Positions 1 through 41,688 of a DNA stretch of 41,688 bases are shown here, in pieces; position 1 is the stretch's first letter; every line of letters begins with the position of its first letter. The position numbers and the translations under genes are program-made. Below the pieces are notes generated by a model that worked only from the letters and a program-made list of their open reading frames with translations, did not search any database and was not told the DNA's origin. Source of the DNA: Candidatus Poseidoniaceae archaeon (lineage in GTDB: Archaea > Thermoplasmatota > Poseidoniia > Poseidoniales > Poseidoniaceae); the NCBI GenBank assembly GCA_024958795.1, contig JANXHP010000100.1, positions 1 to 41,688 on the forward strand, in the 5' to 3' direction.

Positions 1-2
1 AT

Positions 3-62
3 GGCGATCGGAAGGAGTCCCAAGTTTTTCCGTATGATTATAACGGTCCTCTTTGCTGTTAA
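3..62 (+). CDS. possible 3' end of a gene entering from the left edge (partial)
   Basis: Frame 3 is open from the window edge to a TAA at 60-62 and would encode a 19-residue C-terminus ending YDYNGPLCC. Its stop directly abuts the stop of the minus-strand gene beginning at 63, the same zero-gap convergent arrangement seen at several other gene pairs here. Frame 1 is also open (ATG at 1, stop at 79-81), so the frame is not certain. The fragment is too short to identify a family. Confidence 0.3.
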   Translation, partial: GDRKESQVFPYDYNGPLCC

Positions 63-401
63 TTATTTGATATTTTTTTGAATCCGGTACCTGAACAAAT
101 ATATGCAAGATGGAAGAAGCGCTAATGGTATCAAAACAGGAGAAAGTATTAGTAAGAAATATGGAGTAAAAACGATTGCATCGCCACCAAAGAGGAATAA
201 TAATATCACAAAGACTACTAATATAATAAACGAAGTTGAAAGTAAGAATATTTTTACAAATATTGTTATTGGATTGGAGAGTAAAGATTCATCATCTTCC
301 CATTCAAATTCTTGATTACAATATGGGCAATCGAATAATCCGAATACTCCATCTTCTAATTCAATTTCATCCTCACAATGTGGGCACTGAATTTCAACCA
401 T
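63..401 (-). CDS. zinc-ribbon membrane protein, small
   Basis: A 112-residue protein with an N-terminal zinc ribbon (CPHC at residues 6-9 and CPYC at about 25-28) followed by two hydrophobic segments (about residues 45-70 and 77-103) and a short basic tail. The ribbon is presumably on the cytoplasmic side, attached to a two-helix membrane hairpin. The start is supported by GGTGG about seven bases upstream of the ATG. It is well separated from the next minus-strand gene by an intergenic stretch with inverted repeats. No specific family is recognised; small ribbon-plus-helix proteins are common in archaea and their functions are mostly unknown. Confidence 0.75.
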   Translation of the reverse strand: MVEIQCPHCEDEIELEDGVFGLFDCPYCNQEFEWEDDESLLSNPITIFVKIFLLSTSFIILVVFVILLFLFGGDAIVFTPYFLLILSPVLIPLALLPSCIYLFRYRIQKNIK

Positions 402-445
402 AGCGTTACCACCAACTGCAATGAAATAAGGGTTGAGCCGGTTTC

Positions 446-533
446 TAATTCAAAGGGTCCCCCTTTGTATACCCGTCAATACCGAGGGTACCCTTTGCTT
501 ACCTATCCATGCTAAGGGGGCCCCTTTGAATTA
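446..533. repeat. 20-bp inverted repeat with internal palindrome, intergenic
   Basis: The arm at 446-465 (TAATTCAAAGGGTCCCCCTT) and the reverse complement of the arm at 514-533 match at 19 of 20 positions. The 48-base interior contains the perfect palindrome AGGGTACCCT at 485-494. The element lies downstream of the PIN-like gene (stop at 564) and upstream of the zinc-ribbon gene (start at 401). It could be a terminator, a miniature mobile-element remnant or a protein-binding site; the sequence alone does not decide. Confidence 0.6.
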
Positions 534-563
534 TCATCACATATAATTTAATTCTTTTTTTCC

Positions 564-1277
564 TTAGAAATTGTATTTTACTTTGCCGTCATTAATTTCA
601 ATATGCTTTTTTTGGATAAGCCAATGAACTATGTCCCATGGAATATGTTTGAAACCAATACCGGCTCTCCAATCTTCAATTTGATTCTCTAAAGTGGTCT
701 GTTTTCTGGGCCTTTTTGCGACGGCTGTCTTCCCAAGAATTTCAATAACTCTATCGCCCACCTGCTTTATTGTAGGATCTCCAGAATCAATAGGTGTAGA
801 TGCCGCTCTCTTTTTTGCCGGCTGATCTGTTGACATTGCTTTCTTTTTATCATTAACGGACTTCTTGGGAACTACGGTTGATTTTTTCTTTGGAGTTTTA
901 GAGGGTTTCTTTGACTTTGAATGTGGGGGCTTCCTTTCTATTCTACGCTTTCTGGATTTAAAGTGCTCAATTAAATCATCAAATCCTGTATCGGCAGACC
1001 AAATGATGAATCGAACTGAAGCAATATCACGACCAACATGCACCATGCCTAGATAGGCAGACAAATGGAAATCTAGATTGTCTTTCGAAGTCCTCCCTAC
1101 ACGGATCACAGTAATGTTATATTCAACAATTAACCATTCATTCGGAATCTTTTGTTGATTGCCCACAAACAGGATCACTTGTTGATGACTTCCTCTAGCG
1201 ATTTCATCTATAGGAATATGGTGATGTACATTTTCGAAATCAACAAAATGAACTATTTTTTCTATATTTTTATCCAT
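564..1277 (-). CDS. PIN/NYN-like nuclease domain protein with basic linker and C-terminal helical domain
   Basis: Residues 8-110 look like a PIN/NYN-type ribonuclease fold: VDFENV (D13, N16) after the first strand, a conserved acidic stretch KDNLDFHLSAYLG, and SADTGFDDLIEHF supplying further acidic residues. Such acidic clusters bind Mg2+/Mn2+ in this superfamily. Residues about 112-165 are a low-complexity Lys/Ser/Pro linker resembling a histone tail and could bind nucleic acid. Residues about 175-237 may form a small winged-helix-like domain (IPWDIVHWLIQKKHIEI). The ATG lies two bases after the stop of the upstream HTH gene, with AAGGAA as a ribosome site, so the two are almost certainly co-transcribed. 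The exact PIN subfamily and RNA substrate are unknown. Confidence 0.7.
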   Translation of the reverse strand: MDKNIEKIVHFVDFENVHHHIPIDEIARGSHQQVILFVGNQQKIPNEWLIVEYNITVIRVGRTSKDNLDFHLSAYLGMVHVGRDIASVRFIIWSADTGFDDLIEHFKSRKRRIERKPPHSKSKKPSKTPKKKSTVVPKKSVNDKKKAMSTDQPAKKRAASTPIDSGDPTIKQVGDRVIEILGKTAVAKRPRKQTTLENQIEDWRAGIGFKHIPWDIVHWLIQKKHIEINDGKVKYNF

Positions 1278-1279
1278 AA

Positions 1280-1540
1280 CTAATCATTCCTTCGTTCGCT
1301 GTTCAAAATATCCAATAGTGCAATTATTCCTATTCCTGCAGCAGCGCCTGCCAATCCGCCAATTAATGCAGCATTGAATACTTCATCTGCACCACTTTCT
1401 TTGGATTGTTTTTTGAGTTTTTTGAGTTGATACCCAATAACTTGCTGGGATGTATTTAGTTTCTCAGCAATTTCTGCTTGACTCCAACCCAATGCTCTCA
1501 ATTTGAGTAATTCAGCAATTTGCTTTGGGGTAAGGGCCAT
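1280..1540 (-). CDS. HTH protein with C-terminal glycine-zipper membrane segment
   Basis: An 86-residue protein. Residues 4-45 form a helix-turn-helix of the resolvase/sigma-region-4 type (QIAELLKLRALGWSQAEIAEKLNTSQQVIGYQLKKLKK). Residues 57-78 are a Gly/Ala-rich hydrophobic segment (ALIGGLAGAAAGIGIIALL) that probably inserts in the membrane or packs as a glycine zipper. It is the first gene of a two-gene operon with the PIN-like gene, separated by two bases. An AT-rich TTAAAT-type box about 25-30 bases upstream of the ATG suggests a leaderless transcript. A membrane-tethered autoregulator or antitoxin-like partner of the nuclease is an inference. Confidence 0.75.
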   Translation of the reverse strand: MALTPKQIAELLKLRALGWSQAEIAEKLNTSQQVIGYQLKKLKKQSKESGADEVFNAALIGGLAGAAAGIGIIALLDILNSERRND

Positions 1541-1560
1541 GTTTTATCCGATAGGCCTCA

Positions 1561-1572
1561 CCTATTTAATTT
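1561..1572 (-). promoter_or_regulatory. candidate TATA box for the HTH/PIN-like operon
   Basis: On the minus strand the sequence reads AAATTAAATAGG, centred about 25-30 bases before the ATG at 1540. This matches an archaeal TATA element for a leaderless mRNA. A short dyad ATAGG-5-CCTAT (1551-1565) overlaps its downstream edge and could be an operator for the HTH protein; this is only suggestive. Confidence 0.3.
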
Positions 1573-1685
1573 GTATTATACAAAAAATACCTTTACTTTA
1601 CAATAACTATTTGTTTATTTCATACCAAGCAAAAGATGTTGGGTTCATCCGATTACACTTAGCAATCTTATAGGACTACGAAGGG

Positions 1686-1706
1686 TTTGCAGTGGGTCGC
1701 TGCAAA
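1686..1706. repeat. 7-bp stem hairpin in intergenic DNA
   Basis: TTTGCAG and CTGCAAA flank a seven-base loop, and outer GGG/CCC runs can extend the structure imperfectly. It lies in the 212-base gap between the HTH gene start (1540) and the end of the DUF2061 gene (1753), so it may be the terminator of the DUF2061 transcript. It is followed at about 1716-1747 by the motif also seen at 468-498. Confidence 0.4.
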
Positions 1707-1752
1707 CGCTACCCTCGTTATACTCGTCAATACAGAGGAAGCCCTTTAAATT

Positions 1753-1974
1753 TTAATTTCCTGATGTAGTGGGCTCTTTGCCCCATGAAACTAATTCCCA
1801 ACCTCTTTCGTGCATGTAATAAATTCCCATTTTCAGTGGGAATTCAATGATGATGAATTTGGCTGCAGTTTCAATATCGCCTGTTAATAACCATGTGATT
1901 ATTGCGCCCGTTAATGTTGCAATTATTCTCCATACGAATGATTTGACTAATACTCGGTTTCTTGTGTATGCCAT
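1753..1974 (-). CDS. DUF2061 family small membrane protein
   Basis: A 73-residue protein with the layout of the DUF2061 family: a basic start, SFVWRIIATLTGAIITWLLTGD forming a first helix, then AAKFIIIEFPLKMGIYYMHERGWE forming a second hydrophobic segment and the conserved short tail. Family members are small two-helix inner-membrane proteins found widely in bacteria and archaea, with no established function; some occur near assimilatory or stress genes. No clear Shine-Dalgarno sequence precedes the ATG. The gene is flanked on both sides by intergenic DNA sharing the CAATAC...CCCTTT motif. Confidence 0.8.
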   Translation of the reverse strand: MAYTRNRVLVKSFVWRIIATLTGAIITWLLTGDIETAAKFIIIEFPLKMGIYYMHERGWELVSWGKEPTTSGN

Positions 1975-2063
1975 GTTAATCCGTTGTCATATCAACTATT
2001 TTTACTTAGTACATATTTCTCACAAATGTATTGTTTTTCAATACAGGACTACCCTTTGAGCAA

Positions 2064-2882
2064 TTATATTATTTCCAATATATCATTCCATCTCTTCGAT
2101 GAACCCTTACGGAACAAATTCTCATGAAAATCACGTTGTTGGTAATGGGCAGTACGAGCAAGTCTACCGCGATGATCATAACATCCGTAAGCGGTGTGAA
2201 CAGGAACCATGACTTTACTCAATTCTATTGATGGGCCAGTTGCTGGTGGCATTTCTTGGCTAACATCCTCTGTCACTCCGTCGTAAATTACCATCTCTTT
2301 TGATGGACATTCAAATGGTTGACCAATGTGCAAACTAATTGAGCCTTCAGCAGGTTTTACTGGTTTCCATCTACCTCTTCGACCATTATCAAGCCAAGCA
2401 ACCATAGCTTTCATTTGCGGTATTGTAGCCATTGCAATGTGAGATAATTCCCACCAACCCTTACTCCTTGCTAAAGTCACATGATGCACTCCTGGTATTA
2501 TGTCGCGATTGTCTAAAGCATCTGCATAAGTACGACATAATTCTTCAAGACGGATGGTGAAAATTGGTAGTACGCCGATGTTAATGTCTTGTAATCGGTA
2601 TGGATTTGCTAGTTCTCCTAAAAGCAAAAATGGCTTTCGTTCACTCATTGCTGAACCACTATGCTCTTCAAGCAACTGTTCAATAGTTGCAGAATCACTT
2701 GCATAATTTGAAAGATATTTTTGTAATTCTATACCTTCTAAATTTAGAGTGGTATCTTTTTCACTTATTGTGCAAGCTAAATCAATAACTTTATTCTGAG
2801 TAAATAGGATTGAATTTTTGGGTAGAGAGACTGGAGAAGAAGCGGAGGAGTAAGGCCAAAGTCTTGGAGATGATTCGCCCAT
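2064..2882 (-). CDS. conserved-looking protein of unknown function, 272 aa
   Basis: A soluble protein with no signal peptide and no membrane helix. No family is recognised. Distinctive stretches are NIGVLPIFTIRLEELCRTYADAL (about residues 100-122), SKGWWELSHIAMATIPQMK (about 139-157) and a C-terminal HTAYGCYDHRGRLARTAHYQQRD-like region rich in His, Tyr and Arg that could bind nucleic acid. An in-frame stop nine codons upstream and the lack of other start codons fix the ATG at 2882, although the GAGG ribosome-like site is far away (about 17 bases). It follows the zinc-ribbon gene by 38 bases and probably shares its transcript. Confidence 0.6.
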   Translation of the reverse strand: MGESSPRLWPYSSASSPVSLPKNSILFTQNKVIDLACTISEKDTTLNLEGIELQKYLSNYASDSATIEQLLEEHSGSAMSERKPFLLLGELANPYRLQDINIGVLPIFTIRLEELCRTYADALDNRDIIPGVHHVTLARSKGWWELSHIAMATIPQMKAMVAWLDNGRRGRWKPVKPAEGSISLHIGQPFECPSKEMVIYDGVTEDVSQEMPPATGPSIELSKVMVPVHTAYGCYDHRGRLARTAHYQQRDFHENLFRKGSSKRWNDILEII

Positions 2883-2920
2883 AATTAGCGGGGGGCAACT
2901 CCTCTTTCAATAATTATCGC

Positions 2921-3400
2921 TTAAGCAGTAAAGGTTTCTTCATGCAAGCATTGTGGGCAAGTTACCTTGATAGGACGTGTTGAAGGAATGCCCAGCCTTA
3001 CTCCACAAGCAGGACATAGAATCGCTTGGTCAACTTGCGCTCGGCGATGTTTTGCTCCTTCGGTGGGGTCGTACTGATAATGAAGATTAACCTTCTCAAT
3101 AATTTGAGGAGATGATGTACTTGGTTGTGAAATTTCAGAGTCAAAGGGATTCTCTTTGTGTTGCTGTGAAACAAGACTTCTTCCCGCTGATGGATCATAC
3201 TCTCCGGCAGCATTGTAGCCGGACGGCGCTTCGTTAGCACTTTGTACAGATATAGCCGCAAGTTGCTGTTTAACCTCGCCCTCATCGATTCCATATTGCC
3301 TTGCAAGTTGATCAATTTGCAGCATTTGTTCATACCCCGAAAGAGAGGCCAATACCGTTAACTCAGACGCTGGAATCGTGCTCATATTTACTCGTAGCAT
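2921..3400 (-). CDS. zinc-ribbon protein of unknown function
   Basis: A protein of about 159 residues if the ATG at 3400 is used; AAGGTAG lies about seven bases upstream of it, whereas an upstream TTG at 3451 has no such site. The N-terminal third (about residues 10-55) is helical and resembles a small helix-turn-helix or UBA-like module. The middle is low complexity (Ser/Pro/Gln). The C-terminus is a four-cysteine ribbon, LCPACGVRLG...VTCPQCLHEE. It is likely co-transcribed with the unknown gene that ends at 2064. A transcription- or RNA-related role would fit the ribbon but cannot be shown. Confidence 0.65.
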   Translation of the reverse strand: MLRVNMSTIPASELTVLASLSGYEQMLQIDQLARQYGIDEGEVKQQLAAISVQSANEAPSGYNAAGEYDPSAGRSLVSQQHKENPFDSEISQPSTSSPQIIEKVNLHYQYDPTEGAKHRRAQVDQAILCPACGVRLGIPSTRPIKVTCPQCLHEETFTA

Positions 3401-3539
3401 TGCACTACCTTTCAGTCTTGACCTATGTTGTGCATTATCAATTCGCCTCAATTCGGGAACTGATTAACGTGATAAGGGAATTATCATATCGCCGAAGGCC
3501 TTTAAACGGAAGCGCGAGCGCCGGCGCTCAATAGGTGGT

Positions 3540-4028
3540 ATGATGATGAAGCCAACAGCAGCACGTCGCTTCACTCGCGATGTAATATCAAAGATGTCAG
3601 CAAAGGAACGTTCTATGTCTGCGCGTTCTATTTCTTGTGGAGAAACTATGAATAAAGCACACACGATTTTCTCTATGGATTCAGTGGCAATAGTTCTTGA
3701 TAAAATTACCCAAAACAATTGGGACCATGTATTCATCATCAACGAAGATGGAGTTCCGATGGGAAGAATTCATGCTGTTGATATCCTGAAATTAATCGCT
3801 CGTAAAACAGTAAATCGTTCAGTTGCATGGATGCATGCAGTACCTGCACAACAATTGGTAAATATTCCTCCAATGACAGTTAGAGTAAACACTCCGCTTC
3901 TCAAGGCTGGAGCATTGATGCTAGCACACGATATCAACCAAATAGCAGTAGTAGATGATGATGGAACATTAGTTGGTGTTGTAGGACATAACACAATGGC
4001 AAGGCATATGCCAAAATTCATTATTTGA
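3540..4028 (+). CDS. CBS-domain pair protein
   Basis: A protein of 160-162 residues, essentially one Bateman module. The first CBS repeat spans about residues 30-90 (MNKAHTIFSMDSVAIVLDKI...VFIINEDGVPMGRIHAVDIL) and the second about 100-160 (MTVRVNTPLLKAGALML...IAVVDDDGTLVGVVGHNTMAR). CBS pairs bind adenine nucleotides or S-adenosyl compounds and usually regulate a partner; no catalytic domain is fused here. Three consecutive ATG codons (3540, 3543, 3546) follow GGTGG at 3534-3538; the third has the best spacing. It diverges from the zinc-ribbon gene and converges on the DUF373 gene with a gap of ten bases. Confidence 0.85.
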   Translation: MMMKPTAARRFTRDVISKMSAKERSMSARSISCGETMNKAHTIFSMDSVAIVLDKITQNNWDHVFIINEDGVPMGRIHAVDILKLIARKTVNRSVAWMHAVPAQQLVNIPPMTVRVNTPLLKAGALMLAHDINQIAVVDDDGTLVGVVGHNTMARHMPKFII

Positions 4029-4038
4029 AATAATAATT

Positions 4039-5169
4039 TCAAATGCCCCAATATCTGTCAGACTGAGCTTGTTTTGATTGCAAGGCTTTTACGATTGTCA
4101 TCGTAATCCACAATAATGCAATCCACAATATAGGTGTAGACAGGTCATTTATAATATTGTAAAATCCTAATTCATAACCTGCTGCATTTGAATTCCCTAA
4201 GACATCTATTGAGATAGTTAGTCCTACATCGACGAATGAATATACTACCATACCAAACATACCAAGCACTACCAATCTTCCAGAGAATGAACCTCTCTTC
4301 AATCTCAACAGCATGAATCCAGCAGTAGAGGTTAGGAATGCTACGATAATCCAAGCAAGTGAAGCGTGGATGACTTCAAGCCAAAGAACAGAATTTGTAG
4401 TTGCTTGAGTAATTCCTTCACTATATTGACGCCATCCTTCTGCTACTGCAAATATCGCACTGAATAGAGTTGAAAACCAAAGTAATGTTGACAACATTGC
4501 TGCATCTGCGTTTTCTCTCATCTCTTGAATTACCTTGTTTACAGTTGATTCAATTCCAGCACCCTTGCTGAAAATATACAATCCAATGGCTAGAGGTAAT
4601 GCACCTATGACAAAGCCACCAATTGAATTTGGAAGCATTATTCCCAGGCCAATAATTGCTAAAACAAGACCGAATGGAATCATTATTTTTGCTCTCCATT
4701 TTGGGTCTTCAAGAGCCTTGACAATGTAATAATATGTGCCTTCAATACCCTTTGATTGTTTAACAATTATCTTTTCAACATGATTAATTCTCACCTGTGA
4801 TTGAATAATTGGCAATACTGATTCATCTTCAGCGCCATCGGTAACTAAGATTGCTTCATCTGGTTGGAAAGCGGCCACCACTTCCTCTAGTTGGGCTGCA
4901 ATCGCTCTATCAGAGCGCATTCCAACCTTCTCATCACCAGTTAATATCGCCACTTCGACCTCATCATCTTCCGTGTTTGCTTCCTTCAGTGTATCGTGCT
5001 GTCTCAAAGCCCCTAATATTGCATTAGTATCGCTTTCTTCAGGGTCAGCAATACCCAACTTCAAGGCTGCAGTCAGCACTTGACGTCGCCCAATTACCGG
5101 CCCTCTAATCGAAGTTTTATTCCCGAGATCATTATCTCGGTCAACTGTCAATACTAAGGTTCGGGTCAT
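4039..5169 (-). CDS. DUF373 family multi-spanning membrane protein
   Basis: 376 residues. Residues 1-150 are a soluble N-terminal domain (LVLTVDRDNDLG near the start, AILTGDEKVG, EAILVTDGAEDE), with strand-Asp motifs resembling a nucleotide- or phosphate-binding fold. From about residue 165 there are roughly six hydrophobic helices, including PFGLVLAIIGLGIMLPNSIG and a C-terminal pair ending before a polar tail. This is the layout of the archaeal DUF373 family, whose function is unknown. GGTGA six bases before the ATG supports the start. It precedes priL, on the same strand, by 102 bases in the opposite order of transcription, so the two may have separate promoters. Confidence 0.85.
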   Translation of the reverse strand: MTRTLVLTVDRDNDLGNKTSIRGPVIGRRQVLTAALKLGIADPEESDTNAILGALRQHDTLKEANTEDDEVEVAILTGDEKVGMRSDRAIAAQLEEVVAAFQPDEAILVTDGAEDESVLPIIQSQVRINHVEKIIVKQSKGIEGTYYYIVKALEDPKWRAKIMIPFGLVLAIIGLGIMLPNSIGGFVIGALPLAIGLYIFSKGAGIESTVNKVIQEMRENADAAMLSTLLWFSTLFSAIFAVAEGWRQYSEGITQATTNSVLWLEVIHASLAWIIVAFLTSTAGFMLLRLKRGSFSGRLVVLGMFGMVVYSFVDVGLTISIDVLGNSNAAGYELGFYNIINDLSTPILWIALLWITMTIVKALQSKQAQSDRYWGI

Positions 5170-5271
5170 GGCGTTTCACCTGTGGCTAATACCACCTATT
5201 TCCTCCTCCGTTTCAAAACCTTCGCGTGATTGCTATAATGAAATAGCCCTTTTTGGCGATAGAAATACGCA

Positions 5272-6528
5272 TCAAACCTCTGAATCATCAGATTTTTCAT
5301 TTTCTAGTGGTTTATCATCTTCCGAATTGTTTTGTGGAACACCACTTGCAATTTCAGCAGCCTTATTCTTTGCATTCCAGCGTTGTGTTGCCCTGATATA
5401 TTTGAGAGGATGGTCCATCCAAGGTTGGTCACACAATCTATCATCACCTGGTAATACAGGGCAATTGTGATTGACTTTCAATTTGCCACAACCTGCTGGA
5501 GTATATGCATGTTCATAGACATGAGAAACCTGATAATTTGTTGTGCTTTCACTAAAGTCGGGCGCTCCGCGGAAGAAATTGACAGTGGATTCAGTAGGTA
5601 ATCCGATTGTAGCGGATATTGAGGCAAGAAATAATCTGCCAAAGTGATTAACATTTACTCCATTGGACAAATCGCCAACAATTTTTCTCATACATGGTGG
5701 CCATTCACTTTCTTCAGCACCAACCAATGCAATAGCCTCACTTGTCTTACTGGCCATTAAGTTTCGTAACATTCCAACCGGTTCCGCTAACCTAATCGCC
5801 AAATCGGTTGTTACATCTTGCATCTTTTCTAATGCCTCAGCCTCAACCCCTCGCTTTATTCTCTCTCTTAGTAAGCGAGCTAATTTAGCCGATGAACCAT
5901 ATTGATTCTCTTCGAATAGAGTAATCCAACCATCATTGATATCACAATTTGGCAATCTCCATCTAGCGCCAGTAATCTTTGGACAGATTTCAATAAAATC
6001 AGATAGACCAATCTTCCACAATGGACCTGAACTAGATTGTCGCATTTCTCTTATTCCACCACTTGCATTGACCATCATTGGATTGTTTAGGCCATGGTCA
6101 TCTTCAGACTTAATCTGTGAAATATATGTCCGTGCAATAATGTCTATTGAGGATTTGTCTTTGATCAGTAATTGTTCAGCCCGAGCAGCTTCAGCCTGCG
6201 CCCAACGCGCAATCAATCGTTCATCCTCACTAGCACAAACCACTAACCGAGCATAATAGAATGAAAATGCTTCAATGATTCTCCCCTCATCAGTATGTAT
6301 ATCGCCACCAATAACCTCCACACCTTCACTGGAATTGATTGAATCAACCAACCTTATTCTTGCCCTTTGTCTTGCTTTTTCCATCCACACGCCATCGAGT
6401 AATTCATCCAAGTCAATCTGGTGTTCAATAGCCATCTGTTTAATCCATGTAGCAGCCTGTGGTAAGAATGGATAGCGCGCAAAAGTAACCTCATCCGAGA
6501 TATTCGGAAGAGATGTTGGCACTGGCAT
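5272..6528 (-). CDS. priL: DNA primase large subunit PriL (4Fe-4S)
   Basis: The large, iron-sulfur subunit of archaeal/eukaryotic-type primase, partner of PriS in RNA/DNA primer synthesis. The C-terminal domain carries the four expected cysteines: C279 in PPCMRKI, C347 in AGCGKLK, C356 in NHNCP and C366 in RLCDQPW, the spacing that ligates a [4Fe-4S] cluster. The N-terminal half is the helical, PriS-contacting region. I take the ATG at 6528 (GGAG four bases upstream) rather than the longer frame from 6564, which would run into the divergent mptE start. About 419 residues, within the family's usual range. A short acidic tail (residues about 400-419) follows the Fe-S domain. Confidence 0.92.
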   Translation of the reverse strand: MPVPTSLPNISDEVTFARYPFLPQAATWIKQMAIEHQIDLDELLDGVWMEKARQRARIRLVDSINSSEGVEVIGGDIHTDEGRIIEAFSFYYARLVVCASEDERLIARWAQAEAARAEQLLIKDKSSIDIIARTYISQIKSEDDHGLNNPMMVNASGGIREMRQSSSGPLWKIGLSDFIEICPKITGARWRLPNCDINDGWITLFEENQYGSSAKLARLLRERIKRGVEAEALEKMQDVTTDLAIRLAEPVGMLRNLMASKTSEAIALVGAEESEWPPCMRKIVGDLSNGVNVNHFGRLFLASISATIGLPTESTVNFFRGAPDFSESTTNYQVSHVYEHAYTPAGCGKLKVNHNCPVLPGDDRLCDQPWMDHPLKYIRATQRWNAKNKAAEIASGVPQNNSEDDKPLENEKSDDSEV

Positions 6529-6553
6529 ATTGCTCCATGAGGGGCGACAGCAT

Positions 6554-7336
6554 ATGAACTTCAATAATAGAAGGTGTATTCTTGAAGGTCAGCCCACTCA
6601 CCTTGTCATGGGCGATGTAGAACACAACCCGCTCATTGCGATACAAGACGATGTGCGTACTCATTTTGGTTGGAATTTACAAGATGATGTTGATAGCGCA
6701 AAATCATTCCAACAAGCATTTGAAAATAATGTTCCGTTTGGCGTTAGTAAATGGAATACGGATGAAAGAAATCAAGCGTTGGGCAATCTACAAATCAAAT
6801 TGCTAAAGGCAAATGCAGTGATTTTTGTTGGTGCTGCAGTAAACGAAAATGAACTCGATGAAATGGTAGGAGAGGGAGTTGTTTTCATTGCAGCTGATGG
6901 GGCTGTTGGAGCATTGCCGGAAGATGCGGAATTAGCTTGTATTGTCAGTGATTTTGATGGCACACCACATCTAGAGCAAGCAGCAAAAAATGGTGCTACA
7001 ATAATTGCACATGCACATGGAGATAACTTGGCTGCTTGGAATGACTGTGTTGAATCATGGTCTCATTTTGCTAATCCCCCTTCATTGATATTAAGTCATC
7101 AAACTCCACATCTTTACCACGGAATGCACAATTGGGGTGGATTTACTGATGGTGATAGAGCGTTGTGTATGGCCTATACCTTAGGTGTTAATTTTGACGA
7201 TGTATACTTGGTGGGTTATACTCTCTCTCGCGTTGGCCAATGGTCTGGTAGAACTGTAGTGAGTAAGAAATTAGAAAAATTACAATGGATGGCAACTGTA
7301 GTTCAAATGTTGGGATTAGAACAGCAATTAGATTGA
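6554..7336 (+). CDS. mptE: 6-hydroxymethyl-7,8-dihydropterin pyrophosphokinase, MptE-type (DUF115)
   Basis: An archaeal enzyme that transfers pyrophosphate from ATP to 6-hydroxymethyl-7,8-dihydropterin on the way to folate or methanopterin-type C1 carriers. Recognisable motifs in order are VFVGAAVNENELDEM, FIAADGAVGALP, IVSDFDGTP, IIAHAHGDNLAAWN, GFTDGDRALCMAYTLG and DDVYLVGYTL, which match the MptE/DUF115 family. The ATG at 6554 follows GAGGGG; a TTG at 6530 in the same frame is less likely. Its start is only 25 bases from the divergent priL start, so the two promoters must reach into each other's coding sequence. About 260 residues, normal for the family. Confidence 0.88.
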   Translation: MNFNNRRCILEGQPTHLVMGDVEHNPLIAIQDDVRTHFGWNLQDDVDSAKSFQQAFENNVPFGVSKWNTDERNQALGNLQIKLLKANAVIFVGAAVNENELDEMVGEGVVFIAADGAVGALPEDAELACIVSDFDGTPHLEQAAKNGATIIAHAHGDNLAAWNDCVESWSHFANPPSLILSHQTPHLYHGMHNWGGFTDGDRALCMAYTLGVNFDDVYLVGYTLSRVGQWSGRTVVSKKLEKLQWMATVVQMLGLEQQLD

Positions 7337-7383
7337 ACATTATTACACCATTATGAAAAACGAGATGCACACAGGTGATTTTT

Positions 7384-8004
7384 ATGGCCCAATCAGGAAA
7401 GTACAACCCGCTGTTGTGGCTTGTTGCATTGGCAATAATAAATGGGGCTTGGTACGGAGTTGCTGATGGAGAGGCTAAGCACGAAATCAACAACCAAGAG
7501 CATTCCACAGAGGACAGAACAATTGAGATTTCCAGTGTATTTGGTTTGGATAAAGAAATAACAGCCACATTTTCTGTGCAGTTCTTCACAGTAAGTTCTA
7601 ATTCTGGAAATGCATCTTGGAAAATAATTGACGAGAATGGACAAGTAATTGCAAATTGGCAGGGGATTGTTGGACAAGAACAGGGCTGGGAAGGAAAATT
7701 AAACCCAGGCTCATATGTTGTCAATACTACGATGGATGTAGGTATCCTCACTGAACAAAATCTGTATATTAAACCGTTTGATAACCTACGTATAGAGGGC
7801 CATATTTTGCTTTCAATAGGACTGATAACATTGGCATTTTTAGAACCGATTGTTAAGAAGCAAGTTGCAAAAATAATTCCAAAACAATACCCGCAAACAC
7901 CTGAAATGAAGAAGAATCCATTCAAATCTAATGACGTTGGTATGCCTGAGGATGATGAATTTCATGATGATGATGACCCGTGGCGTTCCCCAATAATAAA
8001 TTGA
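7384..8004 (+). CDS. membrane protein with external beta domain, unknown function
   Basis: 206 residues. An N-terminal hydrophobic segment (residues about 8-25, LLWLVALAIINGAWYGVA) acts as an anchor or signal. It is followed by a predicted beta-sandwich-like external region (ATFSVQFFTVSSNSGNASWKIIDENG...NPGSYVVNTTMDVG), a second hydrophobic helix (about 140-158) and a cytoplasmic tail that ends in a very acidic DDEFHDDDDP stretch. AGGTGA at 7373-7378 is spaced correctly for the ATG at 7384. It lies 47 bases after mptE and could be co-transcribed. No family is recognised. Confidence 0.7.
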   Translation: MAQSGKYNPLLWLVALAIINGAWYGVADGEAKHEINNQEHSTEDRTIEISSVFGLDKEITATFSVQFFTVSSNSGNASWKIIDENGQVIANWQGIVGQEQGWEGKLNPGSYVVNTTMDVGILTEQNLYIKPFDNLRIEGHILLSIGLITLAFLEPIVKKQVAKIIPKQYPQTPEMKKNPFKSNDVGMPEDDEFHDDDDPWRSPIIN

Positions 8005-8006
8005 AA

Positions 8007-11000
8007 TTATAGGAAGTCTGCTAGTGACATCTGTTTTGCTCGGTCATTCTTGAACAATGAATCTGTACTATCCGATAACCACTCAACATTTTGTCTAGTA
8101 TAATTGTCAACACCATATGTTTCAATAACGTGCTTTGTAACTTGAATATATTTTCTTACAGCACCTTCAGATACAGTTAGAGCTAATTTTCCTCCACATT
8201 GATCACCTTCGGATTTCATTACACCAATTGAGGATAACCCTCTCCCAGTTGCCTTCTTCTTCTGAATACATTTGCCTGCAACCGGCATTCTTCTGTATGA
8301 ATGGGCGCATTTCAAACACCGCACTTTTTGTCTAGCAAAAGCATTCATATTTCCTCTCAAATCAGGTAAGAAATGAGAACGAATAACACTGGAAGCAACT
8401 GTTCTTACATTGACTGCTCTCAATTTATGGCCAAGATCTAGTTGTCCATTCATTTTGTCTATCATAGTATCTAGGGTCTTGTATGCACATAGTGCAGGAC
8501 CTTCATCCATAGAATTACAGTCATGGGTATAACCATATCCTCTTACCGCAGCCACTGTGCCTAATCTCCTTTCAACAAAGTCAATTCTGTTAGAGATTGT
8601 CTTAGGATGTGGCTGGTTTAATGTTGCTTCATAGAAATCACGTTCATAGAACCAACCAGAATCAACATTCAAAGCTTCTTTATCAACTTCAGTCGGATTC
8701 AATCGAGTAGTTAGAACCAAAGGTGCATCCATTAGACCACCACGATTTGCAGGAAGTATTTCTCTACTAAAATTGAGCAAGCCATCCATTAAGAGCATTA
8801 TTGCATCTTCATCACCATCACAATTTCTTCGCTTTGCTGCATGGAAAAGAGGATGTGCATAACCACCAGAGCAATCGGTCCATCCGATTATCCTTGACAG
8901 TACTCCACCGGATGTGTGAGGTGCTAGAGCACAGATTAGTTGCCCGATTAAATCACTAGGGGTATCCACGTTGTAAAATGGTTCCATTTTGTAGTGACGA
9001 GTCAATACTTCATCAATGAATTTCGCAGTCTTGACAAAATAATCGCCAGCATTTTTTGCCATGATGAAATCTTGTGGAAATATTTCCAACATTTGTTCAT
9101 CATCTGCTAATTCCTTACCATGACAATCATGAGTATATCCTAGTTCTTTCAAAGCCTTCCAAGAGGCATTAACTTCTCTAGGAGTAAAATGCGTAATCGG
9201 TACATCGGACATATCGTATCTAACAGTTCCATCTCGGAAAACAGGTAAATCAAATTGAGCGCGTAATATTCCTTTTTCAATCGCTTCAGGAGTTTGATCT
9301 CTACTAGCAATTTTCTTCATACATTTGATTTGTCTTGGAATTCTATCCAATCCTAATTTTATCCTAGCATCTTCAATCAATGTTGTAAGGTTGACATTTT
9401 GTACCTCTCCGCGTCTGCGTTTCTTTTTATCATTGGAAACTTTCATCAAAGTTCTTCCACCACATGTTAATCCCGCTTCCTCCTGCCCATCTTGGTTAAG
9501 AATCCGATGATGACAAATGACCATTGGAGAAATTTTTCCACATTTTGTACAAGTTCGTTTACCCATTTGCACACTTATTGTATTCTTTTCAAGTGCATTT
9601 GATAACAATCTTTGATTTCCTCCATGCAATTCAATCGGAAATAATGTATGTGTTCTCGGATTCATTACACGCGGTGCAGCTTTCTCCGGACGACCCATTC
9701 TACAACCGATTCTAATTGGGGCGCTATGCTCCCACCTCAAGTCAGACAGTTTTCTAATTTCAATTAATATTCCATCAACTGCATGGTCATCTTCGTGAAT
9801 TTGTGATGCCAAATATCCTTTAGGGTCATCAGGGCCATCGTCAATCACTTTGTCAGAAGCCTCTTTTCCAACAGCATCGGTCTCACTGATACCAAGTCCA
9901 CGTTGTCTTGCATCTGTTTCAGCAGCGATTCTAACTATTGCTTTTTCTTGCGCCAACTTTTTTTGTCTTGCTCTTTCACTCAATAGAACAGAATGTGTAT
10001 TTCTTAATTCAGTGATCCGTTGCAGAAAGCGACTTTTGGCATCCTTACTGCGCAAAGGAGAATCGCCGTCACTAGAAAATCCAAAACCTTCCAACATTGC
10101 TGGCCAACCGGTTGTTATTACAAGGTCATCACCATCATGATGATGTGCCAAGCCCAGAATCATTGCACTCGCTTTGGCAAATCCATGTTGGATAAATGCC
10201 CATCCTTCAGGCATTTCATCAGAGAATATTGGTGATTCAAGTTTTACTTTAGGGCCTGGTATTGTTTTAGAATCAAAGTTTGGTAATATTTCTGGTTGCA
10301 AAATATCCATCTTTTTTGCATCCCATCCTTTGACACCACCTATAATCCGAAGTTGTCTAGTTTCAGGCAATGGCATAGAATTCAATGACTTTTCAGATTC
10401 AACTACACTATTTTTTGTTGTTGTGAATGATTCAATGACAGATTCTTCAATCATGTCAATTAGTGCTGGAACCCATTCGATTGGGAAGTCTAGAAACCAT
10501 GGATTATGCGGTGGTGGTAATGATGTTTTGAAACGAATAGCAATATCACTTGCTTCATCCCAATTTGGCTGCAATTTTGTTAGTGCACTATGCCAATTTC
10601 TACGAACATGGAATTGCGCATTTTCATCTTCACTATCCTCTGGTTGTATTCCCGGTATGCCAGCAGGTAATATTGATTTATTTAAATTGGATAATTTGAT
10701 GAAATCATCAACCGCTTTTTGAGTTGACAATTCTTCAATTAAGTCACTTGCCCACCAATCAACACAATATCCTGCTGGAACCAACTTTTTGTTATTTTCC
10801 ATGAACTCTCCATAACCAAGAACCAACTCTCCATTATCCCAAACGCTCGAAACCTTTTCACTAATCGCTTGGTAAGATTTTGCATCATCAACCCGCAAAA
10901 ACCGCCCATCCCGCAATATTACCCAAGGACCATCGGTGTCGTCTGATGGCGTAATTGCGCAAGCCTTTCCAGGTCGCTCAATCTTCATTTGTGTACCGAT

Positions 11001-12128
11001 GGTGATGAAATCGTCCATCGCTAACATGCACGCCGTATTGGCTGATGCTGCAGCGAGTCCAGATGGTCTACTTCTTCCATATCTAAGACGGAAACCTCCG
11101 GGTTGTAGTGGAGCGCCAAATACCGGTCGTCCAGCGATAATGTCATTCATGAATTTGGTGATCGGAGGTACTTTTCTCGATTTGAATTTATCAGCAGAGT
11201 CTGCCTCATCATCGTCCTTTCCTCTGTTGGCAAATTTTGAGATGAATTCCCATCCCGGAATTTTCATTCTTTCAGTGTGCTTCCGAATTTTTGGGGCTTT
11301 CAAACACATTCCTTCACCGATTACGAGAAGAACTCCTCCGCGAATCCTAGCCTCATCAATATTTCTAACCCGGCCATAACCAGCACATTCAATGCTTTCA
11401 GTTGATTCTCCATTAATCATTATTGGACAGGCCTTGACAATCTCTTCAATTTCATGTGGAGGAGGACGATATTGTAAGTTCCCTCTATACAATCCAAATT
11501 CTTCCTTGACTCGTTCTACCTCGGGCTGAGTAGGTATGTAATGTCCGACATTTAATTCACGTCTAATCATATCTGCGATTAGAACTGCAAGCGCTTGTGC
11601 AGTACCTCCAGCAGCCCGAATCGGACCAGCAAAGTGAACTGATACAAATTGTGAGCCGTCAAGATTATTCAACAATCTTACTTCGGAAATGCCTTCGAGT
11701 GGTGCAACCAAAACTGCCTCGGTAAGGATTGCTAAACCAACTCTCAAACCTACATCAATAGCAGTTTGCAGGTCATGGCCCATTTCTCTAAATCCTCTTG
11801 CAACCGATTGCGCCATCATGATAGAGGTGGTCTCCCTATCATGAATAGCAAGTAATTTTCTAATATCATCAGCAACTTCGTAACCATCCAGATATTCAAT
11901 TAGTAACTTTTCAGTTCTTCCGGCTAAGTCAGCAGCTCTTGGAATTTCAACGAAATCGCGATGGTCCATTCCCATAGATCTTGCAGATTCAGCAATTGCA
12001 TATGCTTCATCAGCCCTCTCGTCTAACCAGTTATGATATGATGCCATTTCTTGTTCCAATCGTTCAAGGTCAATGCCAAGAAGAGGGTTGTGTCCTCTAA
12101 TATTAGCAGTAACCCCAACATCACTCAT
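8007..12128 (-). CDS. polC: DNA polymerase D large (catalytic) subunit DP2
   Basis: The catalytic subunit of the archaeal replicative polymerase PolD; it needs the exonuclease subunit DP1, not seen in the window. At 1373 residues it is on the long side, but no intein motifs are visible. Family landmarks: SVHFAGPIRAAGGTAQALAVLIAD (about 170), GGFRLRYGRSRPSG, and the double-psi beta-barrel catalytic loop NCDGDED with D1104 and D1106. Zinc-binding groups include CTKCGK...HH...TCGG (about residue 860) and CLKCAHSY...CGGK near the C-terminus. The last eight residues, QMSLADFL, fit the PCNA-binding PIP motif. The stop lies two bases from the end of the convergent upstream gene. Confidence 0.97.
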   Translation of the reverse strand: MSDVGVTANIRGHNPLLGIDLERLEQEMASYHNWLDERADEAYAIAESARSMGMDHRDFVEIPRAADLAGRTEKLLIEYLDGYEVADDIRKLLAIHDRETTSIMMAQSVARGFREMGHDLQTAIDVGLRVGLAILTEAVLVAPLEGISEVRLLNNLDGSQFVSVHFAGPIRAAGGTAQALAVLIADMIRRELNVGHYIPTQPEVERVKEEFGLYRGNLQYRPPPHEIEEIVKACPIMINGESTESIECAGYGRVRNIDEARIRGGVLLVIGEGMCLKAPKIRKHTERMKIPGWEFISKFANRGKDDDEADSADKFKSRKVPPITKFMNDIIAGRPVFGAPLQPGGFRLRYGRSRPSGLAAASANTACMLAMDDFITIGTQMKIERPGKACAITPSDDTDGPWVILRDGRFLRVDDAKSYQAISEKVSSVWDNGELVLGYGEFMENNKKLVPAGYCVDWWASDLIEELSTQKAVDDFIKLSNLNKSILPAGIPGIQPEDSEDENAQFHVRRNWHSALTKLQPNWDEASDIAIRFKTSLPPPHNPWFLDFPIEWVPALIDMIEESVIESFTTTKNSVVESEKSLNSMPLPETRQLRIIGGVKGWDAKKMDILQPEILPNFDSKTIPGPKVKLESPIFSDEMPEGWAFIQHGFAKASAMILGLAHHHDGDDLVITTGWPAMLEGFGFSSDGDSPLRSKDAKSRFLQRITELRNTHSVLLSERARQKKLAQEKAIVRIAAETDARQRGLGISETDAVGKEASDKVIDDGPDDPKGYLASQIHEDDHAVDGILIEIRKLSDLRWEHSAPIRIGCRMGRPEKAAPRVMNPRTHTLFPIELHGGNQRLLSNALEKNTISVQMGKRTCTKCGKISPMVICHHRILNQDGQEEAGLTCGGRTLMKVSNDKKKRRRGEVQNVNLTTLIEDARIKLGLDRIPRQIKCMKKIASRDQTPEAIEKGILRAQFDLPVFRDGTVRYDMSDVPITHFTPREVNASWKALKELGYTHDCHGKELADDEQMLEIFPQDFIMAKNAGDYFVKTAKFIDEVLTRHYKMEPFYNVDTPSDLIGQLICALAPHTSGGVLSRIIGWTDCSGGYAHPLFHAAKRRNCDGDEDAIMLLMDGLLNFSREILPANRGGLMDAPLVLTTRLNPTEVDKEALNVDSGWFYERDFYEATLNQPHPKTISNRIDFVERRLGTVAAVRGYGYTHDCNSMDEGPALCAYKTLDTMIDKMNGQLDLGHKLRAVNVRTVASSVIRSHFLPDLRGNMNAFARQKVRCLKCAHSYRRMPVAGKCIQKKKATGRGLSSIGVMKSEGDQCGGKLALTVSEGAVRKYIQVTKHVIETYGVDNYTRQNVEWLSDSTDSLFKNDRAKQMSLADFL

Positions 12129-12158
12129 AGCAATCTATGCGCACTGATAGGCGACCCC

Positions 12159-12168
12159 TTATGATAAA
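12159..12168 (-). promoter_or_regulatory. candidate TATA box for polC
   Basis: The minus strand reads TTTATCATAA about 31-40 bases upstream of the polC ATG, which has no Shine-Dalgarno sequence. This would place transcription initiation within about ten bases of the start codon, as in short-leader archaeal mRNAs. Confidence 0.35.
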
Positions 12169-12246
12169 GTCGGTTCAATAATTTCACATCATCGTTGTAC
12201 GATTATTAAAGCAAACTTCATGTTCATCGGGTGAGAGGATTGGTTG

Positions 12247-12846
12247 ATGGCGGTTCATCCAGCGTTAAGAGACCACCCAAGTTGGGAGAAACTTGTTGAT
12301 TATGTTCGTGAACTTGCTTTCCTTGATGGCGGAAGTGATGATGCCTTTACTCTAGCAAGCGGAAGGTCTTCTAGATGGTTTTTTGATACTAAGCCGGTAA
12401 TGATGCATCCAGAATGTACACATTTGCTTGGTGAATTATTTAACGCGAGAATCGATGACCTAGGCGCCGACTTTGTCGGGGGACTAGAACTGGGCGCAGT
12501 ACCTCTAACTGCAATTGTCATTACCGCCTCAGATGCAGATTGTTTACGCCGAGGTTTCATGGTTAGGAAAGAGCCGAAAGGCAGAGGTGGAAGAAAGACA
12601 AATAATCCTCCGGGAATTGAGGGTACTTCACTTGCAGGAGGAGGAAAAATAGTTATTCTTGAAGATGTAACAACCACGGGTGGTTCGTCAATAAAAGCAG
12701 TACAAAGGATTCATGATTCTACTGATTGTGAAGTCATAGCAGTCATCAGCATTGTCGACAGAGAGGAAGGCGCTGTGGAGGCTTTTGCATCAGCTGGGAT
12801 TCATTTTGAAAGCATAATGACACGAAGCGATGTGGCAGGCCAATAA
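12247..12846 (+). CDS. pyrE: orotate phosphoribosyltransferase
   Basis: Catalyses orotate + PRPP to orotidine-5'-phosphate in pyrimidine synthesis. The PRPP-binding loop is clear at residues about 135-148 (IVILEDVTTTGGSS, acidic pair E139-D140). The substrate loop region FTLASGRSSRWFFDTKPVM (about 36-55) and the flexible lysine-containing loop VRKEPKGRGGRK (about 110-121) are both in place. About 199 residues, normal length. TTG at 12244 directly precedes the ATG, and GGGTGAG at 12231-12237 could serve either. It diverges from polC and is followed by the methyltransferase gene after about 40 bases. Confidence 0.93.
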   Translation: MAVHPALRDHPSWEKLVDYVRELAFLDGGSDDAFTLASGRSSRWFFDTKPVMMHPECTHLLGELFNARIDDLGADFVGGLELGAVPLTAIVITASDADCLRRGFMVRKEPKGRGGRKTNNPPGIEGTSLAGGGKIVILEDVTTTGGSSIKAVQRIHDSTDCEVIAVISIVDREEGAVEAFASAGIHFESIMTRSDVAGQ

Positions 12847-12885
12847 TCAGGCTATTAGCCAACAATTTGACACGGAGGGCGAATC

Positions 12886-14178
12886 TTGCACATAGTTCTA
12901 CAACCCTCTGAAGTTGACTCCTCTTCTTTGAGTGAGTCTGCACCTGACAATACTTCATTAGAAAAAATAATATTTTTCCATGCTGAACAAGGAAAACCAC
13001 TTGCAACACCTTGGCAAGTTGCATTGACACGCTCCAAGATGATTAACAAATCTGCCCTTGGCAAAGGAATCATTGTTGATTGTGCATGTGGAAGTGGAAT
13101 TCAATTAGCAGCACATACGGCACATCTTCAAAGAGCCGCAATCGGTATAGAATTAGATTCACAACGGGCATTGGCGAGTGCGGTAAATTTGCAAACAATA
13201 GCAAAATCCATGGGTCAACAAGATAGTCAAAGAATGAATGAAACTAGAGTTCTATGTGGTGATGGAAGAGATGGTAAGGGTGCATTGGAATCACTACAAA
13301 CTCATTTGGATTTACCACAAATACCTGAGGTTGCACTATTGCATTTAGACCCCGCAAGGCCGAGAAATAGCCGAAGTCATGGACTTGATGAAATGGCACC
13401 AAGGTTGGACGAAGTATTCGCTGGGTGGGCACCTTATCTTTCAGCAGGAAAACGAGGACCTTCTCTCTTGTTAGACCTTTCACCACGACTCAGCCATGAA
13501 CAAAGATTGCAAGTTGAAGAAATGGTAGATTTGGTCTGGCCTCAAATTGATAGAACATGGGTTTGGACTTCTAGAGGTCGTGGACGAGTGGATAGATTGG
13601 CTCTTTGGCTCGGTTCAATTTCAATTCCAAATATTGCCCGAAGGTTTGTCAGAATTCCGCCAAATCTACAAGATAAACCGCTGATTGTTGATGGTGGAGA
13701 GTCAATACAAAAGGGCGATGGTGCTCCTGATAAATCAAAAAGGCCACCGCGTAAAGGCGAGAGGGTAAGCCTACTTGATGCTGCATTGGTTGAAAGCGGT
13801 TTGGCAAATGTGTGGCTCAATAGTGTCACAAAGTCAGAGACAATTCATTGGGGTGTTATCGAAGGTAGAAGACCACAAATTCATCATGATCATCCATTGC
13901 GTTTAGAGGGAAATAATCACTTGTTTGTGCAAGCTACTGGCAGGATAGCAACACTTGCACATATGAAATTAACATTGGAAGATGTTGATGCTTTGGTCAA
14001 GGTTGCTTTGGATAATGATTTTCAAAAATTAACCGTTCGTGTTTCACTCGATCCCGAGGTCCAACCAAAGGTGCAAGGGGCCATCGACCGGCAGTTGGCA
14101 AGAAGACATGGCAAGCGAATTGGATTTGTCGTTCAACAACCTGGAGATGAGATGCTATTGCTGTGTGTTTTAGAGTGA
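12886..14178 (+). CDS. class I SAM-dependent methyltransferase, THUMP-like-domain family, TTG start
   Basis: About 430 residues. A Rossmann methyltransferase core begins at about residue 62 with motif I IVDCACGSGIQLAAH, followed by acidic IGIELD and the motif IV-like HLDPARPRNSRSHG, then LDEV..GWAPYL. The DPARP and downstream LLLDLSPRL pattern resembles the methyltransferase family that carries a C-terminal THUMP-like domain, and the C-terminal third (about 330-430) would be that domain. The substrate is probably RNA but is not known. GGAGGG at 12874-12879 lies six bases before TTG at 12886, and no in-frame ATG precedes the conserved core, so TTG is the likely start. Confidence 0.75.
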   Translation: MHIVLQPSEVDSSSLSESAPDNTSLEKIIFFHAEQGKPLATPWQVALTRSKMINKSALGKGIIVDCACGSGIQLAAHTAHLQRAAIGIELDSQRALASAVNLQTIAKSMGQQDSQRMNETRVLCGDGRDGKGALESLQTHLDLPQIPEVALLHLDPARPRNSRSHGLDEMAPRLDEVFAGWAPYLSAGKRGPSLLLDLSPRLSHEQRLQVEEMVDLVWPQIDRTWVWTSRGRGRVDRLALWLGSISIPNIARRFVRIPPNLQDKPLIVDGGESIQKGDGAPDKSKRPPRKGERVSLLDAALVESGLANVWLNSVTKSETIHWGVIEGRRPQIHHDHPLRLEGNNHLFVQATGRIATLAHMKLTLEDVDALVKVALDNDFQKLTVRVSLDPEVQPKVQGAIDRQLARRHGKRIGFVVQQPGDEMLLLCVLE

Positions 14179-14356
14179 ATTGTTAGTAAAATAAACATCA
14201 CTTTTCTTCCATAGGTCGGCAACTGCGGCAAAGTTTTGAGTTTCATATGATTTCATGGAAATAATCGCTACTAAAACAAGCCAATAAATAATCCAATATT
14301 TCACCCCCCAAAAAACGGTGTTTTCAAGGCTCAGTGTCGCGGATAGTGTATCGCGG

Positions 14357-14366
14357 TTTTGATATA
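14357..14366 (+). promoter_or_regulatory. candidate TATA box of the ribosomal protein/RNA polymerase operon
   Basis: TTTTGATATA lies about 60 bases before the uS13 ATG at 14427, leaving a leader of roughly 35 bases that contains GGGTGA at 14415-14420. The 248-base gap 14179-14426 holds this and no supported gene. Two close copies of TCGCGG occur just upstream (about 14336-14356). Confidence 0.3.
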
Positions 14367-14426
14367 GGGGTGGTTGGTCGGAAGCCTGCTTGACACTATG
14401 TGTTGAGGACATAAGGGTGAACTGGA

Positions 14427-14897
14427 ATGGCACGACCAAAGGATGCAGATCTTGGAGATGATTTTTCTTATATCTTGCGTATGGCAGATACTGACATGGA
14501 TGGGCTCAAGCCGTTAGCAATTGCATTGACATCTGTCAAGGGCGTTGGCAACCGAACCGCAATTCAAATTTGTAGGACAACTGGATTCGACCCAGCGAAG
14601 GCTGCAGGTCACCTATCTAATGAGGAACAAGATACTCTACGTTTAGCGATTGAAGACTATGCGGAGACAGTTCCACTGTGGATGTTGAATCGCCAAAGAG
14701 ATATCGAAACTGGAGATGAACTTCATCTAACTGGCCAAGCGGTCAAACTAACTCTAAAGGACGACATTAGTCGTCTTCGTACAATGAAGTGCTACCGTGG
14801 TGTACGCCATGCTAGCGGAAATAAAGTTCGTGGACAACGCGGTCGTTCAAACGGTCGTGGTGGACTAACTCTTGGAGTTAGCCGCAAGAAGGCATGA
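14427..14897 (+). CDS. rps13: 30S ribosomal protein uS13
   Basis: An archaeal/eukaryotic-type S13 of the small-subunit head that contacts the P-site tRNA and the inter-subunit bridges. Diagnostic stretches are LTSVKGVGNRTAIQIC (helix-two-turn-helix), DLRRLRTMKCYRG-type sequence here as DISRLRTMKCYRGVRH, and the basic tail VRGQRGRSNGRGG. At 156 residues it has the usual archaeal length. GGGTGA six bases before the ATG marks the start. First gene of the uS13-uS4-uS11-Rpo3 cluster, 14 bases before rps4. Confidence 0.97.
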   Translation: MARPKDADLGDDFSYILRMADTDMDGLKPLAIALTSVKGVGNRTAIQICRTTGFDPAKAAGHLSNEEQDTLRLAIEDYAETVPLWMLNRQRDIETGDELHLTGQAVKLTLKDDISRLRTMKCYRGVRHASGNKVRGQRGRSNGRGGLTLGVSRKKA

Positions 14898-14911
14898 TGG
14901 AGGGATAAGTT

Positions 14912-15565
14912 ATGGGAGAGCCAAAATTCGCACGTCCAAAATTCGACACACCTTCTCACCCGTGGAAGAAAGCACGGATTGAGGAAGAACATTCCATTCG
15001 TGATAATCACGGACTGAAAAATATGCGAGAAATCTGGAAGGCTAAGTCTCAACTTCGCCGCCACCGCCGTCAAGCAATGCGCTTGATTGGTATGGTAGAT
15101 ACCACAGAAGGACACGGTATGAGAGAAATGAATGACCTCTTGGCTTCTCTAAACAATAAGGGTCTTGTTTCTTCTGAAGCGATTGTGGATGACATTCTAA
15201 CCCTTGGAACTGAAGATATCCTAAACCGCCGATTACAAGCTCAAGTTTACTACAAGGGTCTTGCAAGCACAATGAAGCAAGCACGTCAACTAGTAACCCA
15301 TGGACAGATTTGCATTGGTGACCAAAAAGTTACAATTCCTTCTTATCCAGTTTCACGTGATGAAGAAGAATCAATTCGATATCATCCTGGTTCCTCTCTT
15401 AACAATCCAGAGCACCAAATCCGTAAGATGATCGAAGGACGTCGGGAATCAGCAGAATATTCTGCTGAAGAAGTTGACCCAGAGGCAACACCTGAGTTTG
15501 CTGCTGAAGTCGTTGAAGGAGCTGATGCAGCACCTTCCGCAGAAACAACCGGCGGTGATGAATGA
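14912..15565 (+). CDS. rps4: 30S ribosomal protein uS4
   Basis: A primary 16S rRNA-binding protein of the small-subunit body. The S4 RNA-binding motif sits at residues about 105-160 (RLQAQVYYKGLASTMKQARQLVTHGQICIGDQ). The C-terminus carries a long acidic Glu/Ala-rich tail (about 180-217) beyond the domain, a feature frequent in marine archaea and some halophiles. GGAGGG at 14899-14904 is spaced seven bases from the ATG. Its TGA overlaps the uS11 start (ATGA), so translation of the two is probably coupled. Confidence 0.97.
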   Translation: MGEPKFARPKFDTPSHPWKKARIEEEHSIRDNHGLKNMREIWKAKSQLRRHRRQAMRLIGMVDTTEGHGMREMNDLLASLNNKGLVSSEAIVDDILTLGTEDILNRRLQAQVYYKGLASTMKQARQLVTHGQICIGDQKVTIPSYPVSRDEEESIRYHPGSSLNNPEHQIRKMIEGRRESAEYSAEEVDPEATPEFAAEVVEGADAAPSAETTGGDE

Positions 15566-15948
15566 TGACTCGTAAAGCAATCGTAAACATTTTCAGTTCT
15601 TACAATAACATTCTAATGACTGCAACTGATTTGACTGGTGCAGAAACAATTACCACTTGTACAGGCGGTCAAGTTGTCAAGTCGTCTAAGGATAGTGGTG
15701 GACAATTCGCTGCAACTCGTGCAGCAGAAAAAATGGCAGATTCATTGAAGGAAAAGGAATTCACTCAACTCATCGTAAAGTACCGAGCACCTGGTGGCAA
15801 TAAAGCCAACAACACAGGTCCTGGTGCACAAGCAGCAATACGTGCGTTCACTCGTGCTGGAATGACAGTAGTAAGAATTGAAGATGTCACTCCAATAGCT
15901 CACGATGGTACAAAGAAGAAAGGTGGCCGCCGAGGTCGCCGTGTCTGA
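15562..15948 (+). CDS. rps11: 30S ribosomal protein uS11
   Basis: A platform protein of the small subunit. Recognised by IVNIFSSYNNILMTATDLTG, GGQVVKSSKDSGGQFAAT and the basic tail IAHDGTKKKGGRRGRRV that reaches mRNA in the exit channel. Two consecutive ATG codons (15562 and 15565) follow GGTGA at 15554-15558; either could be used, and the first overlaps the uS4 stop. About 128 residues, normal. Followed by rpo3 after 18 bases. Confidence 0.97.
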   Translation: MMTRKAIVNIFSSYNNILMTATDLTGAETITTCTGGQVVKSSKDSGGQFAATRAAEKMADSLKEKEFTQLIVKYRAPGGNKANNTGPGAQAAIRAFTRAGMTVVRIEDVTPIAHDGTKKKGGRRGRRV

Positions 15949-15966
15949 TTTAAGAGGTGTTCAAGG

Positions 15967-16902
15967 ATGAAAGCAGAAATCGTAAACGGCTGGCCACAAG
16001 GCAATTCTATTCGTATTCTATTAACAGAAACATCAACCGCACAGGTTAATTCTATTCGCCGTGCATTAATTGCTGATGTTCCAAAGTTAGCAATCACTCG
16101 TGTTGATTTTGCACAAGGAATCAACCAAGATAACGCAACTGGTGATGTTTACGAATCAGTAAACTGTCTTCCAGATGAAGTAATTGCGCACAGATTGGCA
16201 ATGATACCTATTCCAACACATCCTGAAGAAGGAATTGTATTCCCAGAAGATTGTGAAAATTGCAAAGACATGGTTGAAAAGGATAAGGGTTGTCCTAGTT
16301 GCCAAATTTTGTATTCATTGAAAGTACAAGGTCATCCAAAGGATTCTGATGAAGACTTGAAATATGTATATGCAAGCGATTTAACAGTTATTTCTGATCC
16401 AATGTTTGGGCTTAAGGAAGACCACCAAAGTATTCCAATCACTTTACTTTCAAAGGGACAATATCTACAGTTTTACGCATTTGCAACACTTGGCCGTGGC
16501 CGTGACCATGCAAAGTGGTCTCCTGTAGCAGCAGTTGCTTTCCGTCCACAGATGAAAGCAATTCTAAACAAGCCTAAGAAGGCAAGTGCACTATTCAATC
16601 TGGGATTGACAACTACTGATGGCAAAGCAATAGATGCTAAATTATTTGGAAAGGATAAGACTATCACAGATATTAACCACATTATCGATTTGGAGAATGC
16701 GATTCACCAAGTTGGAGCTGGAACTGGTCGTGATGGTGCCTTTGATAACGCTATTACCTTTGAAAAAGTTGACAACTCATTCGTTTTCACCTTTGAAACA
16801 GATGGTTCATTAACTCCAAAACAAGCATTCAATGGGGCAATGAAGGAATTGAAGGGCCGCTTTGATAACCTATCAGGTGAAATTGAAAGAGCAATCGCTT
16901 AA
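15967..16902 (+). CDS. rpo3: DNA-directed RNA polymerase subunit Rpo3 (RpoD)
   Basis: The archaeal alpha-like assembly subunit that dimerises with Rpo11. The dimerisation domain is seen at both ends (TAQVNSIRRALIADVPKLAI at about residue 22, FDNLSGEIERAI at the C-terminus). The intervening domain contains a cysteine cluster, CENCKDMVEKDKGCPSCQ (about 96-113), in the position of the Fe-S domain of some archaeal Rpo3 proteins; two C-x2-C pairs remain, so metal or cluster binding is possible. At 311 residues it is somewhat longer than typical. AGAGGTG precedes the ATG. The cluster normally continues with eL18, uL13, uS9, Rpo10 and others, but not here. Confidence 0.95.
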   Translation: MKAEIVNGWPQGNSIRILLTETSTAQVNSIRRALIADVPKLAITRVDFAQGINQDNATGDVYESVNCLPDEVIAHRLAMIPIPTHPEEGIVFPEDCENCKDMVEKDKGCPSCQILYSLKVQGHPKDSDEDLKYVYASDLTVISDPMFGLKEDHQSIPITLLSKGQYLQFYAFATLGRGRDHAKWSPVAAVAFRPQMKAILNKPKKASALFNLGLTTTDGKAIDAKLFGKDKTITDINHIIDLENAIHQVGAGTGRDGAFDNAITFEKVDNSFVFTFETDGSLTPKQAFNGAMKELKGRFDNLSGEIERAIA

Positions 16903-16926
16903 TCATAACATCTAGCAAGAAGATTA

Positions 16927-16962
16927 ACTCGCTTCAATGTTGATGCGAGTATTCATCAACAT
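16927..16962 (+). other. interlocking inverted repeats compatible with an RNA pseudoknot or alternative hairpins
   Basis: ACTCGC (16927-16932) pairs with GCGAGT (16945-16950), and ATGTTGATG (16937-16945) pairs with CATCAACAT (16954-16962). Each stem has an arm inside the loop of the other and they overlap at one base (16945), the order of an H-type pseudoknot or of two exclusive hairpins. It lies in the 93-base gap between the rpo3 stop and the pantoate kinase ATG at 16996. It could end the upstream operon or control the kinase. Confidence 0.5.
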
Positions 16963-16995
16963 AGTTTAGTCTGCTATCTCTATTGGGGTTGCAAG

Positions 16996-18015
16996 ATGGT
17001 TATCAAGAGGTGCGGAGGTCATGTCACTCTCTTATTCTCAATTTGCTTAGATAGCAAATTGCCAAGAAGCCAAGGCAGCCGTGGAGCTGGATTCAATATT
17101 ACAGACGGAGTTGAAGCCAATGTTCGTCACTTATGGTCAAATAAACCAGCATCGGCAATACGCTATTCTGCAGGTTCATCATTAGATGAGGAAATAGGAG
17201 ATGTCAAACAAGGAGATATTAGGATAAATGTCACTGCAATGGATGGTTCTGAATTACAAAATGGAACAGTAATCTATCAAGAATTAATTGAAGGACTAAT
17301 CGATGCAAGATTACTGAATAGAGAAGATGCTTACGAAATAAATGTGCGATTGGAATTGCCTACTAGTCAAGGATTTGGAATGTCAGCTGCCGGACTTATT
17401 GCAGTTGCTCTCGCTTTTCACCAGTTAACAGGTAAAGGTAAAATTGAGCAGTATTACCGACTAGCCCATCGCATTGAAAGAATACATAGTGGTGGTTTAG
17501 GAGATGTATTAGGGATTTATGCAGGTGGAGTTGAATTGCGATTAGAAGCAGGTTCTCCAGTCTCTCCGGGAAAGGCGGTAGGTTTTCCTTGTAATCAAAA
17601 AATTCTCTTAGCGTGGATTCCTCAAGAATCACGGCATACTGGTAAATATATCGATGACCCAAATTGGCAACGGACAATAATATCCGCGGGTGAGAGCGCG
17701 GTCAATCTCTTGCGGCAAGGTAATTGGAGTCATGATAAATGGCCACAGTTACTACAATGTTCAGAACAGTTTGCTACAGCCTCTGGAATGCTAGATGAAC
17801 CGGTGAGAAATGCATTTTTATCTAACGCTAATGAAGAAATAAGTAAATTGGGATATGACTCAATAATGTCAACAAGATTGTGTATGCTAGGAGTCTCATT
17901 GTGCGTATTGCCCAAAGAATTATCCAAACCATTACCGATTGAAATGTTGGAAGAATTATCTGAACAATTGATGAAAAGAGGCATGGGTGTCCGCATCACC
18001 AATATTGATAGTTAA
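16996..18015 (+). CDS. archaeal pantoate kinase (GHMP family)
   Basis: Phosphorylates pantoate in the archaeal route to coenzyme A, where phosphopantothenate synthetase follows. It matches the archaeal pantoate kinase branch of the GHMP superfamily: GGHVTLLFSI at the N-terminus, GSRGAGFNITDGVEANV (about 26-42), the ATP-binding loop LPTSQGFGMSAAG (about 120-132) and GGLGDVLGIYAGGVELR (about 172-188). 339 residues, in the expected range. A weak GGGGTT precedes the ATG. It follows rpo3 by 93 bases containing strong inverted repeats, and its stop abuts the stop of the convergent CDIN1-like gene with no gap. Confidence 0.88.
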   Translation: MVIKRCGGHVTLLFSICLDSKLPRSQGSRGAGFNITDGVEANVRHLWSNKPASAIRYSAGSSLDEEIGDVKQGDIRINVTAMDGSELQNGTVIYQELIEGLIDARLLNREDAYEINVRLELPTSQGFGMSAAGLIAVALAFHQLTGKGKIEQYYRLAHRIERIHSGGLGDVLGIYAGGVELRLEAGSPVSPGKAVGFPCNQKILLAWIPQESRHTGKYIDDPNWQRTIISAGESAVNLLRQGNWSHDKWPQLLQCSEQFATASGMLDEPVRNAFLSNANEEISKLGYDSIMSTRLCMLGVSLCVLPKELSKPLPIEMLEELSEQLMKRGMGVRITNIDS

Positions 18016-19125
18016 TCAAGAACCCTCAGGCGATAGTCCGGAAAGATCGAGTGGACTAGCATCAAGTAATGTACACCCTGGCATGAATAAATTTGCACTG
18101 AATCCATGCCGGTAGACAACAGCACCACTGCCCCATTCGTTGATGTAGCGAGACATTTGAGATGCCATTTTCTTTCTTTGAAATTTTACATCAGCACCGT
18201 AGAAATGTTTTGCATCAATCCAAGCAACTGGGTTTCCATTGATTTCCACATGATCTAAGAACAAAATATCTGGAGTTGCTACAGGTCTGCCATGCTGAGC
18301 TGATTGTTCGCGAACCATTTCTGGTTGTCGGCGAAGTTTCACTCCTTGGTCTTCAAACCAATCCGATAAGATATCTTCAAATTTATCTGCCTTTACTTGA
18401 ACTTCGGATTGGTCAACATTTGAGACTCTATCAGCTGCTTCTGCCTCTTCAAATTCTTTTCTTTCACGCTCAGGCAATTTGCTAGGTGAGCGTAAGCACT
18501 CTTTGATTTTTGTTTTTGACCATTTTAACTCACCCAAAACAATTCTAAAAATATTCATTGGCGGAAAATCAAATCGCTTTGAAAGGTCAACAATACTGAT
18601 GCCTTCTTTGTATAATCGTGCTAATGCCTTACTCCGAGATTGTAATCTACCATGACCATAAACAGTTTTTTGCTGCAATAGTGCAGAACGTAGAGACAAG
18701 GCTTGGTCTAGACTCATCTCGTGTTTTTTGACAATTTGAGCGATTTCTTCAACTCTTTCATCTTCCAGCCAGCCGAATTCTCCCTTACGGATAACCTCAT
18801 CTGCCATTATAGCCTCTACTTTGAGAGCAACAGGCGACACCTTCCATTCAAATGAGAAGCGTTTTGGTTCATCCATGTTTTTGGGAAAGGCAAGTGGCCT
18901 TTCTTTTACAGTAAATCTATTATTTGCTTTGGAATTCATCACATCAATTTCTTTAATATTTTTTTCCATTAGAACTTTTTTAGAAGTAGTTCCGTAGCGT
19001 TTTTTGGTATTTCTATTACCGCGATTGGAATTGTTATTTCGATTCCGTTTTGATTTGGTTTTGGATTTCGCAGAATCCTTACCGGAGTCTTCACTCATAT
19101 CTACGGCTTTTTGTCCACACTCCAT
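18016..19125 (-). CDS. CDIN1/C15orf41-like TPD-family predicted nuclease
   Basis: 369 residues. The C-terminal domain (about 240-350) resembles the TPD-motif family that includes human CDIN1 (C15orf41), a restriction-endonuclease-like fold. Key features are the signature ATPDILFLD (D286), GNPVAWIDAKHFYG giving D304-x-K306 as a PD-(D/E)xK-type site, and SRYINEWGSGAVVYRHGF. Before it, a helical region (about 110-215; YGHGRLQSRSKALARLYKEGIS and DLSKRFDFPPMNIFR) is consistent with the HTH region of that family. The N-terminus (1-50) is Lys/Arg/Asn-rich and probably disordered. GGGAG five bases upstream supports the ATG at 19125. Confidence 0.8.
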   Translation of the reverse strand: MECGQKAVDMSEDSGKDSAKSKTKSKRNRNNNSNRGNRNTKKRYGTTSKKVLMEKNIKEIDVMNSKANNRFTVKERPLAFPKNMDEPKRFSFEWKVSPVALKVEAIMADEVIRKGEFGWLEDERVEEIAQIVKKHEMSLDQALSLRSALLQQKTVYGHGRLQSRSKALARLYKEGISIVDLSKRFDFPPMNIFRIVLGELKWSKTKIKECLRSPSKLPERERKEFEEAEAADRVSNVDQSEVQVKADKFEDILSDWFEDQGVKLRRQPEMVREQSAQHGRPVATPDILFLDHVEINGNPVAWIDAKHFYGADVKFQRKKMASQMSRYINEWGSGAVVYRHGFSANLFMPGCTLLDASPLDLSGLSPEGS

Positions 19126-19215
19126 GAAGACTCCCTAAAAAAGTCCTGAAAACCAATAGAATACCGGCAATCACCGACAGGGCGGTTTGATAAGTCCGAC
19201 TTCTTTGCAACAATT

Positions 19216-22107
19216 ATGCGGCCGTTTGTAATTTGTGGAACTATTTCCCTTCTTTTCATTTTAGCATCTATTTCAGCAATAGTTCAAAATAATACTGAAA
19301 ACTACACAATTGAAGAAAATGATAGAACATTATTGATAGATGACAGTGCTCACTATTCGTCAGAAAACAATACTACAATTGGGTGGTTTGCACAAGCCAT
19401 TGGCATACATGATGATTCAATTGAAGATTCTGTCAGTTTCCAAAATGGCACTACTGTAGTAGTTGGTTCATTTCAATCATATATTGATTTTAGTTTTGAA
19501 TTCCCTGGACCGCAATCTACCAATGGGCCAGGCAATGTTGATTTTTACATGGCTTGGCTAGATGAAAATGGTACATGGCTGTCAAGTATAGGCGGCGGTA
19601 GCCAAGGATTTGATACACTTGAATCGATAGAGAAACTGTCATCAGGGGATATTGTAGTTTCAGGAACTTATTGCTATGATACGGTTGATGAAGAATGTAG
19701 TATGACTCTAGGAGAACTTGATCCTATTATCAAAACGAACGACGCTGATGATGGTAATGTATTCCTTGCAAGAATGTCCGCTGACGGAGTTTGGTTGTGG
19801 GCTACTCAAATCGAATCATCTTTAGGAGTGTTCGAATTTTCGTTAACTGTAAATACATTAGATGAAATACATCTAGGTGCAATTTTCACTGGAATGATTG
19901 AATTCAATAGTCAAATAATTCCAGGTGGTGAGTCACTTAATCTAATGATTGCAATTTTTGACGAACAAGGTCAACCAATAAATGCCATTAGCGCAATATC
20001 TCCACAAGGAATTGAATTTGTAGGCTCATTATGTACGGATGATATTGGAAATACATACGCTGCAATAACTTTCTTTGAGGAAATAATGTTTGATCAAATA
20101 ATGTTGAATGGTACTGGGTATGCGGATATTGCTATTGCACGTTATGATTCCACTGGTTGGTTATGGGCACAAAGTGGTGGCGGAGAAGCAGAGGATTTAG
20201 CATGGGATTGTGACGGCTCAGAATCAGGCGTTACAGTTGTAGGAGAATACCAAGGTAATGCTAGTTTTGGTGATTATTACACTGAATCAAGTCAGTGGGT
20301 CGATGGATTTATTGTTTCATTAAATGAAGATGGTGAGTGGACCTCATTCCAGAAAATTAGTGGAATTGGAAGCGATAGGATTAATTCGGTGTTAGTCAAC
20401 CAATTTGGAGAAATTACAATCGCTGGAATTACTTCAGGTGGATTTACTATTGGCCAGGACACACTGCAAGATATTGATGGTATTACAGATGTATATCACT
20501 ATGATGTGTTTGTTGCCCATGCTGATGTAAACGAAACTTGGCAATGGGCAATTATTGCAGGAGGCCAAGGCAATGATGGATTAACTTCGATGAACGTTGG
20601 GCCAAGTGGTTCACCAATTATCACGGTAACATTGTATGAAGATGGAGTATTCGGTGGATATGAAGCAAATCAAGAAAGTGGAATTGATATCGGAGTATGG
20701 TCTTATGAAACGGATTTAGATGGAGATGGTATTGTCGATGGTTCTGATAATTGTTTGCGCGATAGCAACCCATTGCAGGAAAACTATGATGGAGATAATG
20801 CTGGAGATGTTTGTGACATAGATGATGATAATGATGGAGTTATTGATACTGCAGATGATTGTCCATATGGAGAAACACAATGGCAAAGCGATTCATCGAC
20901 CGATTATGATGGTGATGGATGCCAAGATTCGACAGAAGATTATGACGATGATGAAGATGGGATTTTTGATAGTAATGACCTATGCCCGTTAGGTTCTTTG
21001 GGATGGGTCTCCACTCTAGAAGAGGACATTGAAGGGGATGGTTGTGCAGATTGGGATACTGATGAAGATGGGTATGTTGACCAAATGGATAATTGTCCGA
21101 CAACATACAATCCGTTACAAGCTGATTTAGATGATGACCAAATTGGAGATGTTTGTGATAGCGATGAAGATGGAGATGGAATTGAGATTCCTCAAGACCT
21201 TTGCCCTCATGACATCACTCCATGGTTGTCAAACCCTGCAAGTGACTATGATTCAGATGGTTGCCAAGATTCAGTAAATGATTACAATGATGATGCAGAT
21301 GCGATTCCGGATGTCAACGACCATTGTCCGTTAGGATACATTGGCTGGGAAGAAAATGCTAGTATATTCGACCACGATGGTGATGGTTGTCATGACCAAA
21401 TGGAAGATGATGATGATGACAATGATGGATTTGATGATGATGACGATAATTGTCCTACTGGCATTGTAGGGATCAATCAAGGTGGTCAAGACGAAGATAA
21501 TGACGGTTGTATTGATTCAGCTGAAGATGATGATGACGATAACGATGGAGTTGCAGATTCTGAAGACCAATGTCCTAGAACACCAAAACTAACCATGGTA
21601 TCAGGTTCGGGTTGTAGTCAATATCAATTAGATGATGATTTAGATGGAGTTGTTAATGCAGAGGATATTTGTTTAAACAGCAAACCGAGTGTTGCAGTAG
21701 ATGAACAGGGTTGTGAAAAATTAGTATTAGATCAAAATCCGGAAGAAGTAAAGGCAGAAGGATCATTTTTTAATCTAACTAATTTCTTCTTTTTGCTAGC
21801 CATTCTAATGGGTGTTGTTGCAGTATACATCTCTAATATGAAACCAAAAATGAAGAATGCACCAATTGCACCTCCTGTCAATCCAATGGATGCACTAGAA
21901 TCTCCAGAAGAAGTGAAAACATTGGAACCTGCAAGTCTTGAAGCACTTAAGTCTGCTGAAGAAGATACTGCCGAGCCTGAAGCAGTCAGCGATGATGTTG
22001 ACTACTCCTCAATGACTGTAGTCCAGTTAAAGGATCTCCTCAGAGAGACTGGCAAGACCGTATCTGGGAAGAAGGCTGAACTCATCGAGCGCCTGCAGAG
22101 TGATTAA
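19216..22107 (+). CDS. giant exported TSP3-repeat protein with single membrane helix and cytoplasmic SAP domain
   Basis: 963 residues. A signal peptide (about 1-22) precedes a repeated beta-rich region (about 40-495) with recurring DENGTWLSSIGGG and ADGVWLWATQ-like units, resembling SBBP/propeller repeats. Residues about 500-815 are acidic thrombospondin type 3 repeats (DLDGDGIVDGSDNC, DDDNDGVIDTADDCP and similar) that bind calcium in characterised members. One transmembrane helix follows (about 855-875, NFFFLLAILMGVVAVYI), then an acidic linker. The last 30 residues (MTVVQLKDLLRETGKTVSGK, then KAELIERL) are a SAP motif, normally a DNA-binding helix-extended-helix, here facing the cytoplasm. 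Convergent with leuS, with the stops overlapping in TTAA. Confidence 0.85.
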   Translation: MRPFVICGTISLLFILASISAIVQNNTENYTIEENDRTLLIDDSAHYSSENNTTIGWFAQAIGIHDDSIEDSVSFQNGTTVVVGSFQSYIDFSFEFPGPQSTNGPGNVDFYMAWLDENGTWLSSIGGGSQGFDTLESIEKLSSGDIVVSGTYCYDTVDEECSMTLGELDPIIKTNDADDGNVFLARMSADGVWLWATQIESSLGVFEFSLTVNTLDEIHLGAIFTGMIEFNSQIIPGGESLNLMIAIFDEQGQPINAISAISPQGIEFVGSLCTDDIGNTYAAITFFEEIMFDQIMLNGTGYADIAIARYDSTGWLWAQSGGGEAEDLAWDCDGSESGVTVVGEYQGNASFGDYYTESSQWVDGFIVSLNEDGEWTSFQKISGIGSDRINSVLVNQFGEITIAGITSGGFTIGQDTLQDIDGITDVYHYDVFVAHADVNETWQWAIIAGGQGNDGLTSMNVGPSGSPIITVTLYEDGVFGGYEANQESGIDIGVWSYETDLDGDGIVDGSDNCLRDSNPLQENYDGDNAGDVCDIDDDNDGVIDTADDCPYGETQWQSDSSTDYDGDGCQDSTEDYDDDEDGIFDSNDLCPLGSLGWVSTLEEDIEGDGCADWDTDEDGYVDQMDNCPTTYNPLQADLDDDQIGDVCDSDEDGDGIEIPQDLCPHDITPWLSNPASDYDSDGCQDSVNDYNDDADAIPDVNDHCPLGYIGWEENASIFDHDGDGCHDQMEDDDDDNDGFDDDDDNCPTGIVGINQGGQDEDNDGCIDSAEDDDDDNDGVADSEDQCPRTPKLTMVSGSGCSQYQLDDDLDGVVNAEDICLNSKPSVAVDEQGCEKLVLDQNPEEVKAEGSFFNLTNFFFLLAILMGVVAVYISNMKPKMKNAPIAPPVNPMDALESPEEVKTLEPASLEALKSAEEDTAEPEAVSDDVDYSSMTVVQLKDLLRETGKTVSGKKAELIERLQSD

Positions 22108-24926
22108 TTGTACACTATTGCTGGTCCAAGAGGCATTGCTGCTCCAGCCCGTTGAGTTGAATCTTCTTCTGATTCTCCAATAACAAATGTGATGTTTTCA
22201 AGACCTAAGTCAGCAGCAATAAATTCACTTCGCTGTTGTAAGACTTGTTGTTCATTCAAATCGCCTAATATCACAGAACGAGAATAGTCGTCCCATTTGA
22301 ATAACTGTGGAAGCATTTTCTTGCCCCAATAACCCATTATCTCGCCCTTTCTTTGACCCTGACAGATTTCCATTTCCGATAGTATTGGAATGAATGATTT
22401 CGGATTTCCTCCAGAGATTATGAAATCCAAAGCAGTCTTTGCCAAATCTCGTTTCCAGTGAGGACTGATTACAACAATTGCTGATTTAGCCCCATTTTCT
22501 AAATGCCGTTCTGCTACATTCTTTATTTTTCTAGCAGATTCAAGGAATGAGCGCATGTATGCTTCAGCATCCAAAATGGATTGGTGTTGTTTACTAACAT
22601 TTCCAGGGTTGTTGAATTGTGATGCTGAAATTAATGTTTGGTGTCCTAAAGCTTGCCCCCAATCTTCAGCCATATGCGGTGTTGAAATTGAAATCAAATG
22701 AGACCAAACGCTGAGTAATTCTTTTCCAACAGCCGGATTCAATCCACCTCGGCGAATATACCAATTGATATCTTTTGGAATTTCATAGTGAGAGATTTCA
22801 ACAGCTCGTCGTAAATCATACACATCCATCGCTTGTTGGAATTCATTGCTGCGGTGACAGATTCGTGCTCGTAACCAATCATCCATTACTGATTCAGTTC
22901 CATTCCATGACAGAATTGTTTCAGGCATACTTCGCAAGGATTGCATGACTCTATTATTCGCCTCTAGGGCGGTGTCAGACCAATCCATTCCAGCAGTAGG
23001 GTTTGCAGCGAATAGAATGAACAAACGTACTGTATCGGCTCCATATTTCTCAATCATATCTTCAGGTGAAACAGTATTGCCAAGTGATTTACTCATTTTT
23101 GCACTGCGTTCCCCTAACTGTGAATTACATTGTGGGCATGGAGAGCCGGCATGATCAACTGATAGCGTAATAGAGCAAGTGTCGCACCAAGGAGCGCCCA
23201 TATTTACCATTCCTTGACACAATAACTCATTGAATGGTTCATCTATGTCATGGAGCCCTAAATCTCGAAGTGCCTTTGTCCAGAATCTAGCATATATCAA
23301 ATGCATCTGAGCGTGTTCAATTCCACCACAATAGAAATCTACATTCATCCAATAGTTGGCGACTTTCTTATCAAAACAAAAATCATCATTCATCGCATCT
23401 GTATAACGCCAATAATACCATGATGAATCAACGAAGGTATCCATTGTATCGGTTTCCCTTCTTGCAGCCTTACCACATTTCGGACAATCAACAGCCAAGA
23501 AAGATTCAGAAGTTTCCAATGCGTTGCCTTGTCCAAAGGCAACATCTGTAGGCAATTCAACCGGAAGGTCCGATTCAGGAACTGCTACTTCGCCGCAGTC
23601 ACTACAATGAATTATTGGAATTGGAGTTCCCCAATAACGTTGACGAGAAACCAACCAAGGTCTAATTTTCCATTGAACCAAACCTTCACCCTTATTCATT
23701 TCTTCAAGTTTTGAAATCACCGCCTGCTTTGCATCTTCTCCATAAAGACCATCAAATCCTTGTAAACCAGAGTTTACCATCCAGCCCAATTCAGTCTTAG
23801 CCTTTTTCAATTCTTCATCAGGATTGGCACCTTCTTGCATCACAAGGACTTGCTTGATTGGGATATTGTATTGTTTAGCAAATTCGAAATCGCGCTCATC
23901 GTGTCCTGGGACGGCCATTACAGCACCTGTTCCATAGGAGGCAATAACGAAATTGCCCACCCATATTGGAATCAATTCTCCGGTGAGAGGATGGATTGCA
24001 TTACGTCCTAATGGCACTCCCTTCTTGACCTTCAGAACTTTTTCTCTATCAAAATCAGACATTGCTGCAACTTCATCTCTCAGTTGCTTCCATCCTTCTT
24101 CATATTGAGAACCTTCAACCAATGATTGTGCTAGCTGGTGTTCTGGTGCAAGAGTTACAAATGTAACACCGAACAATGTGTCAGGTCTTGTCGTGAAAAC
24201 TCGAATCTTTTCTTCACTCCCTTCAATTCCAAATTCGATCTCCGCACCTTCTGAACGACCTAACCAATGTTGTTGTAAGGATTTGACATTTGCAGGGAAC
24301 TCGATTGTTTCTAAACCATCTAATAATTGCTGAGCATATTTTGGTGTATCCAAAAACCATTGACTCATATTCTTCTGCCTAACATTACTATTACAACGCC
24401 AGCAACGCCCATTTGCTACTTGCTCATTAGCCAATACAGTTTCACATGAATCACACCAATTCACAGGTGCATATTTCCGATATGCTAATCCGTTTTCTAA
24501 AAATTTGGTGAAGAACCATTGTGTCCATTTGTAATATCTCGGTTCATGACTCATGACAATTCGTCGCCAATCATAAGAAAAACCCATCCGTTTGATTTGT
24601 GTAGTAATACTTTCCATGTTTTTCTTAGTAATATCATAAGGATGCATTCCTTCCTGTATCGCTGCATTTTCAGCAGGCATTCCAAATGAATCAAATCCTA
24701 TTGGATATAGAACATTAAAGCCCATCATCCGTTTATACCGAGCAACTGCATCACCAATTGAATAATTTCTAACGTGACCCATATGCATTTTTCCAGAAGG
24801 ATATGGATACATTTCAAGGCAATAAAATGGTGGTTTATGATGATCTATATCAGCTTCAAAAACTTGTGAATCAGCCCATTTTTTCTGCCAAGTAACTTCA
24901 TCACTTGGGGAAAATTCGCCGGCCAT
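22104..24926 (-). CDS. leuS: leucyl-tRNA synthetase, bacterial type
   Basis: Charges tRNA-Leu. The HIGH box HMGH (residues 48-51) sits in YPYPSGKMHMGHVRNYSIGD, the pattern of bacterial LeuRS rather than the archaeal/eukaryotic form. KMSKS is present (610-614, AKMSKSLGNTVSPEDM). The editing domain is seen at RVFTTRPDTLFGVTFV and GTGAVMAVPGHDERD. Three Cys4 zinc-ribbon patterns occur: CDSC...CWRC, CSDCGE...CPKC and CDTC...CPQC, the last just before KMSKS. I take the ATG at 24926, with GGGTG six bases upstream, over the GTG at 24935. About 940 residues. The gene is probably an ancient transfer from bacteria. Confidence 0.95.
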   Translation of the reverse strand: MAGEFSPSDEVTWQKKWADSQVFEADIDHHKPPFYCLEMYPYPSGKMHMGHVRNYSIGDAVARYKRMMGFNVLYPIGFDSFGMPAENAAIQEGMHPYDITKKNMESITTQIKRMGFSYDWRRIVMSHEPRYYKWTQWFFTKFLENGLAYRKYAPVNWCDSCETVLANEQVANGRCWRCNSNVRQKNMSQWFLDTPKYAQQLLDGLETIEFPANVKSLQQHWLGRSEGAEIEFGIEGSEEKIRVFTTRPDTLFGVTFVTLAPEHQLAQSLVEGSQYEEGWKQLRDEVAAMSDFDREKVLKVKKGVPLGRNAIHPLTGELIPIWVGNFVIASYGTGAVMAVPGHDERDFEFAKQYNIPIKQVLVMQEGANPDEELKKAKTELGWMVNSGLQGFDGLYGEDAKQAVISKLEEMNKGEGLVQWKIRPWLVSRQRYWGTPIPIIHCSDCGEVAVPESDLPVELPTDVAFGQGNALETSESFLAVDCPKCGKAARRETDTMDTFVDSSWYYWRYTDAMNDDFCFDKKVANYWMNVDFYCGGIEHAQMHLIYARFWTKALRDLGLHDIDEPFNELLCQGMVNMGAPWCDTCSITLSVDHAGSPCPQCNSQLGERSAKMSKSLGNTVSPEDMIEKYGADTVRLFILFAANPTAGMDWSDTALEANNRVMQSLRSMPETILSWNGTESVMDDWLRARICHRSNEFQQAMDVYDLRRAVEISHYEIPKDINWYIRRGGLNPAVGKELLSVWSHLISISTPHMAEDWGQALGHQTLISASQFNNPGNVSKQHQSILDAEAYMRSFLESARKIKNVAERHLENGAKSAIVVISPHWKRDLAKTALDFIISGGNPKSFIPILSEMEICQGQRKGEIMGYWGKKMLPQLFKWDDYSRSVILGDLNEQQVLQQRSEFIAADLGLENITFVIGESEEDSTQRAGAAMPLGPAIVYN

Positions 24927-24936
24927 TGGAAACACC

Positions 24937-24953
24937 CGCCCCCATAGGGGGCG
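24937..24953 (-). promoter_or_regulatory. GC-rich hairpin in the leuS 5' leader
   Basis: CGCCCCC-ATA-GGGGGCG is a perfect seven-base-pair stem with a three-base loop ending 11 bases before the leuS ATG. The ribosome site GGGTG overlaps its 3' arm on the minus strand, so folding could hide it. A near-identical hairpin occurs at 28501-28519. Confidence 0.5.
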
Positions 24954-25006
24954 AGTCTGCCACTAACACCACATTCTTGAATGCGACTCTTGATGAGGTG
25001 TGTCTA

Positions 25007-25081
25007 ATGTGCCTAATCCATGGGCAAGGATATCGCCGTACGCTGTCCGGTGAGAATAGATTTAGCCGGAGGATGGAGTGA
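25007..25081 (+). CDS. possible 24-codon upstream ORF overlapping the GHMP kinase start
   Basis: ATG at 25007 is preceded by AGGTG (24996-25000) at good spacing and reads MCLIHGQGYRRTLSGENRFS to a TGA at 25079-25081 in a different frame from the kinase. The kinase ATG at 25020 is the earliest possible in its frame (TAA at 25014-25016) and lacks its own ribosome site. Either a coupling leader peptide or chance. Confidence 0.2.
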   Translation: MCLIHGQGYRRTLSGENRFSRRME

Positions 25082-25895
25082 TGTTCCAGCATATTGCAAT
25101 AGCAAAAGCGGTGAAGTCGTCAATATTGCAATAACTCAATATGTTACAGCAAAAAAGACCTTTGATAAAAATAGAAGATTAACTGTTCAGTATTCAACAG
25201 ATGTACCCATTGGTTCAGGCTTGGGCACTTCTGGAGCAATGAATGTAGCATTATTAGCCGCAATTGATGGTAATGAAAGAAGGGCTGATGAACTCGCAGA
25301 AATGGCTTTCCAGTTTGAATCCATATTAGGAAATACAGGAGGGCGTCAAGACCAATGGGCAAGTGCACTGGGTGGAATAAATCACTTGACATTTAATGGC
25401 GATAATGTTGAGGTTAACCGATTAAATCCTTCAATAGAATTCCGTACTTGGTTGCAAACTCATTTATTATTATTCGATAGTAATATTCAACATGTTTCAG
25501 GCGAGATACATGATGATATTTGGAAAAAATTCCACCAACAAAATGAAGAGGTCATTCAAGGATTAGATATGATTAGAGGGGCTGGATTGATGATGGCAAC
25601 TGCAATTCGTGAAGAAGACACTTCCCAAGTGGTTGATTCTGTAAGAATGGTGATGTTGGGAGTAGACCTTTTAGACGAAAAATTACATGATCCATTTCGC
25701 GAAGTTCTAACTTCATTGGAGGCAATAGGATGTGTATTAGCTTGGAAAGCAATGGGTGCTGGAGGTGGAGGTGTAGTCGGAGTACTAATTGAAAGTGGAG
25801 AGAACTCAAAATCAGCATTACTAGATGCTGCCAATTCTGCAGGCTGGTCACTATTGCAATGGGCAATAGAGGACGTAGGTATTACCAAGCAATAG
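25020..25895 (+). CDS. GHMP-family sugar kinase (heptose-7-phosphate/fucose kinase-like)
   Basis: 291 residues. The N-terminal RCPVRIDLAGGWSDVPAYC matches the substrate-binding start of the HddA/fucokinase branch of GHMP kinases. The ATP loop PIGSGLGTSGAMNVALLAAI is at about 62-81, and the C-terminal glycine-rich AMGAGGGGVVGVLI at about 242-255. The likely product is a sugar 1- or 7-phosphate, and the exact sugar is unknown; a role in feeding nucleotide-sugar or surface-glycan synthesis fits the glycan genes further right. An in-frame TAA four bases before the ATG fixes the start. Its stop is two bases from the stop of the convergent receptor-like gene. Confidence 0.8.
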   Translation: MGKDIAVRCPVRIDLAGGWSDVPAYCNSKSGEVVNIAITQYVTAKKTFDKNRRLTVQYSTDVPIGSGLGTSGAMNVALLAAIDGNERRADELAEMAFQFESILGNTGGRQDQWASALGGINHLTFNGDNVEVNRLNPSIEFRTWLQTHLLLFDSNIQHVSGEIHDDIWKKFHQQNEEVIQGLDMIRGAGLMMATAIREEDTSQVVDSVRMVMLGVDLLDEKLHDPFREVLTSLEAIGCVLAWKAMGAGGGGVVGVLIESGENSKSALLDAANSAGWSLLQWAIEDVGITKQ

Positions 25896-25897
25896 AT

Positions 25898-28498
25898 TCA
25901 ATTTTCCTTTGTAAAATCATTATTGGTTTCCAGCAAGAAAATTGCTTCACGAGTCAATTTGTATCTATTCCGAACACCCATCTTTCGCTTTTCAACAAGT
26001 CCAAACTTCTGCAAAGTTCGTAAATGGTGTGAAACTAATTGTTGTGATTTTTCTAATCTGTTAGCCAATTCAGACTGTGTAGGGAATTCACCTAAAGTTC
26101 CATCAATATCTAGTAGAGATAGAATCTTTCCTTGTAGGCTATTTGGATCTGGAGATAATGGTGGAACAGGTAATACCTCATCGCTCATATGTGGTTGTAG
26201 TTGATTTGTTAACGGATAGAAACGGACCAAGCGTCCATCTTTTCTACGCCAAATACGTTCTTCATTTTCTAAGACTCTAATATGGTGAGTAATTTGTCCA
26301 TTGGACATTTCTAAGGCACCCATTAGGGCTCGGAAATGACAACCAGGGTTTGCTGTTAAGTATCCCATCAAACGTCCTCGTTGGAATCTCCCATCTGTTG
26401 TTTCATGTGTTTTTCCAATTAGTCCGAGGAACCACAATCCAGCAGCAGTTGAAGGTATTCGTATTGATTCTGTATTTAGAACAACAAGTACTAGCATCGA
26501 TAGAATCGATGTTGATGAAGCGATGAGAATAACAGTAGGTGCTATTGTAATCGCTTCTTCTTGAACAGCTTGTGTAATGGTTTTTTCTTCATCCACTTCT
26601 TCTAGCGGGAGTTGGTATTCAGAACTTTCACTTTCAACATTTGTCACTTGAATACTAGCGATATTGAAGTTTTTACATTGAGGCGAACTTTCTGCGGTTT
26701 GCACTTGATATGTTCCGCTCCATCCCTGTTGAGGCGTCCATCCACCAACACCGCGGCTAAGCAATACTTGCCCCTCTTCATTTGAATTGAAAACCCAGCA
26801 TGTTCCACTTTCAGTAACAACGCCACTCCAGAAACCAGTCAACAACCTTGAATTGATAGATTGCTGAGTTTCAATGTTTTCACTATCAGCGCTTTGTTCT
26901 TGTTCAGTCAAAGGCCAAGAGAACTCAACCTCAGACAAACTAATCGGGTTGGTTTGCAATTCTATACTGAGGACATAATCTCCATCAGGTAAATTATTTT
27001 GCATCATGTCAATCATTGAGATGTCATCAATATTCATTGTAGCATGGTTACCAACTCCCTGATATTGTAGAAGAATCAATCGCCCATCCCTATCATCGCA
27101 CAGTGAACGTTGGCGATGTACTTCTTGTCCTGCATCATCATAGATGATGGTAGAAATTCCACAAGGCCCAACCCATCTCATCTCTACTTCACTAATCTGT
27201 GGAAGCAGGTCAAGAGTGATGTCCAAATTATTGTCGGAAGAACTCAAGTGAGTCATGATTTCAAGGTCTAAAGGCGATGAACAATCGGTAGCACTCACTC
27301 TTTCGTATGTTATTTGATGAGATGAGGCAGCATAGTATTCTGGTACTTCCACTAGCACATTGTATGTTCCAGATGGGACTTCGCAACCCTGCAAATCAGT
27401 GAAAGACCAATCTGCTAATCCAATCACTAATTGTTCATCACTACTGAGTACATTATCGACTTCAATTTGGTTACATGTTTTGGTCATTCTGGAATCAAAT
27501 ACTACCCTGCCACGGTCATCTATTATCCACATTTCTGCCTTGCAGGTATTGGTGAAAGTTAGTACCCTTTCGCTATCACCAATATTGGTTAACAGCAAAG
27601 ACGATTGCAATAATTCACCTTCTGAGAATAGATTGTCATTTGCTTGGAGAATCATATCGGTTTGCAAACCATCAACTCTTTCTTCAACATCGGTAATACC
27701 GCTTTGTGATATATCAACAACAACGCTTTGGGTGAGAGTTTTTCCAACATTAAAAACTTCAATATTCAAGTCCCCGTTAACTGTTTGGTAAGCCGGGATT
27801 AAGATGTTACCAAGCAATATTTGCTCTTCTGAATCAATAATATTTTGTTCAGTAAAACATGGGAACTGTAGTTCAGTAATGTCGCCTATTTGTGAAATTA
27901 ATTTGCATCCTAAATCATTTGGCACTGTAATAGAATCCATACTCGGATTGTATAGCGAAACTCCAAGAATTAGATTTTGATCATCCAATATCACTTGTTG
28001 ACGATTACTAATTGTCAATACCAATTCTAACTGTTGTGGGATTTCGATGGAAGTTTGAATCTCTACTTGGACTTCATCACTCAAGTCAGTAGTAGGATGA
28101 ATTGCCATGATAGAATATTGCCCTGAAGGAACATAAGTTCCCGTCCCATCTTTCAAATCCCAATTCAGTCCTTCAAATTGTAATATTTCTCCATTGCTCA
28201 AATCAATGTTTTGTGATTGTCCACGGCATGAATCTGTGCCATCATAAATCACTTCATCATTAGCGTTTAGAACTTGAAGAACAACATCACAAGACGGGTC
28301 ATTGTCTATACTTTGGAATGCTCCATCATTGATGATATTTGCAGAGACTGTAATGATGTCTCCTTGTTGATACCATTGTTTAGCACTAGCTTCATCAATC
28401 TGCATTTCGAGGTGTACTTGACTACCCTCTGAAGTAACAGCAGTGCTGAATGCGGAGATTACCAATAGCGCCAGCAGCAGCATGACTCGCGGTTGCAT
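25898..28498 (-). CDS. membrane-spanning regulator: exported BsuPI-like domains, one helix, two cytoplasmic winged helices
   Basis: About 866 residues from the ATG at 28498 (upstream in-frame ATGs at 28510, 28531 and 28534 are alternatives). A signal peptide (MQPRVMLLLALLVISAFSTA) leads to several extracellular beta domains resembling BsuPI-type repeats (GTYVPSGQYSIMAIHP; GCEVPSGTYNVLVEVPEY). One transmembrane helix lies about 165 residues after a GFWSGVVTESGTCWVF repeat region, at forward 26470-26555. The cytoplasmic part has two ArsR/MarR-like winged helices: NPGCHFRALMGALEMSNGQI, then HHIRVLENEERIWRRKDGRL, and TQSELANRLEKSQQLVSHHL then RTLQKFGLVEKRK. It looks like a one-component receptor that binds DNA directly; ligand and targets are unknown. 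Confidence 0.85.
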   Translation of the reverse strand: MQPRVMLLLALLVISAFSTAVTSEGSQVHLEMQIDEASAKQWYQQGDIITVSANIINDGAFQSIDNDPSCDVVLQVLNANDEVIYDGTDSCRGQSQNIDLSNGEILQFEGLNWDLKDGTGTYVPSGQYSIMAIHPTTDLSDEVQVEIQTSIEIPQQLELVLTISNRQQVILDDQNLILGVSLYNPSMDSITVPNDLGCKLISQIGDITELQFPCFTEQNIIDSEEQILLGNILIPAYQTVNGDLNIEVFNVGKTLTQSVVVDISQSGITDVEERVDGLQTDMILQANDNLFSEGELLQSSLLLTNIGDSERVLTFTNTCKAEMWIIDDRGRVVFDSRMTKTCNQIEVDNVLSSDEQLVIGLADWSFTDLQGCEVPSGTYNVLVEVPEYYAASSHQITYERVSATDCSSPLDLEIMTHLSSSDNNLDITLDLLPQISEVEMRWVGPCGISTIIYDDAGQEVHRQRSLCDDRDGRLILLQYQGVGNHATMNIDDISMIDMMQNNLPDGDYVLSIELQTNPISLSEVEFSWPLTEQEQSADSENIETQQSINSRLLTGFWSGVVTESGTCWVFNSNEEGQVLLSRGVGGWTPQQGWSGTYQVQTAESSPQCKNFNIASIQVTNVESESSEYQLPLEEVDEEKTITQAVQEEAITIAPTVILIASSTSILSMLVLVVLNTESIRIPSTAAGLWFLGLIGKTHETTDGRFQRGRLMGYLTANPGCHFRALMGALEMSNGQITHHIRVLENEERIWRRKDGRLVRFYPLTNQLQPHMSDEVLPVPPLSPDPNSLQGKILSLLDIDGTLGEFPTQSELANRLEKSQQLVSHHLRTLQKFGLVEKRKMGVRNRYKLTREAIFLLETNNDFTKEN

Positions 28499-28500
28499 CG

Positions 28501-28519
28501 GCCTCCCCATAGGGGAGGC
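28501..28519 (-). promoter_or_regulatory. GC-rich hairpin at the start of the membrane winged-helix gene
   Basis: GCCTCCCC-ATA-GGGGAGGC is a perfect eight-base-pair stem with a three-base loop, two bases before the ATG at 28498. On the minus strand its 3' arm contains GGGGAGG, a strong Shine-Dalgarno sequence, so folding would block ribosome access. If an upstream start is used, the hairpin is coding instead. Confidence 0.5.
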
Positions 28520-28570
28520 AGGGTCGCTCATCACTTGAAAGGCCAGCGGTGCATGGCATGTGTGAACCCG

Positions 28571-29335
28571 ATGTCAAATCACACACCAAATGTCATCTTG
28601 GACAATGATGAAATCATTGTACTGCAAGCCCAATTAGGTGAATGGGATAACTTAAATCATCTCTTGATTTGTAAAAAAACAAAAGATGCTGTAATTGTTG
28701 ATCCATTTGATGGCAAATACTGGCATAATATCTGTAATAATAATGGCTGGAAATTACGTTCGGCTTGGTTAACACATAGCCATTGGGACCACACCAAAGG
28801 GGTGGAAGAAGCCCAACAAATAGGTGGAGAGGAATTCCAGATATTTATTCATCAAAATGAAAAACAACGCGGATGGGATGGTCCACATACAAATCTATTC
28901 ACATGTAATGAAATGAGTTTCGAACAAGTGACGATTGGACAATTGAAATTTGCAGCTCATTGTACGCCAGGGCATACACCTGGACATACCACATTCATTG
29001 GACATGGACTGGTATTGTCCGGTGATTGTTTATTCCTCGGAAGATGTGGTCGTTGTGATTTGTTTGGAGGAAGTGAAGATAAACAACGGCAAACATTACG
29101 ATATCTGAAAAGAGTTCTTACAACCCTTGAATCAGATGTTCTCGTGCTACCAGGTCATCAGTATGCATTGAAGGATGGGACTCTGCCGACAACGATGAGA
29201 GTTGAAGAATTATTACTCTCAAATTTAGCAATATTAGCCGTAGATGATGACCGAGCATGGAGTACTCTAGACTTCCTTGCTTTTGATGATAGCATGGCTA
29301 AGAAGGCTAGTCGGCAAAGAGCGAAGCGCTCTTAA
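28571..29335 (+). CDS. metallo-beta-lactamase-fold hydrolase, glyoxalase II/ETHE1-like
   Basis: About 255 residues. The metal-binding HxHxDH motif is HSHWDH (H69, H71, D73, H74). It is followed by CTPGHTPGHTTFIG, SGDCLFLGRCGRCDLFGG and VLPGHQYA, which together fit the glyoxalase II/persulfide dioxygenase group. The GRCGRCDL stretch resembles the GCGRTD of ETHE1-type persulfide dioxygenases, but hydroxyacylglutathione hydrolase-like or other thioester activity is equally possible. TGTGA six bases upstream favours the ATG at 28571; an ATG at 28553 is also possible. It diverges from the membrane winged-helix gene across the hairpin and abuts the next gene's stop. Confidence 0.85.
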   Translation: MSNHTPNVILDNDEIIVLQAQLGEWDNLNHLLICKKTKDAVIVDPFDGKYWHNICNNNGWKLRSAWLTHSHWDHTKGVEEAQQIGGEEFQIFIHQNEKQRGWDGPHTNLFTCNEMSFEQVTIGQLKFAAHCTPGHTPGHTTFIGHGLVLSGDCLFLGRCGRCDLFGGSEDKQRQTLRYLKRVLTTLESDVLVLPGHQYALKDGTLPTTMRVEELLLSNLAILAVDDDRAWSTLDFLAFDDSMAKKASRQRAKRS

Positions 29336-32300
29336 TCACAACAATCTGTCTAAATCCATCATCGATGGAATAGCAGCTTCTTGCTCAGTTTTCTGATCAA
29401 TTTCATGTTGCTTCCATTGTGGAACAGCAGCATCTTGAACTTGCGATGGTAGTGCTAAACCATTCCATCCCAATTCTCTTGCTTTGTCATGTTCACCAGA
29501 ATTAACGTAATGCTCAATCCAAGTTTGGCGACGTTCTTCTTCTTCAGCAAACGCTTCATTAGCCATTCTTTCTTCAGTTCTATCACGTACAAGTTTCTTC
29601 TTTCCTGCAGCCTTAGATACTTGTGCTACAAATATTAGCGCTAATAGGAAAAGAATCGCTCCACCCATCCCTGTCAACAATTTCATATTACCTGCAAGTA
29701 AATTTCCATCAGAATTATCGCTGTTAATGCTTGGGTCAGATGTTATCGCACAATCTTGCCCAAATGCACCACTAGAAATTTCTGGGTCCCATGGACATGG
29801 GTCCTTTGCATTTTGAATTCCATCATTATCAAAGTCTGGGCATCCCCAATCCAAATCTAATGCAGGGTTTCCAATCGATGTACCCGCTTCTTTACGGCAG
29901 CCATCAGGTTGCCATGAAGCAATAATCGGTAACGGACCTTCTTCTCCATCTGGATCATAGTTTGCTTCATCGCCATATCCATCTCCATCAAAGTCATTCC
30001 ATTGAGAAGGGTGAAGAGGGAATAAATCTGGCTGGTAGAAACTGGTTGCGTTATCTCCCCATCCATCTCCATCCATGTCTGACCATTGGTCTGCAATTTC
30101 AGGGAATGCATCGCCTCTTTGCTCTCTAATGACCAAAAATAAGCCTGGGTAATCTAGGTCTTCAATTGTGGTATTTTCATAGAAGTAATTGTCTCCCCAT
30201 CCGTCTCCATCAGTATCCATCCATTGTTCATGGTCTTCAGGGAATGCGTCATCAACATCAGCCCAACCATCTAAATCATAATCAGGGCATCCATGTCGGT
30301 TATTTGCATAGGATTTTCCATACTCATTAAGACATTCATCGCCAGAAGGAACACCTTGGTTATCGCCATAGCCATCACCATCAATATCTGCCCATTGGAA
30401 TGGGTCTTCAGGGAATGCATCTTCAGGGTCGGTAAATCCATCCAAATCAGTATCTGGGCAACCTCTTGTTACTGGATTTGTAGATTGACCATGTTTCAGT
30501 GGACATACATCTCCTTCTACACCATCTAAGTTATCGCCAAATCCATCTCCATCAGTATCTGCCCATTGAGTAGCATCATTAGAGAATTGGTCGCCATTCA
30601 ATCCACCAGGATTGTCTCCATATCCATCTCCATCAGTATCTTTCCATTGTGAAGTATCATCTGGGAATATATCTGGATTGGAACCGTTTGGATTATCTCC
30701 TCTACCATCGCCATCTCTATCCGACCATTGACTCGCGTCGTCAGGGAATGGGTCTCCTGCATTGGAATATCCATCACCATCACGGTCTGAACAACCTAAG
30801 CGGTCTATAGTGGAAGTTCCAGCTTCATTTGGACATTCATCAGCATTATTTCCACTTGCGTTAGAACCGTATCCGTCATTATCTTCATCACACCATTGTG
30901 TAGGGTCAGCCGGGAAGGCGTCAGCACCGTAGCAGTCTGTTCGAGCTGGCCAACCAGCATCTGGATCAGACCAACCATCTCCATCAGTGTCAACACAACC
31001 TAAGCGGTCGAATTCGGAATCACCCCAATTGTTCGGGCAACCATCTGACCTATCACTCAGTTCGTTATCGCCGACCCAATCGCCATCGGAATCCAGCCAC
31101 TGTGTTCTGTCTAGAGGGAATGTGTCAATCAAATTTGCAACCGATACTAAATCTCCAGGCCATTCTGCAGGTCTAATCCATACCCAAGAAGTATTGACGA
31201 AATTATCTCCATGGCCATCTCCATCAGTATCATTCCATTGAGTATCATCATTAGGGAATGCATCTCCAGTTTGATTGATTCTTATTTGAGCACCCGTTAA
31301 GTCATAATGAGTGCCTTGGATGTTGTTGTCACCAACACCATCTCCATCAGTATCAATCCATTGTGTACCATCACTAGGGAATCTATCTGCACCTTCGGCA
31401 ACAGTCCATCCTGAGTCTTCATCGGACCATCCGTCACCATCACTATCTGGGCATCCAAATCTATCTTCTGTTGAACTTCCAGCAACCGTCAAACAAGAAT
31501 CCGGTTGGAATGCCGGAGCGGGATTGTCTCCGAAGCCATCTCCGTCCGTATCATCCCATTGCGTGCCATCTTCGGGAAATGCATCATCTTGATTCAAGAC
31601 TCCATCACTATCAATATCGGGATCAACAGACCAATGATAAATACCTTCATCATTTCTCCCTTGGGACGAAATGATGTACATCCCATTTGGATGCCAATCT
31701 AATCCATATATGGACCCACAGTTATTTCCACCACCAGTTGAAGTGCAACCGCTAGGGCGTGGTGCTGCTAATGTGTCAACGATTGTTGCAGAAGTGTCAT
31801 GGGTTTTGAAAATCCGAATACTTGCCCCATCTGATGAATAATAAGTATGGGCTGCTGCAACTTGGGTGGAATCTGGAGAAAATTCAATATCGTTGCAAGT
31901 AGTTGAAGTAGAATAGACCCATCTTTCAGTCAGTGAATGATAATTAAGCATTCTAATTCGAGCACCAGAACTTTCCCAAGCTTCGCATACGGCAATAGAG
32001 TTTCCATCAGGAGACCAAGCAATGGAATTAATATTACCTCTATTGGTGTTACGAGTCGCATTTTGAGTCCAAGTAGCGGTCTCATAAACCCAAACATCCT
32101 CATCGCCTCCAATTGCAATTCTACTACCGTCGGGACTCCAATCTACTGATTCAAATCTAGCATCTCCCCCTGGGGTGAATGATGTGATTTCAGTTCCGGT
32201 TGAAGAATTATAAATCTGTACTTCACCATTTGTTCCTCCATTTCCTGATCGCCCTATGACAACAGCAATCATTGTGCCATCGGGACTAAATTCAAGTTCT

Positions 32301-32827
32301 TTCGCTTGATCTCCTCCTCCAACATCAACAGAGATTGTGAATAGTTCGGTGATATTGTTTGCGTAATATATACTCATCTGGTCTTGGTCATCAAGTGCCC
32401 CAACATACATATCATCGGGAGACCAAGAAATATCCTCAAGTCCAGAAATCGAAACCGTTCTAATATTCTGTTTTGAAGCAGTGTCCCAAATTCGCAAGTT
32501 ATTACCATCAGAAGTCATGTAGTGGTTTCCATCATGACTGAATTTAGATCTGTAGTAATCACTGCTAGAAGGTTGACGAGCATCCTCTGAAAATCCGCCA
32601 TTCTGAATGGTCCATGGATCGTTTCTATCGCTCGTACCATCTCCATCTGCGTCAGGACACCCTGTCCTGTCAATTGTACTGCTGCCCTCTGCAACCGGGC
32701 AATCATCAAGATGATCCTCTACCCCGTCTCCATCTGTATCAAATGCAGTGGCATATGGTAGTAATGACATTGAAATCATAGTGATAACTAATATCAGTGC
32801 AATTTTTTTCCCATTTTGATGAATCAT
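29336..32827 (-). CDS. giant exported WD40-like/TSP3-repeat protein with C-terminal membrane anchor
   Basis: 1163 residues. A signal peptide (about 1-28, ALILVITMISMSLLPYATA) is followed by one TSP3 repeat, then a WD40-like propeller (about 85-400) with SWSPDD, DWSPDGSRIAIGG, AWSPDGNSIAV and EFSPDSTQVAAA units. Next come about fifteen calcium-binding TSP3-type repeats (DTDGDGWGDN and SDRDGDGYSN, about 405-1020), one transmembrane helix (about 1049-1070, GGAILFLLALIFVAQV) and a 90-residue charged cytoplasmic tail (RTEERMANEAFAEEEERRQT onward). GAGG seven bases before the ATG supports the start. Probably a calcium-stabilised surface adhesin or binding protein. The DNA repeats are highly similar, so assembly collapse is possible. 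Confidence 0.85.
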   Translation of the reverse strand: MIHQNGKKIALILVITMISMSLLPYATAFDTDGDGVEDHLDDCPVAEGSSTIDRTGCPDADGDGTSDRNDPWTIQNGGFSEDARQPSSSDYYRSKFSHDGNHYMTSDGNNLRIWDTASKQNIRTVSISGLEDISWSPDDMYVGALDDQDQMSIYYANNITELFTISVDVGGGDQAKELEFSPDGTMIAVVIGRSGNGGTNGEVQIYNSSTGTEITSFTPGGDARFESVDWSPDGSRIAIGGDEDVWVYETATWTQNATRNTNRGNINSIAWSPDGNSIAVCEAWESSGARIRMLNYHSLTERWVYSTSTTCNDIEFSPDSTQVAAAHTYYSSDGASIRIFKTHDTSATIVDTLAAPRPSGCTSTGGGNNCGSIYGLDWHPNGMYIISSQGRNDEGIYHWSVDPDIDSDGVLNQDDAFPEDGTQWDDTDGDGFGDNPAPAFQPDSCLTVAGSSTEDRFGCPDSDGDGWSDEDSGWTVAEGADRFPSDGTQWIDTDGDGVGDNNIQGTHYDLTGAQIRINQTGDAFPNDDTQWNDTDGDGHGDNFVNTSWVWIRPAEWPGDLVSVANLIDTFPLDRTQWLDSDGDWVGDNELSDRSDGCPNNWGDSEFDRLGCVDTDGDGWSDPDAGWPARTDCYGADAFPADPTQWCDEDNDGYGSNASGNNADECPNEAGTSTIDRLGCSDRDGDGYSNAGDPFPDDASQWSDRDGDGRGDNPNGSNPDIFPDDTSQWKDTDGDGYGDNPGGLNGDQFSNDATQWADTDGDGFGDNLDGVEGDVCPLKHGQSTNPVTRGCPDTDLDGFTDPEDAFPEDPFQWADIDGDGYGDNQGVPSGDECLNEYGKSYANNRHGCPDYDLDGWADVDDAFPEDHEQWMDTDGDGWGDNYFYENTTIEDLDYPGLFLVIREQRGDAFPEIADQWSDMDGDGWGDNATSFYQPDLFPLHPSQWNDFDGDGYGDEANYDPDGEEGPLPIIASWQPDGCRKEAGTSIGNPALDLDWGCPDFDNDGIQNAKDPCPWDPEISSGAFGQDCAITSDPSINSDNSDGNLLAGNMKLLTGMGGAILFLLALIFVAQVSKAAGKKKLVRDRTEERMANEAFAEEEERRQTWIEHYVNSGEHDKARELGWNGLALPSQVQDAAVPQWKQHEIDQKTEQEAAIPSMMDLDRLL

Positions 32828-32890
32828 ACGGCAGGCCTCAGTAATGCCATCACTGCGTGATAAAAGGTTTTGTGGTCTTTTTGCTCATTA

Positions 32891-32899
32891 TTTTTATTT
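32891..32899 (+). promoter_or_regulatory. candidate TATA box of the STAND ATPase gene
   Basis: TTTTTATTT lies about 34-42 bases before the ATG at 32933, which has no Shine-Dalgarno sequence, consistent with a short-leader transcript. Confidence 0.3.
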
Positions 32900-32932
32900 G
32901 ATGATGGATAATTAATTCAAACAAACGAGCGA

Positions 32933-34516
32933 ATGGTTCATGCACAAATGACTCAACCGCAACATATGAGCGGTGGCTTGCCGAAGGTCAATATTGCAGT
33001 CGTAGACCGCGTACTGCTCCACCTTCTGCAACAAGATCACCAAGCCGATAGGTATGTTGTGTCCTATGCGTTGACTCGCCCGGGAATTGCAGATGCATGT
33101 GCACAACACCCTCCTAATGTTAGTCGCTCAATGCGCACACTTCTCAAGGACGAATATGTCACGGAACATACGCGTAGTATTCGCGGTGATGATAGGCGTC
33201 AAAAGACATGGCAATTAACCAATTCTGGTCGCGTTATTGCAAAGAAAAGAAATGAAGAATTAGGATTGACAAAGGTCCTAGTTAGAGATGTTGAAGGAGA
33301 ATTGCTTGAAGTTGAAGCTAAAGAAGCACCAAAGAGAATCTCAGCCGATATTTCCATCTTACAAGTCCTACTTCATGCTCAACACGAAGGGATTCTAACT
33401 TTTGGAGATATTCGTTTTGGAAAAATCAGTCAAAATGATTCTGATGATTTGCCAAAGCCAGGTAGGCTCACCCCTCTAACTGGGGCTCATGCAACCTACC
33501 ACACCGAGCCGCCAACAACACGCCCAGTTCACGGCAGGATAGATGAAATCGCTGAGTTGGATAGTTGGCATTCACAAAGAAAACCTTGTGCAGTAGTGCA
33601 TGGAATTGCAGGTATTGGTAAATCGACATTGGTAGCACATTGGTTGAAGAAAAGAATGGAAGGAGACTCGAATATCTCGGTCTGTTGGTATCCTTGCCAA
33701 CCTTGGGATTCAGCGCTTGGATTAGCAACAAGTCTACTACACAGATTTGGAATTGATGAATCTCATGATCCATATAACTTGATAGAAACATTACCGTTGA
33801 GCCCTGGTGCTAAAATGGATGTAGATACATGGAGGAGAAGGTTGCTAACTTACCTAACCGATGCACGTACGATCAGAGAGCGATTCAACACTGAAAAGGG
33901 AGGCCCTCCCCCTTATTGGTTGATTGTAATCGATGACATCCACCATATTATTGATGAAGCAAGAGATTTGTTAGGTGCATTGATTCAAATTTCCAAGAGT
34001 ACCCCTTTGAGATTACTATTCATTAGCAGAACAACTCTTGATATCTATGATAGGCGAGATGTTCATACAAGAGATGTGGTAAGAGAACTTGCATTGAGTG
34101 GGTTAAGTCTAGAGGAAACCGGAAATTGGTTAGATGAGTTGACTAATAACTCATCTCTTGAATTGGATGAGGTACACGCTGCTACTGGCGGGCATCCATT
34201 AGCCTTGGAATTACTGGAATTATATGGCAATCCAACGCATGGTGATTGGCTGAGATTCTTGGATGAAGAGATTATTACTCATTTACCAGATGGTGAAAGA
34301 GAATTGTTGCTTACTCTTGCTGTTGCAGACAAGCCTGTATCATGGGCGAAATTGGCCAAATCAGTTGGATGGGATGGAGTGCCACCAGAAAATCTAATCT
34401 CACATGGATTATTGTTGGAATTAGAAGAAGGAATGTGGCTTCATGAAGCGATGCGAGAACGCTTGTTGAGAGATGTTGGAACAGCTCAAGCTGAGCGTAA
34501 AAAACAAATCAACTGA
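32933..34516 (+). CDS. STAND-type P-loop ATPase with N-terminal winged helix
   Basis: 527 residues. A winged-helix domain (about 20-100; VSYALTRPGIADACAQHPPN, VSRSMRTLLKDEYVTEHTRS, then a RGDDRRQKTW wing) leads to a P-loop domain. Walker A is HGIAGIGKST with K230, and Walker B is YWLIVIDDIHH with D334 and D335. LLFISRT follows as a sensor strand, and GGHPLALELLELYG corresponds to the GxP motif of NB-ARC/STAND proteins. A C-terminal winged-helix-like part (about 455-515) ends the protein; no sensor repeat array (TPR, WD40) is present. Likely a signal-responsive ATP switch that controls transcription or defence; the trigger is unknown. Converges on trx, two bases between stops. Confidence 0.82.
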   Translation: MVHAQMTQPQHMSGGLPKVNIAVVDRVLLHLLQQDHQADRYVVSYALTRPGIADACAQHPPNVSRSMRTLLKDEYVTEHTRSIRGDDRRQKTWQLTNSGRVIAKKRNEELGLTKVLVRDVEGELLEVEAKEAPKRISADISILQVLLHAQHEGILTFGDIRFGKISQNDSDDLPKPGRLTPLTGAHATYHTEPPTTRPVHGRIDEIAELDSWHSQRKPCAVVHGIAGIGKSTLVAHWLKKRMEGDSNISVCWYPCQPWDSALGLATSLLHRFGIDESHDPYNLIETLPLSPGAKMDVDTWRRRLLTYLTDARTIRERFNTEKGGPPPYWLIVIDDIHHIIDEARDLLGALIQISKSTPLRLLFISRTTLDIYDRRDVHTRDVVRELALSGLSLEETGNWLDELTNNSSLELDEVHAATGGHPLALELLELYGNPTHGDWLRFLDEEIITHLPDGERELLLTLAVADKPVSWAKLAKSVGWDGVPPENLISHGLLLELEEGMWLHEAMRERLLRDVGTAQAERKKQIN

Positions 34517-34518
34517 AT

Positions 34519-34848
34519 TCAAAAGTCAGCAGCAGACATGTATTCGTCAATCCACTGCAATAGTTTTGGTTTTGGTAGTGCTCCTGCTTTGTTAGATACC
34601 ATTTTACCATCATGATAGAGGTATAATGCTGGGATTCCCCTAACACCAAGTCTGCCTGCCGTCATTTGGTCTGAATCAGTGTTAACTTTTGCAATTACAA
34701 TCTCTCTTTCTGTAGCGACTTCAGCAAGAACTGGAGCTATTGCTTTACAAGGCCCACACCAAGGTGCCCAAAAATCAACAAGCACCCATCCACCTGCATT
34801 GATTGTTTCATCATATGTTGCGTCTGTTACTGCTCTGACTTCACCCAT
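34519..34848 (-). CDS. trxA: thioredoxin
   Basis: A small dithiol reductant. The active site is FWAPWCGPCKAIAP with C31 and C34 (numbered from the ATG at 34848) and the cis-proline is in RGIPALYLY. 109 residues, the classic thioredoxin size. GGTGAG just upstream supports ATG at 34848 over a TTG at 34863. It diverges from rpe; the 142-base space contains a perfect 9-bp inverted repeat. Confidence 0.93.
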   Translation of the reverse strand: MGEVRAVTDATYDETINAGGWVLVDFWAPWCGPCKAIAPVLAEVATEREIVIAKVNTDSDQMTAGRLGVRGIPALYLYHDGKMVSNKAGALPKPKLLQWIDEYMSAADF

Positions 34849-34890
34849 TGGCTCACCTATCAATATCTCAATGTTGGAGTATTATGAGGC

Positions 34891-34913
34891 TTTGCCCAAT
34901 ATTTTTGGGCAAA
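34891..34913. promoter_or_regulatory. perfect 9-bp inverted repeat between trx and rpe
   Basis: TTTGCCCAA and TTGGGCAAA flank the five-base loop TATTT. It lies 43 bases upstream of the trx start and 78 bases upstream of rpe, so it could be an operator for a dimeric regulator shared by both genes, or a hairpin in the trx leader. No T-run follows on either strand in the way of a simple terminator. Confidence 0.5.
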
Positions 34914-34990
34914 ATTGTGCTAATTTGTAAGAATAATTTCGCGGCAAGCCTAATGAGAAGCCGACACTTGGCTCGCTTTGAGGGAGACAA

Positions 34991-35662
34991 TTGATTATTG
35001 CACCCAGCGTCTTGACAGCCGACTTGAGTGATTTGGCAAACGCATGTCAAAAAGCAGTTGATGCTGGACTTGATTGGCTACATTTGGATGTCATGGATGG
35101 TAATTTTGTGCCAAATCTAACCTTTGGCCCACCGGTCATCAAAGCATTGAGAAAAACTCTTGGAGATGGCCCGGTATTTGATGCTCATCTGATGATAACC
35201 AACGCTGAACAATCTTTCCAACAATATATTGATGCAGGATGTAACCATATTTCGGTTCATGTTGAAGCTGTAACTCATCTTCATCGATTAGTCACTGCGA
35301 TTAGACAGGCCGGAGCAAGTGTTGGAGTTGTACTAAACCCAGCAACACCAGTTGATGCAGCCCTTGAAGTACTTTCAGAAATTGATCTTGTTCTAATAAT
35401 GAGCGTTAATCCTGGCTTCGGTGGCCAATCATTCATTCCTACAGTTGAGAAGAAAATACGTACACTAAATGCTGCAATCAGCGATCAAGTTTCTGCTGGT
35501 GGACGGCCGGTACAGATTCAAGTTGATGGAGGAGTAAAATCACACAATATTGCAATGCTAAGAGATTGGGGTGTAACAAATTGTGTTGTAGGCTCAGGAC
35601 TATTCAATGATTCACGTGCTCTAGTAGACAACCTTGCTATTATTCACAAGGCCTTAGAATGA
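34991..35662 (+). CDS. rpe: ribulose-phosphate 3-epimerase, TTG start
   Basis: Interconverts ribulose-5-phosphate and xylulose-5-phosphate in the pentose phosphate pathway. A TIM barrel with the family motifs: IIAPSVLTADLSDL, HLDVMDGNFVPNLTFGP (H31, D33, D36), FDAHLMITNAE, VNPGFGGQSFIP and QVDGGV with catalytic D179. 223 residues, normal. TTG at 34991 is the start: AGGGAG at 34981-34986 is four bases upstream, and the protein aligns from its first residues with no alternative ATG. The glycosyltransferase gene follows within 15 bases, so co-transcription is likely. Confidence 0.95.
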   Translation: MIIAPSVLTADLSDLANACQKAVDAGLDWLHLDVMDGNFVPNLTFGPPVIKALRKTLGDGPVFDAHLMITNAEQSFQQYIDAGCNHISVHVEAVTHLHRLVTAIRQAGASVGVVLNPATPVDAALEVLSEIDLVLIMSVNPGFGGQSFIPTVEKKIRTLNAAISDQVSAGGRPVQIQVDGGVKSHNIAMLRDWGVTNCVVGSGLFNDSRALVDNLAIIHKALE

Positions 35663-35677
35663 GAGAGTGTGTTTAGT

Positions 35678-36772
35678 ATGCGCATTTTAATTGCGTCAAC
35701 CCTATACCCACTACCAACAAATGTTGCTAGAGGGACTTTTGTAGCAGATCATGTTGAAGCATTGAAAAAATCAGGGCATGAGGTCAAGGTTTTGAACCCA
35801 CTTCCTCGTATGTTGAAGTATTATGAAACGGGGCGTTCGACATTAAGTGGCGTATCTAAAGCTCCATCTATTTTTGAGCATGGAGACAATAAAATATATT
35901 CTCCAAGATATTGGGCATTTCCAGAAAATCCCTATCCCTCATTAACAATTTCAAGTATTAAGAGGCGTACAAAAAGTATTGAAAAATGGTTGGATGATTG
36001 GCGGCCTGATGTCATTATCTCCCATACATTATGGCCAAGCGCATTTTTGGCAACACACTTGGCAAAGAGGTGGAATATTCCCTGTGTAGCGGTTGTTCAT
36101 GGCTATGATTTTGATGTTGCAATTTCGCACAAAAATACAACAAAATCTCTACAACAAATTTTGACGAAAATAGACCACCTTGTTTTGGTTTCAAATCGCT
36201 TGAAAACTATCGCTATCTGCAACGATTTTAGTGAAGAAAAATGTAGTGTTATTCCTTGCCATGTTGCAGTAGAAAAAGAGTGGCTTAAGGAAATGAAAAA
36301 TTGGCGTGGAAGATGGCGTAAAGACAAGTTGGATTTACTATTTCCTGGCGATGCAAGGCGTCCTGAAAAAAATCACTATTTAGCATTAAAAACCGGTGAA
36401 GAATTAGAACGAAGGGGTTGGGTTGTCGGAATCACAACATTGAATCAACAACCCCGTAGTATTGTTTGGGACAGGATGCTTGTTGCGTCAGTAACTCTGA
36501 TTACTTCTAAAAGGGAATCAGGACCGTTAGTAGCGCGAGAATCAATTGTTTGTGGAACTCCAGTAGTAGCAGTTGATGTTGGAGATTTGAGTGAATGGAT
36601 TCCTTCGGAATTTATTAGTCAAGAATATGATGAATCAAAACTTGCTGATGCGGTAGAAAATGCCTTAGCAACAGATTGGAAAGCGGATAAAATTGAACTT
36701 CCTGATAGATTCAATATCAAACACTTTCAAGATTCTTGGGATTCGCTTTTGAATAAATTAGTGAACAAATAA
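35678..36772 (+). CDS. GT-B glycosyltransferase, family 4-like
   Basis: About 364 residues. The N-terminal Rossmann domain starts MRILIASTLYPLPTNVARG, includes DVIISHTLWPSAFLATHLAK and VAVVHGYDFD; the C-terminal domain has LFPGDARRPEKNHYLALK and the E-x7-E catalytic motif in ESGPLVARESIVCGTPVVAVD, as in GT4 enzymes. It probably transfers a sugar from a nucleotide donor in cell-surface glycan or glycolipid assembly. The ATG at 35678 is preferred over GTG at 35669, because family members start with MRIL. Its 3' end overlaps the flippase gene on the other strand by 56 bases. Confidence 0.87.
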   Translation: MRILIASTLYPLPTNVARGTFVADHVEALKKSGHEVKVLNPLPRMLKYYETGRSTLSGVSKAPSIFEHGDNKIYSPRYWAFPENPYPSLTISSIKRRTKSIEKWLDDWRPDVIISHTLWPSAFLATHLAKRWNIPCVAVVHGYDFDVAISHKNTTKSLQQILTKIDHLVLVSNRLKTIAICNDFSEEKCSVIPCHVAVEKEWLKEMKNWRGRWRKDKLDLLFPGDARRPEKNHYLALKTGEELERRGWVVGITTLNQQPRSIVWDRMLVASVTLITSKRESGPLVARESIVCGTPVVAVDVGDLSEWIPSEFISQEYDESKLADAVENALATDWKADKIELPDRFNIKHFQDSWDSLLNKLVNK

Positions 36773-38231
36773 AGTAAATTGCCGGCAATGATATCGTCAA
36801 TATCATATTTTTACTCCATAATGAATAACTTGCTATTGCAACGGATAAAATCAATAGGAACCATTCGATATAGTGTTCTTTGATAAGAGGCCAAGAGTGG
36901 CTCAAATGAATAGATAGCAATAGTAAGAATAACGAAGTTAATGATGAAGCAAATGCGGCAGATGCAATGGCTTGATTGATGCCTATTGTGGAGTAATATG
37001 AAATCAAGAACCATCCGACAACACTTCCGAAAACAACTACTAGTAATATGAATAGAGTAAATTTCCAAGGACGTTTTCCTGCCTTTAGGGCAGTGTAAAA
37101 AGGAGTGGCTAAAAGAGTCATAGCCCAGCCAAATAAGAGTATGAAAAATATGTCAACTGCCGATGCACCGAGGCTCCCATCAATGTATTGTGATGGGAAT
37201 GCAATCGGCAGTAATAACCATACAATGATTACACCACAATAGAATCCAATAGGCATTAGATTGAAACAAAATTGCATTGATTTTTTCAATTCCAATTTGA
37301 ATGCGTTTTCATCATCACGAACATTACCGAGTACTGGTAATAATGCAGAACGCATCGCTTGAGGAACAACCAATCCTGCTAACCAAGCCAATTGAGCAAC
37401 ATGGAATAATGCAGCGGCATCAACCCCCATATGTCCAGCCAAAATGAATTTTTCAATTCTGATTACATATGGCAATATTCCCAATGTTATCGCGAATGGC
37501 ATTGCTGAGAAAAATAATCGCTTCGGGCTTATCCACGACTCACCTAAATCGTTCCAATTCCAAATATCTTCAGATAACCAAAGCGGTTTGGATAATTTAG
37601 ACAATTGAATTAAAGAGAATATCCAAGCAATCAATGCACCTGCTAAGAATGCAGCAGCGAAATATTCCACATCATCGTATCCTTTTATGAATAATGCACA
37701 ATATAGTATTGTAGTAATTGCACGTTCAACCACTTTGGTAATTCCTTCAATTCTAGCTTCACCTATTGCCCTAAGAGCACTTCTTGGAGCATATGATGCA
37801 ATGTGAATGATGGCGATTACCGATGTCAGCAATAATAGTGAGAATTCATCTTGCCATGAAGTAATAATTTGTGGTGTCAAGAAAAGTGTCAACAAAAAGA
37901 AAGGTATGGCAATTTTTAGTTGCATTCCATAGACTCGCCATACTGCTGGCCATACCAAATGAGGTGCTTTGCCTCCATCTCTTGCCAATAGAGTCGGTAA
38001 TCCTAGATCTATGATTAGGAAAGTTGTTGCAAAAAGGTCGAGAAGTATGATGAATAATCCGTAATCACTAGATAATAATGAACGGGTAAGAATGACTTGT
38101 CCGACCAATGCCAAAAACACTGAGAAAAGGTCGGCACTAGCAAGCCAAGTTGAATCCCGTTTCATGTCAGGCAGGCGTAAATTACTCTGCTGTGACATGG
38201 TTATGGCAGTGGCTGGCGAGTTTTCAAGCAT
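36717..38231 (-). CDS. Wzx-like polysaccharide flippase (MATE/MOP superfamily)
   Basis: 504 residues with about 12-14 hydrophobic helices, matching the polysaccharide/lipid-linked-oligosaccharide transporter family. The N-terminus has the usual SADLFSVFLALVGQVILTRSL then SSDYGLFIILLDL; later PFAITLGILPYVIRIEKFILAG and VPQAMRSALLPVLGN are typical. It would move lipid-linked glycans across the membrane, matching the neighbouring glycosyltransferase. The ATG at 38231 has no ribosome site; 38198 (MSQQSN) is an alternative. The last 18 codons lie inside the glycosyltransferase gene on the other strand. Confidence 0.88.
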   Translation of the reverse strand: MLENSPATAITMSQQSNLRLPDMKRDSTWLASADLFSVFLALVGQVILTRSLLSSDYGLFIILLDLFATTFLIIDLGLPTLLARDGGKAPHLVWPAVWRVYGMQLKIAIPFFLLTLFLTPQIITSWQDEFSLLLLTSVIAIIHIASYAPRSALRAIGEARIEGITKVVERAITTILYCALFIKGYDDVEYFAAAFLAGALIAWIFSLIQLSKLSKPLWLSEDIWNWNDLGESWISPKRLFFSAMPFAITLGILPYVIRIEKFILAGHMGVDAAALFHVAQLAWLAGLVVPQAMRSALLPVLGNVRDDENAFKLELKKSMQFCFNLMPIGFYCGVIIVWLLLPIAFPSQYIDGSLGASAVDIFFILLFGWAMTLLATPFYTALKAGKRPWKFTLFILLVVVFGSVVGWFLISYYSTIGINQAIASAAFASSLTSLFLLLLSIHLSHSWPLIKEHYIEWFLLILSVAIASYSLWSKNMILTISLPAIYFICSLIYSKANPKNLESV

Positions 38232-38288
38232 CGTATTGTAAGCACAGGTTCAAAGCCATTTGACGCGAGGCGATGACAGGGCGAGACA

Positions 38289-38609
38289 ATGGTTAGCGTT
38301 GATTGGTTAACACAAGAAGTTCTTCTAGCGGTTCCTAATGCAGATGTTGAAGCCATAGATTTGCATGGTTCAGGAGACCATTTTCATGTTCGTATTATCT
38401 CTGCAGAATTTGAGGGAATGCGTCCATTACAACGCCAAAAGCAAGTCTTAGCACATATGAAACAACATATTCCACATCCAGTTCATGCACTTGATTTGAA
38501 ATGTATGACACCTGCACAAGCAGAAACTGCTGGAGATACAGCATTTGACCCTCATGGTGGTGGCCAAGGAATTCATATCCGCCGAATTCAGAAAATAAAC
38601 AAGGAGTGA
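38289..38609 (+). CDS. BolA family protein
   Basis: About 106 residues with the BolA fold: LHGSGDHFHVRIISAEFEGM, RPLQRQKQVLAHMKQHIP and HALDLKCMTP, where the His near HAL is the conserved cluster-ligand position. BolA proteins form [2Fe-2S] heterocomplexes with CGFS glutaredoxins and aid Fe-S distribution. The adjacent, overlapping glutaredoxin gene is therefore its expected partner. The ATG is preceded by an AGGGCGAG stretch. The C-terminus is extended by a Gly/His segment (DPHGGGQGIHIRR) beyond the usual domain. Confidence 0.9.
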   Translation: MVSVDWLTQEVLLAVPNADVEAIDLHGSGDHFHVRIISAEFEGMRPLQRQKQVLAHMKQHIPHPVHALDLKCMTPAQAETAGDTAFDPHGGGQGIHIRRIQKINKE

Positions 38610-38614
38610 ACAAT

Positions 38615-38935
38615 ATGCAATGGACCAATGAAGAAATACAAGCAATAGTCGACGAACACGCTTTGGTGTTGTTCATGAAGGGTGACCCGAATGAACCGCA
38701 ATGTGGATTTTCTAGTAGAGCCGCTCAAGTCATGCAGGCGTTTGGGGAACCTTTTGCTGCAGTAAACATCCTCAGTGATCCAAGGGCAATTCCATCGGTT
38801 TGTGCTTGGTCTGATTTCCCAACAATGCCTCAGATTTTTGTTCATGGTGAACTGATTGGAGGCTCGGACATTGTTTTAGAAATGTTTGAAGATGGTTCTC
38901 TTAAGGAAATGTTTGATGCTGGTCGTTCTGCTTAA
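38615..38935 (+). CDS. monothiol CGFS glutaredoxin (Grx4 type)
   Basis: The active-site motif CGFS has C30 (MKGDPNEPQCGFSSRA). The conserved WSDFPTMPQIFVHGELIGGSDIVLEM follows, with the cis-Pro and GG that bind the glutathione-type ligand. About 107 residues. Class II monothiol glutaredoxins carry [2Fe-2S] clusters rather than reduce disulfides. ATG 38615 has AAGGAG eight bases upstream; a GTG at 38606 overlaps the BolA stop. Together with BolA it forms a two-gene Fe-S trafficking operon. What serves as low-molecular-weight thiol in this archaeon is unclear. Confidence 0.93.
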   Translation: MQWTNEEIQAIVDEHALVLFMKGDPNEPQCGFSSRAAQVMQAFGEPFAAVNILSDPRAIPSVCAWSDFPTMPQIFVHGELIGGSDIVLEMFEDGSLKEMFDAGRSA

Positions 38936-38939
38936 ACAG

Positions 38940-38954
38940 GCGTTTTGTTAACGC
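38940..38954. terminator. hairpin between convergent glutaredoxin and dehydrogenase genes
   Basis: GCGTT-TTGTT-AACGC lies in the 26-base gap between the two stop codons and could end transcription from both sides. The stem is only five base pairs and no long T-run follows. Confidence 0.35.
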
Positions 38955-38961
38955 TTAATGA

Positions 38962-40338
38962 TTACACTGGTCGGCCAACTGCATAGGCTTTCCAACCTTT
39001 GGAAGTCAAATCATCTAAGTCTAATACTCTACGTCCGTCATAGATGAGGGGTGTACGCATTTGTTTGACCAATGCAGCCCAGTCAATTGAGAGGCAAGCT
39101 TTGTGTGCAGTCACAAGAACTGCCATGTCATAACCCTCTGCTTCAGAGATATTGGAGACTACTTCAACACCTGCGGGGAACATGTTTGATTCCAAATGAG
39201 GATCCCATGCACCAACAGCGATTCCTTTGGCCATCAAAGTCTCCGCTAAAGGCTCAGCAGGAGTTTCTCTTGGGTCTCCAACCTCTGCTTTGTATGACCA
39301 TCCGAGTAAGAGCACTTTCGCTTCTCCTGCAGGAACTCCTGCATTCCACATCAAGTCGCTTAATACTCCGGCAACGTGGCTTGGCATCGAGCGATTTACT
39401 GCTCGTGCAGCAGTGATTAAACCAGCAGGAACGCCGACATCAGCAGCTCGCTGAATCATGTAATATGGGTCGACTGGAATACAATGTCCTCCGACTCCGA
39501 CACCTGGGGTATAACGATGGAAATTCCATTTGGTTGCTGCTGCTGAAAGAACATCTTCGACATCAACATCCAATGCTGGGAAAATCCGGGCAAGTTCGTT
39601 AACTAATGCAATGTTAATATCGCGCTGAACATTTTCGATAACCTTTGCAGCCTCAGCAACTTCTAGTTTACCGACATAACGAACATCTTCGGTGGTCAAG
39701 CGCTGATACAAAGCGACCAGTGCTGCACCAACTTCAGGGTTTGAACAACCGATAACACGAGCTACTTGTCGCACTCCGTGAGCAGGATCGCCCGGATTGA
39801 AACGTTCGGGGCAGTAAGCGATTTCCAAGTCTTCACCGATGACCAAACCTAATTCTTCAATAATTGGGAGCCAAGTTTGTGCCGTAACACCTGGATAAAC
39901 AGTTGATTCAAGAACGACTATAGTTCCTGAACCCTTTTGAATTGCTTGAAAAACGTCACGGCCTGCACCAGCAACATAGGATAGATCGGGTTTAAGATCG
40001 TGAGTAATTGGAGTTGGAACGGTTACTAAAATAACATCACAGTGAGGTACTGCTTCAGCGGATGAAGTTGTGATATGCCAGCGTTCTGTTCCAGGCGCAG
40101 GAACGATGCCATCAACATCAGGGTCTCCAGTAGGGTTCTTTCCTTGAAGAACCATATCGACTGTACGCTGAGAGACATCAACCCCCCACACCTCAAATCC
40201 GGCTTCATGGAAGCCGATTGCAGTTGGCAAACCAACATAGCCGAGGCCAACGATTCCAACTCGTAGATGCCCGGAGGTAATCTTGACTGCAATATCAGAA
40301 AGTGAGTTCATAAGCGGAAGTGCGAGGCACTCCCCCAT
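38962..40338 (-). CDS. UDP-sugar/UDP-ManNAc-type 6-dehydrogenase
   Basis: An NAD-dependent two-step oxidation of a nucleotide sugar to its uronic acid, for surface polysaccharides. The N-terminal Rossmann motif is VGIVGLGYVGLPTAIGFHEAG; LVTVPTPITHDLKPDLSYV and VLESTVYPGVT follow; the catalytic cysteine is C286 in GVGVGGHCIPVDP (numbered from 40338). VLLLGWSYKAEVGDPRETPA is the typical C-terminal substrate-domain motif. It fits the WecC/WbpA-like group more than UDP-glucose dehydrogenase, though donor specificity cannot be read. ATG at 40311 (MNSLSD) is an alternative start. 458 residues. Confidence 0.92.
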   Translation of the reverse strand: MGECLALPLMNSLSDIAVKITSGHLRVGIVGLGYVGLPTAIGFHEAGFEVWGVDVSQRTVDMVLQGKNPTGDPDVDGIVPAPGTERWHITTSSAEAVPHCDVILVTVPTPITHDLKPDLSYVAGAGRDVFQAIQKGSGTIVVLESTVYPGVTAQTWLPIIEELGLVIGEDLEIAYCPERFNPGDPAHGVRQVARVIGCSNPEVGAALVALYQRLTTEDVRYVGKLEVAEAAKVIENVQRDINIALVNELARIFPALDVDVEDVLSAAATKWNFHRYTPGVGVGGHCIPVDPYYMIQRAADVGVPAGLITAARAVNRSMPSHVAGVLSDLMWNAGVPAGEAKVLLLGWSYKAEVGDPRETPAEPLAETLMAKGIAVGAWDPHLESNMFPAGVEVVSNISEAEGYDMAVLVTAHKACLSIDWAALVKQMRTPLIYDGRRVLDLDDLTSKGWKAYAVGRPV

Positions 40339-40399
40339 TGAATGTAACGGTAATTTCTAAGTTAGAGTGCCGATGTGTGAAGCAATCTAAAAGTTCCAA

Positions 40400-40423
40400 T
40401 ATATCAGCCTCAGAATCTAAAAT
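40400..40423. repeat. 24-bp direct repeat, left copy
   Basis: Identical to 41665-41688 at the window edge (starts TATATCAGCCTCAGAATC). It lies in the 204-base gap between the dehydrogenase start and the SGNH gene stop; beyond the repeat, on the minus strand, similarity continues weakly (TGGA). Read on the minus strand, both copies encode ILDSEADI in the same relative frame. Confidence 0.7.
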
Positions 40424-40542
40424 AGATGAAATCGACAGTTTCAGCAGGGCGTAAATAGAATGTAAGTGAGAGCCGCACATTCCCACTGGCCATAAGAGTT
40501 CCAAGCGAACGATAAAATAATCAACATATTTTCATCTCCAAT

Positions 40543-41664
40543 CTATTGCAAAATATCATCTAATTTAGGAGCAATATCTATGGCGAATTTAATTTCACCT
40601 TCTCTCGAGGCATGCGTGAAATCATTGAAATCGTCCTCAACCCAAGAATCATCCCACAAATAATCAATTACGGTAATGTCATAATTTAGTTCCATTGCAG
40701 AAATTGTTGAATTGTAATAATCCCACTTGCCTTCAAATAATCGATCTATCAACACGGGATTGTATGGAAGTGCAACTAAAACTACTTCTATATCGTTGTT
40801 AATCAATTTTTCAATAATAAACTCAAACGCGATTTGATTTTTATTTCTAATCCCTTCGGGATTATGATAACTACTGTTAAGGTAATTGTTCAACCTTTCT
40901 CCATAAAACTCTTCTATGGTATATTTTGCATTACCTTCTTTGATAACTTTCAAAGAATTTCTAAATTGTATTGGATACCTAATATAATCGTCATATTCAT
41001 CCGAATCAACAGGTGGTACACAATGAACAGTTCCCCAATTTGGATCACATGAGTAAGGTTGTTCTTCCAGTTCCAATTCATAATTTATTGTTGTTTCAAT
41101 CGCTTCAGGTGTATAATTTGCAAAATACCTAACTTGTTCAAACCTAGAATTCGGAAGTACATTTCTATCCTCTTCAACTAGTATTTGTTCCCAAGATTGC
41201 GTAGTCCATTCAGTATTTAGCGCCATTAGTTGTGACATTCTACCTTGAGTAGATTTAGGTATAGGCGTCACCAATTCTGAAAATACATTTGGCCCTATTT
41301 CAATTATCACCATTTCAGGTTCGGTTTTTATTAGAGCATCAATTTCTATCATTCTAACATAGGGCCTATCTTGTGCATATGCTAGGTTAAAGAAATCACC
41401 GGAATAATTGGTAAGTCCCCCTATTGTAACTCCATCAAATATCTCTCTCATTTTTGAACTTCCAATTGCGATTACATGTTTATCACTATTGTCTTCAATG
41501 TAATCATAAGCATCAAATGTAAAAGCATAACGTCCTAAATCATTGATGGTACCATCATACAATCGTGGTTTGGTAATTGTATTTACAATTAAATGTGACA
41601 CTAATAAACCTGTAATTATTAATATTACAATAGAAGTCACAATATCGTATTTTCTTTGCTCCAT
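40543..41664 (-). CDS. membrane-anchored SGNH/DltD-AlgJ-like protein
   Basis: 373 residues from the ATG at 41664. An N-terminal membrane anchor (about 8-28, IVTSIVILIITGLLVSHLIV) holds an external domain with SGNH-hydrolase-like blocks: IAIGSSKMREI with GSS 68-70 (nucleophile candidate S69/S70), IIEIGPNVFSE with GPN 124-126, and the C-terminal DFTHAS with D348 and H351. This resembles DltD/AlgJ-type proteins that transfer or remove acyl groups on cell-surface polymers. GAGG eight bases upstream supports the start, but the frame stays open to the window edge, so a longer N-terminus cannot be excluded. The gene is noticeably AT-rich compared with its neighbour. Confidence 0.75.
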   Translation of the reverse strand: MEQRKYDIVTSIVILIITGLLVSHLIVNTITKPRLYDGTINDLGRYAFTFDAYDYIEDNSDKHVIAIGSSKMREIFDGVTIGGLTNYSGDFFNLAYAQDRPYVRMIEIDALIKTEPEMVIIEIGPNVFSELVTPIPKSTQGRMSQLMALNTEWTTQSWEQILVEEDRNVLPNSRFEQVRYFANYTPEAIETTINYELELEEQPYSCDPNWGTVHCVPPVDSDEYDDYIRYPIQFRNSLKVIKEGNAKYTIEEFYGERLNNYLNSSYHNPEGIRNKNQIAFEFIIEKLINNDIEVVLVALPYNPVLIDRLFEGKWDYYNSTISAMELNYDITVIDYLWDDSWVEDDFNDFTHASREGEIKFAIDIAPKLDDILQ

Positions 41665-41688
41665 TATATCAGCCTCAGAATCTAAAAT
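41665..41688. repeat. 24-bp direct repeat, right copy (window edge)
   Basis: Identical to 40400-40423 and directly upstream of the SGNH gene's ATG; it contains that gene's GAGG ribosome site. It may extend past the window end. Confidence 0.7.

Follow-up and report, generated by a model that had tools for sequence, protein, structure and literature searches.

Even in bacteria it is an open question how immune operons are silenced and then induced; in the literature searched we found no described archaeal equivalent of the controllers considered here. CapW/BrxR (PMC9122601), CapH together with CapP, and CapK together with CapS (PMC13373217) are such controllers: a DNA-binding protein, whose gene immediately precedes immune operons of various kinds, binds repeats at their shared promoter and represses them, and one regulator family goes with many cargo systems. 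RptR is a small homodimeric repressor which binds a palindromic site, is conserved together with this site and is associated with type I RM systems (PMC12255303). The TTRs combine a DNA-binding domain and a membrane segment in one protein, they occur in archaea too, and the single-pass form is the most frequent (PMC10269533); phage or defence is not mentioned in the text of that survey.

The window of 41,688 nucleotides which contains the locus presented here is a contig in its full length (C39) and belongs to the 1.88-Mb genome, itself incomplete, of a Candidatus Poseidoniaceae archaeon. Its relatives in the public collection are two MAGs, one assigned to Candidatus Poseidoniaceae (MGIIa-L2) and one to marine Euryarchaeota. 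An initial annotation of the sequence described a two-gene operon with a small DNA-binding gene first and a PIN-fold nuclease gene second, and likened it to the VapBC toxin-antitoxin order. Both open reading frames and the operon layout are as described, and 2 bp separate the stop of the HTH gene from the start of the nuclease gene. The interpretation has changed: the same HTH gene and a matching operator precede different nucleases and defence systems, and for this reason we read the HTH gene as a portable switch for defence operons rather than as half of a toxin-antitoxin pair. The features of the locus are:

1280-1540, minus strand: gene for the HTH protein, whose hydrophobic tail is rich in glycine, 86 aa, first gene of the operon
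564-1277, minus strand: gene for the PIN7-domain protein, 237 aa, second gene, in the variable cargo position in the window's genome
1570-1584, no strand assigned: proposed operator, the 15-bp perfect palindrome TTTGTATTATACAAA, seen in the sequence and beginning 44 bp upstream of the start codon of the HTH gene
1541-1570, minus strand: proposed core promoter and 5' leader from operator to start codon, with ttaaatag as a TATA-like candidate
1641-1716, minus strand: one copy of a repeat which is dispersed in intergenic regions (GGGTAGCGTTTGCAGCGACCC...AATCGGATGAACCC)
446-533, no strand assigned: imperfect palindrome of 88 bp with 25-nt arms, 88% complementary, immediately downstream of the PIN7 gene

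The 446-533 palindrome is possibly a terminator or the end of an element; a search of Rfam with it gave below-cut-off matches only, and a scan for bacterial-type promoters and terminators gave a signal at shuffle level. Part of it (461-526) is similar to 1712-1747 upstream of the HTH gene, and thus related repeats bracket the operon. A 272-aa open reading frame (2064-2882, minus strand) separates the operon from the conserved archaeal genes beyond it (DUF373, PriL) and had zero matches in Pfam, NCBIfam, PHROGs and PADLOC.

The two proteins of the operon

The HTH protein belongs to a family of 80-96 aa. Its best Pfam match is Sigma70_r4_2 (2.3e-5, below the curated cut-off), its best NCBIfam match is Tfx TIGR00721 (3.8e-5, far below the cut-off), and a weak PDB profile match to the archaeal transcription regulator 8hno (2.7e-4) covers the HTH stretch only. 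Pfam and PADLOC gave no WYL or other regulatory domain, and a defence-database scan of the window proteins returned weak matches to the HTH stretch only. The predicted structure is all-helical with moderate confidence (mean pLDDT 73.7), and the recognition helix is SQQVIGYQLKKLK. The C-terminal part contains the hydrophobic Gly/Ala-rich segment ALIGGLAGAAAGIGIIALL with a mean Kyte-Doolittle (KD) value of 2.21. The combination of an HTH with a glycine-rich membrane-like segment had been noted before, and both parts are indeed present, the hydrophobic segment being conserved: in the cargo-bearing clades the 19-residue segment has a mean KD of 1.8-2.2 (1.6 in the shortened G271 copy). In five of the six members of a clade without cargo it is degenerate, with Asp and Arg inside and a mean KD of about 1.3. 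On the octanol scale most tails come out at 0 to -2 kcal/mol, which is marginal, and because the tail is only moderately hydrophobic its insertion into the membrane is uncertain. Judged from its sequence, the protein is probably attached to the membrane through this tail.

The 237-aa protein matches Pfam PIN7 (PF18475) at residues 11-108 with E=1.2e-18 and 68.1 bits against a cut-off of 34. NYN (PF01936) reaches 0.015 only, and the VapC-type PIN (PF01850) is absent from the Pfam listing of the protein at E up to 1. The PIN7 domain is followed by a basic linker rich in Lys, Pro and Ser (about 110-165) and a conserved C-terminal domain (about 168-237). A relative (L003) is 72% identical from end to end, linker and C-terminal domain included, and like L036, L037 and L038 it scores above the PIN7 cut-off. 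The acidic residues singled out in the initial annotation as a possible active site, D13, N16 and later Asp residues, proved to be conserved: D13, E15, N16, D66, D69, D96 and D100-D101 are kept in L003, and the D13-N16 region and the motif KDNLDFHL are present also in the PIN7 fragment of genome G038. From the conserved D13, N16, D66, D69, D96 and D100 we infer nuclease activity. The predicted structure is unusable (mean pLDDT 34.6).

Five of the 340 class genomes contain PIN7, and in the window's genome alone is it preceded by the HTH gene. In the other four the gene ahead of PIN7 is methyltransferase-like (G195, G196, G208) or an oxidoreductase gene (G038); at the G038 locus a gene for a PLD-SNF2 protein also adjoins. 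More distant PIN7 relatives, about 25% identical, are very common on conjugative enterobacterial plasmids, with about 2200 plasmid records. At the two bacterial plasmid loci inspected (L107, L108) relaxase, FinO and other accessory genes adjoin, and a small HTH partner is missing at both. In L108 the PIN7 relative is located downstream of FinO and a PLD nuclease gene is nearby. One weak PIN7 match is found in an unannotated uncultured phage, and relatives of the HTH protein among phage or plasmid records were not found. A viral origin was considered and rejected, since IMG/VR gave confirmed relatives of neither protein.

Cargo, proposed operator and leader

Surface oceans are rich in archaea of Marine Group II, which are uncultured and whose defence is poorly known. 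The HTH protein was found in 35 of the 340 class genomes and, as far as searched, in Poseidoniales (Marine Group II) only; the 390 sampled genomes of the phylum held no convincing full-length copy outside this order, a distant match in G492 (L103) being short and in a different context. Neighbourhoods of the HTH gene were read in 31 genomes, and the next gene on the same strand was readable in 18. In 17 of these the cargo follows directly on the same strand within about 10 bp (gaps of -11 to +10 bp, the exception being +145 bp in G274), and in 15 it is a nuclease or defence gene, with functions assigned by homology in MAG assemblies which are incomplete. The cargo is PIN7 in the window's genome (G000), an RNase_Zc3h12a-type NYN protein (PF11977) in G030, G183, G239 and five genomes of the genus g11 (G145, G282, G284, G285, G287), an HNH protein in G111, G278 and G035 (in G035 after a coiled-coil gene), in G274 a PLD nuclease-ATPase of NgoFVII type, which has a P-loop, and in both G128 and G190 MksF-MksE-MksB accompanied by a JetD-like protein (G128 scores: MksE 1.4e-19, JetD 7.8e-9). 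The expectation that a small DNA-binding gene leads a nuclease gene thus holds for the order of the operon; it does not hold for a fixed partner, as the second gene varies.

Other arrangements were also seen. In G245 the HTH is fused to the HsdM_N domain of a type I methyltransferase (3.3e-22), and in G278 (L100) a more distant HTH copy heads a ResIII-helicase operon (1746-7188) which codes for an HTH-fused protein of 330 aa, a protein of 356 aa and a ResIII/DEAD helicase of 1125 aa with PADLOC similarity to PbeA. The Poseidoniales operons with MksFEB and a JetD-like protein behind the HTH gene (L101 1816-7433, L090 3048-8625) are divergent Wadjet-type operons; they have probably been missed by standard defence annotation because the PADLOC match is weak.

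As a control for the enrichment of cargo we used the frequency of PF11977 across the class. This NYN family is present in 47 of 340 genomes with about one copy each, and eight copies are placed directly behind the HTH gene, while the expectation by chance is about 0.002, an estimate which assumes about 1700 genes per genome. These placements are therefore not due to chance, and with the five genomes of g11 counted once they represent four lineages. The PF11977 genes inspected elsewhere (L109-L120) are members of different subfamilies, and an HTH gene of the window family is missing in front of them. It should be noted that the NYN proteins of G030 and G183 are only about 20% identical to each other, and that in the HTH tree a single clade with 99/99 support spans five types of cargo.

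A 15-bp palindrome is found just upstream of the HTH gene in 28 of the 28 cases checked, with one mismatch in G030 and G135. In the window's 1.88-Mb genome TTTGTATTATACAAA is the sole such site, even when one mismatch is allowed, and it abuts an AT-rich TATA-like stretch. The 350 kb of sequence fetched contained 35 sites, which lie upstream of HTH genes, and none elsewhere once L104 and L106, also ahead of HTH gene copies, were counted. The operator comes in four classes which track the recognition helix: the SQQ- helix goes with TTTGTATWATACAAA, SRQA- with TTGGCATWATGCCAA, SKSS- with TAGGAAATATTCCTA and SQPS- with CCTATCAWTGATAGG. In G239, where the helix SQQTVAYN is intermediate, the operator is intermediate as well (TTGGTATAATACCAA). 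A single perfect palindrome is only modestly rare in such AT-rich leaders (0-19 of 300 shuffles); what speaks for an operator is that the site recurs and co-varies with the helix.

In most clades the site adjoins a TTTATAT-like box (tttatat in G030, G183 and G238). In the SKSS clade (g11) it starts at -23 from the start codon, and G035 has two sites, one on either side of a tttaaa; because of these two arrangements the positions suggest repression rather than activation.

The leader appears to move together with the HTH gene. Three genomes from three genera (G030, G183, G238) have a 150-bp leader which is 85-91% identical and HTH genes which are 90-93% identical, whereas outside leader and HTH gene the identity is about 50-58%, the random level upstream. 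Downstream DNA is at random level between G030 and G183; G238 ends at the contig edge, and its visible part resembles the G183 cargo. The aligned block begins at a repeat of 75-95 bp, which marks its 5' edge in all three genomes, and stops at or just after the HTH gene. This dispersed repeat is found in 32 of 146 Poseidoniales genomes in 1-4 copies each, which are intergenic, often just 5' of accessory genes, and up to 96% identical even across families. It is possible that the repeat is a site of recombination or insertion. In G094 (L122) it occurs once beside a serine recombinase (646-1497) and a methyltransferase-like gene. Serine recombinases with Resolvase and Recombinase domains are also encoded next to the PIN7 locus of G038 (L055 1136-1987) and directly before the HTH-HsdM fusion of G245 (L099 1907-2788). 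A DUF2130 protein (L124 98-1411, 2.6e-74) is encoded directly behind a copy of the repeat, and in L135, from another genus, a similar-looking protein has the same position behind the repeat.

Proposed mode of action and alternatives

At the level of sequence the conserved leadership of the operon, the operator, its co-variation with the recognition helix and the exchange of cargo are demonstrated. With good probability the HTH protein is an autoregulated portable repressor module for nuclease and defence operons, and the nuclease is exchangeable cargo. Counting against this are the second genes of G112, G300 and G308, which code for small domain-less proteins, and the clade of six genomes (G064, G069, G071, G251, G316, G317) with no co-directional cargo, in which the HTH gene stands alone before a convergent gene.

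The model postulates that a dimer of the HTH protein binds the 15-bp palindrome abutting or overlapping the promoter and so keeps expression of the operon low. The glycine-rich hydrophobic tail would place the protein at the membrane or drive its self-assembly, and one may speculate that virus entry or membrane stress releases the repressor from the operator. Derepression would yield the product of the second gene, in the window the PIN7 nuclease, which is expected to cut RNA and is carried on a putatively nucleic-acid-binding basic linker and a C-terminal domain, and elsewhere an NYN, HNH, PLD or Wadjet-type product. The leader, consisting of repeat, promoter, operator and HTH gene, would travel between genomes as a unit and join different cargo. 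A more far-reaching version, which we offer tentatively and hold to be rather doubtful as a whole, is that this is an undescribed archaeal module for control of innate immunity: a mobile promoter-operator-gene cassette in which a tiny membrane-attached repressor directly senses disturbance of the membrane, as by virus entry, and switches on the nuclease system behind it, and which has spread in Poseidoniales by recombination at the dispersed repeat.

In a type II VapBC pair the HTH protein would be an antitoxin which blocks the PIN nuclease by binding to it and which also represses the operon. The order of the genes, the 2-bp spacing, the small DNA-binding first gene, the PIN-like fold and conserved acids of the second, and a palindrome upstream, as autoregulated TA operons have, all agree with such a pair. 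The reading fails because the four other PIN7 copies of the class lack the HTH gene upstream; the two genes, whose co-occurrence the initial annotation had proposed to check, are rarely together (one of five PIN7 copies), and the HTH gene pairs elsewhere with unrelated proteins. Nor does PIN7 belong to the VapC PIN family, and Pfam gives no match to a VapB-like domain in the HTH protein. VapB-type antitoxins combine a DNA-binding domain (AbrB, RHH, Phd or HTH) with a toxin-binding tail; the window protein has an HTH, and its tail is a Gly-rich helix of hydrophobic character. A single inhibitor for PIN7, HNH, PLD and SMC proteins is implausible. The VapBC label was accordingly rejected as quite improbable.

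Membrane effectors are common in abortive defence, and the tail, kept in cargo-bearing clades and degenerate in five of the six members of the cargo-less clade, could be taken to mean that the HTH-tail protein is itself a glycine-zipper effector which damages the membrane on infection; the nuclease would then be another effector acting independently, and the HTH would serve autoregulation only. This we find unlikely: the tail is short and its hydrophobicity only moderate, and the conservation of HTH and operator throughout, together with their co-variation, fits a regulator. One could also regard the two genes as ordinary neighbours, a generic Poseidoniales HTH regulator and accessory genes which share variable islands; all cargo genes are patchy and accessory, and the dispersed repeat and the serine recombinases mark variable sites. 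Such neighbourhood would hardly place cargo on the same strand and no more than about 10 bp away in 17 of the 18 readable genomes, make it nuclease or defence genes in 15 of 18, or bring 8 of roughly 47 class NYN genes to this position, and we consider it very unlikely.

Comparison with described controllers

The small HTH gene with its operator offers a handle, by which any operon found behind it becomes a candidate defence system. Already candidates by position are the PIN7, NYN, HNH and PLD proteins, for which PADLOC gives no matches or weak partial ones. If the tail senses the membrane, a single protein would serve as infection sensor, a simpler arrangement than in the controllers of the papers considered here.

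The resemblance to Tfx-type archaeal regulators is weak and confined to the HTH stretch. Wadjet/MksBEFG is a known system, which is cargo behind the HTH gene in G128 and G190 and does not occur at the window's locus. The C proteins of RM systems are small HTH autoregulators which time the restriction enzyme beside a methyltransferase; the window operon is without a methyltransferase partner, and the single case elsewhere is the fused HsdM, so the locus does not fit a C protein. The TTRs have a DNA-binding domain and a membrane segment in one chain; in the window family an HTH is joined to a hydrophobic segment which may span the membrane. It should be noted that the TTR class requires membrane localization, for which the tail is a marginal candidate.

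The best reading of these comparisons is a role comparable to that of CapW/BrxR, CapH and RptR. RptR differs in being bacterial, in having TAGCTA in three direct repeats and in its association with type I RM, whereas the cargo of the window family varies widely; this comparison is one of descriptions. Like the genes for the Cap controllers, the HTH gene is located directly upstream of diverse immune and nuclease operons (15 of 18 loci) and a conserved operator is found at the promoter of the operon, here the palindrome in all 28 leaders. The Cap controllers are larger WYL-wHTH proteins, an HTH protein with a peptidase or a STAS-wHTH protein with a kinase, and they answer DNA damage or ssDNA. 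The window family, set apart from them by these descriptions, is one archaeal protein of 80-96 aa with a hydrophobic tail and with neither a sensor domain nor a second protein. The locus thus compares best with a controller of known role and not with a VapBC pair: a DNA-binding protein with its operator upstream of diverse immune operons, yet a different protein, which is tiny, archaeal and tailed.
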